A DNA stretch of 64,000 nt from Flavobacteriaceae bacterium (GTDB lineage Bacteria > Bacteroidota > Bacteroidia > Flavobacteriales > Flavobacteriaceae), in NCBI GenBank assembly GCA_009886625.1, contig QXZA01000011.1:1-64000 (forward strand). The letters are read 5' to 3'. The notes beneath the pieces were generated by a model that saw nothing but the letters and a program-made list of their open reading frames with translations, did no database searches and was not told the origin of the DNA. Numbering within the stretch: the stretch's first letter is position 1; each line of letters opens with the position of its first letter. Positions 1 through 64,000 of this stretch are shown here, one piece after another. A program made the position numbers and the translations under genes.

Positions 1-60
1 GCTCGAACCCAGGACCCTCTCCTTAAAAGGGAGATGCTCTACCAACTGAGCTACCGAATC
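1..60 (-). tRNA. tRNA-Lys (anticodon TTT), 3' end cut off by window
   Basis: Read on the minus strand, this is a cloverleaf lacking its 3' acceptor arm. The 5' acceptor strand GATTCGG (60..54) is followed by TA, the D-stem GCTC with AGTTGGTA loop and GAGC. The anticodon arm TCTCC-CTTTTAA-GGAGA gives anticodon TTT (Lys), and the T-arm runs through GGTTCGAGC at the window edge. The discriminator base and 3' acceptor strand lie outside the window. A perfect -7 box lies 11 nt upstream of the 5' end. Confidence 0.93.
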
Positions 61-71
61 TTTTGAGGCTG

Positions 72-79
72 CAAATATA
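72..79 (-). promoter_or_regulatory. -7 promoter box of tRNA-Lys
   Basis: The minus strand reads TATATTTG, an exact match to the Bacteroidota -7 consensus TAnnTTTG, 11 nt upstream of the tRNA 5' end. No convincing -33 TTG was found at 17-20 nt spacing. The same 80-bp gap also holds the aroK box on the other strand. Confidence 0.6.
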
Positions 80-113
80 ATATCAAATCTGAATTTATCC
101 CCTTGATTTCTTA

Positions 114-121
114 TAAATTTG
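114..121 (+). promoter_or_regulatory. -7 promoter box of aroK
   Basis: TAAATTTG matches TAnnTTTG exactly and lies 17 nt before the ATG at 139. The open frame extends upstream to 103, but a start there would precede this box, so the box favours 139 as the start. An AGGAG-like stretch follows at about 123-127. Confidence 0.55.
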
Positions 122-138
122 TAGGAGTAATTAAAACA

Positions 139-669
139 ATGGAAATAAATAAAATAATACTTCTAGGCTACATGGGTAGCGGGAAGAGTGCTGTTGGGTC
201 TTTGTTAAAGGATCAATTGGGGTACGATTATTGGGACTTGGACGACTATTTAGAGGAGAAAATGAAGGCAAAAATCCCTGAAATTTTTAAATCGAAAGGA
301 GAGATTTATTTTAGAAAAATTGAACGCCATTATCTTGAGGAAGTTTTAAAAGAAGAAAAGAAGTTAGTTTTATCTATCGGGGGAGGAACACCCTGTTATT
401 ATGATTCTATGGATTATATCAATGAAATAGATGGAGTTACAACGGTTTACCTCAATACTAGCGTAAAAGAACTTAGTAAAAGACTTTTTGAAGCAGAATC
501 AGATCGCCCTTTGTTACAGCATTTAAATTCAATGGAGGAGTTTCAAGAATTTGTAGGGAAACATTTATTTGAGCGAAGTGTATTTTACAACAAAGCACAT
601 CATTCTGTCTCTACAGATGGAAAGTCAATTGAAGATGTAGTGACTGAAATTAAAAGTAGTTTAGCTTAA
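139..669 (+). CDS. aroK: Shikimate kinase
   Basis: Phosphorylates shikimate with ATP in the chorismate pathway (cytosolic). The 176-residue product begins with the P-loop GYMGSGKS, followed by the shikimate-binding DLD segment (WDLDDY). Next come the GE-x-x-FR-x-x-E motif, the GGGTP loop and the LID arginine in DRPLL, all in the family's order. The length is normal for AroK. The ATG at 139 is preferred over 103 because homologues start directly before the P-loop strand and because a -7 box lies in between. It overlaps the 3' end of the convergent phosphoribosyltransferase gene by 9 bp. Confidence 0.93.
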   Translation: MEINKIILLGYMGSGKSAVGSLLKDQLGYDYWDLDDYLEEKMKAKIPEIFKSKGEIYFRKIERHYLEEVLKEEKKLVLSIGGGTPCYYDSMDYINEIDGVTTVYLNTSVKELSKRLFEAESDRPLLQHLNSMEEFQEFVGKHLFERSVFYNKAHHSVSTDGKSIEDVVTEIKSSLA

Positions 670-1209
670 ATAAATTCCGCTTTTTTCATCATCTAAAACA
701 ACTTTTACATGATCGTTTAATGAAGTCGAAAGTGAAATTCCCTTAAAATCGGCTTTAATTGGAAATTTTTTATGATTTCGATTTACCATTACCGCGGTAT
801 TGATTTGCTTTACTGGAATTTGAAGAAAATAATTTACGGCATAAATCAAAGTACTACCCGTGTTTAATACATCGTCAACAATCACAATTGATTGATTCTT
901 AAGTTCTTCCAAAGGAATAGAACTTTTTACTGTATCTCTGGGATTTGACTTATCCATTTCAATTGTGACATGAATTAAGTTTAAAGCACTTATTGATTTT
1001 AATTCTGCTCCTAACAAAAGTGCAAGTTGACCTCCTCTTTTGCCAATTCCTGCAACAATCAGACTGGATTCATCTACATTATTTTCATAGACTTGATAAG
1101 CAATCCTCTTAATGCTTGATTTGATTTCTGATGCAGATTTAATTTTATTTCCTAAAGGTGTCATGCTCATATTTGTGGTGAAGTTACAAATCTTCTTTTT
1201 GTTCATCAA
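661..1209 (-). CDS. PyrR-like type I phosphoribosyltransferase
   Basis: A 182-residue PRTase-fold protein. The PRPP-binding signature VIVDDVLNTGST lies at about residues 108-119, preceded by the acidic pair and followed by the usual hood strands. The GIGKRGG loop (about residues 55-61) resembles the PPi loop of PyrR and hypoxanthine-type enzymes. The substrate (uracil, hypoxanthine or another base) cannot be decided. Its start overlaps the end of the upstream S4-domain gene by 26 bp, so the two are probably co-transcribed and translationally coupled. An internal Met at residue 14 is an alternative start. I see no RNA-binding pyr attenuator nearby, so a regulatory PyrR role is not supported. 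Confidence 0.8.
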   Translation of the reverse strand: MMNKKKICNFTTNMSMTPLGNKIKSASEIKSSIKRIAYQVYENNVDESSLIVAGIGKRGGQLALLLGAELKSISALNLIHVTIEMDKSNPRDTVKSSIPLEELKNQSIVIVDDVLNTGSTLIYAVNYFLQIPVKQINTAVMVNRNHKKFPIKADFKGISLSTSLNDHVKVVLDDEKSGIYLS

Positions 1210-1576
1210 TTTCTCTTATTTCTAGTTCGTCTAGATCTCGACGATCTTTCTTAGTTGGACGACCTGTTCCATCTTCTCGTTGAAAATTACTTGATAAATT
1301 TTGAAGTTTTTGATGCTCAAATACGGAGGGGTCTGTTTTTTCAATAACATAAAGCGGGACTAGTTTAGCACCCATTCTACTTTTTGGAAGGTCCAGAATT
1401 TCAAAGCTTCTCCAAAGTTGGTCTTTTCTAACTTCAATTAGGTCAAGAGGCATAACCTCCCTGGAAGCTTTTACTTTTTGCCCATTGATTTTCACCATGC
1501 CTTTTTTACAACTTGTACTGGCCAAATTCCTTGATTTAAAAAGACGAATACACCACAAGTATTGATCAATACGCAT
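1184..1576 (-). CDS. Hsp15-like S4-domain RNA-binding protein
   Basis: A 130-residue protein with an N-terminal S4 fold: it starts MRIDQYLWCIRLFKSR, followed by the glycine/lysine strand KKGMVKINGQKVKAS. A basic and acidic C-terminal tail follows. The Hsp15 family binds 50S subunits that carry a stalled peptidyl-tRNA and helps recycle them. The open frame extends 59 codons further upstream, but that extension would run through the divergent FKBP gene and a promoter box, so the ATG at 1576 is chosen. It overlaps the downstream phosphoribosyltransferase gene. Confidence 0.85.
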   Translation of the reverse strand: MRIDQYLWCIRLFKSRNLASTSCKKGMVKINGQKVKASREVMPLDLIEVRKDQLWRSFEILDLPKSRMGAKLVPLYVIEKTDPSVFEHQKLQNLSSNFQREDGTGRPTKKDRRDLDELEIREIDEQKEDL

Positions 1577-1602
1577 ATATAAAACTTCGTTAAGAGATAG
1601 AA

Positions 1603-1610
1603 CAAAAATA
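1603..1610 (-). promoter_or_regulatory. -7 promoter box of the S4/phosphoribosyltransferase operon
   Basis: The minus strand reads TATTTTTG, an exact TAnnTTTG, ending 26 nt before the ATG at 1576. It also rules out the longer upstream reading of the S4 gene. No clear -33 TTG is visible. Confidence 0.5.
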
Positions 1611-1649
1611 AAGTAAAATCGTATCTTGCACGACTTAAATATAGTATTC

Positions 1650-2411
1650 TTGAAAAAAATTCTGAATCTTACTGCCTTATTTATTCTATTGTTAACTTCT
1701 TGTAAAAAGGAAGACGAAGTTGAGCCACCTAGAGAGGTAAGTTTCCAAGCCATAGAGGATAACCAAATATTGGAAGACTACTTGTCTACCCATTTTTATA
1801 ATTATGAAGATTTTGAGGACGAAACAGGCTCTCCTGAAATTGTTTTTGATACACTAAGTGGTGAAAATGCAAACAAGAGATCTCTAATGTCTCAGGTTGT
1901 TAAAAAAGTGATCAATGTGAAAATTTCTGATGGAAGTTTTGTGAATCACAACCTATACTATTTGGTAGCAAGAGAAGGAATTGGGAAAAGCCCATCGTTG
2001 GTTGACTCCACTTTCCAATCTTATGAAGGCTTATTATTAAATGGTAATGTATTCGATAGCGCAAATAACCCAGTTTGGTTTGATTTGACACAGGTAGTTA
2101 GAGGATTTAGAGAGGGACTTCCTAGCCTTAAAGCGGGTACCTATGAAGTTAACGATGACAATACTGTGACTTTTAATGATTTTGGTCAAGGCGCATTTTT
2201 CATTCCTTCAGGTCTTGCATATTTTAGCAATGCAGCTGGGGCTATACCTGCATATTCTCCTTTGATTTTCAAAGTGAATTTATACACTACCAAACAAACA
2301 GACCACGATGGGGATGGCATTCCTTCTTCAGAGGAGTTTGATCGTGATGGTGATGGAATTGCAGATGATACTGATGGAGATGGCTTAGCAGACTATTTGG
2401 ATAAAGATTAA
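1650..2411 (+). CDS. FKBP-type peptidyl-prolyl isomerase lipoprotein with Ca-binding repeats
   Basis: Predicted outer-membrane or periplasmic lipoprotein. A signal peptide (KKILNLTALFILLLTSC) ends in lipobox LTSC, and an FKBP-like domain follows, with segments such as FDSANNPVWFDL and VVRGFREGLPSLKAG typical of FKBP proteins (V.G..EGL..M..G). The C-terminus is a run of D-x-D-x-D-G repeats (about 35 residues), like thrombospondin type 3 calcium-binding repeats. There is no ATG before the signal peptide. TTG at 1650 gives a well-formed one, and TTG at 1626 is the alternative. Other gliding Bacteroidota carry FKBP lipoproteins (GldI family), but I cannot assign this protein to GldI. Confidence 0.8.
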   Translation: MKKILNLTALFILLLTSCKKEDEVEPPREVSFQAIEDNQILEDYLSTHFYNYEDFEDETGSPEIVFDTLSGENANKRSLMSQVVKKVINVKISDGSFVNHNLYYLVAREGIGKSPSLVDSTFQSYEGLLLNGNVFDSANNPVWFDLTQVVRGFREGLPSLKAGTYEVNDDNTVTFNDFGQGAFFIPSGLAYFSNAAGAIPAYSPLIFKVNLYTTKQTDHDGDGIPSSEEFDRDGDGIADDTDGDGLADYLDKD

Positions 2412-2568
2412 TACTCAAATTTCTCAACTTTTTTTATTATTAAAACTACATTGCAATACAATAATGCATCAAACTAATGTATTCTCTCACTTTTGATATG
2501 TAGCCCGAGTTATTGTTTAAGTTATTCTTTCTACTTAGTCAGTACCTTTAAATAGCTTTTGGAAAACC

Positions 2569-3522
2569 TTATTTACGTTTAATTACTTTATGGACTTTGT
2601 CAATGATGGATACCTTATCAAGACCGTATTTAGTCATTAATTGAGCCGGAGTACCAGATTCACCAAAAGTGTCTTGAGTAGCAACGATTTCCATTGGAAT
2701 GGGATGTTTAAGCCCTAATAAGCCTGAAATACTTTCTCCCAAACCACCCAAGTAATTATGTTCTTCAGCACTTACAAGACAACCTGTCTTTTTAACAGAA
2801 TTTAAGATGATCACTTCATCTAAAGGCTTGATGGTGTGTATATTAATTACTTCTGCACTAATCCCTTGACCTTCTAGTTCTTCTGCAGCTTGAAGTGCTT
2901 CCCATACTAAATGTCCTGTAGCAACTATAGTAACGTCACTTCCTTGATTTAATAAGATACCTTTTCCAATTTCAAAACCTAAGTCTGGCGTAGTGAAATT
3001 AGCAACTTTTGGACGGCCAAAGCGTAAATAAACAGGACCATCAAAATCTGCAATAGCAATTGTTGCTGCTTTGGTTTGGTTATAATCACAAGTATTAATC
3101 ACCGTCATACCTGGAAGCATTTTCATCATTCCAATATCTTCAAGGATTTGATGAGTTGCCCCATCTTCACCTAAAGTGATTCCGGCATGTGATGCACAGA
3201 TTTTCACATTCTTTCCAGAATAAGCAATAGATTGACGAATTTGATCATATACTCTACCTGTAGAAAAATTGGCAAAAGTACCAGTAAAGGGAATTTTACC
3301 TCCGATAGTTAATCCAGCAGCAATCCCCATCATATTGGCTTCAGCGATCCCAATTTGATAAAAACGCTCAGGATTTTCATCAATAAAATCTTGCATTTTA
3401 AGGGATCCAATTAGATCGGCACAAAGCGCGACTACATTGGGGTTTGTTCTTCCTAATTCTGTTAAACCGTCTCCAAATCCTGAACGGGTATCGTTACTTC
3501 CTTGGTTAGTATATTGTTTCAT
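2569..3522 (-). CDS. Transketolase, C-terminal subunit
   Basis: A 317-residue protein matching the pyrimidine-binding and C-terminal domains of transketolase. The TPP-activating glutamate sits in GIAEANM (about residues 58-64), followed by ASHAGITLGEDGATHQ and the phosphate-binding LRFGRP. It works with the partner encoded 12 bp upstream to form one enzyme of the non-oxidative pentose phosphate pathway. Two-gene transketolases are known in several phyla, including Bacteroidota. There is no sign of truncation: the two chains together are about 598 residues, a little under a full-length transketolase. Confidence 0.92.
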   Translation of the reverse strand: MKQYTNQGSNDTRSGFGDGLTELGRTNPNVVALCADLIGSLKMQDFIDENPERFYQIGIAEANMMGIAAGLTIGGKIPFTGTFANFSTGRVYDQIRQSIAYSGKNVKICASHAGITLGEDGATHQILEDIGMMKMLPGMTVINTCDYNQTKAATIAIADFDGPVYLRFGRPKVANFTTPDLGFEIGKGILLNQGSDVTIVATGHLVWEALQAAEELEGQGISAEVINIHTIKPLDEVIILNSVKKTGCLVSAEEHNYLGGLGESISGLLGLKHPIPMEIVATQDTFGESGTPAQLMTKYGLDKVSIIDKVHKVIKRK

Positions 3523-3534
3523 TGTGCTTAAATT

Positions 3535-4380
3535 TTAATAATCCCCAAGGGTTTCTTCGTTTTGTGCTAATGCATTTTCTAATTGTTCATCATTAGGAGC
3601 TTTACCATGCCATGCGTGAGTGTACATCATAAAATCTACACCATTACCCATTTCTGTTTCCATGAGAATAGCAATGGGTTTTTGTTGTCCTAATTTTGAT
3701 TTGGCTTCTATCAAAATTTCAAGAATTCGTTCTATAGAATTTCCCTCTTTTATAGACAGTACCTCCCAACCAAAGGCTTTGAATTTTTTCGCTACGTCTC
3801 CCATATGTAAGACTTCGTCTGTAGAGCCATCGATTTGTTTACCATTCAAATCCACGGCAGCAATAATGTTATCAACTCCTTTTGCAGCAGCATACATTAA
3901 AGCTTCCCAGTTTTGTCCTTCCTGAAGCTCCCCATCTCCCATTAAAACAAAGACTGTTTTCGGGTCATTATTTAATTTTTTTGCTTGTGCAGCACCAATG
4001 GCTACAGAAAGTCCCTGACCCAAAGATCCTGATGCCACTCTTATGCCTGGAAGCCCTTCATGAGTTGTTGGATGCCCTTGAAGTCTGGAATTAATTAAAC
4101 GAAACGTATTGAGTTCTTCTACAGGGAAATATCCTTTTCGCGCCAATACACTGTAAAAAACGGGTGATATGTGTCCGTTGGATAGAAAAAATAAATCTTC
4201 ATGAGTTCCATTCATTTCAAAGGGAATTTTGGTATCCATGATATTGAAATAAAGGGAAACAAAAAACTCAACACATCCTAATGAACCTCCAGGGTGACCT
4301 GAATTAACTTTATGAACCATGCGGAGGATATCTCTTCGTACTTGTGTACTTATATTTTCAAGAGCGTTAATGTCTGACAT
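3535..4380 (-). CDS. Transketolase, N-terminal subunit
   Basis: A 281-residue TPP-binding (PP) domain. Seen in order: HKVNSGHPGGSLG near residue 23, the GHPTTHEGLPGI loop, SGSLGQGLSVAIG, the TPP/Mg motif GDGELQEGQNWEA (GDG...N) and the late THAWHGKAP histidines. It pairs with the C-terminal subunit gene 12 bp downstream. A promoter with both -33 and -7 elements lies just upstream. The gene is divergent from tgt. Confidence 0.93.
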   Translation of the reverse strand: MSDINALENISTQVRRDILRMVHKVNSGHPGGSLGCVEFFVSLYFNIMDTKIPFEMNGTHEDLFFLSNGHISPVFYSVLARKGYFPVEELNTFRLINSRLQGHPTTHEGLPGIRVASGSLGQGLSVAIGAAQAKKLNNDPKTVFVLMGDGELQEGQNWEALMYAAAKGVDNIIAAVDLNGKQIDGSTDEVLHMGDVAKKFKAFGWEVLSIKEGNSIERILEILIEAKSKLGQQKPIAILMETEMGNGVDFMMYTHAWHGKAPNDEQLENALAQNEETLGDY

Positions 4381-4394
4381 AATTTAATTTTGCC

Positions 4395-4424
4395 CAAAAG
4401 TAACTTTTGTATTGACATTATCAA
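4395..4424 (-). promoter_or_regulatory. Transketolase operon promoter (-33/-7)
   Basis: On the minus strand, TTG (4424..4422) within TTTTTTG is followed by a 19-nt spacer and then TACTTTTG (4402..4395). This is a textbook Bacteroidota sigma-A promoter and the best-formed one in the window. The -7 box ends 14 nt before the ATG. Confidence 0.75.
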
Positions 4425-4505
4425 AAAAGGATTTAATAAACTTACAACCAAGCTTTGAGAAGTAATTAACAATGCGAAGGCTCTATTATTTATTCATGAG
4501 AACAC

Positions 4506-4513
4506 TATCTTTA
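4506..4513 (+). promoter_or_regulatory. -7 box of tgt, one mismatch
   Basis: TATCTTTA differs from TAnnTTTG only in the last base and lies 6 nt before the ATG at 4520. The same spacing is seen at yggS and pcm. It supports 4520 over the upstream in-frame ATG at 4472. Confidence 0.4.
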
Positions 4514-4519
4514 CAATCA

Positions 4520-5650
4520 ATGAAATTTACACTTTTAGCAAACGATCCAAGTACGGCAGCCAGAGCAGCAACACTTACCACCGATCACGGAACTATTGAG
4601 ACTCCTATTTTTATGCCGGTAGGTACGGCAGCTACAGTAAAAGGAATCCATCAACGAGAATTAAAAAATGATATAAAACCAGATATTATTCTGGGGAATA
4701 CTTACCATTTATATTTACGTCCCGGCACCAAAATTTTAGAAGAAGCAGGGGGTTTGCATAAATTCATGGGATGGCAAGGTCCTATTTTAACGGATTCTGG
4801 AGGATATCAAGTCTATTCCCTTTCTGCCAATAGAAAAATTAAGGAAGAAGGGGTAAAGTTTAAATCCCATATTGACGGTTCCTATCATGTTTTTACTCCT
4901 GAACGTGCTATTAAAATTCAACGTTCTATCGGGGCCGATATCATTATGGCTTTTGATGAATGCACTCCTTACCCATGCGATTATCGTTATGCAAAAACTT
5001 CTATGGAGCGAACCCATCGATGGTTAAAGCGATGCATAGAAGCGCATCAATCCCTCCCAATGTCTTATGATTACGAACAAACTTTATTTCCTATTGTTCA
5101 GGGAAGTACGTATGCTGATTTAAGAAAAATTTCTGCAGAATTTATTGCCGCCCAAGACCTTCCTGCAAATGCAATTGGAGGACTTTCGGTAGGGGAGCCG
5201 GCCGAAGAAATGTATGCCATGACTGATGAAGTATGTGCTGTTTTACCTGAAGATAAACCTCGATATCTTATGGGAGTGGGTACGCCTATTAATTTGCTTG
5301 AGAATATCGCTTTAGGAGTGGACATGTTCGATTGTGTTTTGCCAACTCGTAATGCAAGAAATGGAATGTTGTTTACTGCAGAGGGAACAATAAACATTAA
5401 AAACAAAAAGTGGGAAAATGATTTTTCACCCATAGATTCCTCTGGATACTGTTATGCAGACACTGATTATAGCAAGGCCTATTTGCGACATCTTTTTACG
5501 GTGAATGAAATGTTAGGAAAACAGATTGCTACCCTCCACAATTTGAGCTTTTATCTTTGGTTGGTTCGTGAAGCGAGAAAACATATATTAGCAGGAACTT
5601 TTGGATCATGGAAAAATAAAATGGTGCGTCAAATGGAACCAAGACTATAA
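4520..5650 (+). CDS. tgt: tRNA-guanine transglycosylase, bacterial type
   Basis: Exchanges guanine-34 of GUN anticodons for preQ1 on the way to queuosine. The 376-residue protein shows TPIFMPVGT, GNTYHL, the active-site loop DSGGYQVYSL, FDECTPYP, the GGLSVGEP substrate loop and FDCVLPTRNARNG with the catalytic aspartate. The zinc region is unusual. Where the E. coli enzyme has C-x-C-x-x-C, this one reads G-Y-C-Y-A-D (about residues 311-316), so two of three cysteines are absent, while the histidine in TLHN remains. The ATG at 4520 gives the usual family length. The lptF/G gene starts on the base after its stop codon. Confidence 0.95.
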   Translation: MKFTLLANDPSTAARAATLTTDHGTIETPIFMPVGTAATVKGIHQRELKNDIKPDIILGNTYHLYLRPGTKILEEAGGLHKFMGWQGPILTDSGGYQVYSLSANRKIKEEGVKFKSHIDGSYHVFTPERAIKIQRSIGADIIMAFDECTPYPCDYRYAKTSMERTHRWLKRCIEAHQSLPMSYDYEQTLFPIVQGSTYADLRKISAEFIAAQDLPANAIGGLSVGEPAEEMYAMTDEVCAVLPEDKPRYLMGVGTPINLLENIALGVDMFDCVLPTRNARNGMLFTAEGTINIKNKKWENDFSPIDSSGYCYADTDYSKAYLRHLFTVNEMLGKQIATLHNLSFYLWLVREARKHILAGTFGSWKNKMVRQMEPRL

Positions 5651-6724
5651 ATGAAACTCATTGATTTATACATAATCAAGCGCTACATTGGCACTTTTGC
5701 AGTGATGATTCTACTGTTTATCCCCATTGGTATTATGGTGGATGTAGCTGAAAAAATTGACAAGTTTAAAGAAAAAGAAGTACCCTTTTCTGCTATTTTA
5801 GAGTATTACATTGACTTTACTTGGTATTTTGCCAATTTACTTTTCCCCATTTTCTTATTTCTCTCTGTGATTTGGTTTACTTCCAAACTAGCCAATAATA
5901 CTGAGGTGATTGCCATTTTGAGTTCGGGAATTTCATTTTTTAGATACCTAAGACCCTTTTTGTTGGCAGCAACTTTTATTGCCATTTTCGCTTTTTTTGC
6001 GGGTATGTTTATAGTTCCTAAATCAAATTTAGGATTTAACGATTTTAGATATAGGTATATCATAAAAAAAGAAGCCAGAAATACTACCAAAGTTTTTCAG
6101 CAAATTAATGATAATGAATTCATTTATGTAAACAGTTATGATCCTATTAGAAAACGAGCAACCAATTTTACTTTAGAGCATTTTGATGGCAATGAGCTTA
6201 AATTCAAAATCAAATCGAGTAGAATAAGATGGATTGATAAGGACAGTGTTTTTCGTTTATCGAATTATTCAAAGAGAACTTTCCTGAAAGACTCAGAATA
6301 TTATGAAAGTGATGCAAGAAAAGACACTCTTTTTGATTTTGAAATCCAAGATTTAGCTCCAGTAAACTACATTGCAGAGACGCTTACTTTTTCAGAACTT
6401 AATCAGTTTATTGATGAAGAAAAAGAACGCGGTTCCATCTTAACCAATAATCACTTATTAGTTCGTCACAAACGCTGGAGTATCCCTATATCTGCCTTTT
6501 TTTTAACGGTAATAGCAGTTGCGGTTTCTTCCTTCAAACGAAGAGGAGGAATGGGCGTCAATTTAGCTTTTGGAATTAGTTTGGGATTCCTCTTTATCTT
6601 CTTTGATAAAATTTTTGGGGTCCTGGTGAGTAAATCCACATTTCCACCTGTTGTAGCGGCATGGCTCCCTTTAGTATTATTCGGTCTATTAGCAGTATTT
6701 TTACTTCGTTATGCAAAACGATAG
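5651..6724 (+). CDS. LptF/LptG family LPS export permease
   Basis: A 357-residue YjgP/YjgQ-family protein. The N-terminal membrane segment (YIIKRYIGTFAVMILLF) is followed by two further helices, a long periplasmic beta-jellyroll region (about residues 125-265) and three C-terminal helices. LptF/G with LptB extract lipopolysaccharide from the inner membrane towards LptC. Whether it is LptF or LptG cannot be decided. The ATG follows the tgt stop directly, and the 3' end overlaps the EamA gene by 14 bp, so tgt, lptF/G and the transporter form one operon. Confidence 0.87.
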   Translation: MKLIDLYIIKRYIGTFAVMILLFIPIGIMVDVAEKIDKFKEKEVPFSAILEYYIDFTWYFANLLFPIFLFLSVIWFTSKLANNTEVIAILSSGISFFRYLRPFLLAATFIAIFAFFAGMFIVPKSNLGFNDFRYRYIIKKEARNTTKVFQQINDNEFIYVNSYDPIRKRATNFTLEHFDGNELKFKIKSSRIRWIDKDSVFRLSNYSKRTFLKDSEYYESDARKDTLFDFEIQDLAPVNYIAETLTFSELNQFIDEEKERGSILTNNHLLVRHKRWSIPISAFFLTVIAVAVSSFKRRGGMGVNLAFGISLGFLFIFFDKIFGVLVSKSTFPPVVAAWLPLVLFGLLAVFLLRYAKR

Positions 6725-7607
6725 ATCAAGAAGTCTGCTGCTTTATCATTTTATGGTGGTTATTTTCGGATTTTCTTCTGTTTTAGGAGCTTTGATTTCA
6801 TTGGAGGCCATTCCATTAGTACTATATCGAATGGGGTTAGCATCAGTAGGCTTGGCATTCTTTTTTTTCTTTTATAAGCCTCAGTATTTTAAACTTTCTC
6901 CAAATATGTGGGGAAAGGTGAGTTTGGGAGGAGTTATTATTGCCATTCATTGGGTCACTTTTTTTTATGCTATCAAAGTAGCAGGGGTATCATTGACATT
7001 AAGTATGATGGCAACAGGAGCTTTTATCACTGCCATGATAGAACCCCTAATAATTCGAAGAAAAATCCTAGGCTATGAAATTATATTTGGTGGAATCACA
7101 GCCATAGGGGTAGGGGTTATTTTTAATGCAGAATTTGAACAATTCTATGGGATTTTAATTGCTCTACTTTCTGCTTTTCTTTCTGCACTTTTCACAATTT
7201 TAAACAACCAAATGGTTAAACATGCGCTGCCCATAACACTTTCTTTTTATGAGCTTTTGGTTGGAACTCTTGTTTGTGGGATATATGTTATGTTTTTTGG
7301 GAATTATGCTTGGAGTTCCTTTGCATTCCATGGCTATGATTGGATATGGATTTTAATTTTGGCTTGGGTTTGCACCTCATATGCGTTTAACGTTTCCATA
7401 AAAGTCATGAAACATTTATCATCTTTTACAATCATGATGATAATTAACTTGGAACCCATCTATGGAATTCTGTTATCACTTGCTATATGGAACGAAAGGG
7501 AGTATTTGAGTCCAAGTTTTTATCTTGGATTTTTCATTGTTTTGGGTAGTATTTTAGTTAATGGAATTTATAAACATAAGAAAGAAGGTTTAAAAAAAGG
7601 AACCTAG
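6711..7607 (+). CDS. EamA/DMT-family transporter
   Basis: A 298-residue, very hydrophobic protein with about ten predicted membrane helices arranged as two five-helix EamA repeats. A conserved glutamate-proline lies near the end of each repeat (IEPLIIRRK at about residue 105; LEPIYGILLSL at about 247). Drug/metabolite transporters of this type export small metabolites or amino acids, and the substrate here is unknown. The basic C-terminus suits a cytosolic end. It overlaps the lptF/G gene by 14 bp. Confidence 0.87.
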   Translation: MQNDRSRSLLLYHFMVVIFGFSSVLGALISLEAIPLVLYRMGLASVGLAFFFFFYKPQYFKLSPNMWGKVSLGGVIIAIHWVTFFYAIKVAGVSLTLSMMATGAFITAMIEPLIIRRKILGYEIIFGGITAIGVGVIFNAEFEQFYGILIALLSAFLSALFTILNNQMVKHALPITLSFYELLVGTLVCGIYVMFFGNYAWSSFAFHGYDWIWILILAWVCTSYAFNVSIKVMKHLSSFTIMMIINLEPIYGILLSLAIWNEREYLSPSFYLGFFIVLGSILVNGIYKHKKEGLKKGT

Positions 7608-7621
7608 TTCTAAAGAATTTT

Positions 7622-7629
7622 TACATTTG
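7622..7629 (+). promoter_or_regulatory. -7 promoter box of accA
   Basis: TACATTTG is an exact TAnnTTTG, 16 nt before the accA ATG. It lies in the 38-bp gap after the EamA gene, so accA probably has its own promoter. No clear -33 element was seen. Confidence 0.5.
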
Positions 7630-7645
7630 TCATAGATAATTTTAT

Positions 7646-8599
7646 ATGGAATATTTAGAATTTGAATCACCAATAAAAGAACTACACGATCAACTTGATA
7701 AATGTAAGTTGATTGGAACTGAGAGTGAAATCGATGTCACAGAAACCTGTGGTCAAATTGAACAAAAGCTTGAAAAATCCAAAAAGGAAATTTACGGTAA
7801 TCTCAGTGCATGGCAGCGAGTACAGCTTTCAAGACATCCTTCTAGACCGTTTGCATTAGATTATATAAAAGCACTATGTGGCGATACATTTTTGGAATTG
7901 CATGGAGATAGAAATGTAATGGACGACAAAGCCATGATTGGAGGTTTAGGCAAAATAGATGACCAATCTTTTATGTTTATTGGAACTCAAAAAGGTTACA
8001 ATACCAAAACACGTCAATATCGTAATTTTGGAATGTCAAACCCTGAGGGATATCGTAAAGCATTACGCTTGATGAAGTCTGCCGATAAATTTGGTGTCCC
8101 TATTGTTACTTTTGTAGATACTCCAGGTGCGTTTCCCGGACTTGAAGCAGAAGAACGCGGACAAGGAGAGGCTATTGCTCGTAACATATTTGAAATGATG
8201 TCCATTTCTGTGCCTATTATCGTAGTGATTATAGGAGAGGGAGCCTCAGGAGGAGCCTTGGGAATTGGAGTTGGTGACAAAGTTTTTATGCTTGAGAACA
8301 CTTGGTATTCAGTAATTTCTCCTGAATCTTGTTCTTCAATTTTATGGCGTAGTTGGGAACATAAAGAGGCCGCTGCAGATGCTTTGAAACTGACTTCTAA
8401 AGATATGCTTAAGAATAAACTGATAGACAAGATCATTAAGGAGCCTCTTGGTGGAGCTCATTTTGATCGTGAAAAAACATTTAAAACTGTTCAAAAAGAA
8501 TTATTAGCCACTTTTAAGAAACTTGAAAAAGAGTCTCCAGAAGACCGAGTGCATACCCGCCGTGAGAAATTTCTTTCCATGGGAAATTTTGAAGACTAA
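7646..8599 (+). CDS. accA: Acetyl-CoA carboxylase carboxyltransferase, alpha subunit
   Basis: Transfers the carboxyl group from carboxybiotin to acetyl-CoA, together with AccD, in the first committed step of fatty-acid synthesis. The 317 residues match the family length. Diagnostic segments are the N-terminal helix with [13 protein letters not shown], the LHGDR motif, the [10 protein letters not shown] turn, [10 protein letters not shown] and [12 protein letters not shown], which forms the oxyanion and CoA pocket. accD is not in the window, as is usual for unlinked accA. Confidence 0.96.
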
Positions 8600-8715
8600 T
8601 TTTTTTAGTTTATTAACATTTTTTTTGACTTGTAAACACCTGATTCTTTATAGATGGGTGACATTCTTTGTTTTAATTTTCAATTCAATTTTATAAAAGC
8701 GAGTACTTTAGTCTC

Positions 8716-10245
8716 ATGGAAAAAAAGAAGTCTCTTGAATATGTAAAAACCCCTAATCCTGCTGTAATAAATTTACAGCAGGGTAAAATACCGCCTCAAG
8801 CTCTGGAGCTAGAAGAAGCGGTATTAGGAGCTATGTTGATTGATAAAAAAGGGGTAGATGAGGTGATTGATATCTTACAGCCCGACGCTTTTTATAAAAA
8901 ATCTCACCAACTTATCTTTGAAGCAATATATCAGTTGTTTCAGGATTCTCAGCCTATTGATCTCTTGACCGTTTCGTCTGAACTAAGAAAAAAGGGAAAA
9001 CTAGAAGCTGTAGGTGGAGAATTTTATCTAGTCCAATTATCACAGCGAGTTGCTTCTTCAGCGCATATTGAGTTCCATGCTCGAATCATTTTGCAGAAAT
9101 TTATTCAAAGAAGTTTGATTAAAATTTCAAGTGAAATTATTGAAAGTGCTTATAAAGAATCTACAGATGTATTTGATTTACTTGATGAAGCAGAATCCAA
9201 GCTATACGATGTTACTCAAGGAAACATAAAAAAATCTTCAGAGACTGCTCAGAATTTAGTTCTTGAGGCGAAAAAGAAAATTGAAGAAATTTCAAAGCGT
9301 GACGGACTTAGTGGGGTCAGTACTGGTTTTGAAAAATTAGACAAATTAACCTCAGGATGGCAGCCCAGTGATTTAATAATTATTGCAGCACGTCCTGGTA
9401 TGGGGAAAACTGCTTTGACATTGTCCATGGCACGAAATATTGCCGTTGGAAAACAAATACCTGTAGCTTTTTTCTCTTTGGAGATGTCTTCAGTACAATT
9501 AATCACACGTTTGATTTCCTCCGAAACTGGTTTGTCCTCTGAAAAACTAAGAACAGGTAAATTAGCAGATCATGAATGGCAGCAGTTAAATGTTAAGGTG
9601 ACTGATCTTGAAAAAGCACCCTTGTTTATAGATGATACTCCCTCACTTTCAATATTTGACTTAAGAGCAAAGGCACGAAGACTTTCTTCACAGTACGGAA
9701 TCAAGTTGATCGTTGTAGATTACTTGCAATTGATGACTGCAGGCGCAAGCTCAAAAACTGGAAACAGAGAGCAAGAAATCTCTACTATTTCAAGAAATTT
9801 AAAAGCCTTAGCCAAAGAATTGAATATTCCTGTAATTGCACTTTCTCAGCTTTCACGTGCTGTAGAAACCCGTGGAGGAACTAAAAGACCTATGCTTTCT
9901 GATCTCAGGGAATCTGGAGCTATTGAACAAGATGCAGATATCGTTTCCTTTATTTATCGACCAGAATATTACAATATTGACGAATGGGATGATGATGAAA
10001 GGACCCCCTCTGAAGGTCAGGCTGAATTCATTGTTGCAAAACACCGAAATGGAGGTCTTGATAACATCCGACTTAAATTTTTGGGTCATCTTGGGAAGTT
10101 TGAAGATTTAGATAGTTTCGATTCTCCTTTTGAATTTCAATCAAAAATGAATCCCAATGATGCTGCAATTGACCCTGCAAGTCTTCCAAGTCCAGATGCT
10201 GCCTTTGGTGATTTTGAGGAGGGAGATGACGATTCTCCGTTTTAG
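8716..10245 (+). CDS. dnaB: Replicative DNA helicase DnaB
   Basis: Hexameric helicase that unwinds the replication fork on the lagging-strand template. The 509-residue protein has an N-terminal collar domain (PPQALELEEAVLGAML, about residues 26-41), a linker helix, and a RecA-like C-terminal ATPase. The ATPase shows Walker A RPGMGKT (about residue 227), FSLEMS, Walker B LIVVDYLQLM and the arginine-finger region KHRNG. The acidic tail (EEGDDDSPF) resembles other Flavobacteriaceae DnaB. No intein is present. The 116-bp gap upstream holds only an imperfect box (TACTTTAG at 8704). It converges with the GNAT gene, 4 bp apart. Confidence 0.96.
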   Translation: MEKKKSLEYVKTPNPAVINLQQGKIPPQALELEEAVLGAMLIDKKGVDEVIDILQPDAFYKKSHQLIFEAIYQLFQDSQPIDLLTVSSELRKKGKLEAVGGEFYLVQLSQRVASSAHIEFHARIILQKFIQRSLIKISSEIIESAYKESTDVFDLLDEAESKLYDVTQGNIKKSSETAQNLVLEAKKKIEEISKRDGLSGVSTGFEKLDKLTSGWQPSDLIIIAARPGMGKTALTLSMARNIAVGKQIPVAFFSLEMSSVQLITRLISSETGLSSEKLRTGKLADHEWQQLNVKVTDLEKAPLFIDDTPSLSIFDLRAKARRLSSQYGIKLIVVDYLQLMTAGASSKTGNREQEISTISRNLKALAKELNIPVIALSQLSRAVETRGGTKRPMLSDLRESGAIEQDADIVSFIYRPEYYNIDEWDDDERTPSEGQAEFIVAKHRNGGLDNIRLKFLGHLGKFEDLDSFDSPFEFQSKMNPNDAAIDPASLPSPDAAFGDFEEGDDDSPF

Positions 10246-10249
10246 GAGG

Positions 10250-10768
10250 TTAAAAATCTAGCCGCATTAAAATATCAGTTTGTGCATCATCTCCCAACAT
10301 AAAAATATGTTGATCAAAAGCTTTAAGTCCCTTTTTTTTGTAGAAGTGGACTGCTTTATTATTGTGTTCCCAAACTCCCAGCCACATTTGATTGTATCCT
10401 TTTTCACGACCTAGGTGTAAAGCAGTGTTAAAAAGTTCACTTCCGAAACCCTTACCTTGGAATTCCCTTTTAATGTATATACGTTCTATTTCAAAGGCAG
10501 TATTTCCCAAAACAGTCTCGGTTTGGGCAGCATTAAAATTTAGTTTTAAATATCCGATGATTTGTTCGTGATGAAACGCAAAATAAAAGTATGAATCTGG
10601 ATTTGAAAGTTCTTTTTCAGTATTCTCCAAGGTCATGGTAGTTTCAAAATACCACTGCATATTTTTTGGAGTATTCTGAGAAGCAAATGTTTCGTCGAAT
10701 GTTTGAACTGCAAGTTCATGAAGCTCTATTGATTGCGATACTTCTATTTTTTTTAAACTAATCTGCAT
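10250..10768 (-). CDS. GNAT family N-acetyltransferase
   Basis: A 172-residue single-domain acetyltransferase. The acetyl-CoA motif A is seen as IERIYIKREFQGKGFGSELF (Q-x-x-G-x-G, about residues 94-113), followed by LGVWEHNNKAVHFYKKKGL (motif B). The substrate cannot be inferred; relatives acetylate amino groups of proteins, polyamines or antibiotics. It is last in the prfB-HAD-GNAT group, 10 bp after the HAD gene. Confidence 0.85.
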   Translation of the reverse strand: MQISLKKIEVSQSIELHELAVQTFDETFASQNTPKNMQWYFETTMTLENTEKELSNPDSYFYFAFHHEQIIGYLKLNFNAAQTETVLGNTAFEIERIYIKREFQGKGFGSELFNTALHLGREKGYNQMWLGVWEHNNKAVHFYKKKGLKAFDQHIFMLGDDAQTDILMRLDF

Positions 10769-10778
10769 GAAATATTTT

Positions 10779-11405
10779 TCAAACGCTTATACCATAAGAT
10801 TCTAGAGAATTGGCAAGCTGTTCAGGGCTTGTAAACTGAATTCCATTAATCCCTAAAGCTTCTGCACCCCTAATGTTTCTCAGATTATCATCGATAAAAA
10901 TTGCTGTTTTTGGGTCAATTTTAAAACGATCGAGAGTAATTTGATAAATATCATAAAAGGGCTTTCTTGTCTGTTCAGTTCCTGAGACAACAATCCCTTC
11001 AAACCAATGTAGAAAATCAAACTTTTTTAAGGCTATTGGAAAAGTTTCTGCACTCCAATTGGTTAAAGCAACAACGCTGTAGTTTGGATTATCGATAAGT
11101 TTTTTTAGAATTGCTACTGTACCTGATATAGAATCGCCTAACATTTCTTCCCATCTCCCATAGTACATTCGAATTAGATTTTCATGTTCTGGAAATTGCT
11201 TTACAAGATTCGCCGTTGCTTGGGCAAGGGGATAACCAGCGTCTTGGTTTTCATTCCAATGCATCGTACATATTTCATCAAAAAACCATTGCATTTTTTT
11301 TTGATCACCTTCAAATACATCTAAATATACATAGGCTGGATTCCAATCAATTAAGACACCACCTAAATCAAAAATTATCGTTTTTATAGTGCTAGTTGTT
11401 TTCAT
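10779..11405 (-). CDS. HAD-superfamily hydrolase (subfamily IA)
   Basis: A 208-residue phosphatase-like protein. Motif I is degenerate: it reads IFDLGGVLIDW, so the usual D-x-D is DLG. This variant is shared by the YihX and epoxide hydrolase N-domain branch. Motif II is VALTNWS, motif III is the lysine in RKPFYDIY, and motif IV is FIDDNLRNIRGA. Close relatives include sugar-phosphate phosphatases such as YihX. The substrate is unknown. Its ATG overlaps the prfB stop codon (ATGA), which indicates translational coupling. Confidence 0.85.
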   Translation of the reverse strand: MKTTSTIKTIIFDLGGVLIDWNPAYVYLDVFEGDQKKMQWFFDEICTMHWNENQDAGYPLAQATANLVKQFPEHENLIRMYYGRWEEMLGDSISGTVAILKKLIDNPNYSVVALTNWSAETFPIALKKFDFLHWFEGIVVSGTEQTRKPFYDIYQITLDRFKIDPKTAIFIDDNLRNIRGAEALGINGIQFTSPEQLANSLESYGISV

Positions 11406-12503
11406 TCGTTTTCATCTTTTTGTCCTACACTCATTAAATACGCTTTTAAAAAGGAATCTATTTGTCCATTCATAACGGCATCTACATCAGTCACTTCATG
11501 TTGTGATCTGACGTCTTTTACTAATTTGTAAGGATGCATTACATAATTTCGAATTTGTGATCCCCATTCAATTTTCTTTTTTGAAGCTTCTATTTCATCT
11601 CGTGCAGAAAGTTTCTTTTGTAATTCAATTTCATACAATTGGGAGCGTAATAATTGCATAGCTTTATTTTTATTTTCTAATTGGGAGCGAGTTTCTGAAT
11701 TTTCAATAATGATTCCCGTAGGGTGGTGTCTCAAGCGGACAGCTGTTTCTACTTTATTGACATTTTGTCCCCCAGCTCCACTAGCTCGCATGGTTTCCCA
11801 AGTATAGTCGGAAGGACTGACAACGATTTCTATACTATCATCAACTAAGGGATATACATAAACAGAAGCAAACGAAGTGTGTCGTTTGGCATTACTGTCA
11901 AAAGGAGAGATTCTCACCAAGCGATGTACTCCATTTTCACCTTTTAGCCAACCAAAAGCAAAATCACCCTCTAGCTCTAAAGTTACTGTTTTAATTCCAG
12001 CCACATCCCCAGCCTGGTGATTGAGTTCTTTGATTTTATAGCCTTGTTTTTCCCCCCACATGAGATACATACGCATAAGCATTTCTGCCCAGTCACAACT
12101 TTCTGTTCCCCCAGCACCTGCTGTTATTTGAAGCACAGCACTTAAGTCATCTCCTTCGTCAGACAGCATGTTCCTGAATTCTAAAGCCTCCAAACGTTCT
12201 AAGTTTGTTTCGTATTGATTTTTTACTTCCTCCGTGTCTGCATCTCCACTTTTTTCGAATTCCATCAAGACTTCAAGGTCTTCATTCCCTTGTTGAATCA
12301 ATTCATAATCAATAACCCATTTTTTAAGGGTTCTCAATTGTTTCATATGAGCTTCTGCTGCTTTGGCATCATTCCAAAAATCGGGGGCTAAGGTCTTCTC
12401 TTCTTGGTTTTTTATTTCTATTTCCTTGGCATCAATGTCAAAGATAGCGCCTCAAGGCGCTGATACGCTCCGTTAAGGACTTGAATTGTTCGTTAGAAAT
12501 CAT
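11402..12503 (-). CDS. prfB: Peptide chain release factor 2, with programmed +1 frameshift
   Basis: Terminates translation at UGA and UAA. The gene is read in two frames. Frame 0 runs from ATG 12503 for 21 codons to an in-frame TGA (12440..12438). A +1 shift after CTT then enters the long frame at GAC (12439), which runs to TGA at 11404..11402. The joined product is 366 residues, close to E. coli RF2 (365). RF2 marks are the SPF anticodon-mimic tripeptide (RISPFDSNA) and the GGQ loop (SGAGGQNVNK). A conventional call from the internal ATG at 12346 would lose the first 52 residues of domain 1. The HAD gene overlaps its stop by 4 nt. Confidence 0.95.
12437..12452 (-). other. prfB +1 frameshift site (CTT TGA C with upstream AGG)
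   Basis: The minus strand reads AGG CGC TAT CTT TGA C. CTT-TGA-C is identical to the E. coli RF2 recoding site, and the AGG two codons before CTT (after TTG) sits where E. coli has its internal Shine-Dalgarno (AGGGGG). Low RF2 would leave the UGA vacant and promote slippage of the CUU-decoding tRNA, giving autoregulation. Both flanking frames encode family-conserved RF2 sequence, which makes a sequencing error very unlikely. Confidence 0.93.
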
Positions 12504-12517
12504 AGTGTCTATTTCTA

Positions 12518-12525
12518 CAAAAATA
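12518..12525 (-). promoter_or_regulatory. -7 promoter box of prfB
   Basis: The minus strand reads TATTTTTG, an exact TAnnTTTG, 14 nt before the frame-0 ATG at 12503. It independently supports that start and the need for frameshifting. The rest of the 248-bp gap to the divergent ABC-F gene holds an imperfect box, TACTTTTA at 12727..12734, 17 nt before that gene. Confidence 0.55.
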
Positions 12526-12751
12526 AGGATAATGAGAGGATATCCCATTTGTAGTGTAACATGAATTTCAATTTATTCAATTCTAAAAGAGAATAAAATC
12601 TTCATATGATGATTCATTAGACCCATTATAATTTTCAACCAGTTAAATTGAAGTTCAAAAATAATCATAAACACTATGCTAATAATTGCATTCGCTCAAA
12701 TAAAAAAACACCCCATACTTTCCTTACTTTTATGCGAAATAAAAAATATAT

Positions 12752-14617
12752 ATGAATCTACTTTCTGTAGAAGGCATTTCGAAATCCTATGGCGAACGGA
12801 CAATTTTTGAACCCCTTTCCTTTGGAGTAAGTATTGGGCAAAAAATTGCATTGATTGCTAAAAATGGGAGTGGGAAAACCACTTTACTTAAAATCATTGC
12901 CCAGCAGGTCAATCCCGACCAAGGGGAGGTGAATTACAGAAAGGGAACCCTTATTTCGTATTTAGAACAAGAACCTTCCTTGGATTCAAGTTTATCTGTG
13001 GAGGAAACTATTTTGGGTTCAGGAAATAAAACCCTTCAGGTGATAGAGCAGTACGAAAAAGCTTTATTGAACCCAGAAAATGCAGATGCTTATCAAAAAG
13101 CATTTGAAGCAATGGACCAGCATGAAGCTTGGGACTTTGAAACCCAGTATAAGCAGATGTTAAGCAAGTTAAAACTAGGAGATTTGACATTAAAGGTAGC
13201 TTCTTTATCGGGGGGGCAAAAAAAGCGTTTGGCTTTATGCACAGCCTTATTAGAAAAACCAGACCTTCTCATTTTAGATGAACCTACTAACCATCTTGAC
13301 ATGGAAATGATAGAATGGTTGGAAGCCTATTTTATGAAAGAAAAGCTAACCCTTCTCATGGTGACTCACGATCGTTACTTTTTGGAGCGCGTCTGTAATG
13401 AAATTATAGAATTGGATGAAGGGGACCTGTATTGTTACAAAGGAAGTTATTCGTACTATCTTGAAAAAAGAGCGATTCGTATTGCTCATGAAGAAACAGT
13501 TGCGCATAAAACAAAGCGGCATTTTGTAAAAGAGCTTGAGTGGATGCGACGTCAACCCAAAGCCAGAACGACAAAATCAAAATCACGTATTGATGATTTT
13601 AAAATCATAAAAGAAAAAACACAGCAGAGACGAAACGATCATGAAGTACAGTTGGAAATCAACATGGAGCGTTTGGGTTCCAAAATGATAGAAATGCACA
13701 AGGTGTCTAAAGCATTCAAAGACACCGTTATTTTAGATCAATTTGACTATAATTTTCAACGTAATGATCGTATCGGAATCATCGGAAAGAACGGTACTGG
13801 AAAATCTACTTTGTTAAATTTGTTAACAAACAGCATTCAACCCGATACTGGAAAAATCATTCGAGGAGAAACCTTAAAATTTGGATATTATACCCAAGGA
13901 GGAATCAAAATTAAAGAAGGTCAAAAAGTAATAGAAGTTATTCAGGAGTTTGGTGAATATATTCCTCTAAAAAAAGGTAAAAAAATCTCAGCCCAACAGT
14001 TACTCGAGCGTTTTCTGTTTGATCGAAAAAAACAATACGATTTTGTGGAGAAGCTGAGTGGGGGAGAGCGGAAGCGTCTTTATTTATGTACCGTATTAAT
14101 TCAAAATCCAAATTTTCTGATTCTTGATGAACCTACCAATGATCTAGACATCATTACTCTCAATGTATTAGAGAGTTTTTTATTGGATTTCCCTGGTTGT
14201 TTGCTGGTGGTTTCTCACGATCGTTATTTTATGGATAAAATTGTAGACCATCTTTTTGTTTTAAAAGGGCAAGGCCAAATCGAAGACTTTCCTGGAAATT
14301 ATTCCGATTATAGAGCATATGAGGGAGAAAATCAGTCGCAAAATAATACTACTGAAAAGAAGGTGAAAAAGGAATGGAAGAAAGAGACAAATTCACAAAA
14401 GGGACTTTCCTATCAAGATCAGCAAACCTTTAAGAAGTTAGAAAAAACCATAAAAAAATTAGAAGAAGAAAAGGAACTTCTTCAAAACCGTTTTGTAAAC
14501 GAAGCCTTAACTCCAGTGGAAATCAAAGCCTTGTCGATTACTTTAGGTGAATTAGAAGCAGATTTGGAACAAAAATCTGATCAGTGGCTTAGGTTTTCTA
14601 TGTTGATGGAAGAATGA
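12752..14617 (+). CDS. ABC-F family ATPase (Uup-like)
   Basis: A 621-residue soluble twin ABC protein with no membrane domain. The first cassette has Walker A AKNGSGKTT, signature LSGGQKKRL and Walker B LLILDEPTNHLD. The second has GKNGTGKST, LSGGERKRL and FLILDEPTNDLD. The linker between them is rich in Arg/Lys, as in the P-site interaction motif of ribosome-binding ABC-F proteins. The C-terminal ~80 residues form a charged coiled coil, which places it nearest Uup. Its role is probably ribosome-associated translation quality control. Antibiotic resistance cannot be claimed from sequence. Confidence 0.9.
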   Translation: MNLLSVEGISKSYGERTIFEPLSFGVSIGQKIALIAKNGSGKTTLLKIIAQQVNPDQGEVNYRKGTLISYLEQEPSLDSSLSVEETILGSGNKTLQVIEQYEKALLNPENADAYQKAFEAMDQHEAWDFETQYKQMLSKLKLGDLTLKVASLSGGQKKRLALCTALLEKPDLLILDEPTNHLDMEMIEWLEAYFMKEKLTLLMVTHDRYFLERVCNEIIELDEGDLYCYKGSYSYYLEKRAIRIAHEETVAHKTKRHFVKELEWMRRQPKARTTKSKSRIDDFKIIKEKTQQRRNDHEVQLEINMERLGSKMIEMHKVSKAFKDTVILDQFDYNFQRNDRIGIIGKNGTGKSTLLNLLTNSIQPDTGKIIRGETLKFGYYTQGGIKIKEGQKVIEVIQEFGEYIPLKKGKKISAQQLLERFLFDRKKQYDFVEKLSGGERKRLYLCTVLIQNPNFLILDEPTNDLDIITLNVLESFLLDFPGCLLVVSHDRYFMDKIVDHLFVLKGQGQIEDFPGNYSDYRAYEGENQSQNNTTEKKVKKEWKKETNSQKGLSYQDQQTFKKLEKTIKKLEEEKELLQNRFVNEALTPVEIKALSITLGELEADLEQKSDQWLRFSMLMEE

Positions 14618-14712
14618 GTTGTTTTATCAATTTTACTGGTTAATAAAAAAACAGCATCCTCTAAATTCCATTCACTTGTTTTTAGTAGTTTTAAATTCAC
14701 AAAACTAGAACC

Positions 14713-17151
14713 ATGATGCATCGGACTGCTTATTTCTTACTCGTTGTATTTTTATTGACCATAAGGCTAAATGCTCAAAATAGAGCCAATAAAAACAAAC
14801 CACAAGACACCCCCTCACTTTTAGATAAAACACAGGCTTATACTGGTTTTTTTGATTTTAATTACCATCCAGAAAAGGATGCCATTTACATGACTGTCAA
14901 GAAGCTAGACGAACAGTTTTTATATGTAAACAGTTTGAGCCAAGGGATTGGAAGTAATGATATTGGTTTGGATCGTGGACAACTTGGAAATGAACGTGTT
15001 GTGTATTTTTCCAAAGCAGGAAATAAGTTATTGTTGGTACAACCTAATCTTCGCTATCGCTCAACTTCAGAGAATCCTCTAGAACAGCGATCAATCAAAG
15101 AAGCATTTGCTAAATCGGTCTTATTTGGTTTTCCAATTGAAGAGACTAAAGACGGAAATTATATCATCAATCTAACTCCTTTCCTACTTCAAGATGCCCA
15201 TGGAGTATCTCAACGCTTAAAACGCAGAAATCAAGGGAGTTTTCGTGTAGATCAAAGTAGATCTGCAATATCTTTAGAACGTACCAAAGCCTTTCCATTC
15301 AATGTAGAATTTGATATGTTATTAACATTTAAAGGTATTGCAGAGGGAAGTTTGTTACGCTCAGTTACTCCAACACCCAATGCGGTTACTGTGCACCAGC
15401 ATCATTCTTTTGTTGCCCTGCCAGATGCAGCCTATACCCCTAGAGATTTTGATCCACGTTCAGGGGTGAATGCAATGAATTTTTATGATTATTCTACTCC
15501 AGTGAGTAGTGCTACTCAAAAACAATACATCTACCGCCATCGACTGGAAAAGAAAGATCCTACTGCTGACATAAGCGAAGCTGTGGAACCTATAATTTAT
15601 TATTTAGATAACGGAACGCCTGAGCCTGTTCGTTCTGCTCTTTTAGAAGGAGGGAGTTGGTGGAATCAAGCCTTTGAAAGCATTGGGTATAAGGATGCGT
15701 TCCAAGTTAAAATACTACCCGATGATGCAGATCCGTTAGATGTTCGTTATAATGTAATTCAATGGGTGCATCGCTCCACCCGAGGTTGGAGTTATGGCGC
15801 AAGTGTCGCAGATCCAAGAACAGGTGAAATTATAAAAGGTCATGTGAGTTTGGGTAGTCTTAGGATTCGTCAGGATTTCATGATAGCATTGGGCCTTACA
15901 GAAGCTCCTTTTGATCCTAATAACAACAAAGAACAAGCCGCTCTTAATTTAGCTTTAGCACGAATTCGGCAGTTGTCTGCACACGAGATTGGACATACCT
16001 TAGGTTTTGCACATAATTTTGCTGCTAGTTCTAATGCCAGAACTTCTGTAATGGATTATCCACATCCCAACCTTGAACTGGAGGCAGGCAAAATTGTATT
16101 TGATAACGCTTACGAGGTGGGAATTGGATCTTGGGATAAAGTTAGCGTAGGCTATGCTTATATTGATTTTCCAGAGGGTACAGATGAAAAAGCGGCACTC
16201 AACAACCTCCTTGAGCAAAGTGTGAGTGAAGGGCATCGTTTTATTAGCGATAGAGATGCTCGTCCTGTTGGTGGTGCACATCCAAAGGCTCATTTGTGGG
16301 ATAATGGATCTTTGGCCACTACAGAGCTAGCCAATTTAATGCAGATTCGATCAAAAGCACTTAATCATCTCAATTTAAATCATCTTCGTGAAGGGGAACC
16401 TTACAGCGCATTGGAAGATCGTTTTGTTCCTATGTACCTCTTACACCGCTATCAGGTGGAGGCTGTAGTGAAACTTATCGGTGGTGTAGATTATGATTAT
16501 GCAGTAAAAGGCCCTCAAAAATATAAAACTACAACCGTTGATGCTACCAGCCAACGCAATGCTTTGTTAGCATATCTGAATGTATTGAGTCCTAAGGCGT
16601 TAAAAATTCCCGATCATCTTTATCCATTATTGCACCCTCGTTCTTTCTCAAATCCGAGAGATCGTGAAAATTTCCTTTCTCAAACAGGAGTCAGTTTTGA
16701 TTATTTGGGAATTGCAAACAGTTTGAGTGATGCCTTGATCGGTATGCTATTGCATCCTGAACGAGCGAATAGGCTGGTGATGCAATATGGCTTTGATACG
16801 AATCAGCTTTCTCTTAAAGAGACGATTAATTCTTTAATTAAAAATCATTTTAAAATTTCTCCTAGAGATCCCCATGAAAGTCAATTAAATGAAATCGTCA
16901 AAGCAAACATAATGAGTCATTTGATGGATTTAGGACAAAACAGCTTGTCCAGTAGCATCACTAAAGCAGTGGTCTATGACCAGATTGTTGCATTGGATCA
17001 ATGGTTAGCAGGTCAAAGGGCGGTAAATTTCAATCAATATTACCGTAATGAAATTCAAAAATACTTTGAAAATCCTAACGATTTTAAACCAACTTCTTCA
17101 AGGAGGCTTCCTGATGGTTCTCCCATAGGTATGTTTTCATGTGACTATTAA
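14713..17151 (+). CDS. Secreted zinc-dependent metalloprotease (DUF5117/DUF4953 type)
   Basis: An 812-residue protein with a cleavable signal peptide ending near LRLNAQ. The catalytic zinc motif HEIGHTLGFAH (HExxHxxGxxH) is at about residues 424-434, as in metzincins. The N-terminal ~200 residues look like the DUF5118/DUF5117 modules found before this domain in Bacteroidota. A short C-terminal segment lies after the helical region. No T9SS C-terminal sorting domain is evident, so it probably stays periplasmic or surface-associated by other means. The substrate is unknown. The 95-bp upstream gap contains a near -7 box, TAGTTTTA. Confidence 0.82.
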   Translation: MMHRTAYFLLVVFLLTIRLNAQNRANKNKPQDTPSLLDKTQAYTGFFDFNYHPEKDAIYMTVKKLDEQFLYVNSLSQGIGSNDIGLDRGQLGNERVVYFSKAGNKLLLVQPNLRYRSTSENPLEQRSIKEAFAKSVLFGFPIEETKDGNYIINLTPFLLQDAHGVSQRLKRRNQGSFRVDQSRSAISLERTKAFPFNVEFDMLLTFKGIAEGSLLRSVTPTPNAVTVHQHHSFVALPDAAYTPRDFDPRSGVNAMNFYDYSTPVSSATQKQYIYRHRLEKKDPTADISEAVEPIIYYLDNGTPEPVRSALLEGGSWWNQAFESIGYKDAFQVKILPDDADPLDVRYNVIQWVHRSTRGWSYGASVADPRTGEIIKGHVSLGSLRIRQDFMIALGLTEAPFDPNNNKEQAALNLALARIRQLSAHEIGHTLGFAHNFAASSNARTSVMDYPHPNLELEAGKIVFDNAYEVGIGSWDKVSVGYAYIDFPEGTDEKAALNNLLEQSVSEGHRFISDRDARPVGGAHPKAHLWDNGSLATTELANLMQIRSKALNHLNLNHLREGEPYSALEDRFVPMYLLHRYQVEAVVKLIGGVDYDYAVKGPQKYKTTTVDATSQRNALLAYLNVLSPKALKIPDHLYPLLHPRSFSNPRDRENFLSQTGVSFDYLGIANSLSDALIGMLLHPERANRLVMQYGFDTNQLSLKETINSLIKNHFKISPRDPHESQLNEIVKANIMSHLMDLGQNSLSSSITKAVVYDQIVALDQWLAGQRAVNFNQYYRNEIQKYFENPNDFKPTSSRRLPDGSPIGMFSCDY

Positions 17152-17167
17152 TTTCAATTTAAGGCGA

Positions 17168-18190
17168 ATGAAAGTAAATTTGATTAGTGATACGGTTACC
17201 AAGCCCTCTGAAGGGATGTTAGAGGCCATGTTTGCTGCTCAAGTGGGGGATGATGTATTTAAAGAAGATGAATCGATCAATACTCTTGAGACTGATTTGG
17301 CTAAACTCTTTGGTGTGGAAGCGGCATTGTTTTTTCCATCAGGTACAATGGCGAATCAAACAGCTATTAAACTACACACCCAACCCGGAGAACAATTAAT
17401 CTGCGATCATTATTCGCATGTTTACAATTATGAAGGGGGAGGGGTGAGTTTTAATTCTGGAGTTTCTTGTAAGTTGATTGTGGGAGATCGAGGAAGAATT
17501 TCAGCGACTCAAATAGAAGCCTGTATCAATCCACCAGATTTTTACCACAGCCCAAAGACAAGTCTGGTTTGTTTGGAAAACACCACTAATAAAGGGGGAG
17601 GAGCAGTTTATGATTTTAACGATATGATTGCAATTCGCGCCTTATGTGAAACGCACAACTTAGCCCTTCATTTAGATGGAGCACGATTATGGAATGCTTT
17701 AGAAGTCACTAATGAAGCACCAGCAGCGTATGGAAAAATTTTTGACACCATTTCTGTATGTTTGAGTAAAGGCCTGGGTTGTCCGGTAGGTTCAGTGCTT
17801 TTGGGCTCAAAAGCGATGATTGATCAGGCCATACGCATACGAAAGGTTTTTGGTGGGGGAATGCGACAATCGGGCTATCTTGCTGCTGCTGGTTCTTATG
17901 CTCTAAAAAACCACAGAAAAGATCTTAGAGAAGACCATAGGAAGGCGAAAGAGATTGAAACCGTATTGTCTACTTGTACTTTTGTGGATAAGGTTCAGCC
18001 TGTATCAACTAATATTATTATATTTTCTTTAATTTCAACATTCTCAGAATTGGATTTTATCTCAAAAATGAGAAAACAGAGCATAGACTTAATTGCTCTT
18101 GGAAAAGGAAAACTCCGAATGGTTACCCATCGTGATTATACTCGAAAACAGCACGATCATGTGTTAACAACTTTAACAAAAATGAATTGA
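17168..18190 (+). CDS. Low-specificity L-threonine aldolase
   Basis: A PLP enzyme that cleaves threonine or allo-threonine to glycine and acetaldehyde. The 340-residue fold-type I protein shows LISDTVTKPS at the N-terminus, FFPSGTMANQ, LENTTNKGGG, LHLDGARLWNA with the PLP-binding aspartate, and the Schiff-base lysine in CLSKGLGCPVGS. The open frame reaches back to 17141 inside the metalloprotease gene, but the ATG at 17168 begins where family members start. It sits 16 bp after the metalloprotease gene and 1 bp before the oligopeptidase gene. Confidence 0.9.
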   Translation: MKVNLISDTVTKPSEGMLEAMFAAQVGDDVFKEDESINTLETDLAKLFGVEAALFFPSGTMANQTAIKLHTQPGEQLICDHYSHVYNYEGGGVSFNSGVSCKLIVGDRGRISATQIEACINPPDFYHSPKTSLVCLENTTNKGGGAVYDFNDMIAIRALCETHNLALHLDGARLWNALEVTNEAPAAYGKIFDTISVCLSKGLGCPVGSVLLGSKAMIDQAIRIRKVFGGGMRQSGYLAAAGSYALKNHRKDLREDHRKAKEIETVLSTCTFVDKVQPVSTNIIIFSLISTFSELDFISKMRKQSIDLIALGKGKLRMVTHRDYTRKQHDHVLTTLTKMN

Positions 18191-18191
18191 T

Positions 18192-20330
18192 ATGCATAGA
18201 CCTATTTTAATTTCAAGTTTGATTTTTGTATTCCTATTCACAGCATGTAAAAACAAAATAAAAATGAACTTTGATACAAGTACTCAAGCTCCCACAGCAG
18301 AGCAGATTCCATACCAATTGAAGGAGCATGGCGATATTCGTGTTGATAATTACTATTGGATGAAGGAAAGGGACAATCCGGAGGTTATTGATTACTTGGA
18401 GCGCGAAAACGATTATTTCAATAAAATGACTACCGAAACTGACTCCTTTCGTAAGGATCTTTTTGAAGAACTAAAAAGCAGAATAAAAGAAGACGATGAA
18501 TCAGTTCCCTATTTTTATAATGGGTATTGGTACATTACCCGATTTGAACAGGGACAACAATATCCTATTTACATCCGTAAAAAAGAGGCTTTAACATCAC
18601 CTGAAGAAGTGCTATTTGACTGTAATGAAATGTCAAAAGGATTTGATTATTTCCGTTTGGTAGGTGTAAATGTAAGTCCAGACAACACTAAAGTTGTTTA
18701 TGGAATTGATACGGAATCGAGAAGGAAATACACCCTTTATGTAAAAGACCTACTGACTGAAACGATCTTACCTACTAAGATTGAAAATACAACAGGAGGC
18801 TCGGCTTGGACATCTGATAATGAACATTTTTTCTATGTTTACAAAAATCCGGAAACCCTTCGTTCGGAAAAAATTTACAGACATAATATCCTAGCCTCTG
18901 GCAATGAAGATCCATTGATATTTCATGAGAAAGATGAAACCTTTTCGGTGTATGTAAGAGAATCTAAATCGTTAGATTATGTTTTCATTTCTTCCTACAG
19001 TACCTTGACCACTGAACATCAGTTTATTAAGGCAGATAAGCCATTGGATGCGTTTCAATATATACAACCTAGAATCAGAGGCTTAGAATATAGTGTTGGG
19101 CAATTTGAAAATCATTTTTATATTTTGACAAACCATAATGATTCTAAGAATTTTAAAATTGTAAAAACTCCCATTGCATCTCCTTCTATAGAGCATTGGG
19201 AAACAATCTTGGAACATCGTGAAGATGTTTTACTTGAGGATTTCGAGATTTTTAAAGAATACTTTGTGATCACAGAGCGTGAACAGGGTTTGACAAAAAT
19301 AAGAATTCAACGTTGGGATCAAAAAGAAGACTATTTCTTACCCATCGATGGAGAGACCTATAGCCTTTATTCGGAATTTAATCCAAGTTTTGAAACTACA
19401 AAACTTCGATATGGATTTACCTCTCTCACCACACCCAGTAGTGTTTTTGAGTTTGATATGGCTGATCGTACCCAAACTTTGTTGAAGCAACAAGAAGTAA
19501 TGGATTCCAGTTTTGAAATCAAAAATTATGTTGAAAATAGAATTTGGGCTCCAACTAGAGATGGGGTGAAGATCCCCATGTCTGTAGTACATCACAAAGA
19601 CACCAAACTTAGCAAAGAAACACCTATTTTATTGTATGCCTATGGGTCTTACGGTTCCACAATTGATCCTAGATTTTCAAGCACACGTCTAAGCCTTTTG
19701 GACAGGGGCTTTGTTTTTGCAATTGCTCATATCAGGGGGAGTGAATTCCTAGGGAGAAATTGGTATGAAGAAGGAAAGTTATTAAAAAAGAAAAATACTT
19801 TTAATGATTTTATCGACTGCTCCAAATTTCTTATCGAGAATAATTACACCAGTCCTTCTCATCTTCACGCTTTAGGCGGTTCTGCTGGAGGTTTGCTTAT
19901 GGGTGTCATTGTAAATGAAGCTCCAGAATTGTATAGAAGTGTAATTGCAGCAGTACCTTTTGTAGACGTGGTGACTACTATGCTTGACTCAAGTATTCCA
20001 CTAACCACGGGAGAATATGATGAATGGGGAAACCCAAATGAAAAAGAATATTACGACTATATGAAATCCTATTCACCTTATGATAATGTAGAGGCTCAGG
20101 CTTATCCTAATTTGCTCATTACGGCGGGCTATCACGATTCTCAAGTTCAATACTGGGAGCCTGCCAAATGGGCTGCTAAATTAAGAACACTCAAAACAGA
20201 TGCAAATGTGTTGTTTTTAAACACAAATATGGAAGCAGGGCATAGTGGAGCTTCTGGTCGATTTGACGCTTTAAAAGAAACGGCAAAAGAGTTTGCTTTC
20301 ATGTTACAGTTAGAAGGTAAAGCTGAGTAA
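18192..20330 (+). CDS. S9A prolyl oligopeptidase family lipoprotein (oligopeptidase B-like)
   Basis: A 712-residue serine peptidase. The N-terminus is a lipoprotein signal (ILISSLIFVFLFTAC, lipobox FTAC), so the enzyme is probably anchored in an envelope membrane. A beta-propeller domain (about residues 60-420) precedes the alpha/beta hydrolase domain, which has the nucleophile elbow GGSAGG (about residue 562), the aspartate in GYHDSQVQYWEP and the histidine in AGHSG. The GGSAGGLL and YWEP features match oligopeptidase B, which cuts after basic residues in short peptides. The start follows the aldolase stop by one base. Confidence 0.9.
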   Translation: MHRPILISSLIFVFLFTACKNKIKMNFDTSTQAPTAEQIPYQLKEHGDIRVDNYYWMKERDNPEVIDYLERENDYFNKMTTETDSFRKDLFEELKSRIKEDDESVPYFYNGYWYITRFEQGQQYPIYIRKKEALTSPEEVLFDCNEMSKGFDYFRLVGVNVSPDNTKVVYGIDTESRRKYTLYVKDLLTETILPTKIENTTGGSAWTSDNEHFFYVYKNPETLRSEKIYRHNILASGNEDPLIFHEKDETFSVYVRESKSLDYVFISSYSTLTTEHQFIKADKPLDAFQYIQPRIRGLEYSVGQFENHFYILTNHNDSKNFKIVKTPIASPSIEHWETILEHREDVLLEDFEIFKEYFVITEREQGLTKIRIQRWDQKEDYFLPIDGETYSLYSEFNPSFETTKLRYGFTSLTTPSSVFEFDMADRTQTLLKQQEVMDSSFEIKNYVENRIWAPTRDGVKIPMSVVHHKDTKLSKETPILLYAYGSYGSTIDPRFSSTRLSLLDRGFVFAIAHIRGSEFLGRNWYEEGKLLKKKNTFNDFIDCSKFLIENNYTSPSHLHALGGSAGGLLMGVIVNEAPELYRSVIAAVPFVDVVTTMLDSSIPLTTGEYDEWGNPNEKEYYDYMKSYSPYDNVEAQAYPNLLITAGYHDSQVQYWEPAKWAAKLRTLKTDANVLFLNTNMEAGHSGASGRFDALKETAKEFAFMLQLEGKAE

Positions 20331-20341
20331 TTTATTTTGAT

Positions 20342-20349
20342 TAAATTTG
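20342..20349 (+). promoter_or_regulatory. -7 promoter box of the cysteine-synthase-like/oxoamine-synthase operon
   Basis: TAAATTTG is an exact TAnnTTTG, 25 nt before the ATG at 20375. It lies in the 44-bp gap after the oligopeptidase gene. No -33 TTG stands at the usual distance. Confidence 0.45.
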
Positions 20350-20374
20350 CATAAAATTTGTTTTATATAATAGT

Positions 20375-21430
20375 ATGAATAACCATGTGAAACCCTATCA
20401 AAATGTATTAGAGTTGATAGGAAACACCCCTCTAATCAAATTAAACAATATTGTGAAAGGATACGAGGGAACATTTTATGCTAAGTTTGAGGCGTTTAAT
20501 CCTGGACACTCCAACAAAGACAGAATTGCGATTCATATTATAGAGGAGGCAGAGCGAAGAGGTATTTTAAATCCTGGCGCTACAATTATTGAAACTACCT
20601 CTGGAAACACGGGCTTCAGTTTGGCTATGGTTTCTATGATTAAAGGATATAATTGTATACTCGCTGTTAGTTCAAAATCATCTAAGGATAAAATTAATAT
20701 GTTGAGTTCCATGGGAGCTCAGGTACACGTGTGCCCTGCCAATGTTGCCGCAGATGATCCAAGATCATATTATCAGGTTGCCAAGCGATTACACAGTGAA
20801 ATGAAAGAATCGGTGTATATAAACCAATACTTTAATGATTTAAATGTTGAAGCACACTACAAATCAACAGGTCCAGAAATATGGAAACAAACAAATGGAG
20901 AAATTACACATTTGGTGGCAAGTAGTGGAACAGGAGGTACAATTTCAGGATGTGCGAAGTATTTAAAAGAAGTTAACCCAGATATTACCATTATTGGAGT
21001 TGACGCTTATGGATCAGTCTTGAAAAAATACCACGAGACTAAAGAGTTTGATACAAATGAAATTTATCCCTACCGAATTGAAGGCTTGGGCAAAAATTTG
21101 ATTCCAACAGCAACTCACTTCGATTTGATTGATTTATTTGTTAAAGTTACAGACGAAGAAAGCGCCCATAGAGCACGTAGAGTGACACGTTCGGAAGGCA
21201 TGTTTGTTGGATATACTTCTGGTGCTGCCATGCAGGCGGTACATCAATTGGCAGAAGAAAATTATTTTGATAAAGACAGTAAAGTTGTAGTCGTTTTTCC
21301 AGATCACGGATCACGCTACATGAGTAAGATATATAGCGAAGATTGGATGGAGGAGCAAGGTTTTTTTGATACCGACAATGAATCACAACATAACATAGAG
21401 TACATAAAAGATATTACAGACAAGAAATGA
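20375..21430 (+). CDS. Cysteine synthase-family PLP enzyme; candidate cysteate synthase
   Basis: A 351-residue fold-type II PLP enzyme. Seen are [10 protein letters not shown] at the start, the Schiff-base lysine in SNKDRIA (about residue 49), the TSGNTG substrate loop and the phosphate-binding SGTGGT. It lacks heme-binding and regulatory CBS domains but has a C-terminal extension of about 40 residues. The family covers O-acetylserine sulfhydrylase, cystathionine synthase and relatives. It overlaps an alpha-oxoamine synthase gene by 4 bp. In sulfonolipid-making Bacteroidota a cysteine-synthase-like cysteate synthase acts just before such an enzyme, so cysteate synthesis is the leading inference. 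Plain cysteine synthase remains possible. Confidence 0.82.
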
Positions 21431-22689
21431 GAGATTTATTTGATAGAATACATGTCAATAAGGGACCATTAGGAAAATGGGCTTCACAAGCAGAAGGCTA
21501 TTTTGTTTTTCCGAAATTGGAGGGACCTATTTCCAACCGAATGAAGTTTAAGGGAAAAGAAGTGATTACCTGGAGTGTCAATGATTATTTGGGCCTTGCT
21601 AATCACCCTGAGGTTCGTGAAGTCGATGCACAAGCAGCCACTGAATTTGGTTCAGCATATCCTATGGGAGCTAGAATGATGTCTGGTCATACAGAATTAC
21701 ACGAACAATTGGAAAACGAATTAGCTGAGTTTGTTGATAAGGAATCTGCTTATCTACTAAATTTTGGCTATCAAGGAATTCTTTCAACGATTGATACTTT
21801 AGTGAGTAAGGATGATGTTATTGTTTATGATGTTGATGCACATGCCTGTATTGTTGATGGAGTTCGTTTGCATTTAGGAAAGCGTTTCACCTACAAGCAC
21901 AATGATATTGAAAGTTTAGAAAAGAACTTACAACGTGCGACTAAAGTTGCTGAACAAACCGGAGGAGGGATTTTAGTTATTTCTGAAGGGGTATTTGGGA
22001 TGCGAGGACAACAAGGTTGTCTAAAAGAAATTGTTGCTTTAAAAGAGAAGTATAATTTCCGCTTTCTCGTGGACGATGCACATGGTTTTGGAACTTTAGG
22101 TGAAAATGGAAAAGGAGCAGGAAACGAGCAAGGAATTCAAGACGAAATTGATGTTTACTTTGCCACTTTTGCTAAATCTATGGCCTCTACAGGTGCCTTT
22201 GTAGCTGCTGACAAAGAAATAATTGATTACTTGAAGTACAATATGCGTTCGCAAATGTTTGCCAAGTCACTTCAAATGCAATTAGTAAAGGGCGCTTTAA
22301 AGCGATTGGATATGCTTAGAACACGCCCTCAGTTTAAAGCTAAACTTTGGGAAAATGTAAATGCACTTCAAGACGGACTCAAAGCCAGCGGTTTTGATAT
22401 TGGAACTACTCAAAGTTGTGTTACTCCAGTTTATCTTAAGGGAAGCATACCTGAAGCAATGGCATTAGTAAAGGATTTACGTGAAAATTATGGAATTTTC
22501 TGTTCTATAGTAGTTTATCCTGTGATTCCTAAAGGCTTGATTTTATTACGTCTTATCCCAACTGCTACACATACATTAGAAGATGTTAGAGTGACCCTTG
22601 AGGCTTTTTCTGGAATTAGAGAAAAGTTAGAAAACGGAACCTACAAGCGACTTTCAGAAGCAGTGATGGCAGCTGTAGGAGATAAATAG
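21427..22689 (+). CDS. Alpha-oxoamine synthase family protein; candidate cysteate acyltransferase
   Basis: A 420-residue fold-type I PLP enzyme related to serine palmitoyltransferase, KBL and BioF. Seen are [13 protein letters not shown], the [12 protein letters not shown] loop, [13 protein letters not shown] and the PLP lysine in [13 protein letters not shown]. Such enzymes condense an amino acid with an acyl thioester and lose CO2. Coupling to the upstream cysteate-synthase-like gene (ATGA overlap) suggests condensation of cysteate with a fatty acyl chain, the entry to capnine-type sulfonolipids. Serine palmitoyltransferase or glycine C-acetyltransferase activity are alternatives. It converges with dnaN, 15 bp apart. 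Confidence 0.8.
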
Positions 22690-22704
22690 GCTTGCACTAA
22701 ATTT

Positions 22705-23823
22705 TTATTCATTGAGCATTACCGGCATAACTAACATGGTAACATGCTCTCCTTCTTCCTTATGATCAAGTGGAGTCAGTATTCCGGCTCTGTTAGGTAA
22801 TGACATGGAGAGCTTAATCTGGTCACATTCCATATTGTTAAGCATTTCAATTAAGAAACGAGAATTGAACCCAATTTGAATGTCATCTCCTTGATAATCA
22901 CAATCAAGACGTTCTTCGGCACTGTTGCTGTAATCAAAATCTTCGGCTGAAACCTGTAATGCCGCTCCAGCAATCTTTAAGCGGATTTGATGGGTTGTCT
23001 TATTAGAAAAGATACTTACCCTTCGAACAGAATTTAAAAAGCTGACACGACTTACTTGCATTTGATTGGGATTTTCTTTTGGAATTACCGCTTCATAATT
23101 TGGGTATTTCCCATCAATCAATCTACAAGTTAACGTAGATTCCCCATATCGGAACTGTGCATTTGTATCATTGTATTCAATCGAGATATCTTCTGATATA
23201 GTCTGTAAAATTCCTTTTAAAAGCTGCAGCGGTTTTTTGGGCATAATAAACTCTGAGGTATCATTAGCTTTGACATCACTACGAGTGTATTTCACTAACT
23301 TATGCGCATCGGTTGCGACAAAAGTGAGGGATTCTGTAGAAAATTGAAAAAAGACTCCACTCATGACAGGGCGTAAATCATCGTTTCCACTTGCAAATAA
23401 TGTATTGTTGATTGCAGTGTGTAAAACATCACTTTGTATTATGGTTGTTTTTGCATCACTTACTGAAGCCGCTTTAGGGAATTCATTTCCTTCTGCATAA
23501 GCAACCGCATATTTACCATTATTAGCACTAATTTCAACTGTGTTTTTTTCAGTTTTAATAAAAGTTAAGGGTTGTTCAGGAAATGTTTTTAACGTATCAA
23601 GTAATAGCCTTGCAGGAAGAGCAACCATACTATTGCTTTCAGATTCCACTGTTATTTTTGTAGAAAAAGTAGTTTCCAAATCAGAAGCAGTAAGTGTGAG
23701 ACTGTTTCCATTGATTTCAAAGAGAAAGTTGTCTAAAATAGGGAGAGTGTTTGTACTGTTTATTACTCCTCCTAACATTTGGAGTTCCTTGAGTAGGGCT
23801 GCACTGGAAACTATAAATTTCAT
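22705..23823 (-). CDS. dnaN: DNA polymerase III sliding clamp, beta subunit
   Basis: A ring-shaped processivity factor. The 372 residues form three clamp domains: MKFIVSSAALLKELQMLGGVI at the start, then VSDAKTTI, SGVFFQFS and AHKLVKYTR in domain 2, and a C-terminal VMPVMLNE tail that lines the protein-binding pocket (compare MPMR/L ends in other clamps). It is not next to dnaA or gyrB here, as is common in Bacteroidota. Confidence 0.95.
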   Translation of the reverse strand: MKFIVSSAALLKELQMLGGVINSTNTLPILDNFLFEINGNSLTLTASDLETTFSTKITVESESNSMVALPARLLLDTLKTFPEQPLTFIKTEKNTVEISANNGKYAVAYAEGNEFPKAASVSDAKTTIIQSDVLHTAINNTLFASGNDDLRPVMSGVFFQFSTESLTFVATDAHKLVKYTRSDVKANDTSEFIMPKKPLQLLKGILQTISEDISIEYNDTNAQFRYGESTLTCRLIDGKYPNYEAVIPKENPNQMQVSRVSFLNSVRRVSIFSNKTTHQIRLKIAGAALQVSAEDFDYSNSAEERLDCDYQGDDIQIGFNSRFLIEMLNNMECDQIKLSMSLPNRAGILTPLDHKEEGEHVTMLVMPVMLNE

Positions 23824-23839
23824 AAGAATTGATTTATCT

Positions 23840-23847
23840 CAAAGATA
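23840..23847 (-). promoter_or_regulatory. -7 promoter box of dnaN
   Basis: The minus strand reads TATCTTTG, an exact TAnnTTTG, 16 nt before the dnaN ATG. A weak TTTTA lies about 19 nt upstream of it. The box falls in the 63-bp gap between dnaN and the gldFG gene. Confidence 0.5.
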
Positions 23848-23886
23848 TTTTAAATGCATTGAATCCTAAAAGAAACTTATCAACAG

Positions 23887-26274
23887 TTATACCTTCAACT
23901 GTTTACTTCTTATGATCTGATTTATCCCGCCAATTCCGAATCCGAGCAGTAAGGGGAGGAGTAAAAGACATACCTTCCAAAAGGAGGCATTTTGAATGAC
24001 GTTATTCTCATCTAAAAAAGCAACCTTCCAAGTTTTCTTTCTTAAGGCTAAACGCTCTTCGTTGGAGGTTAAGTAGTGGATTCCATTAATGATGAGGTCT
24101 TTGTTAGAATAAAAATTATTGGTCCATTTATCATACCCCAAACTCAAGGGTTGTCCTTTTTCGATTTGATTCTCTGCCAAATTCCCATCGCCATAGAAAA
24201 GGAGTTTTATGATTCCACTTTCTTTGTTCTTGTTCAAAGAAAGGGGTTTAATACGATTGGAGAATAAAGATTTTTTTTCTCCTTCAATCAATATACCAAA
24301 AATTTTGGAGGGTTCATTAAATTGGGAAGGTTGTATTTTCTCTACCACCTGTTCTAAATTAACCAATGCAGGTACAGGAACTGTTTTTGTGAACTTAGAC
24401 GATTGTAGGAGTATTGTTTTTTTTAAGGCATTGGGAAGGGTGTCAATTGGACTGATAAATTGAGTAAGTACTGGACCGAGATCTTTACCAATAATATTGG
24501 TATTTTCTGGGACTGGTAAAGGATAATAGGGCCAAGGATAGGGAATGTACTGACTGTTTTCACCACTTCCGCTTGCCAATACAATGGGTGCACTGTAGAG
24601 ATCTTTTACCAATTCTTTGCGGAGACGAATACCAAAATTAAAAAAATAATCATCCAGATTGAGTTCTTTTGGAAAACCATAGGTCTTGCCTTCTAAATTA
24701 AAAAGACTATCCCTATCAATACTAAGTCCATTTACTAGCCAAAATTGTTTTCCACCTGCTAGAGCATGTTGATCCAGAATGTATTTTTCCGCTTGAGTAA
24801 ACACTTCTTTGGGATTAGAAATGAATAATGCTTCAAAACGATTTAAGTTATCTAAACTTTGTTTAGCACTTACGCCTTCTTTTTTTAAATCAAAGGCAGC
24901 AAGATTGTAATACGGACTGAGGCTTTGAAGTAAGTCAGCAAGTTTGATGTCTTCAGAGGTTTTGTGTGAAGTTAGTACAGCAAGCTTTTGCTTTTCTTTG
25001 AGTGTAATCTTGTGAATACCGTCCATAATTTGATATTCCAATTGTTGTAAAGAACGCACTAGTTTTTGGTTCTCACTATCTCCCAATTGTTTTTGAAGTA
25101 GGGGAATACGTTCAGAACGTTCCCCACTATTGACAATGATCCAAGGGAATATTAAATTTTCATTTCTTTTCCCTTCTTTGTTTTCAACTATAATTTCGGG
25201 AGTCATTCCATAGGCTTGCATTTCCTTCACTACTTCTTCTGTAGAGCCAAGTTCAAAAGGATCATTATAACTTATAATAAATTGATTTGATTGCTTTTGA
25301 AGTTGGTTTAGAAAAGCATCTAATTCGTTTCTAAAACGCAAATAAGGCCCAGGCAATTCTCCAGAAAGAAAAACATCCAACCGTATAGGCTCATCTATTG
25401 CTTTGAGTTTTAATAGTGTGCTATCTGAAAGACTATAACGTTTGTCTTGCGTAAGATCGATTTGAGTATCTGAAAAAGAATTAAGCTGTATGAGGATTAG
25501 AGTGGACAGTAAAAGGAGTAAAGGAGTTTTGATTCCTATCAAAGTGCTTTCCTTTTTTTGTATGAATTGTATTCCTAAAAGCGATAGAGCGCTTAAAAAA
25601 CCAATAAAATAGAGAATTGTTTTTAAAGTCAAAACACCTCTGCTAATACTCAGATAATGAGCCTGAACACCTATTTCTCCTATTATTTTGTAGAGCATAT
25701 TATTTGTAGTAAAATCAGCGAGAAAGGCCCATAAATAAAAATGGGTGAAACAGGTCAAAACTGCTACTAAAAAGGAAGCCACTTGATTTTTAAAGAGAAG
25801 AGATCCAAGCATACTGATTGCCATGAACAAAAGACTAATGAGGATCAAACCTAAGTAGGATCCAGAAAGGCTCCCAAGATCCAAAGAGGAGTTGGACTCC
25901 AATAATGATTCAATAGCAATCAAATGAATGATTGTTGGTGCTAGTGCAATCGAAAACACAATAAAAACACCAAGAAATTTTCCTAAATAAATTTCCCAGG
26001 AGAGTAAGGGTTTTGTCAAAAGTAATTCAAATGTTCCACTTGCTTTTTCTTCAGAAAAGCTTCGCATACATAAAGTGGGTATGAGAATCATAAAAAACCA
26101 AGGTGACAATTCAAAAAAGGGAGTAAAATCTCCAAATCCAGAATTTAAAATATTGAATGGAGTATCAAAAAACCACAACACTAGAGTGTTGATAATTAAA
26201 TAACTTCCTATGATCAAATAGCCTATGGGACTACTGAAGAAAAAACGCAACTCTCTTTTTGCAATGGTCCACAT
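23887..26274 (-). CDS. GldF-GldG fusion, gliding-motility ABC transporter permease/accessory protein
   Basis: A 795-residue protein joining two proteins that are separate in Flavobacterium johnsoniae. Residues ~1-240 are the GldF permease: REL-x-x-FFSSPIGY, six hydrophobic segments, and the MRSFSEEKASGTFELLLTKP loop. The rest is GldG: an anchoring helix, then DLTQDKRYSLSDST, a long periplasmic region and a final C-terminal helix (CLLLLPLLLGFGIGG). Together with GldA ATPase they are needed for gliding in F. johnsoniae. The ATG at 26274 is one base after the DUF62 stop; the TTG at 26283 is a less likely start. There is no stop or frameshift at the junction. Confidence 0.88.
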   Translation of the reverse strand: MWTIAKRELRFFFSSPIGYLIIGSYLIINTLVLWFFDTPFNILNSGFGDFTPFFELSPWFFMILIPTLCMRSFSEEKASGTFELLLTKPLLSWEIYLGKFLGVFIVFSIALAPTIIHLIAIESLLESNSSLDLGSLSGSYLGLILISLLFMAISMLGSLLFKNQVASFLVAVLTCFTHFYLWAFLADFTTNNMLYKIIGEIGVQAHYLSISRGVLTLKTILYFIGFLSALSLLGIQFIQKKESTLIGIKTPLLLLLSTLILIQLNSFSDTQIDLTQDKRYSLSDSTLLKLKAIDEPIRLDVFLSGELPGPYLRFRNELDAFLNQLQKQSNQFIISYNDPFELGSTEEVVKEMQAYGMTPEIIVENKEGKRNENLIFPWIIVNSGERSERIPLLQKQLGDSENQKLVRSLQQLEYQIMDGIHKITLKEKQKLAVLTSHKTSEDIKLADLLQSLSPYYNLAAFDLKKEGVSAKQSLDNLNRFEALFISNPKEVFTQAEKYILDQHALAGGKQFWLVNGLSIDRDSLFNLEGKTYGFPKELNLDDYFFNFGIRLRKELVKDLYSAPIVLASGSGENSQYIPYPWPYYPLPVPENTNIIGKDLGPVLTQFISPIDTLPNALKKTILLQSSKFTKTVPVPALVNLEQVVEKIQPSQFNEPSKIFGILIEGEKKSLFSNRIKPLSLNKNKESGIIKLLFYGDGNLAENQIEKGQPLSLGYDKWTNNFYSNKDLIINGIHYLTSNEERLALRKKTWKVAFLDENNVIQNASFWKVCLLLLPLLLGFGIGGINQIIRSKQLKV

Positions 26275-26275
26275 A

Positions 26276-27106
26276 TTAATCAAATTTTATTGTTACAGGA
26301 TCACGATAGTCCAATCCAAAAAGGGAACTCGCACTTCCCACTGTAAGAGGGTTACTTTTATAAACTGCCAATTCTAAATGTCCTGCAGAGTTGAAAATGG
26401 CAAGTTTCTTTCCATCTTCCTCCCGTTTTTCTTTTGGCAAATTAAAGTCAATTGCCTCACTATAGCTTTGATGAATTTTGCGGAATTTAACGGTTCTAGC
26501 AAAAATAGTAAAGCTTCGTGTTTTACCAATTTCTCTAAAAAGCTTATTCGTGATATTGGTGACAACATTTCCATAATTGTCTATGTAAATTACACTTCCA
26601 AGGATCTGATTGCTTTCTTGATTGATTACAGGTTTGACATTTGTCAGTTCTCGAATTGAGTTGATAGGAGTTCCAATGACTTCCAACGCCCCCTTTCTAG
26701 TTAGGTGTGCAGCAACATGAATGAATACATCCAATAAAGGAAAAGAAGTGACTACAGAATTGTGAATGTTTATAGCAACTGTTTTTTTTGCCTTAAATTC
26801 TTCTTTTATAAGGGAGAAAATACCATTGTCTGCGCCAATAAAAAAATGGCCTTCAAATTCCATAGCCAAATGAATGTTTTCTGGAGTCAGTTCAGACTCT
26901 ACACCAATGATATGTATACTTCCTTTTGGGAAAGCAGTAAATGCATTTTTTAGTATGTAAGCAGTTTCAGAATGATTGTAGGGTGAAATTTGATGCGAAA
27001 TATCAATAATAGTGGCCTCTGGTATATGGTTGAGTAAAGCCGCTTTTATTACTGCTAATGAATAATCTTTATGGCCAAAATCGGTAGTCAACGTAATGAT
27101 GGTCAT
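26276..27106 (-). CDS. SAM hydroxide adenosyltransferase (DUF62)
   Basis: A 276-residue protein of the fluorinase/chlorinase fold. Members without halide activity hydrolyse S-adenosylmethionine to adenosine and methionine. Seen are ITLTTDFGHKDYSLAVIKAAL at the N-terminus (TDFG plus the Asp that binds ribose), the ISHQISPYN segment, GADNGIFSL and IYIDNYGNVVTNI in the C-terminal domain. It is translationally coupled to the gldFG gene downstream (1 bp apart). The functional link, if any, is unknown. Confidence 0.87.
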   Translation of the reverse strand: MTIITLTTDFGHKDYSLAVIKAALLNHIPEATIIDISHQISPYNHSETAYILKNAFTAFPKGSIHIIGVESELTPENIHLAMEFEGHFFIGADNGIFSLIKEEFKAKKTVAINIHNSVVTSFPLLDVFIHVAAHLTRKGALEVIGTPINSIRELTNVKPVINQESNQILGSVIYIDNYGNVVTNITNKLFREIGKTRSFTIFARTVKFRKIHQSYSEAIDFNLPKEKREEDGKKLAIFNSAGHLELAVYKSNPLTVGSASSLFGLDYRDPVTIKFD

Positions 27107-27205
27107 AAACTAAAAAATCTAATATTAATTAAGTAAAATTATTCTATTTTTATACGCGGGCTCATCTCTGCATAACAAAAATAATTTATTTTAAACTACT
27201 AGCCT

Positions 27206-28159
27206 TTGAATGAAATAAAAATTGATTTATCCGAAATCAATATTCAAGATTTTTTTGGAGATCAAAATGTTAATATTGTAAAGCTTCGTACCTATTTTCC
27301 AAAGCTTAAAATTGTAGCCAGAGGCAATTCCTTTAAAGCCTATGGTGAAGAGGCTCAGTTAGTTGAATTTGAAAAAAGAGTGGCTATGTTGATCGCTCAC
27401 TTTGGAAAATTTAATATTTTAAACGAAGAAATTATTGATCGGATTTTTTTGGCAGGAAACGAAGAAAATATTGAATTAAACAAAGGAACGGAAATTCCCA
27501 TTTTGCATGGAGTAGGGGGGCGAATTATCAAAGCGAAAACATTCAACCAAAAACGTTTGGTGGAATCCATGAGAAAGAACGATTTGGTTTTTGCCATTGG
27601 ACCTGCTGGGACAGGTAAGACCTATACTGGAGTTGCCCTTGCGGTAAATGCTTTAAAGGAAAAGCAAGTAAAACGCATAGTACTTACCCGTCCCGCAGTT
27701 GAAGCAGGAGAGAATCTTGGATTTCTCCCGGGTGACTTAAATGAAAAGTTGGACCCATACATGCAGCCGCTTTATGATGCATTGCGAGACATGATTCCCA
27801 GTGAAAAACTTAAAAGTCACATTGAAAAAGGAATTATTCAAATAGCTCCTTTGGCTTTTATGCGTGGAAGGACCCTTGACAATGCCTTTGTGATTCTTGA
27901 CGAAGCTCAAAATACCACTCATGCACAAATGAAAATGTTTTTGACACGTATGGGGAAGAATGCAAAATTTATGATCACAGGTGACCCAGGTCAAATTGAT
28001 TTGCCAAGGCGTGTTATTTCTGGTTTGAAAGAAGCGCTTTTAATTTTAAAAAACACCTCAGGAATTGGAATCATTTATCTGGATGATAAGGATGTCATCA
28101 GACACCCGCTCGTGAAGAAAGTAATTGAGGCCTATAAAAATATTGAACACGATAATTAA
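27206..28159 (+). CDS. PhoH family ATPase (PhoH/PhoL)
   Basis: A 317-residue protein. An N-terminal KH-like stretch ([17 protein letters not shown]) precedes a P-loop ATPase with Walker A GPAGTGKT, Walker [10 protein letters not shown], and the TRPAVEAGE and [10 protein letters not shown] motifs typical of PhoH. The family is linked to RNA metabolism and ribosome maturation. The N-terminus starts with TTG at 27206 (second residue Asn); no in-frame ATG precedes the conserved region. purC begins 2 bp after the stop. Confidence 0.88.
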
Positions 28160-28161
28160 CT

Positions 28162-29112
28162 ATGTCAAATACTTTAATGCATACTGACCTTCAACTGGAA
28201 GGATTAAAATCAAAATACACAGGAAAAGTACGTGAAGTCTATCGCTTAGAAAACGATGCTTTAATAATGGTTGCCACAGATCGTCTTTCTGCTTTTGATG
28301 TTGTTATGCCCAAAGGAATTCCATACAAAGGACAAATCTTAAATCAGATTGCCACCAAAATGCTTGAGGCTACTGCTGATATTGTGCCTAATTGGCTTCT
28401 TTCCACGCCAGATCCAAATGTTTCGGTGGGAGTGGCTTGTGAGCCCTTTAAGGTAGAAATGGTGATTCGTGGATATTTATCGGGTCACGCTGCAAGAACA
28501 TATAAAAGTGGTGAGCGTATGTTGTGTGGAGTAAGAATGCCCGAGGGAATGATAGAAAATGATATGTTTCCAACGCCCATTATTACACCAGCTACAAAAG
28601 CTGAAGAAGGCCATGACGAAGATATTTCTAGGGAAAATATAATAGCACAGGGTATCGTTAGTGAATCGGATTATTTGATTTTAGAGGACTATACTCGAAA
28701 ACTTTTTGCACGCGGTACTGAAATTGCAAAGAAACAGGGTCTTATTTTAGTAGACACTAAATACGAATTTGGAAAAACAGCCAAAGGTGAAATAGTACTT
28801 ATTGATGAAATACACACACCTGATTCATCACGTTATTTTTATGAAGAAGGCTATGCAGAACGTCAAGCCAATGGGCTTGTACAAAAGCAACTTTCTAAAG
28901 AATTTGTCCGTCAATGGCTGATTTCAAATGGTTTTCAGGGACTTGAAGGTCAAATATTGCCAGAAATGGACGAGAAATTGATTACTTCTATTTCAGAGCG
29001 CTATATTGAATTATATGAAAACATAACGGGTCTTCCTTTTGAAAAAGCATCCCTTACGAACCTTCAAGACCGAATTCATAAGAATGTATCCAACTACCTT
29101 CAAAACTCGTAG
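28162..29112 (+). CDS. purC: Phosphoribosylaminoimidazole-succinocarboxamide synthase
   Basis: SAICAR synthetase of de novo purine synthesis: joins CAIR and aspartate using ATP. The 316-residue form (longer than E. coli PurC) shows [12 protein letters not shown], the nucleotide-binding [36 protein letters not shown] and [13 protein letters not shown]. It sits directly downstream of phoH, probably in one transcript, a pairing I recall from other Flavobacteria. Confidence 0.95.
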
Positions 29113-29130
29113 CTAGTTTTTATTGTGTAG

Positions 29131-30284
29131 TTATTTCAATACCTCTATTGCAAAAGGAAGTACTGGATTTTCAGGGAGATTATTTGAACTCAATTGAAAT
29201 TGGATAGAAGTACTGATTTTTTCAAAAGACATTTCGAAGGTTTTGGCTTGTGCAATCACGTTAGATTGATCTTCATCGTAGTAAAATAAAAATACAGGCG
29301 ACTTTGTTTCCCATGGTTCTACATCATTCATTTCTAACGCATCTATAAAATCATGATCTTTTCCATTCATTATTCCATCAATGAAGTTACTTTCAAATAG
29401 TTCATTGAGTTCCATTTGGCTTAAAGGAAGTGAATTAATCGCTGAGCCATTCTCAATCATTTCTGCATACTGATCTTTCAAATAGTGATACCATGTTTCG
29501 GGTAGGTTGGGATAAATACTCTTATAGCTTTCTATAAGTTTTAAAAAATAGTTAAGTTCTTCAACGGTGGGATTGCTTACTAGCAATTGATTTACCCATT
29601 TATTTTTTAAAAAGACACCATCAGCCACTATGCTTTTTTGAACTGAGGTGATTCCATGTTCTTCCAAAAGCTGATGCATGGTAAGTGAAATTTGTGCTCC
29701 CTCGGAGTATCCTGCTAATGAAATAGTCTGTTGGGTTTTAATATTGGAATTGTCCAAATATTCTTTAACCGCTCTAATAAAATCTAAATTATTTGTGCCA
29801 ATGAAGCTTTGTGTTCAAACGGATGTTGTTCTTGTTCTGAACTTCCATAACCAAGGTAATCAGGAACAAGTACAATATAGCCTGTACTAGCAATCATAGC
29901 GGCATGTGTTAACTCGTTTGAACCAAACATTGAAAATGAAGGAGCTTACATCTTTTGATGAAGTCCCCCCTGGTGTTGGTAGGATAAAACAAGTAAAATA
30001 CTTTTCTTATCTGGAATAAATAAAATTCCAGAGGCTAGAGTTTGGGTATTATTAATTGTTCTTGTGTTGTAGGTTACTTTAATGGCTTCTACATTAGTAA
30101 AGGAAAGGTTTTGAAGTTCATTTGATGCTCCTTTCGCTATAGCCTCTAAAATCCAACCTGTAAAGATATAATGATGGCTGTTTTCTATTAAATAAGGATG
30201 ATTGGTGCCTAAATCATTATTTAGTATATTCTTTGAGCAAGATGAATGAAGAATTAAAAATAGTAGGGTTTAAATTTTATTCAT
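29131..30284 (-). pseudogene. Decayed alpha/beta hydrolase (secretory lipase-like) lipoprotein
   Basis: The pieces on the minus strand form one lost gene. ATG at 30284 opens MNKI, then an in-frame TAA; the same frame continues as a lipoprotein signal (LLFLILHSSC) and mature sequence such as GWILEAIAKGA. A second TAA follows QHQGGLHQKM, and the frame goes on with GYIVLVPDYLGYGSS. A one-base loss after KASLAQ then shifts it into the frame of the remaining open stretch (to 29131), which has the nucleophile elbow AGYSEGAQ. Two stops and one frameshift make the gene non-functional. The intact protein would have been a secreted lipase or esterase of about 380 residues. Confidence 0.82.
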
Positions 30285-30330
30285 TTGGAACAAATAATTT
30301 TATCTAAGATATTGAGTACTAAAATTATTT

Positions 30331-30495
30331 ATGAAGAAAGATTGTACTAAGTTGCTACAAAATAAACAAATGGATATTTTGAGTAAATGGAGAACATTTA
30401 AAAGGATCCAAGTGATGAAATATTTAAAATCATATATGATATTAAAAAATACTACCTCTCAAAGAAAAGCAAAATCGGGCTTTAGAAGATATTAA
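30331..30495 (+). other. Short open frame, probably gene remnant
   Basis: ATG at 30331 opens 54 codons, starting MKKDCTKLLQ and ending GFRRY. Adding one base near 30392 switches to a more protein-like reading (DPSDEIFKIIYDIKKYYLSK), and a further shift gives ALEDINYPS. The stretch therefore looks like a frameshifted relic beside the decayed lipase gene. I recognise no family. The remainder of 30285-30495 holds nothing else I can support. Confidence 0.25.
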
Positions 30496-31395
30496 TTACC
30501 CCTCAAGTAAATCAAAGATTTCATCTGCAGGAGTGTTAGCAGGAAAGCACAAGGCGTTATCGTATTTTTTAAACCAAGTAATCTGTCTTTTGGCATAATG
30601 ACGGCTGTTCTTTTTTATTTCAGAAATCACGTGTTCTAAATCTTCTTTTTCTTCAATAAAAGGAAAAAGTTCTTTGTATCCAACAGTTTTTAAGGCAGAT
30701 AAGTCTTTAAACTCAACTAATTTGCGTGCTTCTTTCTCTAAACCTGCTTTCATCATTTGATCTACACGAGAATTGATTTTATCATATAAAATGGTTCTAG
30801 GGCAATGAAGGATCAACATTTTTGAAACAAAATTTCTAGGCGCTCTGGGTTTTCCAAGAAATGATGAAAAGGGTTGGTCTGAGGCTACACATACTTCTAA
30901 GGCACGAATTAAGCGTACTGGATTGTTGATGTCTACACGGGTATAGTATTTTGGGTCTTTTTCTCTCAATAGTTCTTGGAGTCCTTTTAGACCATGTGTT
31001 TGATAAAAGACATTGATTTGATTTCGAGTCTCTTCGGGAATTTCAGGAAATTCATCCATTCCAAACATAACAGCATCGGCATACATACCCGAACCTCCCA
31101 CCATAATTACGGTATCCTTTTTCTTGAATAGTTTATCTAGTTTTTTAACGGCTTCTTTTTCAAAATTACTTACTGTGTAGACCTCTTGTATTGATTTGTG
31201 TTGGATAAAGTGATGCTTCACTTCTTTCAATTCTTCAGCAGTAGGTACAGCAGTACCAATTTCCATTTCTTTGTAAAATTGTCTTGAATCACAAGAGATA
31301 ATTTCTGTATCGAAACGTTTTGCGAGTTCAAGACTCAATTTTGTTTTCCCAACTCCAGTGGGGCCAGCGATATAGATTAAGTTTTTAGTTGACAT
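30496..31395 (-). CDS. miaA: tRNA dimethylallyltransferase
   Basis: Adds an isopentenyl group to A37 of tRNAs that read UNN codons. The 299-residue protein starts near IYIAGPTGVGKTKLS (P-loop), followed by SCDSRQFYKEMEIGTA, PHHFI-like VKHHFIQ, GGSGMYADAV and the tRNA-binding QITWFKKYDNA. The frame is open to 31434, but the ATG at 31395 gives the family start and overlaps the upstream ion-channel gene by only 11 bp. Confidence 0.95.
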   Translation of the reverse strand: MSTKNLIYIAGPTGVGKTKLSLELAKRFDTEIISCDSRQFYKEMEIGTAVPTAEELKEVKHHFIQHKSIQEVYTVSNFEKEAVKKLDKLFKKKDTVIMVGGSGMYADAVMFGMDEFPEIPEETRNQINVFYQTHGLKGLQELLREKDPKYYTRVDINNPVRLIRALEVCVASDQPFSSFLGKPRAPRNFVSKMLILHCPRTILYDKINSRVDQMMKAGLEKEARKLVEFKDLSALKTVGYKELFPFIEEKEDLEHVISEIKKNSRHYAKRQITWFKKYDNALCFPANTPADEIFDLLEG

Positions 31396-32197
31396 GATTG
31401 ATTTTTTTTCCACATTGGTGGCAATGAATTGCATTTTCTTTGTGGTCGGTTGTTAAACAATGAGGACACTCTTGTGTATTGGTGTCAATTTTATTTGATT
31501 TGGTCATTTCTGCAGTTACTATTCCTGTAGGAACAGCAATAATTCCGTATCCCATGATCATTATAAATGAAGCAATAAATTGTCCTAATGGAGTTGCAGG
31601 GGCAATATCGCCATAGCCAACGGTCGTTAGGGTTACTATACACCAATAAATGCTGCTAGGGATACTTGTAAAGCCACTTTCATTGCTTTCTACTAAATAC
31701 ATTATGGTTCCAAAAATGATACACAGTATTAAAACACTGAAAATAAAAACTGATATTTTAGTTCTGCTGGATTTTAAGGCTTTTAAAAGCATATTGGATT
31801 CACCTATGTAATGACTAAGTTTTAAAATTCTAAAAACTCTCAGTAATCGAAGTGCCTTAAGGGCAACTAAGCTATGTGTTCCAATAAAAATTAAGGATAT
31901 ATATTTAGGGAGTGTTGAGAGTAAATCGATAATTCCATAAAAACTAAAAACATATTTTAAAGGCTGGGTGACAGTAAACAAACGCGCAATATATTCTATT
32001 GTAAATAAAATAGTTATGATCCATTCGGCTATGTTGAGATACTCATGGTACACTTGATCAATGGAAGCAATGCTCTCCAGAGAAACGAGAATCACGCTAA
32101 AAAGAATGGCAATTAGCAGCAGTATGTCAAACAGTTTTCCCGCAAAGGTATCTGCTTCATAAATAATTTCGTGTAATCTATGTTGCCATTTTCTCAT
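31385..32197 (-). CDS. Voltage-gated-type potassium channel with C-terminal zinc ribbon
   Basis: A 270-residue ion transport protein with six membrane segments. S4 carries the spaced arginines RLLRVFRILKL (about residues 117-127), and the pore has the K+ selectivity filter TVGYGD (about 192-197). The cytosolic tail carries C-P-H-C ... C-H-Q-C (about residues 244-262), a small zinc ribbon that may mediate assembly or sensing. There is no RCK domain. It sits between the exonuclease gene and miaA in a leftward operon. Confidence 0.87.
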   Translation of the reverse strand: MRKWQHRLHEIIYEADTFAGKLFDILLLIAILFSVILVSLESIASIDQVYHEYLNIAEWIITILFTIEYIARLFTVTQPLKYVFSFYGIIDLLSTLPKYISLIFIGTHSLVALKALRLLRVFRILKLSHYIGESNMLLKALKSSRTKISVFIFSVLILCIIFGTIMYLVESNESGFTSIPSSIYWCIVTLTTVGYGDIAPATPLGQFIASFIMIMGYGIIAVPTGIVTAEMTKSNKIDTNTQECPHCLTTDHKENAIHCHQCGKKINHVN

Positions 32198-32234
32198 GAT
32201 GTGGGTGTCCTAGAAATGGGGTTCATCTTATATT

Positions 32235-33611
32235 TTAGTTGGTAAAACTGAATGATAAAGGTATTAACTTCTTGTATTTTTTACGTCTTAAAAAGCTACG
32301 AATTAATTTTTGAGCATCTGGGTTGCTTCCCATTTGAATTAATCGAGATTCAATTTGACGTTTAGTTTTTATCTGGTGATTTAATTCGTGATAACCATAC
32401 CCTCTATATTTCCCATTTTCGACATACACAAAAGAAGATTCACCTTCCTTTCTTCCTTTTTCAATTATTAAAAAATCATCATGTGGATAAGATAAGGATT
32501 CGGATAAACGATCAATTTTTCCTTGATATGCTTCAGGAGATTCCTCACTCACACATGCGCCATCGCATTTTTGAATCCCATGATTAAAGCAAGCAGTTTC
32601 TGATTTTGATACACTTGTTTTGTTCAGGCATATTTTATATTCATCTGACCATCTAAACAAAGTAGCTTTCGCTGCCTTTTGATTTTTAAAAACACTAAGG
32701 TATTCGGTATCTGCTTTAACCTGTTCAATGACCAATAGGGGATAGGTTGCTGAGCTGTCAATTCTGACTCCCATGGGGAAGGTCCTAAAACGCATTGCTC
32801 GATTAAATTTAGGAGCAATGCTTTTAATTTCATTTTGTTCTTTTAAAAGGGTTACCAATTCACCTCCAGTCAAGGCATAGGTTACATGAGACAATTCTTC
32901 TTGTATTGCAATTGCTTTCTGTTGTGATCCAGTGAGGTGGCTCAATACTCTTTTCTTGATGTTATTACTTTTACCAATATAGATGATTGCATCATCTGCG
33001 TTGTGCAAATAATACACACCCATCTCTGAGGGGAGTTTGTCTATAAGGGTTAAATATTTTGAGGGGACTTTGTTGGGATTTTTTGTAATGATGTGAGCAC
33101 GTAAAATTGTTTTTTGAATATCTTTTTCTAATAAAAGTTCAAATAATTTCAAAGTCACTTTGGCGTCTCCATGAGCTCTATGTTGATCTGAAAAAGGTAT
33201 CCCTAGATTGCGAACCAATTTTCCAAGACTGTATGCGGGTTCATCTGGGAGAAGTTTTTGAGATAATGCAACAGTACAAATAGATTTTCGCTCAAAGGGA
33301 AATCCAAGTCTTCTAAATTCTGTTTGTAAAATCCGATAATCAAATGCTGCATTGTGTGCAACTAGTATGCAGTCCTCTGTGAGCTCAACAATCCGCTTTG
33401 CAACCTCATAAAATTTGGGTGCATTATCAAGCATTTTTGAGTTAATTCCTGTTAGTTTCTCTACAAATGGCTGAATTTCTTTTTGGGGATTAATCAAACT
33501 ACTGAATTGGTCAATTACTTTTTGACCATCATATTTGTAGATAGCAATTTCTGTAATTCCCTCTTCATCATATTTGCCTCCAGTGGTTTCAATATCAAGT
33601 ATAGCGTACAT
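32235..33611 (-). CDS. DEDDh exonuclease fused to a GIY-YIG endonuclease domain
   Basis: A 458-residue two-domain nuclease. The N-terminal ~170 residues are a DnaQ-like 3'-5' exonuclease (ExoI LDIETTGG, ExoII VAHNAAFDYRIL, ExoIII HRAHGDAKVT). Next is a UvrC-type GIY-YIG module (GVYYLHNADDAIIYIGKS ... KRVLSHL). The C-terminal part has a CFNHGIQKCDGAC cysteine cluster like Cho/UvrC relatives. Such fusions occur in several phyla and probably act in DNA repair. yggS ends 5 bp upstream. No UvrC helix-hairpin-helix is seen. Confidence 0.87.
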   Translation of the reverse strand: MYAILDIETTGGKYDEEGITEIAIYKYDGQKVIDQFSSLINPQKEIQPFVEKLTGINSKMLDNAPKFYEVAKRIVELTEDCILVAHNAAFDYRILQTEFRRLGFPFERKSICTVALSQKLLPDEPAYSLGKLVRNLGIPFSDQHRAHGDAKVTLKLFELLLEKDIQKTILRAHIITKNPNKVPSKYLTLIDKLPSEMGVYYLHNADDAIIYIGKSNNIKKRVLSHLTGSQQKAIAIQEELSHVTYALTGGELVTLLKEQNEIKSIAPKFNRAMRFRTFPMGVRIDSSATYPLLVIEQVKADTEYLSVFKNQKAAKATLFRWSDEYKICLNKTSVSKSETACFNHGIQKCDGACVSEESPEAYQGKIDRLSESLSYPHDDFLIIEKGRKEGESSFVYVENGKYRGYGYHELNHQIKTKRQIESRLIQMGSNPDAQKLIRSFLRRKKYKKLIPLSFSFTN

Positions 33612-33616
33612 TCTTA

Positions 33617-34264
33617 CTAATTGCGTTCTCCAAATATTTTACTTCCCACTCGAATCATAGTGGACCCTTCTTCAATAGCCATTTGGTAGTCACTACTCAT
33701 TCCCATGGAGAGTATGGTGCTTTCAGGTTTAACCAACTTAAACTCGCTAAATATCTCAGCTAAGTTTTTAAATTCCTGTCTTATTTGCTCTTGATTTGAA
33801 GTAAAGCTTGCCATACCCATTAAGCCTTTTATTTCAATATTTGGAAATTGTTTTGCCGCTTCAACTAAACTTGATAGTTCTTCAGCAGGAAAACCAAATT
33901 TAGTTTCTTCTTGTGCAATTCTAATTTGGATTAAACACCCAATAGTACGGTTGTTTTTTAACGCTTGTTTTTGAATTTCCTTTAATAATTTCAAGCTGTC
34001 CACCGCATGAATTAAATGAACAAACGGTGCCATATATTTGACTTTATTGGTTTGGACATGACCAATCATATGCCAGTGAATGTCTTTAGGGAGATGCTCC
34101 CATTTTTCTGACATTTCTTGAATTTTATTTTCACCAAAGTCCCTTTGTCCCACTTCATATGCTTCAATCAAGTCAGACTGTGGTTTTGTTTTAGAAACTG
34201 CAATTAGTGTTACTGTCTCAGGGAGTGAATTCTTTAATTCAATGGTGTTCTTGGCAATTTTCAT
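33617..34264 (-). CDS. YggS family PLP homeostasis protein
   Basis: A 215-residue alanine-racemase-like single-domain protein that binds PLP and buffers its supply. Seen are LIAVSKTKP with the PLP lysine, FGENKIQEM, HMIGHVQTNK, the GLMGMAS strand, and SMGMSSDYQMAIEEGSTMIRVGSKIFG at the C-terminus. ATG at 34264 lies 6 nt after a perfect -7 box; the TTG three codons upstream overlaps that box and is rejected. First gene of a leftward group with the exonuclease, ion channel and miaA. Confidence 0.93.
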   Translation of the reverse strand: MKIAKNTIELKNSLPETVTLIAVSKTKPQSDLIEAYEVGQRDFGENKIQEMSEKWEHLPKDIHWHMIGHVQTNKVKYMAPFVHLIHAVDSLKLLKEIQKQALKNNRTIGCLIQIRIAQEETKFGFPAEELSSLVEAAKQFPNIEIKGLMGMASFTSNQEQIRQEFKNLAEIFSEFKLVKPESTILSMGMSSDYQMAIEEGSTMIRVGSKIFGERN

Positions 34265-34270
34265 ACAGCG

Positions 34271-34278
34271 CAAAGATA
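34271..34278 (-). promoter_or_regulatory. -7 promoter box of yggS operon, close to start codon
   Basis: The minus strand reads TATCTTTG, an exact TAnnTTTG, with only 6 nt between its last base and the ATG at 34264. Transcription would begin at or within a few bases of the start codon. The rest of the gap to the next gene (34279-34469) shows nothing else I can support. Confidence 0.6.
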
Positions 34279-34469
34279 CACTTTCAATATAATTCTTTAG
34301 TAGGATTTTTTAATTATACACAAGAAGATAAAGCGTCGTTTTAGTTGGCATTTTTAAGGGAATTTATCAATAGCTTTAATTGATCTTTTACACCTTGGAT
34401 TCCATAAGTTTATGAAAGTAATATACTGTTTGAAACGAGAGGTTGCAAATTAGTGATTAAACTAAAAAT

Positions 34470-35432
34470 CTATCCAATACAAGTAATGATTTGATGTGCT
34501 ACTTTTAAGGCTTTTGCGCCGTCATGAAGTGAAACCAGCGGTTTTTTATTTTGCTGAATACATTCGGCAAAATGTTCTAATTCTTCTTGTATTGCGTTGG
34601 AATCATTTATTTGAGGATTTTCAAAATAAATTTGCTTCTTCTGTCCCTCTGCATTTTTGAGGACTAATGCTAAATCGTCTGTATTTTTTGGAGCATCTTT
34701 TATTTTAACAACCTCTACTTTTTTACTTAAAAAGTCCACTGCGATATAGGCGTTTTTTTGAAAAAAGCGAGTCTTTCTCATTTTCTTAAGTGAAATCCTA
34801 CTGGCGGTTAAATTGGCAACACAGCCGTTTTCAAATTCAATTCTTGCATTGCTGATGTCAGGAGTTTCACTGATGACAGCAACTCCAGAAGCGTCTATTC
34901 GCTTTACAGGAGAGTTAACTACGCTGAGTACAATATCTATATCATGAATCATAAGATCCAAAACAACCGATACATCAGTTCCTCTTGGATTAAACTCTGC
35001 CAAACGATGTGTTTCTATAAACAGGGGAGAAGTTATGGAATCCAAAATAGATTGGAAGGCAGGATTGAAACGCTCTACATGCCCCACTTGACCTAATACA
35101 CCTTTTGATTTTGCTAGAGTGACTAGGGCAGTGGCTTCTTCGTCTGTTTTGGCCAATGGTTTTTCTATAAAAACATGTTTTTTAGCATTGATAGCTAAAG
35201 AAGCCATTTCAAAATGAGAAAGGGTAGGTGTGACTATATCAATGACATCACAGGCTTCGATAAGTGTTTCTGGGCTTTCAAAAGCAGTATACTCAGTGTC
35301 AGTAATAATTGCAGAGACAGTATTGGGATCTGGATCATAAAAACCCACAAATTCATAATGCTTTGAAGCTGCAGCAATACGTAAATGAATTTTTCCTAAA
35401 TGTCCTGCACCCAGGATTCCTATCTTAAGCAT
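34470..35432 (-). CDS. Gfo/Idh/MocA family NAD(P)-dependent oxidoreductase
   Basis: A 320-residue dehydrogenase. It has an N-terminal Rossmann fold (GILGAGHLGKIHL), the VIDIVTPTLSHFEMA strand, and the EKPLA catalytic lysine motif, followed by the C-terminal alpha/beta domain with LDLMIHDIDIVLS (the usual HD-x-D). The substrate is probably a sugar or sugar nucleotide and cannot be named. It is divergent from pcm, and each gene has its own -7 box in the 75-bp gap. Confidence 0.88.
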   Translation of the reverse strand: MLKIGILGAGHLGKIHLRIAAASKHYEFVGFYDPDPNTVSAIITDTEYTAFESPETLIEACDVIDIVTPTLSHFEMASLAINAKKHVFIEKPLAKTDEEATALVTLAKSKGVLGQVGHVERFNPAFQSILDSITSPLFIETHRLAEFNPRGTDVSVVLDLMIHDIDIVLSVVNSPVKRIDASGVAVISETPDISNARIEFENGCVANLTASRISLKKMRKTRFFQKNAYIAVDFLSKKVEVVKIKDAPKNTDDLALVLKNAEGQKKQIYFENPQINDSNAIQEELEHFAECIQQNKKPLVSLHDGAKALKVAHQIITCIG

Positions 35433-35452
35433 TTTTCTAATGTGATTTTTTT

Positions 35453-35460
35453 CAAAAATA
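35453..35460 (-). promoter_or_regulatory. -7 promoter box of the Gfo/Idh/MocA gene
   Basis: The minus strand reads TATTTTTG, an exact TAnnTTTG, 20 nt before the ATG at 35432. No -33 TTG at standard spacing. Confidence 0.5.
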
Positions 35461-35493
35461 CAATCTAAATGTCAAATTTTAGGAAAACAGCAC

Positions 35494-35501
35494 TATTTTT
35501 G
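35494..35501 (+). promoter_or_regulatory. -7 promoter box of pcm, close to start codon
   Basis: TATTTTTG is an exact TAnnTTTG, with 6 nt between it and the ATG at 35508. A start at the upstream ATG (35469) would precede the box, so the box decides in favour of 35508. Confidence 0.6.
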
Positions 35502-35507
35502 TCGGTA

Positions 35508-36149
35508 ATGAACGAAACAACAAAGCATCAAGGTTTAAGAAGGCAATTAATAGAGACTCTAAGAGTAAAAGGGATTCAATCTGAAGAGGTTTTGAATGTA
35601 ATGTTAGAGGTACCGCGGCACTTTTTTATGGATCCAAGTTTAATCAACTTTGCTTATGAGGACAACGCTTATCCTATTGCTGCTGAGCAAACCATCTCCC
35701 AGCCTTACACTGTTGCTTTTCAGTCAGAATTATTGGCGGTAACGGAGGGACATAAAGTTCTTGAGATAGGTACTGGTTCTGGCTATCAGACAGCAGTTTT
35801 ACTTGGACTCACCCCTCAGGTGTATACAATCGAAAGACAACATGCGCTCTTTAAACAAACCCAGCGACTTTTCGCGCAATTGGGATACCGAACAAAGAAG
35901 CAGGTTTTTGGGGATGGTTATAAAGGCCTTCCCACGGATGCTCCATTTGACCGAATTCTGGTCACTGCTGGAGCTCCAGCTGTACCTAAAACCTTATTAA
36001 ATCAGTTGGCAGTTGGAGGGAAATTAGTGATACCTTTGGGTGAAAAAGAGCAAATAATGACCCGCTATATCCGTACCTCTAAAACAACTTTTGATAAACA
36101 AGAATTTGGAGTTTTTAGATTTGTTCCCATGTTAGAAAATAAAAATTAA
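35508..36149 (+). CDS. pcm: Protein-L-isoaspartate O-methyltransferase
   Basis: Methylates isoaspartyl residues in aged proteins using SAM, so that they can be repaired. The 213-residue protein shows VPRHFFMDP, the AEQTISQPYTVA substrate motif, the SAM loop LEIGTGSGYQTAVL, TIERQ, and DRILVTAGAPAVPKTLLNQL. The last strand reads GGKLVIPLG. The start at 35508 matches the family and the -7 box. The proline dehydrogenase gene follows 21 bp downstream. Confidence 0.93.
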   Translation: MNETTKHQGLRRQLIETLRVKGIQSEEVLNVMLEVPRHFFMDPSLINFAYEDNAYPIAAEQTISQPYTVAFQSELLAVTEGHKVLEIGTGSGYQTAVLLGLTPQVYTIERQHALFKQTQRLFAQLGYRTKKQVFGDGYKGLPTDAPFDRILVTAGAPAVPKTLLNQLAVGGKLVIPLGEKEQIMTRYIRTSKTTFDKQEFGVFRFVPMLENKN

Positions 36150-36170
36150 TGTTCTTTAGTTACTAAGTGT

Positions 36171-37340
36171 ATGCGTTTCGAAAACACACAAAAAGCCTAT
36201 CATTTAAAATCTGATAAAGAACTTTACAAGGCCTATTATTTATTTAGAATGATTTCTAACCAAACCCTTGTGTCTTTTGGAAGTAGATTGACAAGGATGG
36301 CGTTAAAGTTAAAGTTACCCATAGCTCCACTATTTAAGGCCACTGTTTTTTCACAATTTTGTGCTGGTTTAACGAAGGAAGACTCTCTTGAACTAGTTAA
36401 AAAACTAGAAATTTCTAAAATTCAATCCTGTCTTATTTTTGCTGCCGAGGAATCTAAGTCAGAACAGGGAATGGATACTAGTTTAGAGAATACTTTGGAG
36501 ACTCTAATTTTTTCAAAACAAAGGGCCTCACTTCCTTTTACTGTTATTAAGCTTACTACGCTTGGGCCGATATCTCTTTTTGAAAAAAAAGGAGCAAAAG
36601 TCTCTTTTACAACTAAAGAAGAAGAAGCTTGGCAACGAACATTAAATCGTATCAATACTTGTTGTGAAAAAACAGCAGCGCTAGGAGCACATCTACTTAT
36701 TGATGCTGAAGAATCTTGGTTACAAGACGCGATTGATGAGATTGCAGAATCATTTATGGAAAAGTATAACAAAGAGACTACTTTGATTTACACTACGCTT
36801 CAAATGTATCGAAAAGATCGCTTGAGCTATTTAAAAAATCTTCATAAAAAAGCAACAAAAAAAAGATTTAAAATTGGAGTAAAACTAGTTAGGGGAGCCT
36901 ATATTGAAAAAGAAAACATAAGAGCATTGGAATTAGAAATTCCCTCCCCAATTTGTGAATCAAAAGAACAAACCGATCTTAATTTTAATGCAGGATTAGA
37001 TTTTATTCTTGACCATTTGAGTCACTGTAGCTTATTCTTAGGATCTCACAATGAATATAGTGTAAGCCGAGTTTTGGAGTGGATGAAAAAAAATAAAGTG
37101 GCTAAGGATAATCCTAATATATGGTTTTCACAATTATTAGGCATGGCAGATCATATCTCATTCAATCTAGCCTCTGAGGGATATCGAGTTGTAAAATACC
37201 TCCCATTTGGACCTGTTAATGAAGTTATACCTTATTTAATACGAAGAGCTGAGGAGAATACTTCTGTAAGTGGACAAACCCCTAGAGAATTAAGCTTAAT
37301 TGAAAAAGAACTCAAGCGAAGAAAAGCTATGGCCTCTTAA
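36171..37340 (+). CDS. Proline dehydrogenase
   Basis: A 389-residue monofunctional PRODH (the PutA catalytic barrel only), oxidising proline to pyrroline-5-carboxylate with FAD. Seen are the HLLIDAEESWLQDAID strand, VKLVRGAYIEKEN with the FAD-contacting arginine, LGSHNEYSV, and the C-terminal substrate motif YLPFGPVNEVIPYLIRRAEEN. The P5C dehydrogenase partner is not in the window. The 3' end overlaps the convergent small membrane-protein gene by 14 bp. Confidence 0.92.
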   Translation: MRFENTQKAYHLKSDKELYKAYYLFRMISNQTLVSFGSRLTRMALKLKLPIAPLFKATVFSQFCAGLTKEDSLELVKKLEISKIQSCLIFAAEESKSEQGMDTSLENTLETLIFSKQRASLPFTVIKLTTLGPISLFEKKGAKVSFTTKEEEAWQRTLNRINTCCEKTAALGAHLLIDAEESWLQDAIDEIAESFMEKYNKETTLIYTTLQMYRKDRLSYLKNLHKKATKKRFKIGVKLVRGAYIEKENIRALELEIPSPICESKEQTDLNFNAGLDFILDHLSHCSLFLGSHNEYSVSRVLEWMKKNKVAKDNPNIWFSQLLGMADHISFNLASEGYRVVKYLPFGPVNEVIPYLIRRAEENTSVSGQTPRELSLIEKELKRRKAMAS

Positions 37341-37689
37341 AAGAAACCAATGTTATTGTTTTTGCACAGTTTGTAACTTCAAAAACCTCCAGCGTTTTAT
37401 ATTCGATTTCAATGTAATAAAGACGACAAGAATCTCTTTTAGTATCACTCTTGGAAAAATTTATTTCACCTTGATCAATGTAGTCTCGTATGATGCTGTC
37501 GCTCAACTGCGGAAATTGACTTTGCAAATCGGAGGGGATTCGAATCTCTTTTTGAAGTAAATTATCTTTAACCCTTGCAGAGGGAGAATAATTACAACTT
37601 GTTTTTTTGCCGCTAAATATAAACGCCAATAAGATCAACCCTACAGAGAATCCTACAAGATAATACCCCAAACGATATAAAATTTTCAT
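37327..37689 (-). CDS. Conserved small membrane-anchored protein of unknown function
   Basis: A 120-residue protein. One N-terminal membrane segment (LGYYLVGFSVGLILLAFIF) is followed by a positively charged stretch, KKTSC, and a soluble domain with a cysteine in the SCRLYYIEI strand and one in NCAKTI near the end. I recall similar proteins near tsaE in other Flavobacteria, some labelled DUF4258, but I cannot verify that assignment. It overlaps the tsaE stop by one base, so the two are coupled. Confidence 0.65.
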   Translation of the reverse strand: MKILYRLGYYLVGFSVGLILLAFIFSGKKTSCNYSPSARVKDNLLQKEIRIPSDLQSQFPQLSDSIIRDYIDQGEINFSKSDTKRDSCRLYYIEIEYKTLEVFEVTNCAKTITLVSFKRP

Positions 37690-38096
37690 TACTTGATTTG
37701 TTTTAAAATTCGTTTTGTTTCATTTACCCATTTTAGTTCATAATGATCATACGATAGGGGGAGATGTTCTGAAATGATTCCTGCCCATTCTAACAAACAG
37801 AGATACCCTGATTCAAAATATTCCTCTACTCCAAAATCTATGGCTTCATTTGGATTTTTTAAACGATAAAAATCAAAATGATAAATAGGCTCCTTTTTCC
37901 CTTGGTAGTTGTTTACTAATGAGAAAGTAGGACTACTGGTTGCTTCTAGTACTCCCATTTTTTTGCATATTTCAGAAATAAGTGTTGTTTTTCCTGCTCC
38001 CATAGCACCGTCAATACGAATAACGGTATGCTTTTTATGGTCTATTATATAATCTACTGCACGTGATATAGTTTCTCGATTAAAGCTAATTTCCAT
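37689..38096 (-). CDS. tsaE: tRNA threonylcarbamoyladenosine synthesis ATPase TsaE
   Basis: ATPase subunit that drives the TsaBD complex in making t6A37 of ANN-decoding tRNAs. The 135-residue protein has Walker A DGAMGAGKTTLI, the switch-like TSPTFSLVN, the HFDFYRL motif and the late LLEWAG, all typical of TsaE. It is 15 bp downstream of porX in the same direction. Confidence 0.94.
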   Translation of the reverse strand: MEISFNRETISRAVDYIIDHKKHTVIRIDGAMGAGKTTLISEICKKMGVLEATSSPTFSLVNNYQGKKEPIYHFDFYRLKNPNEAIDFGVEEYFESGYLCLLEWAGIISEHLPLSYDHYELKWVNETKRILKQIK

Positions 38097-38111
38097 GCAG
38101 TAAAGGTATGA

Positions 38112-39659
38112 CTAACGTGGGTTTAATACAACAAATGGAATGATCATTTCTTCCATAGAAACACCGCCATGTTGAAAGGTGTTTTTAAAGAAATTGACAA
38201 AATGATTGTAGTTGTTTTTATACACAAAATAATAGTCTCCTTTTGCGAAGACAAAGGGACTATTCATCGATACTGAGGGTAATTGAAAGGAATGAGGGTC
38301 TTTGCATTCTAAAACTTCTTTGCTCTCATAACTCAAACTTCTCCCTGTTTTGTATCTCAAGTTTAGACTTGTTTCTCGATCACCCACCACTTGGGAGGGA
38401 TGCCCCACATTTATGGTTCCGTGATCTGTAGTTAGAAGTACCTTAAATCCAAGAGCAGCAGCTTTTTTAAGAACTTCTTTCAACGGACTGTTTTTAAACC
38501 AACTTTGAGTGATCGAACGATAGGCTTTATTGTCTGGTGCTAATTCTTTAATGACTTCCATCTCTGTTTTGGCATGTGAAATCATGTCGACAAAATTATA
38601 AACCACCGTTGTTAAACCTTCATGAGTATGGTTTTGTAAGTTTTTAATCATTTGTTGACTCTGCTGCAGCTGAGTAATTTTATGATAACTTATAGGACGT
38701 GAAAAGTTTAAACGTTTCCAATGCGCCTCTAAAAGCTCTTTTTCATATATATTTTTTCCACCTTCATCACTATCATTTTTCCACCATTGTGGAAATCTCC
38801 GTTCTATTTCTAAAGGGGTTAATCCAGAAAAAAAAGCATTTCGAGCATATTGTGTTGCAGTGGGCAAAATGCTAAAATAGGTTTGTTCTTCTTCCAGGGT
38901 AAAAAGAGTTCTCAATTCGGGGGCAATTGTTTTCCATTGGTCGTATCTGAGATTATCGATTAATACCAAAAGAGTAGGTTGATGCTCTTGTAGTTGTGGG
39001 ACAACATATTTATCAAAGACCGTATGGGAAAGTACAGGTGCGCTTTGACCTTGCATCCAATTAGGGTAATTTTTCGTAATAAACTTTGCAAATTGCGTGT
39101 TGGCTTCTTTCATTTGGGTTTCAAAAATTTCAAAAAGACTGCTGTCTTCCAGACTTTCCAATTCAAGTTCCCAATACATTAGCTTTTTGAAATACGCAAT
39201 CCAATCTTCATAGGTATCCAAATCCATAAGGGACTGCGCTATTTTTCCAAATTCCTGTTGATAGCTCTGTGTTGTTTTTTCTGCAACAAGATTTTTTTGG
39301 TTGAGTAATTTTTTGAGTGAAAGTAAGATTTGGTTTGGGTTTACAGGCTTAATAAGGTAGTCAGAGATTTTGGAACCTATAGCATCTTCCATGATTTGTT
39401 CCTCCTCATTTTTTGTGATCATGACCACAGGGATATTGGGCTTTTTGTTTTTAATTTCAACTAAGGTTTCCAAACCATTTAATCCAGGCATGTTTTCATC
39501 CAAAAGGATCACATCGTAGGAGTGGGCTTCTATCATATCAAGGGCGTCTTGTCCATTGGTGCACCCAGTTGTGGTATAGCCTCGACCCTCAAGGAAAAGA
39601 ATATGAGGCTTGAGCATTTCAATCTCATCATCCACCCATAAAATTTTGATACGTTCCAT
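38112..39659 (-). CDS. porX: PorX response regulator with PglZ phosphatase domain
   Basis: Regulator of the type IX secretion system. The 515-residue protein has an N-terminal CheY-like receiver (DDEIEML acidic pair; phospho-acceptor Asp in DVILLDENMPG; lysine in LIKPVNP), a helical linker, and a C-terminal alkaline-phosphatase-fold PglZ domain with LLVLIDNLRYDQW, the catalytic threonine in PTATQYARNAFF, and the metal-binding TTDHGT. In Porphyromonas and Flavobacterium, PorX works with PorY and sigma P. It is divergent from the HD gene, with only 20 bp between the starts. Confidence 0.94.
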   Translation of the reverse strand: MERIKILWVDDEIEMLKPHILFLEGRGYTTTGCTNGQDALDMIEAHSYDVILLDENMPGLNGLETLVEIKNKKPNIPVVMITKNEEEQIMEDAIGSKISDYLIKPVNPNQILLSLKKLLNQKNLVAEKTTQSYQQEFGKIAQSLMDLDTYEDWIAYFKKLMYWELELESLEDSSLFEIFETQMKEANTQFAKFITKNYPNWMQGQSAPVLSHTVFDKYVVPQLQEHQPTLLVLIDNLRYDQWKTIAPELRTLFTLEEEQTYFSILPTATQYARNAFFSGLTPLEIERRFPQWWKNDSDEGGKNIYEKELLEAHWKRLNFSRPISYHKITQLQQSQQMIKNLQNHTHEGLTTVVYNFVDMISHAKTEMEVIKELAPDNKAYRSITQSWFKNSPLKEVLKKAAALGFKVLLTTDHGTINVGHPSQVVGDRETSLNLRYKTGRSLSYESKEVLECKDPHSFQLPSVSMNSPFVFAKGDYYFVYKNNYNHFVNFFKNTFQHGGVSMEEMIIPFVVLNPR

Positions 39660-39663
39660 TTGT

Positions 39664-39671
39664 TATCTTTG
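39664..39671 (+). promoter_or_regulatory. -7 promoter box of the HD-domain gene
   Basis: TATCTTTG is an exact TAnnTTTG, 8 nt before the TTG at 39680 and 20 nt before the GTG at 39692. It also lies just upstream of the divergent porX start. A possible TTG at 39646 stands only 15 nt away, closer than usual. Confidence 0.5.
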
Positions 39672-39679
39672 TAAAAAAT

Positions 39680-40909
39680 TTGATTCAAACCGTGCGAAAT
39701 AAGAACCCTTTATTTAACGACCCAATTTATGGTTTTATTGCCATTCGATCAGATTTGATTTTACAACTTATAAACCATCCTTATTTTCAACGTCTAAGAC
39801 GAATTTCTCAAATGGGTTTATCAAGTTTGGTTTATCCTGGGGCACATCACACCCGTTTTGAACACGCTATTGGCGCAATGCATATCATGCAAAATGCCAT
39901 TACGGTTCTTAGTGAAAAAGGACTTCAAATAAGTGAGAAAGAAAAGGAGGCAATGCTCGCCGCTATTTTATTACACGATGTGGGACATGGACCTTTTTCT
40001 CATGCCACAGAAAAAGCACTTCTTCCTGGGGTGCACCATGAAGAAATTTCTATTCGTGTCATAGAGCTATTGAATGAACAATTCAAGGGAGCTCTGGATT
40101 TAGCACTACAAATTTTTAGGAATGAATACCACAGGAAATTCATGCATCAATTGGTCTCTGGACAAATTGATGTTGACCGTTTAGATTATTTAAAAAGAGA
40201 CAGTTTTTACACTGGTGTAACTGAGGGAAACATCAACACTGACCGAATTGTAGCAATGATGAACGTTGAAAATGAAGAGCTAGTGTTTGAAAGCAAGGGA
40301 GTTCATTCACTTGAAAAATTTCTCTTGGCGCGACGGTTAATGTATTGGCAAGTTTATCTTCACAAAACGAGTTTGGTAGCAGAATTGATATTGGTCAAGG
40401 TGTTGTTACGTTTCAGGACTCTAGTTGAAAACGGGACAGAAACCCTAACAGAGACTCATCCACTTCATCCTTTTTATGGAATGACTAAAGAGTCAATCCT
40501 CGAAAAAAAAGCGCTAACAGAGTATCTTACAATAGATGATTCTGATATTTTATTCCTTTTAAAAAGTTGGATGAATCATGAAGATATTGTTTTAAGAAAA
40601 CTGTCTAGTCAACTTATAGACAGAAGCTTACCAAAAGTTAAATTACAGTCTATTCCTTTTGAAGCCTCGGATGTATTGAAGAAAAAGCAGCTTGTTGACC
40701 CTGTGGTTTATAATGATGCTGTTTTAGATTATTTCGTTTTTTCAGGCAGTATTTCAAATCAAACTTTTGTTTCTGATCAAGCCCAAATTTTGCTGAAAGA
40801 AAAATCAGGTGCTGTAAAATCTATCGCAAAAGTAATAGATTATTTAGATTTTGAGCAGTTTTCCAAGCCCATTCATAAATATTATTTGTGCTATCCCAAA
40901 AGCAAATAA
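39680..40909 (+). CDS. HD-domain phosphohydrolase
   Basis: A 409-residue protein of the dGTPase-like HD family. Metal ligands are visible in HHTRFEHAIGAMHI, in the HD pair LLHDVGHGPFSHATE (about residues 100-114) and in DVDRLDYLKRDSF further on. Relatives hydrolyse dNTPs or other nucleotides; the substrate is not clear. There is no ATG start: TTG 39680 or GTG 39692 both precede the conserved FNDPIYGF. lpxD follows 27 bp downstream. Confidence 0.88.
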   Translation: MIQTVRNKNPLFNDPIYGFIAIRSDLILQLINHPYFQRLRRISQMGLSSLVYPGAHHTRFEHAIGAMHIMQNAITVLSEKGLQISEKEKEAMLAAILLHDVGHGPFSHATEKALLPGVHHEEISIRVIELLNEQFKGALDLALQIFRNEYHRKFMHQLVSGQIDVDRLDYLKRDSFYTGVTEGNINTDRIVAMMNVENEELVFESKGVHSLEKFLLARRLMYWQVYLHKTSLVAELILVKVLLRFRTLVENGTETLTETHPLHPFYGMTKESILEKKALTEYLTIDDSDILFLLKSWMNHEDIVLRKLSSQLIDRSLPKVKLQSIPFEASDVLKKKQLVDPVVYNDAVLDYFVFSGSISNQTFVSDQAQILLKEKSGAVKSIAKVIDYLDFEQFSKPIHKYYLCYPKSK

Positions 40910-40924
40910 TTCCTTATAAATCCT

Positions 40925-40932
40925 TATTTTTG
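40925..40932 (+). promoter_or_regulatory. -7 promoter box of lpxD, close to start codon
   Basis: TATTTTTG is an exact TAnnTTTG, followed by CCCC and then the ATG at 40937. Only 4 nt separate box and start codon, so the transcript should start at or inside the first codons. Confidence 0.6.
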
Positions 40933-40936
40933 CCCC

Positions 40937-41959
40937 ATGAATTTATCCCTTGAAGAGATAGCTGCAAAGTTCAACGGCTCAATCGAAGGTGAGGCTGGTC
41001 TAAAAGTCAATCAACTTTCTAAAATTGAAACAGCACAATTGGGTTCACTAAGTTTTTTATCCCATAAAAAATACGCATCATTTTTATATACTACAAAGGC
41101 TTCTGCAGTCTTGATTAAGAAGGAGTTTTTTTTAGAGTCAAAGGTTCAAACTGCATTAATTCGAGTAGAGGATCCTTACCTCGCTTTTACCGCTTTACTA
41201 ATGGAGGAAGCCAAGTCACAACAAAAAACCTTCAGCGGAATTGATAAATCTGCAATTATTAGCCCTCAGGCGAAATTGGCACCCGATGTGTATGTAGGTC
41301 CTAACGTCACTTTAGGTGCTTGTACTCTTGAGGCAGGAGTGCAAATTCATTCTAATTGTTTTGTCGGTGACCAAGTCTTTATTGGAAAAAACACTAAGCT
41401 GAATCCAAATGTGACCCTTTTAGACGACACTACAATTGGTGCAAATTGCATTTTTCATAGTGGTGTAGTAATTGGTTCAGATGGATTTGGTTTTGCTCCA
41501 CAAGCATCTGGAGCTTATATGAAAATTCCACAACTTGGAAAGGTGGTGATTGAGGAGAATGTAGAATTAGGAGCTAATGTAACCATTGATAGGGCAACTT
41601 TAGGGGCAACCCACATTGCTACAGGAGTGAAACTTGATAATATGGTACAAGTAGCTCACAATGTTGAAATTGGTGCACATACAGTAATTGCCGCTCAAAC
41701 TGGAATTTCTGGATCAACCAAAATAGGGTCTCATTGTGTAATTGGAGGGCAAGTAGGATTTGCTGGACATATTACCATAGGAGATCGAGTACAAATCCAA
41801 GGCCAAACAGGTGTGACAAAAAGTATTCCTAACGCTGGCGATTATCAAGGAACTCCAGCAATGGAGTATCGTTCCTATTATAAATCATATGCTTTATTTA
41901 AACAATTCCCAAAAATTGAAGCTCGACTTAGAGCACTAGAAAAAAAAATTAAACCATGA
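40937..41959 (+). CDS. lpxD: UDP-3-O-acylglucosamine N-acyltransferase
   Basis: Third acylation step of lipid A synthesis. The 340-residue protein has the uridine-binding N-terminal domain (SLSFLSHKKY), then a left-handed beta-helix of hexapeptide repeats (about residues 105-290), and the catalytic histidine region MVQVAHNVEIG. The GDYQGTPAMEYRSYYKSYALFKQ tail is typical. It overlaps lpxC/fabZ by 4 bp (ATGA). Confidence 0.95.
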   Translation: MNLSLEEIAAKFNGSIEGEAGLKVNQLSKIETAQLGSLSFLSHKKYASFLYTTKASAVLIKKEFFLESKVQTALIRVEDPYLAFTALLMEEAKSQQKTFSGIDKSAIISPQAKLAPDVYVGPNVTLGACTLEAGVQIHSNCFVGDQVFIGKNTKLNPNVTLLDDTTIGANCIFHSGVVIGSDGFGFAPQASGAYMKIPQLGKVVIEENVELGANVTIDRATLGATHIATGVKLDNMVQVAHNVEIGAHTVIAAQTGISGSTKIGSHCVIGGQVGFAGHITIGDRVQIQGQTGVTKSIPNAGDYQGTPAMEYRSYYKSYALFKQFPKIEARLRALEKKIKP

Positions 41960-43359
41960 TAAAACAAACTACACCGCAAAAGACCCTGGCCAAAGAAGTT
42001 CGTTTGAATGGAATCGGCTTGCATTCAGGTAAAGAAATTCAGCTTGATCTTAAACCCGCACCTGAAAATATAGGTTTTGTTTTTCGTAGAATGGATTTAG
42101 ATCCTGTAGAAGAAATACCTGCCCTAACTAATTTTGTAAGCAAAACAGACAGAAGTACAACCCTTGTCAAAGGAGAACAAGAAATTCAAACCACAGAACA
42201 TTTGCTAGCAGCCCTTGTGGGGTGTGCTATCAATAACTGCTATATCGAACTCAATGGATCCGAACTCCCTATCATGGATGGCTCTTCCAAAATGTTTGTT
42301 GAAGCTATTGAAAAAGTAGGAGTAGAGGAGCAAGATGCACTTCAAGAGGTGTTTGTAGTTACCGAGATTATTCATCATATTGATGAGTCCTCAGGGAGTG
42401 AAATTATGTTAATTCCCGCTGAGGAATCTTCTTTTACAGTAATGATTGATTTTGAAACAAAAGTCCTAGGAACTCAAAATGCAACCTTACACAAAATAGA
42501 AGAATTTAAATCTGAAATAGCATCTTCAAGAACCTTCAGTTTCTTGCATGAATTAGAAAAGCTATTGGAGCACGGACTCATTAAGGGAGGTGACCTTAAT
42601 AATGCTATAGTTTACGTAGATAAACCACTTGAGGAGAGTAATATGGATCGCCTCAAAGCGGCGTTTAACAAAGATGAAATCTCAGTAAAATCCAATGGCA
42701 TTCTGGACAATTTAACCTTACACCATCCTAATGAAGCTGCTAGACATAAGCTTTTGGATGTTATTGGAGATTTGGCTTTAGTGGGCATGCCTATCCAAGG
42801 GAGAATGATTGCCACGAAGCCGGGACATAAAATTAATACGGATTTTGCGAAGCATATAGCATCTCTAATACGAACCAATAGAAAATCTAATGCACCTATA
42901 TTTGATTTGAATATTCCTCCAGTAATGGATATTAATCAAATCATGAATATACTTCCTCACAGACCTCCTTTTTTATTGGTAGATAAAATTCTTGAGTTAT
43001 CTGACTCTCATGTGGTTGCACTGAAGAATGTAACGATGAACGAGTCATTCTTCCAAGGACATTTCCCTGGAGCTCCAGTAATGCCAGGAGTTTTACAGAT
43101 AGAAGCCATGGCTCAAGCTGGAGGAGTATTGGTGCTCAATACAGTCCCTGATCCGGAAAATTATTTGACCTTCTTCATGAAAATTGATAATGTAAAATTC
43201 AAGCGTCCTGTATACCCTGGGGATACCTTGATTTTTAAACTAGAATTGATCACTCCGATTAGGCGTGGTATTTGCAATATGAGAGCACATGCCTTTGTCA
43301 ACAACCAATTGGTAAGTGAGGGTGACATGATGGCGCAAATTTCTAGAAGAGAATCATAA
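41956..43359 (+). CDS. Bifunctional LpxC deacetylase / FabZ dehydratase fusion
   Basis: A 467-residue fusion. Residues ~1-310 are LpxC: GIGLHSGK at the start, the zinc histidine in TTEHLLAAL, and HKLLDVIGDLAL with the second zinc ligands. Residues ~325-467 are FabZ: LPHRPPFLLVDKI with the active histidine, GHFPGAPVMPGVLQIEAMAQ with the catalytic glutamate, and FKRPVYPGD. The fused enzyme makes the lipid A precursor and 2-enoyl-ACP. This fusion is known in Bacteroidota. The operon context is lpxD-lpxC/fabZ-lpxA. Confidence 0.95.
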   Translation: MIKQTTPQKTLAKEVRLNGIGLHSGKEIQLDLKPAPENIGFVFRRMDLDPVEEIPALTNFVSKTDRSTTLVKGEQEIQTTEHLLAALVGCAINNCYIELNGSELPIMDGSSKMFVEAIEKVGVEEQDALQEVFVVTEIIHHIDESSGSEIMLIPAEESSFTVMIDFETKVLGTQNATLHKIEEFKSEIASSRTFSFLHELEKLLEHGLIKGGDLNNAIVYVDKPLEESNMDRLKAAFNKDEISVKSNGILDNLTLHHPNEAARHKLLDVIGDLALVGMPIQGRMIATKPGHKINTDFAKHIASLIRTNRKSNAPIFDLNIPPVMDINQIMNILPHRPPFLLVDKILELSDSHVVALKNVTMNESFFQGHFPGAPVMPGVLQIEAMAQAGGVLVLNTVPDPENYLTFFMKIDNVKFKRPVYPGDTLIFKLELITPIRRGICNMRAHAFVNNQLVSEGDMMAQISRRES

Positions 43360-43368
43360 AAAAATAAC

Positions 43369-44145
43369 ATGATACAACCACTTTCCTACATTCATTCTGA
43401 TGCTAAAGTTGCAGACAACGTAATTGTTGAGCCTTTTAGTACCATCCATAAGAATGTTGAAATTGGTGAAGGCTCGTGGATTGGATCCAATGTTACAATT
43501 ATGTCTGGTGCGCGCATCGGAAAGAACTGTAAGGTTTTCCCCGGTGCTGTAATCAGTGGAGTGCCACAAGATTTAAAATTTGATGAGGAAGACTCTTTGG
43601 CTGTAATTGGTGACAATACTACCATCCGTGAATGTGTGACTATAAATAGAGGTACTGCAAGTAAAGGGATTACTAAGATTGGAAAAAATTGCCTTATTAT
43701 GGCTTATTCACATATTGCTCATGATTGTAGCGTGGGCGACTATTGTGTTTTTTCAAACAACAGTACTCTTGCGGGGCATATTGAAATTGGCAATCATGTA
43801 ATTTTGGCAGGTTTAGCTGCAGTGCATCAGTTTTGTACTATTGGTGATTTTGCGTTTATCTCTGGAGGATCACTGGTACGTAAGGACGTTCCTCCCTATG
43901 TTAAAGCAGCGCGAGAGCCCATATCATACATGGGAATTAACTCTATTGGACTGAGAAGAAAAGGATTTGAGGCCGAAAAAATTCAAGAAATTCAATCGAT
44001 TTACAAAATTCTTTTCCAACAAAAAAACAATATTTCACAAGCCATTCGTATAATTGAAGCCGAAATAATGGCTACCCCTGAGCGCGATAAGATTTTACAG
44101 TTCATAAACAATTCCAAGCGTGGGTTAATGAAAGGTTATTTATAG
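43369..44145 (+). CDS. lpxA: Acyl-ACP-UDP-N-acetylglucosamine O-acyltransferase
   Basis: First acylation of lipid A synthesis. The 258 residues form a hexapeptide beta-helix (about residues 1-185), with the catalytic histidine in AYSHIAHDCSVGD and the substrate loop GVPQDLKF, followed by a helical tail (GINSIGLRRKGF). It follows the lpxC/fabZ stop by 9 bp. Confidence 0.96.
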   Translation: MIQPLSYIHSDAKVADNVIVEPFSTIHKNVEIGEGSWIGSNVTIMSGARIGKNCKVFPGAVISGVPQDLKFDEEDSLAVIGDNTTIRECVTINRGTASKGITKIGKNCLIMAYSHIAHDCSVGDYCVFSNNSTLAGHIEIGNHVILAGLAAVHQFCTIGDFAFISGGSLVRKDVPPYVKAAREPISYMGINSIGLRRKGFEAEKIQEIQSIYKILFQQKNNISQAIRIIEAEIMATPERDKILQFINNSKRGLMKGYL

Positions 44146-44163
44146 AAAACTAAATTTAAGACT

Positions 44164-44730
44164 ATGGCATCTACATCAGATATTAGAAAAGGATTATGCA
44201 TTAAATACAATAATGATATTTATAAAATCATTGAATTCTTGCATGTAAAACCTGGGAAAGGCCCAGCTTTTGTTAGAACAAAACTGAAAAGTGTTACTTC
44301 AGGAAAAGTATTGGACAACACCTTTTCTGCAGGACATAAGATTGAAGATATTCGTGTAGAAACACAAAAATATCAATTTCTATATAGTGAAGGAGATCAA
44401 TATAATTTTATGAATACAGATGACTATAATCAAATTGCAGTAGAAAAATCAGTATTGGACGCTCCTGAACTCATGAAAGAAGGAGAGATGGTTTCTATTT
44501 CTATCAATACAGAGGATGGAATGCCCTTGTCTGCAGACATGCCAGCCAGTGTTGTTTTAGAGGTAACCCATACAGAACCAGGAGTGAAAGGGAATACAGC
44601 TACCAATGCGACTAAGCCTGCAACTGTAGAAACTGGTGCTACAATCAATGTCCCCTTATTTATAAATGAAGGGGATAAAATTAAAGTAGAAACAGAGAAG
44701 GGGAGTTACATAGAGAGAGTAAAAGAATAA
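44164..44730 (+). CDS. efp: Elongation factor P
   Basis: Relieves ribosome stalling at polyproline. The 188-residue, three-domain protein has the modification loop VKPGKGPAFV (target Lys at about position 34), the KVLDNTFSAG strand, and a final domain ending KVETEKGSYIERV. No EpmA-type modification gene is visible nearby, so the state of the lysine cannot be told. It sits in the middle of the lpx-to-sucD run. Confidence 0.95.
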   Translation: MASTSDIRKGLCIKYNNDIYKIIEFLHVKPGKGPAFVRTKLKSVTSGKVLDNTFSAGHKIEDIRVETQKYQFLYSEGDQYNFMNTDDYNQIAVEKSVLDAPELMKEGEMVSISINTEDGMPLSADMPASVVLEVTHTEPGVKGNTATNATKPATVETGATINVPLFINEGDKIKVETEKGSYIERVKE

Positions 44731-44765
44731 AAGTAAATACTAAATTGAATTAAATAAAACAAAAC

Positions 44766-45638
44766 ATGAGTGTACTTGTAAACAAGAATTCTAAAATAAT
44801 TGTACAAGGTTTTACGGGAAGTGAAGGAACATTTCACGCTACCCAAATGATTGAGTACGGAACTAATATTATAGGGGGGGTAACACCCGGAAAAGGTGGG
44901 CAAACTCATCTTGACAAACCTGTTTTTAACAGTGTTGCAGAAGCGGTAAAAGAAGCCGCTGCCGATACGACCATCATTTTTGTTCCGCCTGCTTTTGCAG
45001 CAGACGCCATCATGGAGGCTGCTGAAGCAGGAATTAAAGTAATCATTACCATCACTGAAGGAATTCCAGTAAACGATATGACAAAAGCGTATGCTTATGT
45101 AAAAAGTCAAGGAGCAATTTTAATTGGTCCTAACTGTCCTGGAGTCATCACTCCAGAAGAAGCAAAAGTAGGAATCATGCCTGGTTTTGTATTCAAAAAA
45201 GGAAAAGTAGGAATTGTTTCTAAATCGGGAACCTTAACCTATGAAGCTTCTGATCAAGTAGTAGCTCAAGGATTAGGGATATCAACAGCCATTGGAATTG
45301 GTGGGGACCCCATTATTGGAACGACCACTAAAGATGCTGTAGAGCTCTTTATGAATGACCCTGACACAGACTGTGTAGTGATGATCGGAGAAATTGGAGG
45401 CCAATTGGAGGCCGATGCTGCACAATGGATTAAAGCTACGGGAAATAAGAAACCTGTAATTGGCTTTATCGCTGGAGAAACAGCCCCTAAAGGAAGAACA
45501 ATGGGCCATGCAGGAGCCATAGTAGGAGGAAGTGAAGATACTGCTGAAGCCAAAAAACGTATTATGCGCGAATGTGGAATCCATGTTGTAGATTCTCCAG
45601 CTCAAATTGGAGCAAAAGTCGCAGAAGTATTAGCTTAA
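44766..45638 (+). CDS. sucD: Succinyl-CoA synthetase alpha subunit
   Basis: TCA-cycle ligase subunit that binds CoA and carries the phosphohistidine. The 290-residue protein has the CoA loop [35 protein letters not shown], the SGTLTYEA switch, [13 protein letters not shown] and the active-site histidine in MGHAGAIV. sucC is not adjacent here. Confidence 0.96.
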
Positions 45639-45639
45639 A

Positions 45640-46389
45640 ATGATGAAATTACTCACAGGAAAAACCGCCATTATTACCGGAGCCAGTAGGGGAATTGGGA
45701 GAGGTATAGCCAAAATATTTGTAGCACAAGGATGTAATGTTGCTTTTACCTACAGTAGCAATAAAGAAGCTGCCGATGCTTTAGAGACTGAACTTGCAAC
45801 TACAGAAGTTAAAATTAAAGGATACCAAAGTAATGCAGCTAATTTTGAGCAAGCTCAAAAATTGGTTGAAGATGTACTTACTGATTTTGGATGTTTAGAT
45901 ATCTTGATCAATAATGCCGGGATTACTAAGGACAATCTTTTAATGCGAATGAGTGAGGAAGATTTTGATCAAGTAATCGAGGTCAACCTTAAGTCCATTT
46001 TTAATATGACTAAAGCGGTACAACGTACCTTTTTAAAACAACGCCATGGGGCACTCATTCACATGAGTTCTGTTGTAGGAGTAAAAGGAAATGCCGGACA
46101 ATCCAATTATGCAGCCTCCAAGGCAGGAATAATTGGATTTTCAAAATCAGTGGCTTTGGAATTAGGTTCACGAAACATCCGTTCCAATGTAATTGCCCCT
46201 GGTTTTATAGAAACTGAAATGACAGCCAAGCTCTCTGAGGAAGTAGTCCAAGGATGGAGAGAAGGAATCCCACTGAAAAGGGGAGGACAAGCTGAAGATG
46301 TAGCCAATGCCTGTGTGTTTTTGGCTTCTGATTTATCCAGTTATATTACTGGACAAGTGCTTCATGTAGATGGAGGAATGTTAACCTAA
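45640..46389 (+). CDS. fabG: 3-oxoacyl-ACP reductase
   Basis: NADPH-dependent reductase of fatty-acid elongation. The 249-residue SDR protein has TGASRGIGRG near the N-terminus, NNAGIT, the catalytic tyrosine in YAASKAG, the serine in HMSSVVGVKG, and the late FLASDLSSYITGQVLHVDGG. Two adjacent ATGs (45640, 45643) are equally possible. It lies 1 bp after sucD. Confidence 0.93.
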   Translation: MMKLLTGKTAIITGASRGIGRGIAKIFVAQGCNVAFTYSSNKEAADALETELATTEVKIKGYQSNAANFEQAQKLVEDVLTDFGCLDILINNAGITKDNLLMRMSEEDFDQVIEVNLKSIFNMTKAVQRTFLKQRHGALIHMSSVVGVKGNAGQSNYAASKAGIIGFSKSVALELGSRNIRSNVIAPGFIETEMTAKLSEEVVQGWREGIPLKRGGQAEDVANACVFLASDLSSYITGQVLHVDGGMLT

Positions 46390-46399
46390 AAAAAAAATT

Positions 46400-47218
46400 A
46401 TGCAAAAATTACCTAAAATTGGATTACCTATTATTTTATTGGTAGTCGTATTACTTATTTTTATTTCTAAATCATCCATTAACATTGGTTATGGAGAAGC
46501 AGGAGTATTATTTAAAACCTTCGGTGGAGGGGTGGTTACCGATGAACCACCATTGGGCGAAGGATTTCACATTATTGCGCCTTGGAACAAGGTGTATATC
46601 TACAACGTGAAGCAACAAGAAGTTTTTGAGAGTAAAATGCAGGTACTGTCCTCCAATGGACTTGAAATATCGCTAGATATCTCTGTGTTGTATCAACCAA
46701 CCATCGAACAATTGGGCTTACTTCACAAAACAAAAGGAGAGAATTACTTAAACATCATTATCATTCCTCAAATTAGAGCAGTAGCAAGAAGTGTGGTGGG
46801 ACGTTATACTCCAGAACAGTTGTATTCTACCAAGCGGGATGCAATCCAAAATGAAATCTACGAGGAAACCAAGAAAGTAGTAGAAGATCAGTATGTACAA
46901 CTCAACGCTGTTTTGGTTCGTGACGTAACACTGCCAATCGCAATTCGAGAGGCCATTGAACGTAAATTGAATCAAGAACAAGAAGCGTTGGAATATGAAT
47001 TTAGAATTGAAAAAGCTACGCAAGAAGCAGAACGTCAGCGTATTGATGCAGAAGGAAAGGCTACCGCTAACCGTATTTTAAGTGCCTCTCTAACAGATAA
47101 GATTCTTCAAGAAAAAGGAATTGAAGCAACAATTAAGTTGTCTGAATCTCCTAACTCTAAAGTGATTGTTATCGGAAGTGGGAAGAATGGATTGCCTATA
47201 ATTTTAGGGAATCAGTAA
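46400..47218 (+). CDS. Prohibitin/SPFH-domain membrane protein
   Basis: A 272-residue protein with an N-terminal membrane anchor (IGLPIILLVVVLLIFI), then an SPFH/band 7 domain (INIGYGEAGVLFKTFGG), and a charged coiled coil (about residues 180-235, EALEYEFRIEKATQEAERQR). Prohibitin-like proteins form large membrane rings that hold or control proteases such as FtsH. The partner here is unknown. It is the last gene of the lpx-fabG run and is followed by a terminator. Confidence 0.9.
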   Translation: MQKLPKIGLPIILLVVVLLIFISKSSINIGYGEAGVLFKTFGGGVVTDEPPLGEGFHIIAPWNKVYIYNVKQQEVFESKMQVLSSNGLEISLDISVLYQPTIEQLGLLHKTKGENYLNIIIIPQIRAVARSVVGRYTPEQLYSTKRDAIQNEIYEETKKVVEDQYVQLNAVLVRDVTLPIAIREAIERKLNQEQEALEYEFRIEKATQEAERQRIDAEGKATANRILSASLTDKILQEKGIEATIKLSESPNSKVIVIGSGKNGLPIILGNQ

Positions 47219-47263
47219 CCCATGATTTTATAAGTATAACATTTTCGTTATTTCAATATATTA

Positions 47264-47296
47264 AAACCAGGCCTTTTCTAAGGTTTGGTTTTTTTT
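47264..47296 (+). terminator. Intrinsic terminator after the prohibitin gene
   Basis: Twelve paired positions (47264-47275 with 47280-47291, two of them G-U) close a TTCT loop. The T-rich run continues to 47296. It lies 46 bp after the prohibitin stop and is the natural end of the lpxD-to-prohibitin transcript. Confidence 0.75.
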
Positions 47297-47336
47297 ATAC
47301 ACTAACTCCTTGTCAAAATTGAAGATAGGGGAGATG

Positions 47337-47409
47337 CTGAAACAAGCTCAGCATTTCAATTGCAGGGTCTCGATTAGTTAATTCCCCTGTAACCCTGAGC
47401 TTGTTTCAG
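47337..47409. repeat. 15-bp inverted repeat pair in intergenic DNA
   Basis: CTGAAACAAGCTCAG (47337-47351) recurs as its exact reverse complement at 47395-47409, with a 43-nt spacer; each arm is itself partly palindromic. GGGGAGATG before the left arm and AATTCCCC in the spacer look related. It resembles the short intergenic palindromic repeats with a CTGAGCTTGTTTCAG core that I recall from Flavobacteria. Only one copy is visible here. Confidence 0.6.
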
Positions 47410-47437
47410 TAACTGACATCTAGAATCTTACCTTGAT

Positions 47438-48028
47438 TTAACCTATTGTTTCAAAAAACAAAACCTCTTCTTGAAATAGAAAGGGGTTGTTTTTATTGTA
47501 CTTGGTAAAACCGTTACTACCTAAATCATTTGTTCTCCAATTATTCCAAGCGTTTAATAATGATGGCTAAACAATTCTACTTTTGCTGATCCTGTTGCCT
47601 GGTTGATATTCCAATAGTATGCAGGATGAATTTTAAGTATTCCTGAATTGGGCGTAAGGTTAGAATGAGACTGGTGGCGGTAATCGACATTGATAAACGA
47701 AACACCCCTGGCCTTGCTAATAGCGAGTGGCTGAAAAACAGCTTCATGTCCAGTAGGGAAGGTAAATGTTGTGGGATTATAAATCTTGACATTTCCATCA
47801 ATATGGGCGTTGTGGTCTGCAGCTTGCCAACCGCAGTTGGAGGCAAAGGAAACAAGACCTCCGTTTGGACCATGATCAGTAACAAATGAACCCGAAACAA
47901 AAGTAGTAGTGGGTGCAGTGATGTGAAGTTCGGTATTTGGGGCAATATAAAAGTCACTATGCAAATGGAATTGTGCAAAAGTGGTGTAAAATAAAAAAAA
48001 TTTAAATAATGAATAAGATAGGTCTCAT
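47438..48028 (-). pseudogene. Frameshifted gene for a small secreted protein
   Basis: The longest open piece (to 47554) starts in mid-protein at TTG 47964. Upstream in the same frame stands the end of a signal peptide (KFFLFYTTFAQFHLHS), but no start codon. Its beginning, ATG 48028 (MRPILFII), is in another frame, so an indel lies in the T-run near 47993. At the other end, the SHHY stop is followed in another frame by NAWNNWRTNDLGSNGF and so on, to TAA 47438. Two shifts suggest inactivation. The family is unknown; it would be a secreted protein of about 195 residues. The 250 bp between 48029 and the XRE gene shows nothing I can support. Confidence 0.6.
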
Positions 48029-48277
48029 TTGCAATATCTGGGGTAAAAACATTAAAACTAGTATTAAATTAGGGGCATTACATGTTTTATTGTCATAAAC
48101 TTAATCATTTATTAAATATTTCTAAGCAGCCAAGATAAATATTTTCTTTAATTAGGGTAATTATGCCCTCTAATTTTAGCTTGATTTATAATTTTATTTT
48201 TTCTCATTTTATAAAGAATCAAATAGGCCCCTAGTTTATAAAATATAGTTTGAACAACTTATTGATATTTCTATCTG

Positions 48278-48550
48278 ATGTTTAATGCTAAACTGTTTGG
48301 CGAGAGAATGAAATATGTCCGTAGACAGTATAAAATGAGTCAACGAGAACTGTCTAACCGTTTAGATATGGATGATGGTTCTTTGCGCAGAGTTGAATCA
48401 GGCAGGACTAATCCAACTCTAAAAACTTTACATAAAGTCGCTCAAAGTTTATGTGTTCCCTTGTATGTACTTTTTCTTCCTCATGAGGAATTTGAGGAAC
48501 ATTTTGAGAAGGGAGCACGATTTGATGAAAAATTACAATCTTCTATATAA
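48278..48550 (+). CDS. XRE-family helix-turn-helix regulator
   Basis: A 90-residue Cro/C1-type DNA-binding protein. The HTH spans about residues 6-60 (RMKYVRRQYKMSQRELSNRLDMDDGSLRRVESG, then LKTLHKVAQSL), followed by a short acidic tail (HEEFEEHFEKG). It has no effector domain and no toxin partner beside it. It sits 20 bp upstream of the his leader, but the his promoter lies after its stop. A role in his control is possible but not shown. Confidence 0.8.
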   Translation: MFNAKLFGERMKYVRRQYKMSQRELSNRLDMDDGSLRRVESGRTNPTLKTLHKVAQSLCVPLYVLFLPHEEFEEHFEKGARFDEKLQSSI

Positions 48551-48557
48551 AAAAACA

Positions 48558-48565
48558 ATATATTT
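48558..48565 (+). promoter_or_regulatory. -7 promoter box of the his operon, close to leader start
   Basis: TATATTTG is an exact TAnnTTTG, with 5 nt between it and the leader peptide ATG at 48571. The leader RNA should therefore begin almost at the start codon. No -33 TTG stands at 17-20 nt. Confidence 0.6.
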
Positions 48566-48570
48566 GCATC

Positions 48571-48624
48571 TATGCAATTAAATAAAACACATCATCATCA
48601 TTTAACAGACTCGAGCGAGTGCTA
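48571..48624 (+). CDS. hisL: his operon leader peptide (four consecutive His codons)
   Basis: A 17-codon frame, MQLNKTHHHHLTDSSEC, ending with TAA. Codons 7-10 are CAT CAT CAT CAT. It is followed by a hairpin that pairs the His-codon region with 48623-48637 and by an intrinsic terminator before hisG. This is the layout of ribosome-mediated attenuation: scarcity of charged tRNA-His stalls the ribosome at the His codons and should prevent termination. It is too short for standard gene calling, and its start lies just after a -7 box. Confidence 0.85.
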
Positions 48625-48637
48625 ATGATGTAGATGT
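48587..48637 (+). promoter_or_regulatory. his leader hairpin overlapping the His codons
   Basis: CACATC (48587-48592) pairs with GATGTG (48632-48637), and CATCATT (48595-48601) with AATGATG (48623-48629), around a 2x2 internal loop. An inner ACTC/GAGT stem (48608-48611 with 48616-48619) closes the top. A ribosome stalled on the His codons would melt this structure. A competing antiterminator pairing with the terminator arm was not obvious by eye. Confidence 0.65.
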
Positions 48638-48648
48638 GCATGATATAG

Positions 48649-48678
48649 AAACCCGTTTGAAACTCAAGCGGGTTTTTT
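48649..48678 (+). terminator. his operon attenuator terminator
   Basis: AACCCGTTTGA (48649-48659) pairs with TCAAGCGGGTT (48663-48673), giving 11 bp with one G-T pair and a 3-nt loop. A run of seven T follows (48672-48678). It stands 39 bp before the hisG ATG and can stop transcription before the structural genes. Confidence 0.85.
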
Positions 48679-48717
48679 TGTTTAAAACCAGTGAGATTCA
48701 AGCATAAAAAATAAAAA

Positions 48718-49569
48718 ATGATACGAATAGCCATTCAGAAATCAGGTCGACTAAACGAGGATTCTCTTCAATTACTCAAGGACTGTGGAATTTCATTTGA
48801 TAATGGAAAAGACCAACTAAAAGCCGCAGCCCAAAATTTTCCAATGGAAGTTTTCTTTCTTCGTAATGGAGATATCCCACAGTACATGAGAGATGGAGTG
48901 GTAGATCTAGCTATTTTGGGGGAGAATCTTTTGGTGGAAAAGGGAACTGATTTGGAGATAATTGAAAAACTTGGATTTTCAAAATGTCGTGTTTCCATCG
49001 CGGTACCCAAGGGAACCGAATTTTCTAGTGTTAAGGATTTGGAAGGAAAGCAAATTGCAACATCGTATCCCGATACTGTAAGTGCTTTTCTAAAAGAGAA
49101 TCAAATTGAAGCCAATCTACACATCATTAATGGTTCGGTAGAGATTGCCCCAAACATCGGTTTGGCCGATGCTATTTGCGATATAGTCTCTAGCGGTAGT
49201 ACTCTGTTTAAGAATAACTTAAAAGAGGTAATTGAAATTAACACTTCAGAAGCAGTTTTAGTGCAAGCTCCCAGTTTAACTGAGGAAACACAAGACTTGA
49301 TTAAGAAACTTCGTTTTCGGATTCAGGCAGTATTAAGAGCCAAAAAATCAAAGTACATTCTGATGAATGTACCGGATGATAAGATTAATGCAATTAGTTC
49401 TATACTTCCTGTTTTAAAAAGTCCAACAGTATTGCCCTTAGCAAAAACTGGATGGAGTTCCCTGCATTCAGTGATTAATGCAGGAGATTTTTGGGAAGTC
49501 ATAGATGAGCTTAAGGCCAACGGAGCAGAAGATATTCTAGTTTGTCCTATCGAAAAAATGGTCTTGTAA
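48718..49569 (+). CDS. hisG: ATP phosphoribosyltransferase, long form
   Basis: First step of histidine synthesis, joining ATP and PRPP. The 283-residue HisG_L has IAIQKSGRLNEDS at the N-terminus, LRNGDIPQYMRDGVVDLAILG, the PRPP-type DIVSSGSTLFKNNL, and a C-terminal ACT-like regulatory domain (about residues 205-283). The long form normally senses histidine itself and needs no HisZ, and none is present. It overlaps hisD by one base (TAATG). Confidence 0.96.
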   Translation: MIRIAIQKSGRLNEDSLQLLKDCGISFDNGKDQLKAAAQNFPMEVFFLRNGDIPQYMRDGVVDLAILGENLLVEKGTDLEIIEKLGFSKCRVSIAVPKGTEFSSVKDLEGKQIATSYPDTVSAFLKENQIEANLHIINGSVEIAPNIGLADAICDIVSSGSTLFKNNLKEVIEINTSEAVLVQAPSLTEETQDLIKKLRFRIQAVLRAKKSKYILMNVPDDKINAISSILPVLKSPTVLPLAKTGWSSLHSVINAGDFWEVIDELKANGAEDILVCPIEKMVL

Positions 49570-50861
49570 TGCAAGAATATATAAACCCCCCTTTGATGGA
49601 ATTGGAATCCCTATTGGCAAGACCTACTGCTTCTTACGAGGCTTTAGAGCCTGTAGTAGAAAATGTCTTTGAAGCAGTAAAATCAAGAGGAGATTCTGCC
49701 GTTCGGGAATTTACTACTCAGTTTGATCAAGTGACACTATCAGATTTTCAAGTCACTAAGGAAGCTCTTGATAAAGCAGGAGAGGAAGTTTCAGAAGACT
49801 TGAAAACAGCTATTCAACAGGCTAAATCTAATATTGAACGCTTTCACAAGGCACAACAAACAGAAAGTGTTTATGTAGAAACCATGGAAGGCGTGAGTTG
49901 TTGGCAAGAAAAACGACCTATTGAAAAAGTAGGTTTGTATATTCCTGGTGGCTCGGCTCCTTTGTTTTCTACTCTTTTAATGCTCGCTGTACCCGCAAAA
50001 ATTGCAGGTTGTAAAGAGATTGTATTGTGTACACCACCCAACAAAAAGGGAGAAATCCCTGCTGTGATTCGGTATACTGCAGCTCTTTGTGGATTGACTC
50101 ACTTATACATTGTAGGAGGAGTACAAGCGATTGCAGCAATGACTTTGGGAACAGCAACCATTCCCCAAGTTTATAAAATCTTTGGCCCAGGAAATCAGTA
50201 TGTGACTGTGGCGAAGCAGTGGGCTACTCGTTACAGTGTGAGTATCGACATGCCTGCGGGGCCTAGTGAACTCTTGGTAGTTGCTGACGGCTCTGCAGAC
50301 CCTGACTTTGTTGCATCTGATTTGCTTTCTCAGGCAGAACATGGTCCTGATAGTCAAGTGATTTTTGTAACCACAGCTAGTGAAATGATAGCGAAAGTCA
50401 CTTCTTCCGTACAGGAACAATTAATCCAACTACCCAGAAAAGCCATTGCTAAAAAGGCACTTGCCAATTCAAAAATGATTTACTTCACAAATGACGACGA
50501 AGCCATTCGTTTTATCAATGCTTATGGCCCAGAGCATTATATTATTTGCATGAAAAACGAATCGCTTTATGTAAATAGTATTCAAAATGCAGGCTCTGTA
50601 TTTATCGGAAATTACACTCCAGAAAGCGCAGGAGATTATGCCTCAGGAACCAATCATACCCTGCCTACTAATGGGTATTCCAAACAATATAGTGGGGTAA
50701 ATCTCGACAGTTTTCTAAAAGCCATAAGCTTTCAAAAAATAACCAAAAAGGGAATTCAATCTTTAGGGAATACTATCGAATTAATGGCTGAGGCAGAAGG
50801 TTTAGAAGCACACAAGAATGCTGTAAGTATTCGATTAAAAAAATTGTCCAATGGAAGTTGA
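49569..50861 (+). CDS. hisD: Histidinol dehydrogenase
   Basis: Last two oxidations to histidine, zinc- and NAD-dependent. The 430-residue protein has YIPGGSAPLFSTLLM, KIFGPGNQYVTVAKQWA, IDMPAGPSELLVVAD, the LLSQAEHGPDSQ zinc/active-site segment, the catalytic GPEHYI and the late SAGDYASGTNHTLPT. The ATG at 49569 fits the family; the frame is open to 49542 inside hisG. It overlaps hisC by 11 bp. Confidence 0.96.
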   Translation: MQEYINPPLMELESLLARPTASYEALEPVVENVFEAVKSRGDSAVREFTTQFDQVTLSDFQVTKEALDKAGEEVSEDLKTAIQQAKSNIERFHKAQQTESVYVETMEGVSCWQEKRPIEKVGLYIPGGSAPLFSTLLMLAVPAKIAGCKEIVLCTPPNKKGEIPAVIRYTAALCGLTHLYIVGGVQAIAAMTLGTATIPQVYKIFGPGNQYVTVAKQWATRYSVSIDMPAGPSELLVVADGSADPDFVASDLLSQAEHGPDSQVIFVTTASEMIAKVTSSVQEQLIQLPRKAIAKKALANSKMIYFTNDDEAIRFINAYGPEHYIICMKNESLYVNSIQNAGSVFIGNYTPESAGDYASGTNHTLPTNGYSKQYSGVNLDSFLKAISFQKITKKGIQSLGNTIELMAEAEGLEAHKNAVSIRLKKLSNGS

Positions 50862-51903
50862 TTTTACTTTTTATTTACGAAAGTCCTTGTTGGAATTGTC
50901 TCCTTATCAATCTGCGCGGGAGGAATTTGTGAACTACGGTCGTCAAATGATTTTATTGGATGCGAATGAGAATCCTTTCGCGACCTCAGTTAATCGGTAT
51001 CCAGATCCGATGCAAACCCGACTTAAAAAGGAAATTGCAAGTTGGAGAAAGCTAGAGGAAGATCAAATTTATTTGAGTAATGGGAGCGATGAGTTTATTT
51101 CTCAAATCATTATGGGATGTTGTGAACCCGGAGAAGACCATATACTTATTGTTCCTCCTACATTTGGGATGTACAAAGTTGCTGCTAAAATCCATGGAGT
51201 GGGAGTAAAGGAAGTACCTTTGACTTCAGAATTTCAATTGGATGTCCCTTCGATACTGAAATCAGCTGATCAAAAAACAAAGCTTTTATTTATTCCGAAT
51301 CCCAATAATCCAACAGGCAATAGTTTTAAAGCTGAAGACATTAAAACCATAATTGAGAACTTTAATGGTTTAGTGATCGTTGATGAGGCCTATGTAGAGT
51401 TTGCAAAAGCACCTTCTAGTCTTCCTATGTTAAACAACTATCCAAACCTTATGGTCTGCCAAACTTTTTCAAAGGCACAGGGTATGGCTGGAGTAAGGCT
51501 AGGAATGGCATTTGCACACAAGACCTTAATTGCGTTCTTAAACAGAATTAAAGCACCCTATAATATTAATTCTCTGAGCTTAACAGCTGCGTCTGAGCAA
51601 TTGAGAAAACAAGATTTGGTGAAAGAACAGGTCACAACTTTGTTAAAAGAACGTAGTCGCCTAGAGCGCGTTTTACAAGAGTTGAACTGGGTGGTAAGCT
51701 GTTTTCCTTCCGATGCAAACTTTATTTTGATTCGAGTAGATAATAGCGCCCTGCGTTACAAACAATTCATCCAAGCGGGAATTGTAGTTCGAAATTCCTC
51801 AAAGAGTTTGGGCTGTGAAAATACACTTAGAATTACGGTTGGAACACCCAAAGAAAATAACACATTAATCGAAGTGCTGCAGACACTGGACAATAACTTA
51901 TGA
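50851..51903 (+). CDS. hisC: Histidinol-phosphate aminotransferase
   Basis: PLP-dependent transamination of imidazole-acetol phosphate. The 350-residue fold-type I enzyme has [52 protein letters not shown] and the Schiff-base lysine in [17 protein letters not shown]. It overlaps hisD (11 bp) and hisB (ATGA). Confidence 0.95.
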
Positions 51904-53027
51904 AAAAAGTTTTATTTATCGATCGTGACGGTACTTTGGCCTTGGAGCCCGAGGACTATCAATTAGATGCTTTTGAAAAACTTATATTTTACCCACAGGT
52001 ATTTACCTTTTTAGGGAAGATAGCTAAAGAGCTTGACTACAGCCTTGTTATGGTTACCAATCAAGATGGTCTTGGAACGGATAGTTTTCCAGAAGACACC
52101 TTTTGGCCGGTACACAAATTGCTTTTAAAGAGCTTTGAGCAGGAGGGAATTGTTTTTGAAGAAGTACTTATTGACAGGAGCTTTCCAGAGGATAATTCCC
52201 CTAACCGAAAGCCAAAAACAGGTTTTCTAACTTCTTATTTAGAAGGTAACCAATATGATTTAAATCACTCATACGTGATTGGGGATCGTTTAACCGACAT
52301 GGAATTGGCAAAAAACCTTGGAGCAAAGGGTATTTTTATTGCTAATGATGAGACTTTAGGAGCAGAAGAGGCCTCAGAGGGGTTAACGGATTCTATTGCC
52401 TTAAAAACGACCACTTGGGAAGCGATTTACAAATTTTTGAAATTAGAGCAACGCATCACCGTAAGGAAACGAACTACTCATGAAACAGACATTTCACTTC
52501 GTTTAAACCTTGATGGATCAGGAAAGAGTGAAATTTCTACAGGGATTGTCTTTTTTGATCATATGCTGGATCAGTTAGCTCGTCATGGTGGTATGGATAT
52601 TTCACTTCAAGTTAAGGGTGATTTGGAGGTAGATGAACATCATACCATCGAGGATACTGCTATTGTTCTAGGCGATGCTTTTGCAGCTGCTTTAGGAAAT
52701 AAGTTAGGGATTGAACGTTATGGTTTTTGTTTGCCTATGGATGATTGTTTGGCTCAGGTAGCTATAGATTTTGGTGGTAGAAATTGGCTTGTATGGGAGG
52801 CAGCATTTCGCCGGGAAATGATTGGTAAAATGCCCACTGAAATGTTTTTGCACTTTTTTAAATCCTTTTCTGATGGTGCCAAAGCCAATATAAACATTAA
52901 GGCAGAAGGTGATAATGAGCACCATAAAATAGAAGCAATCTTTAAGGCCTTTGCTAAGGCGATTAAAGTTGCAGTAAAGCGAGATCCGGAAAAGATGATT
53001 CTCCCTTCAACCAAAGGAAGTCTCTAA
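51900..53027 (+). CDS. hisB: Bifunctional histidinol-phosphatase / imidazoleglycerol-phosphate dehydratase
   Basis: A 375-residue fusion. Residues ~1-165 are a HAD phosphatase (FIDRDGTL catalytic aspartates, [22 protein letters not shown]). Residues ~180-375 are IGPD ([49 protein letters not shown]). In E. coli HisB the phosphatase domain holds zinc through C-x-H...C-x-C just before RKPK. Here that loop reads [16 protein letters not shown], so all four ligands are replaced. It has ATGA overlap with hisC. Confidence 0.94.
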
Positions 53028-53028
53028 T

Positions 53029-53616
53029 ATGGAAGTCGCTATTATTGATTATGGAGCAGGGAATATTAAAAGCTTACAGTTTGCACTTGAACGATTAGGA
53101 GTTACTGGACATCTAACCGCAGATCCTGAGCAAATTAAAGCTGCTGATAAAGTGATTTTCCCTGGACAAGGGGCGGCACAAAGTGCAATGATAAAATTAA
53201 AAACGCATGGTTTGGATGCAATCATTCCTCAGCTCAAGCAACCTGTTTTAGGTATTTGCTTGGGGATGCAATTGTTGTGTGATTATTCGGAAGAGGGAGA
53301 TGTGAACGGTTTGGGAATCATTCAAGGAAAGGTACGACGATTTTCAGATCAATTGAAGGTACCACAGATGGGTTGGAATACAATATTTGAAATGCAAACA
53401 ACACTATTTCAAGAAATTAAAGATCATGAATTCATGTATTTAGTTCACTCTTATTTTGTACCACTTCTTCCAGAAACCATTGCGGTAAGCACCTATAATA
53501 AAGCTTATAGTGTGGCCTTACGAAAGGATAATTTTTACGGGGTTCAATTTCATCCTGAAAAGAGTAGCAAAGCAGGGCAGCAGTTGCTTAAAAATTTTTT
53601 AAACCTTACTACATGA
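53029..53616 (+). CDS. hisH: Imidazole glycerol phosphate synthase, glutaminase subunit
   Basis: A 195-residue class I glutamine amidotransferase that feeds ammonia to HisF. Seen are [23 protein letters not shown], the nucleophile cysteine in [15 protein letters not shown], and the catalytic FHPEKS. It has a 4-bp overlap with hisA. Confidence 0.95.
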
Positions 53617-54335
53617 GAATCATACCCGCCATAGATCTTATTGACGGTAAGTGTGTACGTCTTTCCAAAGGAGATTACAACACTCAAAAAACCTATAGCG
53701 AAAACCCCTTGGAAGTTGCTAAGGCTTTTGAAGCACATGGGATTAAATATTTGCACCTAGTTGACTTAGACGGTGCAAAATCCAAACACATAGTGAATCA
53801 CAATGTATTGGAGACTATCGCGTCTAAAACCAGCCTTAAAATCGATTTTGGAGGGGGATTGAAGTCTAATGAGGATCTGAAAATTGCTTTTGAAAGTGGT
53901 GCACATCAAATTACGGGAGGGAGTATAGCCGTAAAGGAGCCTAAAACCTTTGAACAATGGATCACAACCTATGGGAGTGATAAAATTATTTTAGGAGCTG
54001 ATGTACAAGGTGATCGTATAGCAACGGACGGTTGGTTTGAAACTTCTGACCATCGTTTAATTGACTTCGTCAAAGATTTTTATGCCAAAGGGATACAATA
54101 TATAATTTGTACAGACATTAGCAAAGACGGTATGTTGCAAGGTCCTTCTTTTGATGTCTATCAAAATTTATTGCAAGAACAACCCAATATAAAACTCATT
54201 GCGTCGGGAGGGATTTCTGCTTTTGAAGAACTACCCAAGCTTGAGGCCATGGGCTGTGAGGGAACCATTATTGGGAAAGCGATTTATGAAAATAAAATTG
54301 CCCTAAAAGAATTAGAAAACTTTATTATTCAATAA
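53613..54335 (+). CDS. hisA: ProFAR isomerase (HisA)
   Basis: A 240-residue (beta/alpha)8 barrel: [20 protein letters not shown] with the catalytic aspartate, [20 protein letters not shown], and the second aspartate in [14 protein letters not shown], followed by [13 protein letters not shown]. It isomerises ProFAR to PRFAR. It overlaps the DinB-like gene by one base (TAATG). Confidence 0.95.
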
Positions 54336-54841
54336 TGAAAAAGATCATTTTAAAGGAATTTAAAGAAAATGCGGTTTTTAGACTTGAAGAAAATTTGCGT
54401 ATAATCTTCATTGCTTTTTCAAAAATAACAGAAGAGATGCTTTGGAAACGACCGACTGAGGGAGGAATGGCATTGGGGAATCAAATCTTGCATAGTTGTG
54501 GCAATATGACTCAGTACATTAGTGCTTCCTTGGGAGAACAAAAGGATGAACGCAATCGCGATATAGAGTTTTCTACAAATGCTGGATCTAAGGAAGAATT
54601 GCTTACTTTGTTAACTACTACGGTTCAAAAAGCTCAAGACACTCTACAAAATGCCACTTTGCTTCAATACGAAACTGTTCGAGAGGTTCAAGGTTTTCGA
54701 TTATCTGGAATTGGAGTGGTTTTGCATGCCGTAGAGTATTTTTCCTATCATACGGGTCAGATAGCATTTTGGGTAAAACAATTAACTCAAGAGGACTTGG
54801 GATTTTATGCTGGAGTAGATTTAACACATAACAATCAATAG
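54335..54841 (+). CDS. DinB/YfiT-like four-helix protein inside the his operon
   Basis: A 168-residue protein with the DinB four-helix-bundle look: a histidine at about residue 53 ([11 protein letters not shown]), then the late [17 protein letters not shown] with H131 and H139. Together these form a possible metal-binding His triad. DinB-family members include thiol S-transferases (bacillithiol type) and proteins of unknown role. It lies between hisA (1-bp overlap) and hisF (1-bp gap), so it is co-transcribed with the his genes. No step of histidine synthesis requires it. Confidence 0.8.
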
Positions 54842-54842
54842 T

Positions 54843-55598
54843 ATGTTGACCAAACGCATCATACCCTGTTTAGACATCAAAGACGGTAGAACCGTTAAAG
54901 GAGTGAATTTTGTTGACTTACGCGATGCTGGTGATCCAGTTGAATTGGCACGTCAGTACGCTGAAGAGAATGCAGATGAATTGGTGTTTTTGGATATTTC
55001 AGCGACCGAGCAAAAACGAAAAACCTTAGCCAATTTGGTTTTGAAAGTTGCTGCTGCCATTGATATACCTTTTACTGTAGGTGGAGGAATAAGTTCTGTA
55101 GAGGATGTCGAAATACTCTTACAAAATGGTGCGGATAAGGTCTCTATCAATTCTGCAGCAGTAAAAAATCCCGCATTAGTCAATGCATGTGCAGAGCAGT
55201 TTGGCAGTCAATGTGTGGTAATTGCAATTGATGCTAAACAAATTAACGGTCAATGGAAAGTACATTTGGTAGGGGGGAAAGTCCCCACAGAATTTGACTT
55301 ATTTGACTGGGCAAAAGAAGTAGCTGAAAGGGGAGCGGGCGAAATTTTATTCACTTCTATGGATCACGATGGAACTAAAGAGGGTTTTGCCAATCAAGCC
55401 TTAGCCCGATTATCAGAGGAAGTAAATATCCCTATAATTGCTTCGGGTGGCGCAGGAAAGAGTAGTCATTTTGTAGATACTTTTACTCATGGGAAAGCAG
55501 ATGCTGCTTTGGCTGCAAGTATTTTTCATTTTGGAGAAATTTCAATTCCCAAGCTCAAACAAGAACTCAAACAACAGCATTTAGCAATACGAATTTAA
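54843..55598 (+). CDS. hisF: Imidazole glycerol phosphate synthase, cyclase subunit
   Basis: A 251-residue barrel that makes IGP and AICAR with HisH. Seen are [19 protein letters not shown] (catalytic aspartate), [37 protein letters not shown], and the second aspartate in [12 protein letters not shown]. It lies between the DinB-like gene and hisIE, one base from each. Confidence 0.96.
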
Positions 55599-55599
55599 T

Positions 55600-56199
55600 A
55601 TGAAGACACTTAATTTTTCAAAAGCAGCCGACGGCTTACTCCCCGCAATTATTCAGGATGTAAATACAAGAACCGTTTTAATGTTGGGATACATGAACGA
55701 GGAAGCCTTGACTAAAACCCAAGAAAGTGGAAACGTAACTTTTTATAGCAGAAGTAAAAATCGTCTCTGGACCAAGGGAGAAGAGAGTGGAAATTTTCTT
55801 GAATTGATCAGTATAAAAGAAGACTGTGATCAAGACACCCTGTTGATTCAAGTAAAACCGAAAGGGCCAACTTGTCATAAAGGATCGGATACTTGTTGGG
55901 ATTCAAAAAACGAATCAAGCTTTGGTTTTTTAAGTGAATTGGAAGCCAAAATTAAATCGCGTAAAGAAAACAATAGTGAAGACAGTTATGTCGCTTCTTT
56001 GTTTAGAAAAGGAATTAATAAAATTGCTCAAAAAGTAGGAGAGGAGGCTATAGAAACCGTAATTGAAGCCAAAGATGATAACGAAGAATTATTCTTAAAT
56101 GAAAGTGCCGATTTGTTGTTTCATTACATGATTTTGCTTCAAGTAAAAGGCTTTACTTTGACTGATATAGTTTCAGTATTAGAAGGTAGAAGTCATTAA
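55600..56199 (+). CDS. hisIE: Bifunctional phosphoribosyl-AMP cyclohydrolase / phosphoribosyl-ATP pyrophosphatase
   Basis: A 199-residue fusion. HisI (residues ~1-110) shows LGYMNEEAL, FYSRSKNRLWTKGEESGN, and the zinc cysteines in EDCDQDTL and GPTCHKGSDTCW. HisE (~112-199) shows YVASLFRKGINKIAQKVGEEAIETVIEAK and ESADLLFHYMILL. It is the last gene of the operon; no terminator is evident before the DUF885 gene, 67 bp further on. Confidence 0.95.
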   Translation: MKTLNFSKAADGLLPAIIQDVNTRTVLMLGYMNEEALTKTQESGNVTFYSRSKNRLWTKGEESGNFLELISIKEDCDQDTLLIQVKPKGPTCHKGSDTCWDSKNESSFGFLSELEAKIKSRKENNSEDSYVASLFRKGINKIAQKVGEEAIETVIEAKDDNEELFLNESADLLFHYMILLQVKGFTLTDIVSVLEGRSH

Positions 56200-56226
56200 A
56201 ACGTTTTTCTAGCATAGAAAAATATG

Positions 56227-56234
56227 TATTTTTG
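56227..56234 (+). promoter_or_regulatory. -7 promoter box of the DUF885 gene
   Basis: TATTTTTG is an exact TAnnTTTG. The first in-frame ATG (56237) is 2 nt away, too close for a transcript that begins a few bases later. The ATG at 56267 gives a clean lipoprotein signal and a leader of about 30 nt. Confidence 0.5.
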
Positions 56235-56266
56235 TTATGCTTACAAATCACAAAACCATACATCTT

Positions 56267-58030
56267 ATGAAAAAAGTAGTTTTAGCGCTTGTGTTTTTGA
56301 CACTTTCATGCGATACACAAAAAACAAAGCAAGACAATTCAGCATTTGATGAAGTACTGGAAGCATATTACCAAGAAAATTTATCTCTGTATAGAATAAA
56401 TGCTACTTTCCAGGGGGATACCCGATACAATGATTCACTCCCTAACTTCCTTTCAACAGCTTTTAAAGAAAAAGAGAAGAGGTTTTATTCCTCTTATTTG
56501 AATCAAGTAAAGACTTTCGAGGATAATACGCTTTCTGAGGACGCTCTATTGAGTAAAAAAATATTGATTTGGGAATGCGAGATGAATTTGAAGGCAATGG
56601 AATTTCCAAAAGACAAGATGCCCATTGATCAAATGTGGGGTTTTCAACTCACTATGGGACAATTAGCTAGTGCTGAGGGGGCCCAGCCCTTTGAAACGGT
56701 TAAAGATTACGAGAATTGGTTGGTCCGAATTCAAGGCTATTTAGAATGGCTTGCCAGTGCACAAGAAAAAATGAAAGAGGGAATGACTATCGGCTGGGTG
56801 CTGCCACAGTTTTTAATTAAAAAAGTGCTTCCGCAGTTGAAAGGGATGACTACCTCAGATTTAAGCAAACATCTTTTTTACAGTCCAGCACGAAATTTTC
56901 CAACTTCCGTTTCTGAAGAAGATAAAGCACGTTTGACAGTGGCCTACAAAAGTATGGTTCTGGATCAAATCGTTCCTGCCTATCAAGACTTACATGATTT
57001 TATGGCAACAGCCTATTATGAAAATGCTCGCATAACTAGTGGTTTTAATGCCCTGGATGGAGGAGACGATTACTATGACTTCGCTATTAAAAAGTATACC
57101 ACTACCCCTATGACTGCAGTTCAAATTCATCAATTGGGTCTTGATGAGGTTGCCCGTATTAGTCAAGAAATGCAAAAAGTCAAAGAGCAAGTCGGTTTTG
57201 AAGGAGATTTAAAATCGTTTTTTGATCATGTTAGGAACAAGAAAGAATTAATGCCCTTTACCGATCCACAAAAAGTCATTGACAATTTTTATGCAATTCA
57301 AGAGAAAATATTGCCTCAGGTAAATAAACTTTTTGAATTACAGCCTAAAACTCCCTTTGAAGTGCGTCGTACGGAAGCTTTTAGGGAAGCCTCAGCTAGT
57401 GCTGAGTACAATTCGGGCTCCTTGGACGGGACTCGACCTGGTATTTTTTATGTTCCCATCCCCAATGTGAAGAAATATAATTTCTTTTCAGATGAAGATC
57501 TGTTTTTACATGAGGCAATTCCGGGACATCATTTTCAGATTTCGTTGCAGCAGGAAAACACTGCACTTCCTTCATTTCGAAAAGATCTTTGGTATAGTGC
57601 TTATGGTGAAGGTTGGGCCTTGTACACAGAATCATTGGGAGAGGAATTGGGTGTTTACCAAGATCCATATCAGTATTTTGGAATGCTAGGAGCTGAAATG
57701 CATCGCGCGATTCGTTTGGTGGTGGATACAGGTTTACATTCCAAAGGATGGACACGTGAACAAGCCATTCAGTATTCTTTAGACAACGAAGCAGAATCTG
57801 AAGCCAGCATTACATCTGAGATTGAACGCTATATGGCCAATCCAGGTCAGGCCTTATCCTACAAAATTGGACAATTAAAAATTCGAGAGTTACGACTTCG
57901 TGCTGAAACAGCACTAGGGGCAGCCTTCGATATTAAAATTTTTCATAGAAAGGTATTGGAGTCTGGATGTATCCCCCTTCAATATTTAGAAGAAAAAATA
58001 GACCACTGGATCCAATCCACTAAAAACTAG
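56267..58030 (+). CDS. DUF885 family lipoprotein, putative metallopeptidase
   Basis: A 587-residue protein with lipoprotein signal KKVVLALVFLTLSC. The DUF885 core has the HEAIPGHHFQ motif (HExxPGHH, about residue 415) and a later glutamate-rich segment (DNEAESEASITSEIERYM) that may complete a zinc site. The mostly helical architecture resembles M32/M3-like peptidases. The natural substrate is unknown. It is 7 bp upstream of the DUF2461 gene. Confidence 0.85.
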   Translation: MKKVVLALVFLTLSCDTQKTKQDNSAFDEVLEAYYQENLSLYRINATFQGDTRYNDSLPNFLSTAFKEKEKRFYSSYLNQVKTFEDNTLSEDALLSKKILIWECEMNLKAMEFPKDKMPIDQMWGFQLTMGQLASAEGAQPFETVKDYENWLVRIQGYLEWLASAQEKMKEGMTIGWVLPQFLIKKVLPQLKGMTTSDLSKHLFYSPARNFPTSVSEEDKARLTVAYKSMVLDQIVPAYQDLHDFMATAYYENARITSGFNALDGGDDYYDFAIKKYTTTPMTAVQIHQLGLDEVARISQEMQKVKEQVGFEGDLKSFFDHVRNKKELMPFTDPQKVIDNFYAIQEKILPQVNKLFELQPKTPFEVRRTEAFREASASAEYNSGSLDGTRPGIFYVPIPNVKKYNFFSDEDLFLHEAIPGHHFQISLQQENTALPSFRKDLWYSAYGEGWALYTESLGEELGVYQDPYQYFGMLGAEMHRAIRLVVDTGLHSKGWTREQAIQYSLDNEAESEASITSEIERYMANPGQALSYKIGQLKIRELRLRAETALGAAFDIKIFHRKVLESGCIPLQYLEEKIDHWIQSTKN

Positions 58031-58037
58031 TATTCTT

Positions 58038-58709
58038 ATGCAAGTAATTAATTCAGAAGTATTCCGTTTTTTTGAAGCCTTAGAAAAAAACAACACACGC
58101 GAATGGTTTGAACCTCAAAAACCCCATTTTAAATCATTAGAAGCAGAAGTCAAAGTGTTGGGTGAGGAGCTTAAAGCCTCGATGAATGAAACGGATGAAA
58201 TAGATAAAGTCAAGCTTTTTCGAATTTATCGTGATGTTCGTTTTTCAAAAAACAAAACCCCTTTTAAAACTCATTTTGGAATGAGTTTTAATCGAAAGAA
58301 ACCACATTTACGGGGAGGCTATTATATTCATATTGCTCCAGGAGATTCTTTCTTAGCAGCTGGTTTTTGGAACCCAAACAAAGAAGACTTATTTCGGATT
58401 CGAAAAGAAATGGAGATGGATGCTGAAGAGTTTAGGAAGCTGTTAAAAGATCCCCAATTTGTCAAAGCATGGGGTGGTCTTACAGGAGAAGAAGTGAAAA
58501 CGGCTCCTAAAGGTTTTTCCAAAGAGCACTCCAATATTGATCTCATTAAGAAAAAACAATATTTATTTATAAAAAAATTGGATGAAAGTGCTATATTGAA
58601 GCCTGATTTTCAAAAAGAAGTAATCCAGCATTTTAATGCGCTACGACCCATATTTAATTATTTTTCTAACGTACTTATAACCGATTTAAACGGTGTTTCT
58701 ATACTTTAA
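58038..58709 (+). CDS. DUF2461 (TIGR02453) family protein
   Basis: A 223-residue protein of a widespread family of unknown function. Family features visible are the FFEALEKNNTREWFEPQKPHF start, IYRDVRFSKNKTPFKTHFGMSF, the GGYYIHIAPGDSFLAAGFWNP segment and the late LIKKKQYLFIKKL. It lies between the DUF885 and M61 genes in one probable operon. Confidence 0.88.
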   Translation: MQVINSEVFRFFEALEKNNTREWFEPQKPHFKSLEAEVKVLGEELKASMNETDEIDKVKLFRIYRDVRFSKNKTPFKTHFGMSFNRKKPHLRGGYYIHIAPGDSFLAAGFWNPNKEDLFRIRKEMEMDAEEFRKLLKDPQFVKAWGGLTGEEVKTAPKGFSKEHSNIDLIKKKQYLFIKKLDESAILKPDFQKEVIQHFNALRPIFNYFSNVLITDLNGVSIL

Positions 58710-58718
58710 AACCTGCAT

Positions 58719-60614
58719 ATGAAAATATTATTTTCTAAACTTTTTATAAGTCTAAGTTTTGTTTTATTGCTCACCGCTTGTGCGACGCTTAAAAACAACA
58801 ACACTTCTAAGCCCATTGTTATTGAAGCTTCAATTGATTTGGTCAATATAAATGACGACAAAGTTCAAATTACAATTGCACCTACTGCGATTCAAGGCGA
58901 AGAAATTCTTTTTTACCTTCCCCAGATTGTACCTGGAACCTATGAATATTCCAATTTTGGACGTTTTGTGGAAGATCTAAAAGCTTTTGATAAAAAGGGA
59001 AATCCACTAACTGTAACGACTGTAGACGAAAATAGTTGGAAAATAGCAAGTGCTAAAAAATTGGGAAAGATCATCTATTGGGTGAATGACACATTTGATG
59101 GCCCAGGGGGAGAAAAAATTTACCCTATGGGGGGAACTAATTTTGACTCAGACAAAACTCATTTACTCAACTTGCACAGTATGATCGGGTATTTTGATAA
59201 CATTAAAGAGAGTCCATACCGACTTAGTGTTCGATCTCCAAAGAACCTTCAAGCGTTCACCTCCCTTCCTGCAATTTCCAAAAGTGATTCTTTAGATATT
59301 TTTAATGCCGAAAGGTATTTTCATATTATTGACAACCCTATAATGTATAGTGAGCCCAATGCCGTTTCCTTTGATTTGGATGATATCAAGGTAGGTTTGG
59401 CGATTTATTCTCCTTCGGGGACTCATAAAGCTGTTGACTATCAAGCTGCAATTCAAGAAATGATGATTGCTCAAAAGAAGTTTTTGGGAAAATCCAATAA
59501 TACTTCTAGTTATGATATTTTATTGCATCTAATGGGAATGGAAGATTTACAATATTTTGGTGGAATGATGGGAGCTTTAGAGCACCATACCTCTACTACA
59601 GTTGTTTTTGTAGATGCGATGCAACCAGGAGAACTTACTCAAAGTTTAGTTGATGTTGTGTCCCATGAATTTTTTCATACACTCACGCCTTTAAATGTGC
59701 ATTCTGAAGAGATTCACAATTTTGAATACAACACACCACTTATGTCCAAACATTTATGGATGTATGAGGGAGCTACTGAATATTTTGCCAATCTATTTCA
59801 AATTAATCAGGGATTGATTGATGCTCCAGATTTTTATGGACGAATGAATGAAAAGGTAAATTATGGTCAACGCTATGATGATAGTATGTCCTTTACGGAA
59901 ATGAGTGCAGGCATCGTAGATGAACCCTATGCTGCTAATTATGGAAATGTATACCAAAAAGGTGCCTTAATTAATATGTGTCTGGATATTCTAATCCGCG
60001 AGAAGAGTGGAGGAGAGAAAGGAATTCTTTGGGTAATGAAAAAATTAGCAGAACGCTATGGGAAAGAAAAGCCATTTAAGGATGAGAATTTAATAGATGA
60101 AATCGTAGCGCTTACATATCCAGAAGTAAGAGACTTCTTTACAACTCATGTTGAGGGTACAACCCCTATTAATTACAATGAATATTTGTCAAAAGTGGGG
60201 ATAATTGAAGGAAAAACAGAATCCCAACTTCCAGGAGTAATCTTCACAGATGCTTCTACACCAATATTTACTCCACAAGATATTGAAGAAAAAGGGAGGT
60301 TTCTTGTCATTACTGGCTTGAATTCTACTTTGGAAGCAATGGGTGTTCAATTAGGAGATATTTTTATCGGCTTGGACGGACAAATGTTTCCAGAAATTAG
60401 TCAAGAAAATGGGGCAGCCATCAACGCTATATTTTCACCAAGTTTTATGTGGGATGCAGAAACAGAATTTAGCATTACGGTAGAGCGCAATGGAGGAAGC
60501 TTGACCCTTAGTGGAAATGTTGGAACTCCAAGTGCTGTAATTTCAGGAATAGTAGAAGATCCTACTGCTTCTGAGGCGACTGTAGGTTTACGTGAAGCGT
60601 GGTTGTTTAATTAG
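58719..60614 (+). CDS. M61 family glycyl aminopeptidase-like protein, lipoprotein
   Basis: A 631-residue protein with an N-terminal lipoprotein-type signal (FISLSFVLLLTAC). After an N-terminal beta domain comes the M61 catalytic domain with HEFFHTLTP (HExxH, about residue 315) and the downstream glutamate in WMYEGATEYFANL. The C-terminal ~120 residues look like a PDZ domain. Members cut N-terminal glycine or alanine; the substrate here is not known. It overlaps the convergent hydrolase by 8 bp. Confidence 0.87.
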   Translation: MKILFSKLFISLSFVLLLTACATLKNNNTSKPIVIEASIDLVNINDDKVQITIAPTAIQGEEILFYLPQIVPGTYEYSNFGRFVEDLKAFDKKGNPLTVTTVDENSWKIASAKKLGKIIYWVNDTFDGPGGEKIYPMGGTNFDSDKTHLLNLHSMIGYFDNIKESPYRLSVRSPKNLQAFTSLPAISKSDSLDIFNAERYFHIIDNPIMYSEPNAVSFDLDDIKVGLAIYSPSGTHKAVDYQAAIQEMMIAQKKFLGKSNNTSSYDILLHLMGMEDLQYFGGMMGALEHHTSTTVVFVDAMQPGELTQSLVDVVSHEFFHTLTPLNVHSEEIHNFEYNTPLMSKHLWMYEGATEYFANLFQINQGLIDAPDFYGRMNEKVNYGQRYDDSMSFTEMSAGIVDEPYAANYGNVYQKGALINMCLDILIREKSGGEKGILWVMKKLAERYGKEKPFKDENLIDEIVALTYPEVRDFFTTHVEGTTPINYNEYLSKVGIIEGKTESQLPGVIFTDASTPIFTPQDIEEKGRFLVITGLNSTLEAMGVQLGDIFIGLDGQMFPEISQENGAAINAIFSPSFMWDAETEFSITVERNGGSLTLSGNVGTPSAVISGIVEDPTASEATVGLREAWLFN

Positions 60615-61569
60615 GCTTCATTTCGAGTTGCTTTAGTTCTGACAGCTTTGTTTCGAGAACTTTTTTGGTTTCACTCATTGGAAAAACATGCCCTTTTCCC
60701 TCAACAGGATGTAGGCTTAAGTGATTCTTGTCAAAATGTTTTAAAGCAAACTCGATATTCGGGGTGTAGGGTACTATTTTATCTTTGGTTCCATGCATCA
60801 TGATAATGGGACGTTGAAGTTTTTTCCACTCCTCCCCTAAATTGGAAAGAGATGCAGCATGCGCTCTTTTTTCTTTCTGTGCTACTTTAAAACTATCGGG
60901 AACAAACCATTTTGTTGTTTTCCATTCTGCTAATTTCCCCAAGGCAAAATATCGCTCTGTTTCTGGGTCTAATGCTGGCACCAACATAATTACACTTCCC
61001 AGTAATTCAGGTGAATCAATGGCTATCTTTGATGCAATAGGAACACCATAGGACCAACCAATAAACATTCCAGGAGTGTTTTTACTAGAATATTTCTTTA
61101 CTATGGGACAAAGACTCGCAGCTTGTTGACTAATGTCAGGCACTGCTTTGCTGTATTCTGAATAGCCATAACCCAGACGATCAAAACTTATCAAATTGGC
61201 TTTAGTATTTAAAAGACTGTTGCTTAAATAGTTGTTGAAATTATAGCTAGAGTCAGGGGCGCCTTGGACAAAATAGAGGGTAGGTTTAAGAGAATCATAA
61301 AATTTACAGTGAATGTGTCTTAATTAATACCCTTGGAATTTTGTAAAATGTATTTGAGCATTCAAGCCTTTTTTCGCAAAATAGCTCACAACATTCTTGT
61401 CTGACGTTCTGAACGTTGCCCATGCACCACAAGCTGTGAAGATGAAGAGGATGTTACTCAAAATGAATATCATGGTTTTTTGAGCCCTTCGAAGTCTTCT
61501 CTTTTGATTGGGCAGGTAATATACCTGTAGAGAATCTCTAAATAACTTTAGGCTGTGGTTAATGAACAT
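60607..61569 (-). pseudogene. Alpha/beta hydrolase interrupted by one in-frame TAA
   Basis: Two open pieces lie in the same frame, separated only by TAA at 61326..61324. The first (61569-61327) has a basic start and a membrane/lipoprotein-like segment (IFILSNILFIFTAC), then TFRTSDKNVVSYFAKKG and HFTKFQGY. The second continues LRHIHCKFYDSLKPTLYFVQGAPDSS, LISFDRLGYGYSEY, the nucleophile elbow GWSYGVP (about residue 45 of that piece), the MMHGTKDKIVP aspartate and GKGHVFP histidine. Reading through the TAA gives one complete hydrolase, so this is a point nonsense mutation in an otherwise intact gene. Confidence 0.82.
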
Positions 61570-61637
61570 GCTTTCCTTGGTTCGTTTGGGTCCAGTAAAG
61601 TTAACAGATTTTATTAAAACACAATGAACAGTCTCTG

Positions 61638-62045
61638 TTAGGGGGTGGTAACTTGTTCAAAGAGTTGTACTTGGTCTTTAAGGCGTTCGATGACCATGTT
61701 CATCATACGTTTGTTTAAGGCCGATGAGTTACTGCTATACTGGCGGTATTCTGACAGGGTAAAGTGTCCTATAATCGTTCCCTTAACTGAATTCCGAAAC
61801 TTTTGATCCTTGATCAAACCATTCTCTATATAAGCCAATTTTTTTTCCAAGCCCAAATCGTAAAAAACTCCTTTGCGCTTCTCAATATAGTTGTGGAAAA
61901 CAGCAAGAAACAAAGGGTTTTGCAATTTTAAAATAGGGCGGAGGGTCTCATTCTGGAAGCGCTCCTCAAAACTCATGTTCTCAAACTCCTGGATTTTCTT
62001 GATCTCTGGTCTAATACGTCTTAAATCATTAGGTCGATCATTCAT
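61638..62045 (-). CDS. Conserved hypothetical protein (often mislabelled glyoxalase)
   Basis: A 135-residue protein of mostly helical appearance: MSFEERFQNETLRPILKLQNPLFLAVF, then IENGLIKDQKFRNSVKGTIIGHFTLSEYRQY and SSALNKRMMNMVIERLKDQV. I recall near-identical Flavobacterial proteins labelled glyoxalase, but no metal-binding beta-alpha-beta-beta-beta motif is visible, so that label is not supported. It is probably cytosolic and its function is unknown. Confidence 0.8.
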   Translation of the reverse strand: MNDRPNDLRRIRPEIKKIQEFENMSFEERFQNETLRPILKLQNPLFLAVFHNYIEKRKGVFYDLGLEKKLAYIENGLIKDQKFRNSVKGTIIGHFTLSEYRQYSSNSSALNKRMMNMVIERLKDQVQLFEQVTTP

Positions 62046-62356
62046 AGCAATTTTTTACTTAATTTAATAGCTTTTAAGGCAAGTTCTACACTGTATTCAG
62101 AGAGATTGTTCACAGGGTTTTTAACATCTCTTATGTCTATTTTGTAAAGGCCTTAAAAAGAAAATTAATACTACCGCTTTGTTCTTAACAATTCAAAAAC
62201 TCCAACTCATCATATTTTTATACTATAGGCAATCTCGTATTTGGTTTCAACAACTATTTTACCTAGGGTATTTGCTTTCTAAAAGCTTCCTATTAGTTAT
62301 GAGTGATAAGGTGGTTTTTTAAAGGAATACACTCTAAATAATAAAAGAAATTAAAC

Positions 62357-62385
62357 TTGAATTTGATAACATTTTTGTATATTAG
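62357..62385 (+). promoter_or_regulatory. Possible promoter of the TetR gene
   Basis: TTG (62357-62359) is followed by an 18-nt spacer and then TATATTAG (62378-62385), one base off TAnnTTTG, 19 nt before the TetR ATG. It is the only feature I can support in the 359-bp gap 62046-62404. No palindromic operator for TetR was recognised there. Confidence 0.4.
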
Positions 62386-62404
62386 CGAGTAATTAATCAC
62401 TTCT

Positions 62405-62923
62405 ATGACTAAAAAAAACGCTATACTCGAAGCTGCACTTCATTTATTTTCAGAAATGGGATATACGGGAACATCTACACGAATGATTGCCATAAAATCA
62501 GGTGTTTCAGAGGGGTTGATTTTTCGTCATTTCAAAAATAAAGAGGGATTACTAAATGTACTTTTAGCAGATGCAGAAAAAGAAATAACTTCACTTTATG
62601 AACCGATATTGGCATTAGAACACCCCAAAGTATTTTTAAAGCAAGTACTGTCTTTGCCCTTTCAGATCAATGGCAACAATAAAATACTTTGGCGCTTTCT
62701 GTACACCCATCAGTGGTTTGAACCTCAAATACATGAACTAATACTTCAACCATTGTATACCCGTGTATTTGACTCTTTTAATACCATTGGAGTTTCTGAT
62801 CCACAATCTGAATCAGAATCTTTTCTGATTTTTTACAAAGGAATCATAAGTAATATGTTGTTGAATAAAAATTTTAATGCATTTCCAGTAGCAGAATATA
62901 TTTTGGAAAAGTTTTCTTTGTAA
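62405..62923 (+). CDS. TetR family transcriptional regulator
   Basis: A 172-residue repressor-type protein. The N-terminal HTH is clear: ILEAALHLFSEMGYTGTSTRMIAIKSGVSEGLIFRHFKNKEGLL (about residues 6-49). The C-terminal ligand domain is short and without recognisable specificity. TetR proteins often control a neighbouring transporter or enzyme. The 192-bp gap to the next gene (DUF2911) shows no palindrome that I can support as an operator. Confidence 0.9.
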   Translation: MTKKNAILEAALHLFSEMGYTGTSTRMIAIKSGVSEGLIFRHFKNKEGLLNVLLADAEKEITSLYEPILALEHPKVFLKQVLSLPFQINGNNKILWRFLYTHQWFEPQIHELILQPLYTRVFDSFNTIGVSDPQSESESFLIFYKGIISNMLLNKNFNAFPVAEYILEKFSL

Positions 62924-63115
62924 TAAATATGTAACTACTTACTTATAATTCATTTCTATAATAACGTTCTCAACTAAATCTATTCATTACGTTTTTACGT
63001 GACATTTAAACTGAATTCAAGCAAACGATAATTTATGTTATGTAAAATAGATATTCAAAGTATACATTGGAGCATTTGTTGTAATTTAGCAATTGAATTT
63101 AAAACCTACTCTATC

Positions 63116-63649
63116 ATGAAAGCTATAAAAATTATTATTGGCATATTGGTCGGCTTTGTTGTAATCGCAGCAGCTTACTTTGCTTATGCTTTATACATCA
63201 ATCCCAAAAGTCCTATGGGATCAGCAGCATATTCCAATGGCGATAAAGAAATCAGTGTTCGTTATTACCGCCCCTATAAAAAAGACCGTCTTATTTTTGG
63301 TGAAGCAGCTGACGGCGCTTTGGTTCCTTATGATACTTATTGGCGTTTAGGAGCCAATATGACGACCAAACTCAATACCAATCAGGATTTGGATTTTGCG
63401 GGTCGCTTATTGCCCAAAGGAAGTTACGGGCTCTATGCCTATCCCTATGCTGAAAATTGGGTCATATATGTACATAGCAAAACAGGAGGCTTGAGTTTTA
63501 CGGAACCCGATCCTAGCGGTATTTTAATGAAGGTCAATGTTCCTGTACAAAGTTTAGAAGAACCTCTAGAGCAATTTACTATTGATTTTGTAGATTCTTC
63601 CCTAAGGATCCGTTGGGATACAACCAAAGTGGTAATACCCATTCATTGA
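63116..63649 (+). CDS. DUF2911 domain protein, membrane-anchored
   Basis: A 177-residue protein with an N-terminal membrane segment (IKIIIGILVGFVVIAAAYFAYAL) and a DUF2911 domain: VRYYRPYKKDRLIFG, VPYDTYWRLGANMTTKL, LPKGSYGLYAYP and WVIYVHS. The function is unknown, and an envelope location is likely. The frame is open back to 63035, but that start would add 27 residues before the charged start of the anchor. An imperfect -7 box (TAATTTAG) lies upstream. The stop overlaps the amidohydrolase start (TGATG). Confidence 0.85.
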   Translation: MKAIKIIIGILVGFVVIAAAYFAYALYINPKSPMGSAAYSNGDKEISVRYYRPYKKDRLIFGEAADGALVPYDTYWRLGANMTTKLNTNQDLDFAGRLLPKGSYGLYAYPYAENWVIYVHSKTGGLSFTEPDPSGILMKVNVPVQSLEEPLEQFTIDFVDSSLRIRWDTTKVVIPIH

Positions 63650-64000
63650 TGCGGAAATTCTTTAAACAGCTGTTCAATCTGCTAAAAATCGCTTTTGCGC
63701 TCCTTTTTATCGGTGGTTTAAGCTATTATATACTTGATAAAATACAGGAAAAAAACAATCTGATGGACATAGAGGAATACAGTCCCAAGTCCACACTAAT
63801 TGTTAAGGAAACTCCCTTAAAACGCTCTAAATATCCTTTTGTGGATGTACATAACCACCAGTTTGATATGCCGGTAAAAAACCTTGCAAATTTGGTGGCA
63901 GAAATGGACAGTATGAATATGGGTTTTATGATCAATCTCAGTGGTTTTCGAGGCTTGTATTTAAGAAAATCATTGGAAAACATACGCGAAAATGCACCCA
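63649..64000 (+). CDS. Amidohydrolase family protein, N-terminal part (runs off window)
   Basis: ATG at 63649 shares a base with the DUF2911 stop, and the frame stays open to the window end (117 codons). The N-terminus is a membrane anchor or signal (LLKIAFALLFIGGLSYYIL), then FVDVHNHQFDMP with the metal-binding H-x-H, and MGFMINLSGFRG. The rest of the barrel lies outside the window. The substrate is unknown. Confidence 0.75.
   Translation, partial: MRKFFKQLFNLLKIAFALLFIGGLSYYILDKIQEKNNLMDIEEYSPKSTLIVKETPLKRSKYPFVDVHNHQFDMPVKNLANLVAEMDSMNMGFMINLSGFRGLYLRKSLENIRENAP

Follow-up and report, generated by a model that had tools for sequence, protein, structure and literature searches.

The gldFG locus of the window

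On the reverse strand of the window, by which we mean the whole 64,000-nucleotide stretch of DNA analysed here (contig QXZA01000011.1 of assembly GCA_009886625.1, from a Flavobacteriaceae bacterium), GldF and GldG sequences are joined in a single open reading frame. In the ORF listing of the window this frame occupies 23887-26283 (minus strand) and encodes 798 amino acids from a TTG codon. An in-frame ATG at 26274, three codons inside the TTG, is the likely start and gives a protein of 795 amino acids. The features of the locus are as follows.

23890..26274, minus strand: fused gldF-gldG coding sequence, 795 codons, from the ATG at 26274, with the stop codon at 23887-23889; same fused frame in relatives L154-L158
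25558..26274, minus strand: GldF-like permease half, residues 1-239, six predicted membrane helices (TIGR03518, AlphaFold2 model, NosY fold match)
25546..25557, minus strand: junction, a predicted cytosolic turn, residues 240-243 (AlphaFold2 model, positive linker charge)
25480..25545, minus strand: predicted GldG anchor helix, residues 244-265 (model; hydropathy peak at 244-262)
25540..25542, minus strand: TTG at residue 245, the sole alternative start codon in the joint; none at that place in five fused relatives
24010..25467, minus strand: predicted GldG periplasmic part, residues 270-755, with DUF7088 and an ABC_transp_aux/GIFT-like domain (Pfam, model, IFT52 match over 429-743)
23911..23988, minus strand: predicted GldG C-terminal membrane helix, residues ~763-788 (hydropathy, model)
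26276..27106, minus strand: upstream gene, 276 amino acids; its stop codon ends one base ahead of the fused-gene ATG
22705..23823, minus strand: presumably dnaN (beta clamp), judging by its sequence; conserved downstream neighbour, 63 bases from the fused gene

The 276-residue protein, which we take to belong to the S-adenosyl-L-methionine hydroxide adenosyltransferase family, has a homologue adjoining gldF in most of the loci examined. With this gene upstream and the presumed dnaN downstream, the gene order around the fused frame matches that of other gldFG loci; gldG of F. psychrophilum is likewise described as lying downstream of gldF and upstream of dnaN (PMC5682007). The whole genome assembly (1.91 Mb, 30 contigs) contains one GldG match, and the whole fused protein also gave one match, so that no second, unfused copy was seen in an assembly that is 91.65% complete.

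Residues 253-792 match the NCBIfam GldG profile, TIGR03521, with 500.2 bits against a cut-off of 389.85, over positions 5-550 of the 552 in the profile. Membership as GldG is supported by this score, by the full length of the match and by the dnaN and GldF part found alongside. Residues 1-228 match the GldF profile, TIGR03518 (positions 1-227 of 240), with 227.7 bits, which is below the curated cut-off of 288.5, and we therefore call this half GldF-like. The separate GldF proteins of four small-genome relatives also fall below the cut-off (188-258 bits); in other genera, two split proteins and one fused protein score 317-359 bits. Pfam places ABC-2 membrane models (ABC2_membrane) on the first part, DUF7088 on residues 276-381 and ABC_transp_aux on residues 428-730.

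An AlphaFold2 model of the fused protein, run with a 70-row alignment (pLDDT 88.6, pTM 0.82), places six membrane helices within residues 16-239, the anchor helix at residues 244-265 and a further helix near the C-terminus (756-792), the helices being taken as transmembrane with the help of hydropathy. At the joint the model forms a hairpin, in which the sixth helix (217-239) is followed by a four-residue turn (240-243) and then by the GldG anchor helix (244-265). The linker should be cytosolic, since its polar middle has a positive-inside excess of 180 Lys/Arg over 31 Asp/Glu in 45 fused proteins (those with a 49-residue linker, of 58 anchored). When the model was compared with known structures, residues 1-242 aligned with NosY (Z 20.7, rmsd 2.6 over 234 residues, 18% identity); this match, the model helices and Pfam together support a six-helix ABC-2 permease fold for the GldF half. 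The likeness is a structural analogy: in NosY the chain stops after the sixth helix, and the periplasmic NosD that works with it is made as a protein of its own. Residues 428-743 share a fold with the N-terminal (GIFT) domain of IFT52 (Z 20.8 over 217 residues) and with OST48-type subunits (Z 19.5), although those proteins are eukaryotic, have other roles and carry no attached permease. Foldseek recovered the same two groups, NosY for the permease half and IFT52/OST48-type proteins for the GldG part. Searched by sequence with phmmer, the PDB gave no match to the fused protein, and by profile it gave NosY alone, weakly (hmmsearch E 0.0076).

These results bear out much of an earlier note on this DNA, made from the sequence alone. 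GldF and GldG do lie in one uninterrupted 795-codon frame, as it had claimed, and its boundaries were sound, the end at 26274 being right and the start at 23887 taking in the stop codon. Its proposal that the fusion keeps the topology of the separate proteins agrees with the model, where a short turn separates two membrane helices, and with the charge of the linker; the structure prediction that it had called for returned the six-helix half, the cytosolic turn and the anchor helix.

Distribution and origin of the fusion

When 80 named loci were ranked by GldG identity, the five nearest relatives (L154-L158, 63-77% identity) all had the same fused frame without stops, and the next four (L159-L162, 50-56%) had two genes with short overlaps. 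One of the five, L155, is Flavobacteria bacterium MS024-2A, and we infer that the window belongs to the genus of that organism. A maximum likelihood tree of 48 rows was built from GldF, GldG, DnaN and the upstream protein; it includes five further loci outside the named set, omits L187, L192 and L194, and of L195-L233 takes L195, L198, L204 and L209 only. The six fused species form one clade (99*) that is sister to the four split ones (99*), and both are nested in a 39-row clade with 33 split rows. Because the fused species make up a single clade inside split ones, the fusion was gained on the stem of the window's genus from a two-gene ancestor; it is a true fusion, genus-wide and independently gained. 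At three other loci (L192, L197 and L232) gldF is shortened, apart from gldG or absent beside it, GldF not being found at the L232 locus, and these may reflect frameshifts or decay.

The anatomy of the joint was examined with two anchor motifs, YF in GldF and DLTxDxRY in GldG. They stand 49 residues apart in 42 of 52 anchored fused proteins, a count that excludes seven of 59 fused proteins without a fit to the motifs as well as L086, which is cut by a contig end. Split GldF proteins commonly end 20 residues beyond the YF motif (40 of 88 non-fused loci), and split GldG commonly begins 29-32 codons ahead of DLTxDxRY, an ATG usually lying 29-33 codons before this motif. A split GldF tail of 20 residues and a split GldG head of 29-30 add up to these 49, and therefore the proteins were joined end to end with nothing added. 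Fused frames elsewhere in the family and class, such as that of Croceivirga thetidis DJ-13 (L211), have the same end-to-end joint, usually of 49 residues. This length is common to the window and several separate lineages; however, most of the other fused frames, and most of the 49-residue proteins, belong to a clade of their own, and the window's genus acquired the fusion independently of that clade. In the close split relatives of the window gldF and gldG overlap in different frames, so the fusion in its genus needed a frame change plus the loss of a stop. Across the six fused species the frame is kept throughout the joint, with one single-codon gap.

In the family, matches to the fused protein occur in 256 of 299 genomes. 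The best-scoring 148 of these 256 were read at the DNA level, a sample in which fused loci are over-represented since they score higher: 60 carry the fusion, 10 have a single stop in an otherwise continuous frame, 64 are split into overlapping or adjacent genes, and 14 are interrupted by a small gene at the joint, with ~450-490 bases between gldF and gldG. The fusion is common across the family but not universal. The rarity implied by the earlier note does not hold, and of the counter-case that it raised, that fusions might be common in all gliding relatives, the commonness stands and the universality does not. In the class, the fused protein has matches in 275 of 295 genomes; among the matches listed, 13 rows besides that of the window span residues 1-6 to at least 777 with no inner stop, as judged from the alignments. 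The one-stop loci (L005, L007, L008, L009, L010, L014, L025, L051, L057 and L113) end the first frame with TAA, TAG or TGA. We found no description of a GldF-GldG fusion in the papers searched, a set that lay outside key subscription papers, and so we do not claim its absence from print; 'gldFG' as used in PMC5879114 and PMC4832164 means an operon or two genes, not a fusion.

On a family tree of 147 rows, from which L001 was dropped as a duplicate of L002 and L113 was left out as a contig-end fragment of GldF, the fused state needs at least 14 changes, and at least 10 of them are forced by well-supported branches. The one-stop loci are scattered over this tree, nine such rows needing nine changes. 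The 14 changes come from equal-cost parsimony rooted on the split lineages, but their division depends on the costs, ranging from 3 gains and 12 losses to 15 gains and 1 loss, and a forced fused root allows as few as 1 gain; a gain is therefore claimed solely for the window's genus. The fusion is an ordinary variant of two known subunits, whose fused and split states interchange in the family. Since they have done so several times, the likeliest account of the joining is that a stop separating two translationally coupled genes was lost in a near-neutral change, the ends of their products already being next to each other.

It could be argued instead that the covalent link was itself selected, for example by forcing two GldG per transporter. 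The fusion does recur, and it persists in every one of the six species of the genus and in 45 rows of a 59-row clade of the family tree. Its absences are scattered as well, however, ten loci having one stop at the joint and 14 an inserted gene. The linker, too, is variable: over the six fused species its pN/pS is 0.55, against 0.23 for GldF and 0.22 for GldG (synonymous sites being close to saturated), and no other stretch is so poorly conserved, the mean pairwise identity of the linker being 40%. These data therefore do not show selection on the link itself, which we regard as unlikely. A broader suggestion, which we put forward tentatively as possible but somewhat against the odds, is that the gldF-gldG joint is a recurrent break-and-join point. 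The two chains would lie so near each other in the native transporter that loss of a stop joins them with no spacer, and a fresh stop or a gene insertion could harmlessly separate them again. If so, fused lineages would show two GldG per two GldF, and GldG would best be regarded as a domain of the permease; NosDFY carries one periplasmic NosD.

The small gene between gldF and gldG (at L032-L040, L123, L132, L137, L143 and L149; for example L036:4683-5149, minus strand) encodes ~155 amino acids with a hydrophobic start and a BamE-like domain. In 60 genomes tested, matches at 44-100% identity were confined to those 14 genomes and that place, and five other genomes had more distant matches elsewhere. 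The inserted gene may have split a formerly fused gene, since its clade is otherwise fused. Open-frame values near 960 had suggested a GldG-DnaN fusion, which was rejected because the DNA has separate genes and the small inserted gene.

The putative GldA partner and the gliding setting

The gldA that the earlier note suggested looking for elsewhere has a candidate: a GldA-like ATPase is encoded on another contig of the same genome (G000:C27:54795-55682), where a full-length match scores 383.2 bits, just below the cut-off of 402.6. In 28 genomes tested, the presence of GldA tracks that of GldF and GldG, the best GldA hit scoring 341-474 bits in every one of the 20 that have GldFG and no more than 193 bits in any of the 8 that lack it. 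GldM was found in 28 of the 28, and GldJ (over its cut-off) and GldD in 27 each. Because these proteins are kept in genomes without GldFG, the transporter can evidently be lost while the rest stays, which fits reports of some gliding species that lack GldF and GldG altogether (PMC7440613). Two genomes of one genus (g53) differ in this respect, one of G272 and G052 having GldFG with a strong GldA-like hit and the other having neither; this is either a recent joint loss or a consequence of assemblies that are 86-90% complete.

The window genome also encodes homologues of SprA (C10:114555-121877), GldM (C16:179420-180976), GldJ (C13:48091-49725) and GldD (C16:109584-110108). Five matches to the type IX secretion domain CHU_C (L234-L238) lie on contigs C23, C29, C17, C5 and C20, three of them in open frames of 2318, 3901 and 4534 amino acids that are candidate giant surface adhesins.

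A requirement of GldAFG for gliding and for the stability of GldJ and GldK is described for F. johnsoniae only (PMC9127263, PMC8444969, PMC9870892). Compared with GldF, GldG and GldA of that species (Fjoh_2722, Fjoh_2721 and Fjoh_1516), the window has the same two domains in the same order and a GldA-like ATPase encoded elsewhere; it differs in having one polypeptide where F. johnsoniae has two separate proteins, and in its divergent sequence, with the GldF half under the cut-off. The MS024-2A genus is placed in the NS5 marine group, whose species are stated to lack gliding motility (PMC9122927, the available portion of which gives no method for the statement), and thus a role in motility may not hold in the window's lineage. 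One might then suppose that an ABC-2 permease has been fused to a GldG-like domain for some non-gliding function in a planktonic lineage. Besides the statement on NS5 species, this would fit GldF and GldA homologues that score under the equivalog cut-offs, and GldA/F/G-like proteins are reported in non-gliding bacteria of other phyla (PMC7440613). However, GldG is over its cut-off, the neighbours are those of other gldFG loci, and the genome retains GldJ, GldD, GldM, SprA and the five CHU_C-type secreted proteins, so we find a non-gliding function improbable. By analogy with F. johnsoniae, the likeliest role of the fused protein is that of GldF and GldG there, with the two held at 1:1.

A probable single polypeptide and its significance

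Taken as a whole, the best explanation, to which we give a probability of about 80%, is that the fused frame encodes one eight-helix membrane protein doing the work of separate GldF and GldG. Helices one to six would form the ABC-2 type permease half, and from the end of the last of these the protein would run through a cytosolic turn directly into the GldG anchor helix, then into the large periplasmic part and the last membrane helix. Two copies may pair through their permease halves and bind two copies of the GldA-like ATPase whose gene lies on the other contig. Such an assembly would be a machine of the NosDFY kind, with ATP binding and hydrolysis driving movements of the permease and of the periplasmic domain attached to it.

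The continuous frame might still yield two proteins, through internal initiation near residue 245 or cleavage in the turn, and the fusion would then have no structural consequence. A TTG stands at residue 245, where a split GldG would begin, and the linker is polar, short and poorly conserved. However, that position holds no start codon in any of the five fused relatives, and two of 52 fused proteins have an ATG close to where GldG used to begin (linker positions 18-22), whereas split relatives usually have one. Internal initiation at the TTG was accordingly rejected, and the production of two proteins seems very unlikely to us. Because the internal start is not conserved, the fused frame is best read as being made as a single polypeptide, although the 1:1 ratio of GldF to GldG would be fixed only if there is neither cleavage nor internal initiation. 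An assembly or sequencing artefact, in which a stop or frameshift was lost from the data, can be dismissed even though the window comes from a draft genome of 30 contigs, as the same in-frame, stop-free fusion is present in the assemblies of five other species with substitution far above error.

A natural fusion of this kind provides direct evidence for contact between GldF and GldG and for their ability to function at 1:1. Purification and structural studies could work with one chain, and comparisons can draw on independent pairs of fused and split forms. Gene-by-gene surveys may miss or miscount gldF and gldG, because the GldF half falls under its naming cut-off inside a protein whose GldG half passes. 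Finally, a pelagic group reported to lack gliding keeps this transporter together with much of the gliding and type IX secretion set.

Follow-up and report, generated by a model that had tools for sequence, protein, structure and literature searches.

What decides whether the histidine operon of this marine flavobacterium is transcribed? Upstream of hisG, the 64,000-nt stretch of DNA that we analysed (hereafter the window) carries a short reading frame with a run of histidine codons and, behind it, an intrinsic terminator, and the question is whether a ribosome on the first governs the second. Leader-peptide attenuation is a textbook principle, for which E. coli hisL and trpL are the classical cases, and a sequence-only reading of this DNA had proposed that the classical his logic acts here. 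The conserved parts and the computed switch described below support that proposal and, as far as modelling goes, make ribosome-mediated transcription attenuation of the his operon very likely; leader and terminator together would probably let the histidine enzymes be made only when histidine-starved ribosomes stall. The locus comprises the following elements:

48559..48566, + strand: -7 promoter box TATATTTG, of the Bacteroidota sigma-A type TAnnTTTG (from the sequence)
48571..48571, + strand: predicted transcription start, giving a 5' UTR of ~1 nt (from F. psychrophilum promoter geometry)
48572..48625, + strand: leader ORF MQLNKTHHHHLTDSSEC, followed by its stop (from the sequence)
48588..48602, + strand: 5' strand of the pause/sequestering hairpin P1, holding the His codons (from the fold)
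48590..48601, + strand: regulatory codons, four consecutive CAU (His) (from the sequence)
48609..48620, + strand: mini-hairpin ACUC-GAGC-GAGU, predicted to hide the antiterminator strand on RNA without a ribosome (from the fold)
48611..48617, + strand: antiterminator 5' strand UCGAGCG, within codons 14-16, shortly ahead of the stop (from pairing conservation)
48624..48638, + strand: 3' strand of P1 (AUGAUG..GAUGUG) (from the fold)
48647..48679, + strand: intrinsic terminator with a 14-bp stem (48647-48660/48664-48677), loop AAC and seven T at 48673-48679 (from fold and sequence)
48654..48660, + strand: antiterminator 3' strand CGUUUGA, within the terminator 5' arm (from mutually exclusive pairing)
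48718..49569, + strand: hisG, long-form with a HisG_C domain, first gene of the operon (Pfam PF01634, PF08029)
49569..56199, + strand: hisD, hisC, hisB (HAD-IGPD fusion), hisH, hisA, a DinB-like gene, hisF and hisIE (Pfam, ORFs)

The operon thus has the order hisGDCB-HA-(DinB-like)-F-IE, with the DinB/DUF1572-like gene at 54335-54841 between hisA and hisF. Its leader reads ATG CAA TTA AAT AAA ACA (CAT)4 TTA ACA GAC TCG AGC GAG TGC TAA, a short ORF with a run of codons for the amino acid that the operon makes, and the four CAU are kept in relatives. All the elements claimed by the sequence-only reading are present at coordinates that differ by 0-2 nt: it had put a 17-codon leader with four CAT codons at 48571-48624 (actually 48572-48625) and a terminator 39 bp before hisG, which we measure as 38 nt from the ATG of hisG at 48718, between the leader and the first structural gene. 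Its placement of that terminator, with seven T, at 48649-48678 also stands, whereas the 11-bp stem it gave is in fact one of 14 bp (48647-48677). Runs of CAY alone are unspecific, with 33 (CAY)4 sites across the genome.

Between an SPFH-like gene and the his leader lies a segment of ~1.3 kb (47219-48550) that contains an HTH_3 regulator gene (48278-48550). In the close relatives L002 and L003 the leader follows the SPFH-like gene directly, and this segment therefore looks like an insertion here or a loss elsewhere.

The -7 box, expected at 48558, was found at 48559-48566, and an exact TAnnTTTG lies 5' of the leader start in 74 of 107 loci from the families coded f1 and f2 as against 6% of shuffles. 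In F. psychrophilum promoters, according to PMC9723704, this box spans -12 to -5, and +1 would therefore fall at ~48571, one nucleotide before the ATG. Promoter geometry predicts a 1-nt UTR, and the transcript may be a leaderless mRNA, with its 5' end at or next to the start codon. The earlier proposal that the 5' end of the leader RNA lies almost at the start codon agrees with this predicted geometry and with the spacing in the closest relatives, which retain the window's distance from box to start. More broadly, the gap between box and start codon is 4-9 nt in 48 of the 74 f1 and f2 loci with an exact box, and a second group has 16-19 nt. Judged by this spacing, near-leaderless initiation is common without being required for the proposed mechanism.

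The leader RNA folds at -35.4 kcal/mol (z = -6.2), and none of 200 shuffles is equally stable. In P1, positions 48588-48593 pair with 48633-48638 and positions 48596-48602 with 48624-48630, enclosing the mini-hairpin (48609-48612/48617-48620), which has a probability of 0.97 in the free RNA. A hairpin between the His codons and 48623-48637 had already been recognised, and its 3' strand is more exactly 48624-48638. P1-type pairing is significant (p<=0.05) in 46 of 93 f1 loci, and its register moves between lineages, as seen in an alignment by eye. Outside Flavobacteriaceae it is not generally significant (15 of 64 loci), and for that reason we do not claim P1 there. RNAalifold on the full alignment recovered the terminator alone.

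The sequence-only reading had seen no strong antiterminator by eye. One does exist, inside the last codons of the leader: the strand UCGAGCG, which nearly copies the terminator 3' arm (UCGAGCG vs UCAAGCG), forms a strong, conserved pairing with CGUUUGA of the 5' arm that is mutually exclusive with the terminator. In the window itself this pairing has p = 0.01 against shuffles. Across 77 distinct aligned flavobacterial leaders, the 7-bp core retains its pairs in 534 of 539 cells (99%), and over the whole 10-pair helix 85% of cells pair, compared with 14-47% when slid by 1-3 columns. Variation of the core within Flavobacteriaceae is mostly one-sided (G-C to G-U) and two-sided changes are few; among them are a triple compensatory change in L058 (ACAAACG / CGUUUGU / ACAAACG) and a joint change in L079 (CAGGCG / CGCUUG / CAAGCG). 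The strands change rarely because the three of them are tied to each other. The mimic of the 3' arm is read in two main frames, giving SNE-type ends in 27 leaders and QAR-type ends in 63, and thus it is the RNA pairing and not the peptide that appears to be conserved and selected.

To locate the switch we moved a 30-nt ribosome mask along the leader codon by codon (-15 to +14, a footprint taken from other bacteria) and folded the transcript as it stands once the 5' arm of the terminator is out. The antiterminator then forms with a probability of 0.99 for an A-site at any of codons 3-8; the value is 0.98 at His9, 0.52 at His10 and 0.05 at Leu11, and from codon 12 up to the stop it is 0. A ribosome at codons 2-9 therefore gives the antiterminator and one at codons 11-18 the terminator, and the His codons (7-10) sit at the edge of the step. 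With no ribosome on the RNA, P1 and the mini-hairpin conceal UCGAGCG, and the antiterminator probability is therefore 0.01. The computed scans thus have a stall at the His codons freeing the antiterminator strand and a ribosome at the stop masking it. The same behaviour, on at the first His and dropping before the stop, was computed for 123 of 133 loci (66/71 relatives, 20/22 f1, 5/5 f2 and 32/35 from other families), and shuffling the spacers abolishes the contrast. In the full-length transcript at equilibrium the terminator is favoured at every ribosome position; the switch must therefore be kinetic, as in classical attenuation.

Beyond the computed parts, their conservation, exclusivity and switch position, we infer the 5' end, ribosome loading, kinetic competition and the response in vivo, which might run as follows. 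A ribosome would load at the near-5'-terminal leader AUG as it emerges from the polymerase. When charged tRNA-His is scarce, this ribosome would stall on the CAU run and block P1 and the mini-hairpin, freeing UCGAGCG to pair with CGUUUGA; with the terminator 5' arm thus taken, the polymerase would continue into hisG. With plentiful histidine the ribosome would reach the stop codon, 5 nt past UCGAGCG, and its footprint would cover this strand so that the terminator forms. The terminator would also form on an RNA without a ribosome, where P1 and the mini-hairpin would hide the strand.

The comparison that the sequence-only reading had proposed, upstream of flavobacterial hisG, found leader, terminator and antiterminator in essentially all 80 relatives with hisG. 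A covariance model of the element matches beside hisG (adjacency being judged by comparing the coordinates of the covariance-model and hisG searches) in every genome with hisG that we sampled from the window's family or its sister family, and also in three genomes of other families. Weak matches elsewhere in the genome (22-35 bits) were set aside, the two inspected, L083 and L085, resembling ordinary terminators.

For the phylum as a whole, we sampled 461 bases around the hisG start in 100 genomes. In 90 of them a short ORF upstream of hisG has three or more His within 7 codons, and the corresponding rate is 3.5% for dinucleotide shuffles and 3% for reverse strands. Such an ORF is absent from the sampled f14, f18, f25 and f47 genomes and from two of the five f29 genomes. 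Outside f1 and f2 the terminator letters vary by family (GGCUUACC/GGUAAGCC in f4, CCCGGC/GCCGGG in f16, CCUACCUG/CAGGUAGG in f5), and nonetheless 98% of loci, compared with 37% of shuffles, have a mimic of the 3' arm at the stop codon of the leader. Elsewhere in Bacteroidota, loci with a terminator usually repeat the layout with the mimic at the stop, in unrelated letters. The arm-mimic pairing is significant in 26 of 41 such loci (Fisher p = 2e-26, an indicative value that ignores relatedness), and we regard the between-family turnover of all strands, as read from these sequences, as a stronger argument than the combined p-value.

Some His leaders stand without a terminator. Very His-rich leaders such as VKNILLHNAHHSHHGFHHGHHHVQ precede hisG in f23 (L172-L176, L179, L181, L183, L186) and f50 (L185), and no intrinsic terminator was found between leader and hisG in these loci; involvement of Rho there is one guess. 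When all terminator-less loci are pooled, the stretch from stop to hisG is C-rich and G-poor (median C/G 1.5 vs 0.94 with a terminator). Other terminator-less leaders, in f3 (L152, L153, L155, L157, L159, L160) and f8/f9 (L126, L132, L136, L141, L147), have a short hairpin positioned at the leader stop or spanning it, as in CAUCGCC..GGCGAUA and AUUCCUCUUAAGAGGAAU. An evolutionary account could be that translation-coupled his attenuation is old and phylum-wide in Bacteroidota, that the mimic was kept while its letters turned over, and that in some families the terminator disappeared and the same leader came to serve a different output (a hairpin at the stop codon, Rho or translational control); we consider the chances that it is right to be about evenly balanced.

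Could the terminator simply end transcription of the upstream HTH gene, or set a constant low read-through, with the His-rich ORF being incidental? The HTH_3 gene does end at 48550 on the same strand, shortly upstream of the leader. However, the -7 box sits between the two, relatives have a different upstream gene (an SPFH-like ORF ending ..ILGNQ and a stop) and yet leader, mimic and terminator stay with hisG, and the His runs and mimic positions are far above shuffles; we consider this explanation very improbable. Even less credit goes to a functional role of the His-rich peptide itself, with RNA structure being secondary. Such peptides can bind metals, and a long His-rich leader is retained even in the terminator-less families, but the peptide C-terminus varies (SNE, QAR, QMR) because translation passes through the conserved RNA motif in more than one frame, and leader length and flanks vary freely while the leader always stays beside hisG.

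An equally slight chance remains for a trans-acting factor, either a protein or a tRNA bound directly as in a T-box, setting the switch in place of a stalled ribosome. P1 and the mini-hairpin could be bound by a protein. On the other hand, in one family after another the switch point computed from ribosome occlusion alone falls on the His run or immediately behind it, and no Rfam family, T-box included, reaches the gathering score, the best sub-threshold matches being chance-like. Attenuation by a stalled ribosome remains the reading we prefer.

How does this attenuator compare with known ones? It resembles the enterobacterial his and trp attenuators in having a leader ORF with regulatory codons and alternative antiterminator and terminator pairings between which ribosome position decides, and it shows every defining trait of this class that sequence analysis can assess. 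In the enterobacterial systems, the antiterminator strand comes after the leader stop, and his has six segments; here, by contrast, the strand lies inside the last leader codons and ends 5 nt before the stop, and there are three segments, with the terminator 5' arm as the antiterminator's only partner. Also unlike those attenuators, the element has a predicted 5' UTR of ~1 nt and no Shine-Dalgarno site, of which Bacteroidota ribosomes rarely make use. An Rfam search of the window found no family that corresponds to the element at gathering score. The Rfam His_leader (RF00514) likewise controls his operons via a His leader peptide, but it is an unrelated RNA in sequence and gave no hit in the window, even below threshold. 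Bacteroid-trp RNA (RF01692), which we take to sit before trp genes, is also a cis-regulatory element of Bacteroidetes but a different family from the his element; its best match in this genome, elsewhere, was sub-threshold (40.4 vs 49 bits) and unconvincing.

The idea of attenuation has therefore been raised for the phylum before: Bacteroid-trp appears among the listed cis-regulatory motifs of Bacteroidetes (PMC2864571), and a study of F. psychrophilum, from the same bacterial family, reported 'strong clues' for attenuation by leader peptides ahead of operons for amino-acid biosynthesis, in relevant main-text passages that name no his leader, codon run or antiterminator (PMC9723704). In the openly readable main texts that we searched, we found no described Bacteroidota his leader. 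New relative to that literature are the antiterminator within the last leader codons and the computed switch point, as well as the recurrence across the phylum in changed letters and the His-leader families showing no terminator. Attenuation needs a ribosome that closely trails RNA polymerase, and the element would offer a natural single-operon read-out of transcription-translation coupling on an RNA whose predicted 5' end is near the leader AUG. It also provides an RNA family for annotating hisG leaders in Flavobacteriaceae, and it highlights the families where the same leader must function without a terminator.

Two individual loci depart from the common form. L096 (G053, f1) has reshaped terminator arms (CCCGUUUGAGC..GCUUUAACGGG) and a mimic altered to GCUCAACG, and is possibly a drifting or rebuilt element. 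In L111 (G281, f2) the terminator is now CCCGCCUGAG..AAGGCGGG and the leader motif CUCUCGCG pairs poorly with it (p = 0.18), so that this locus breaks the mimic rule.
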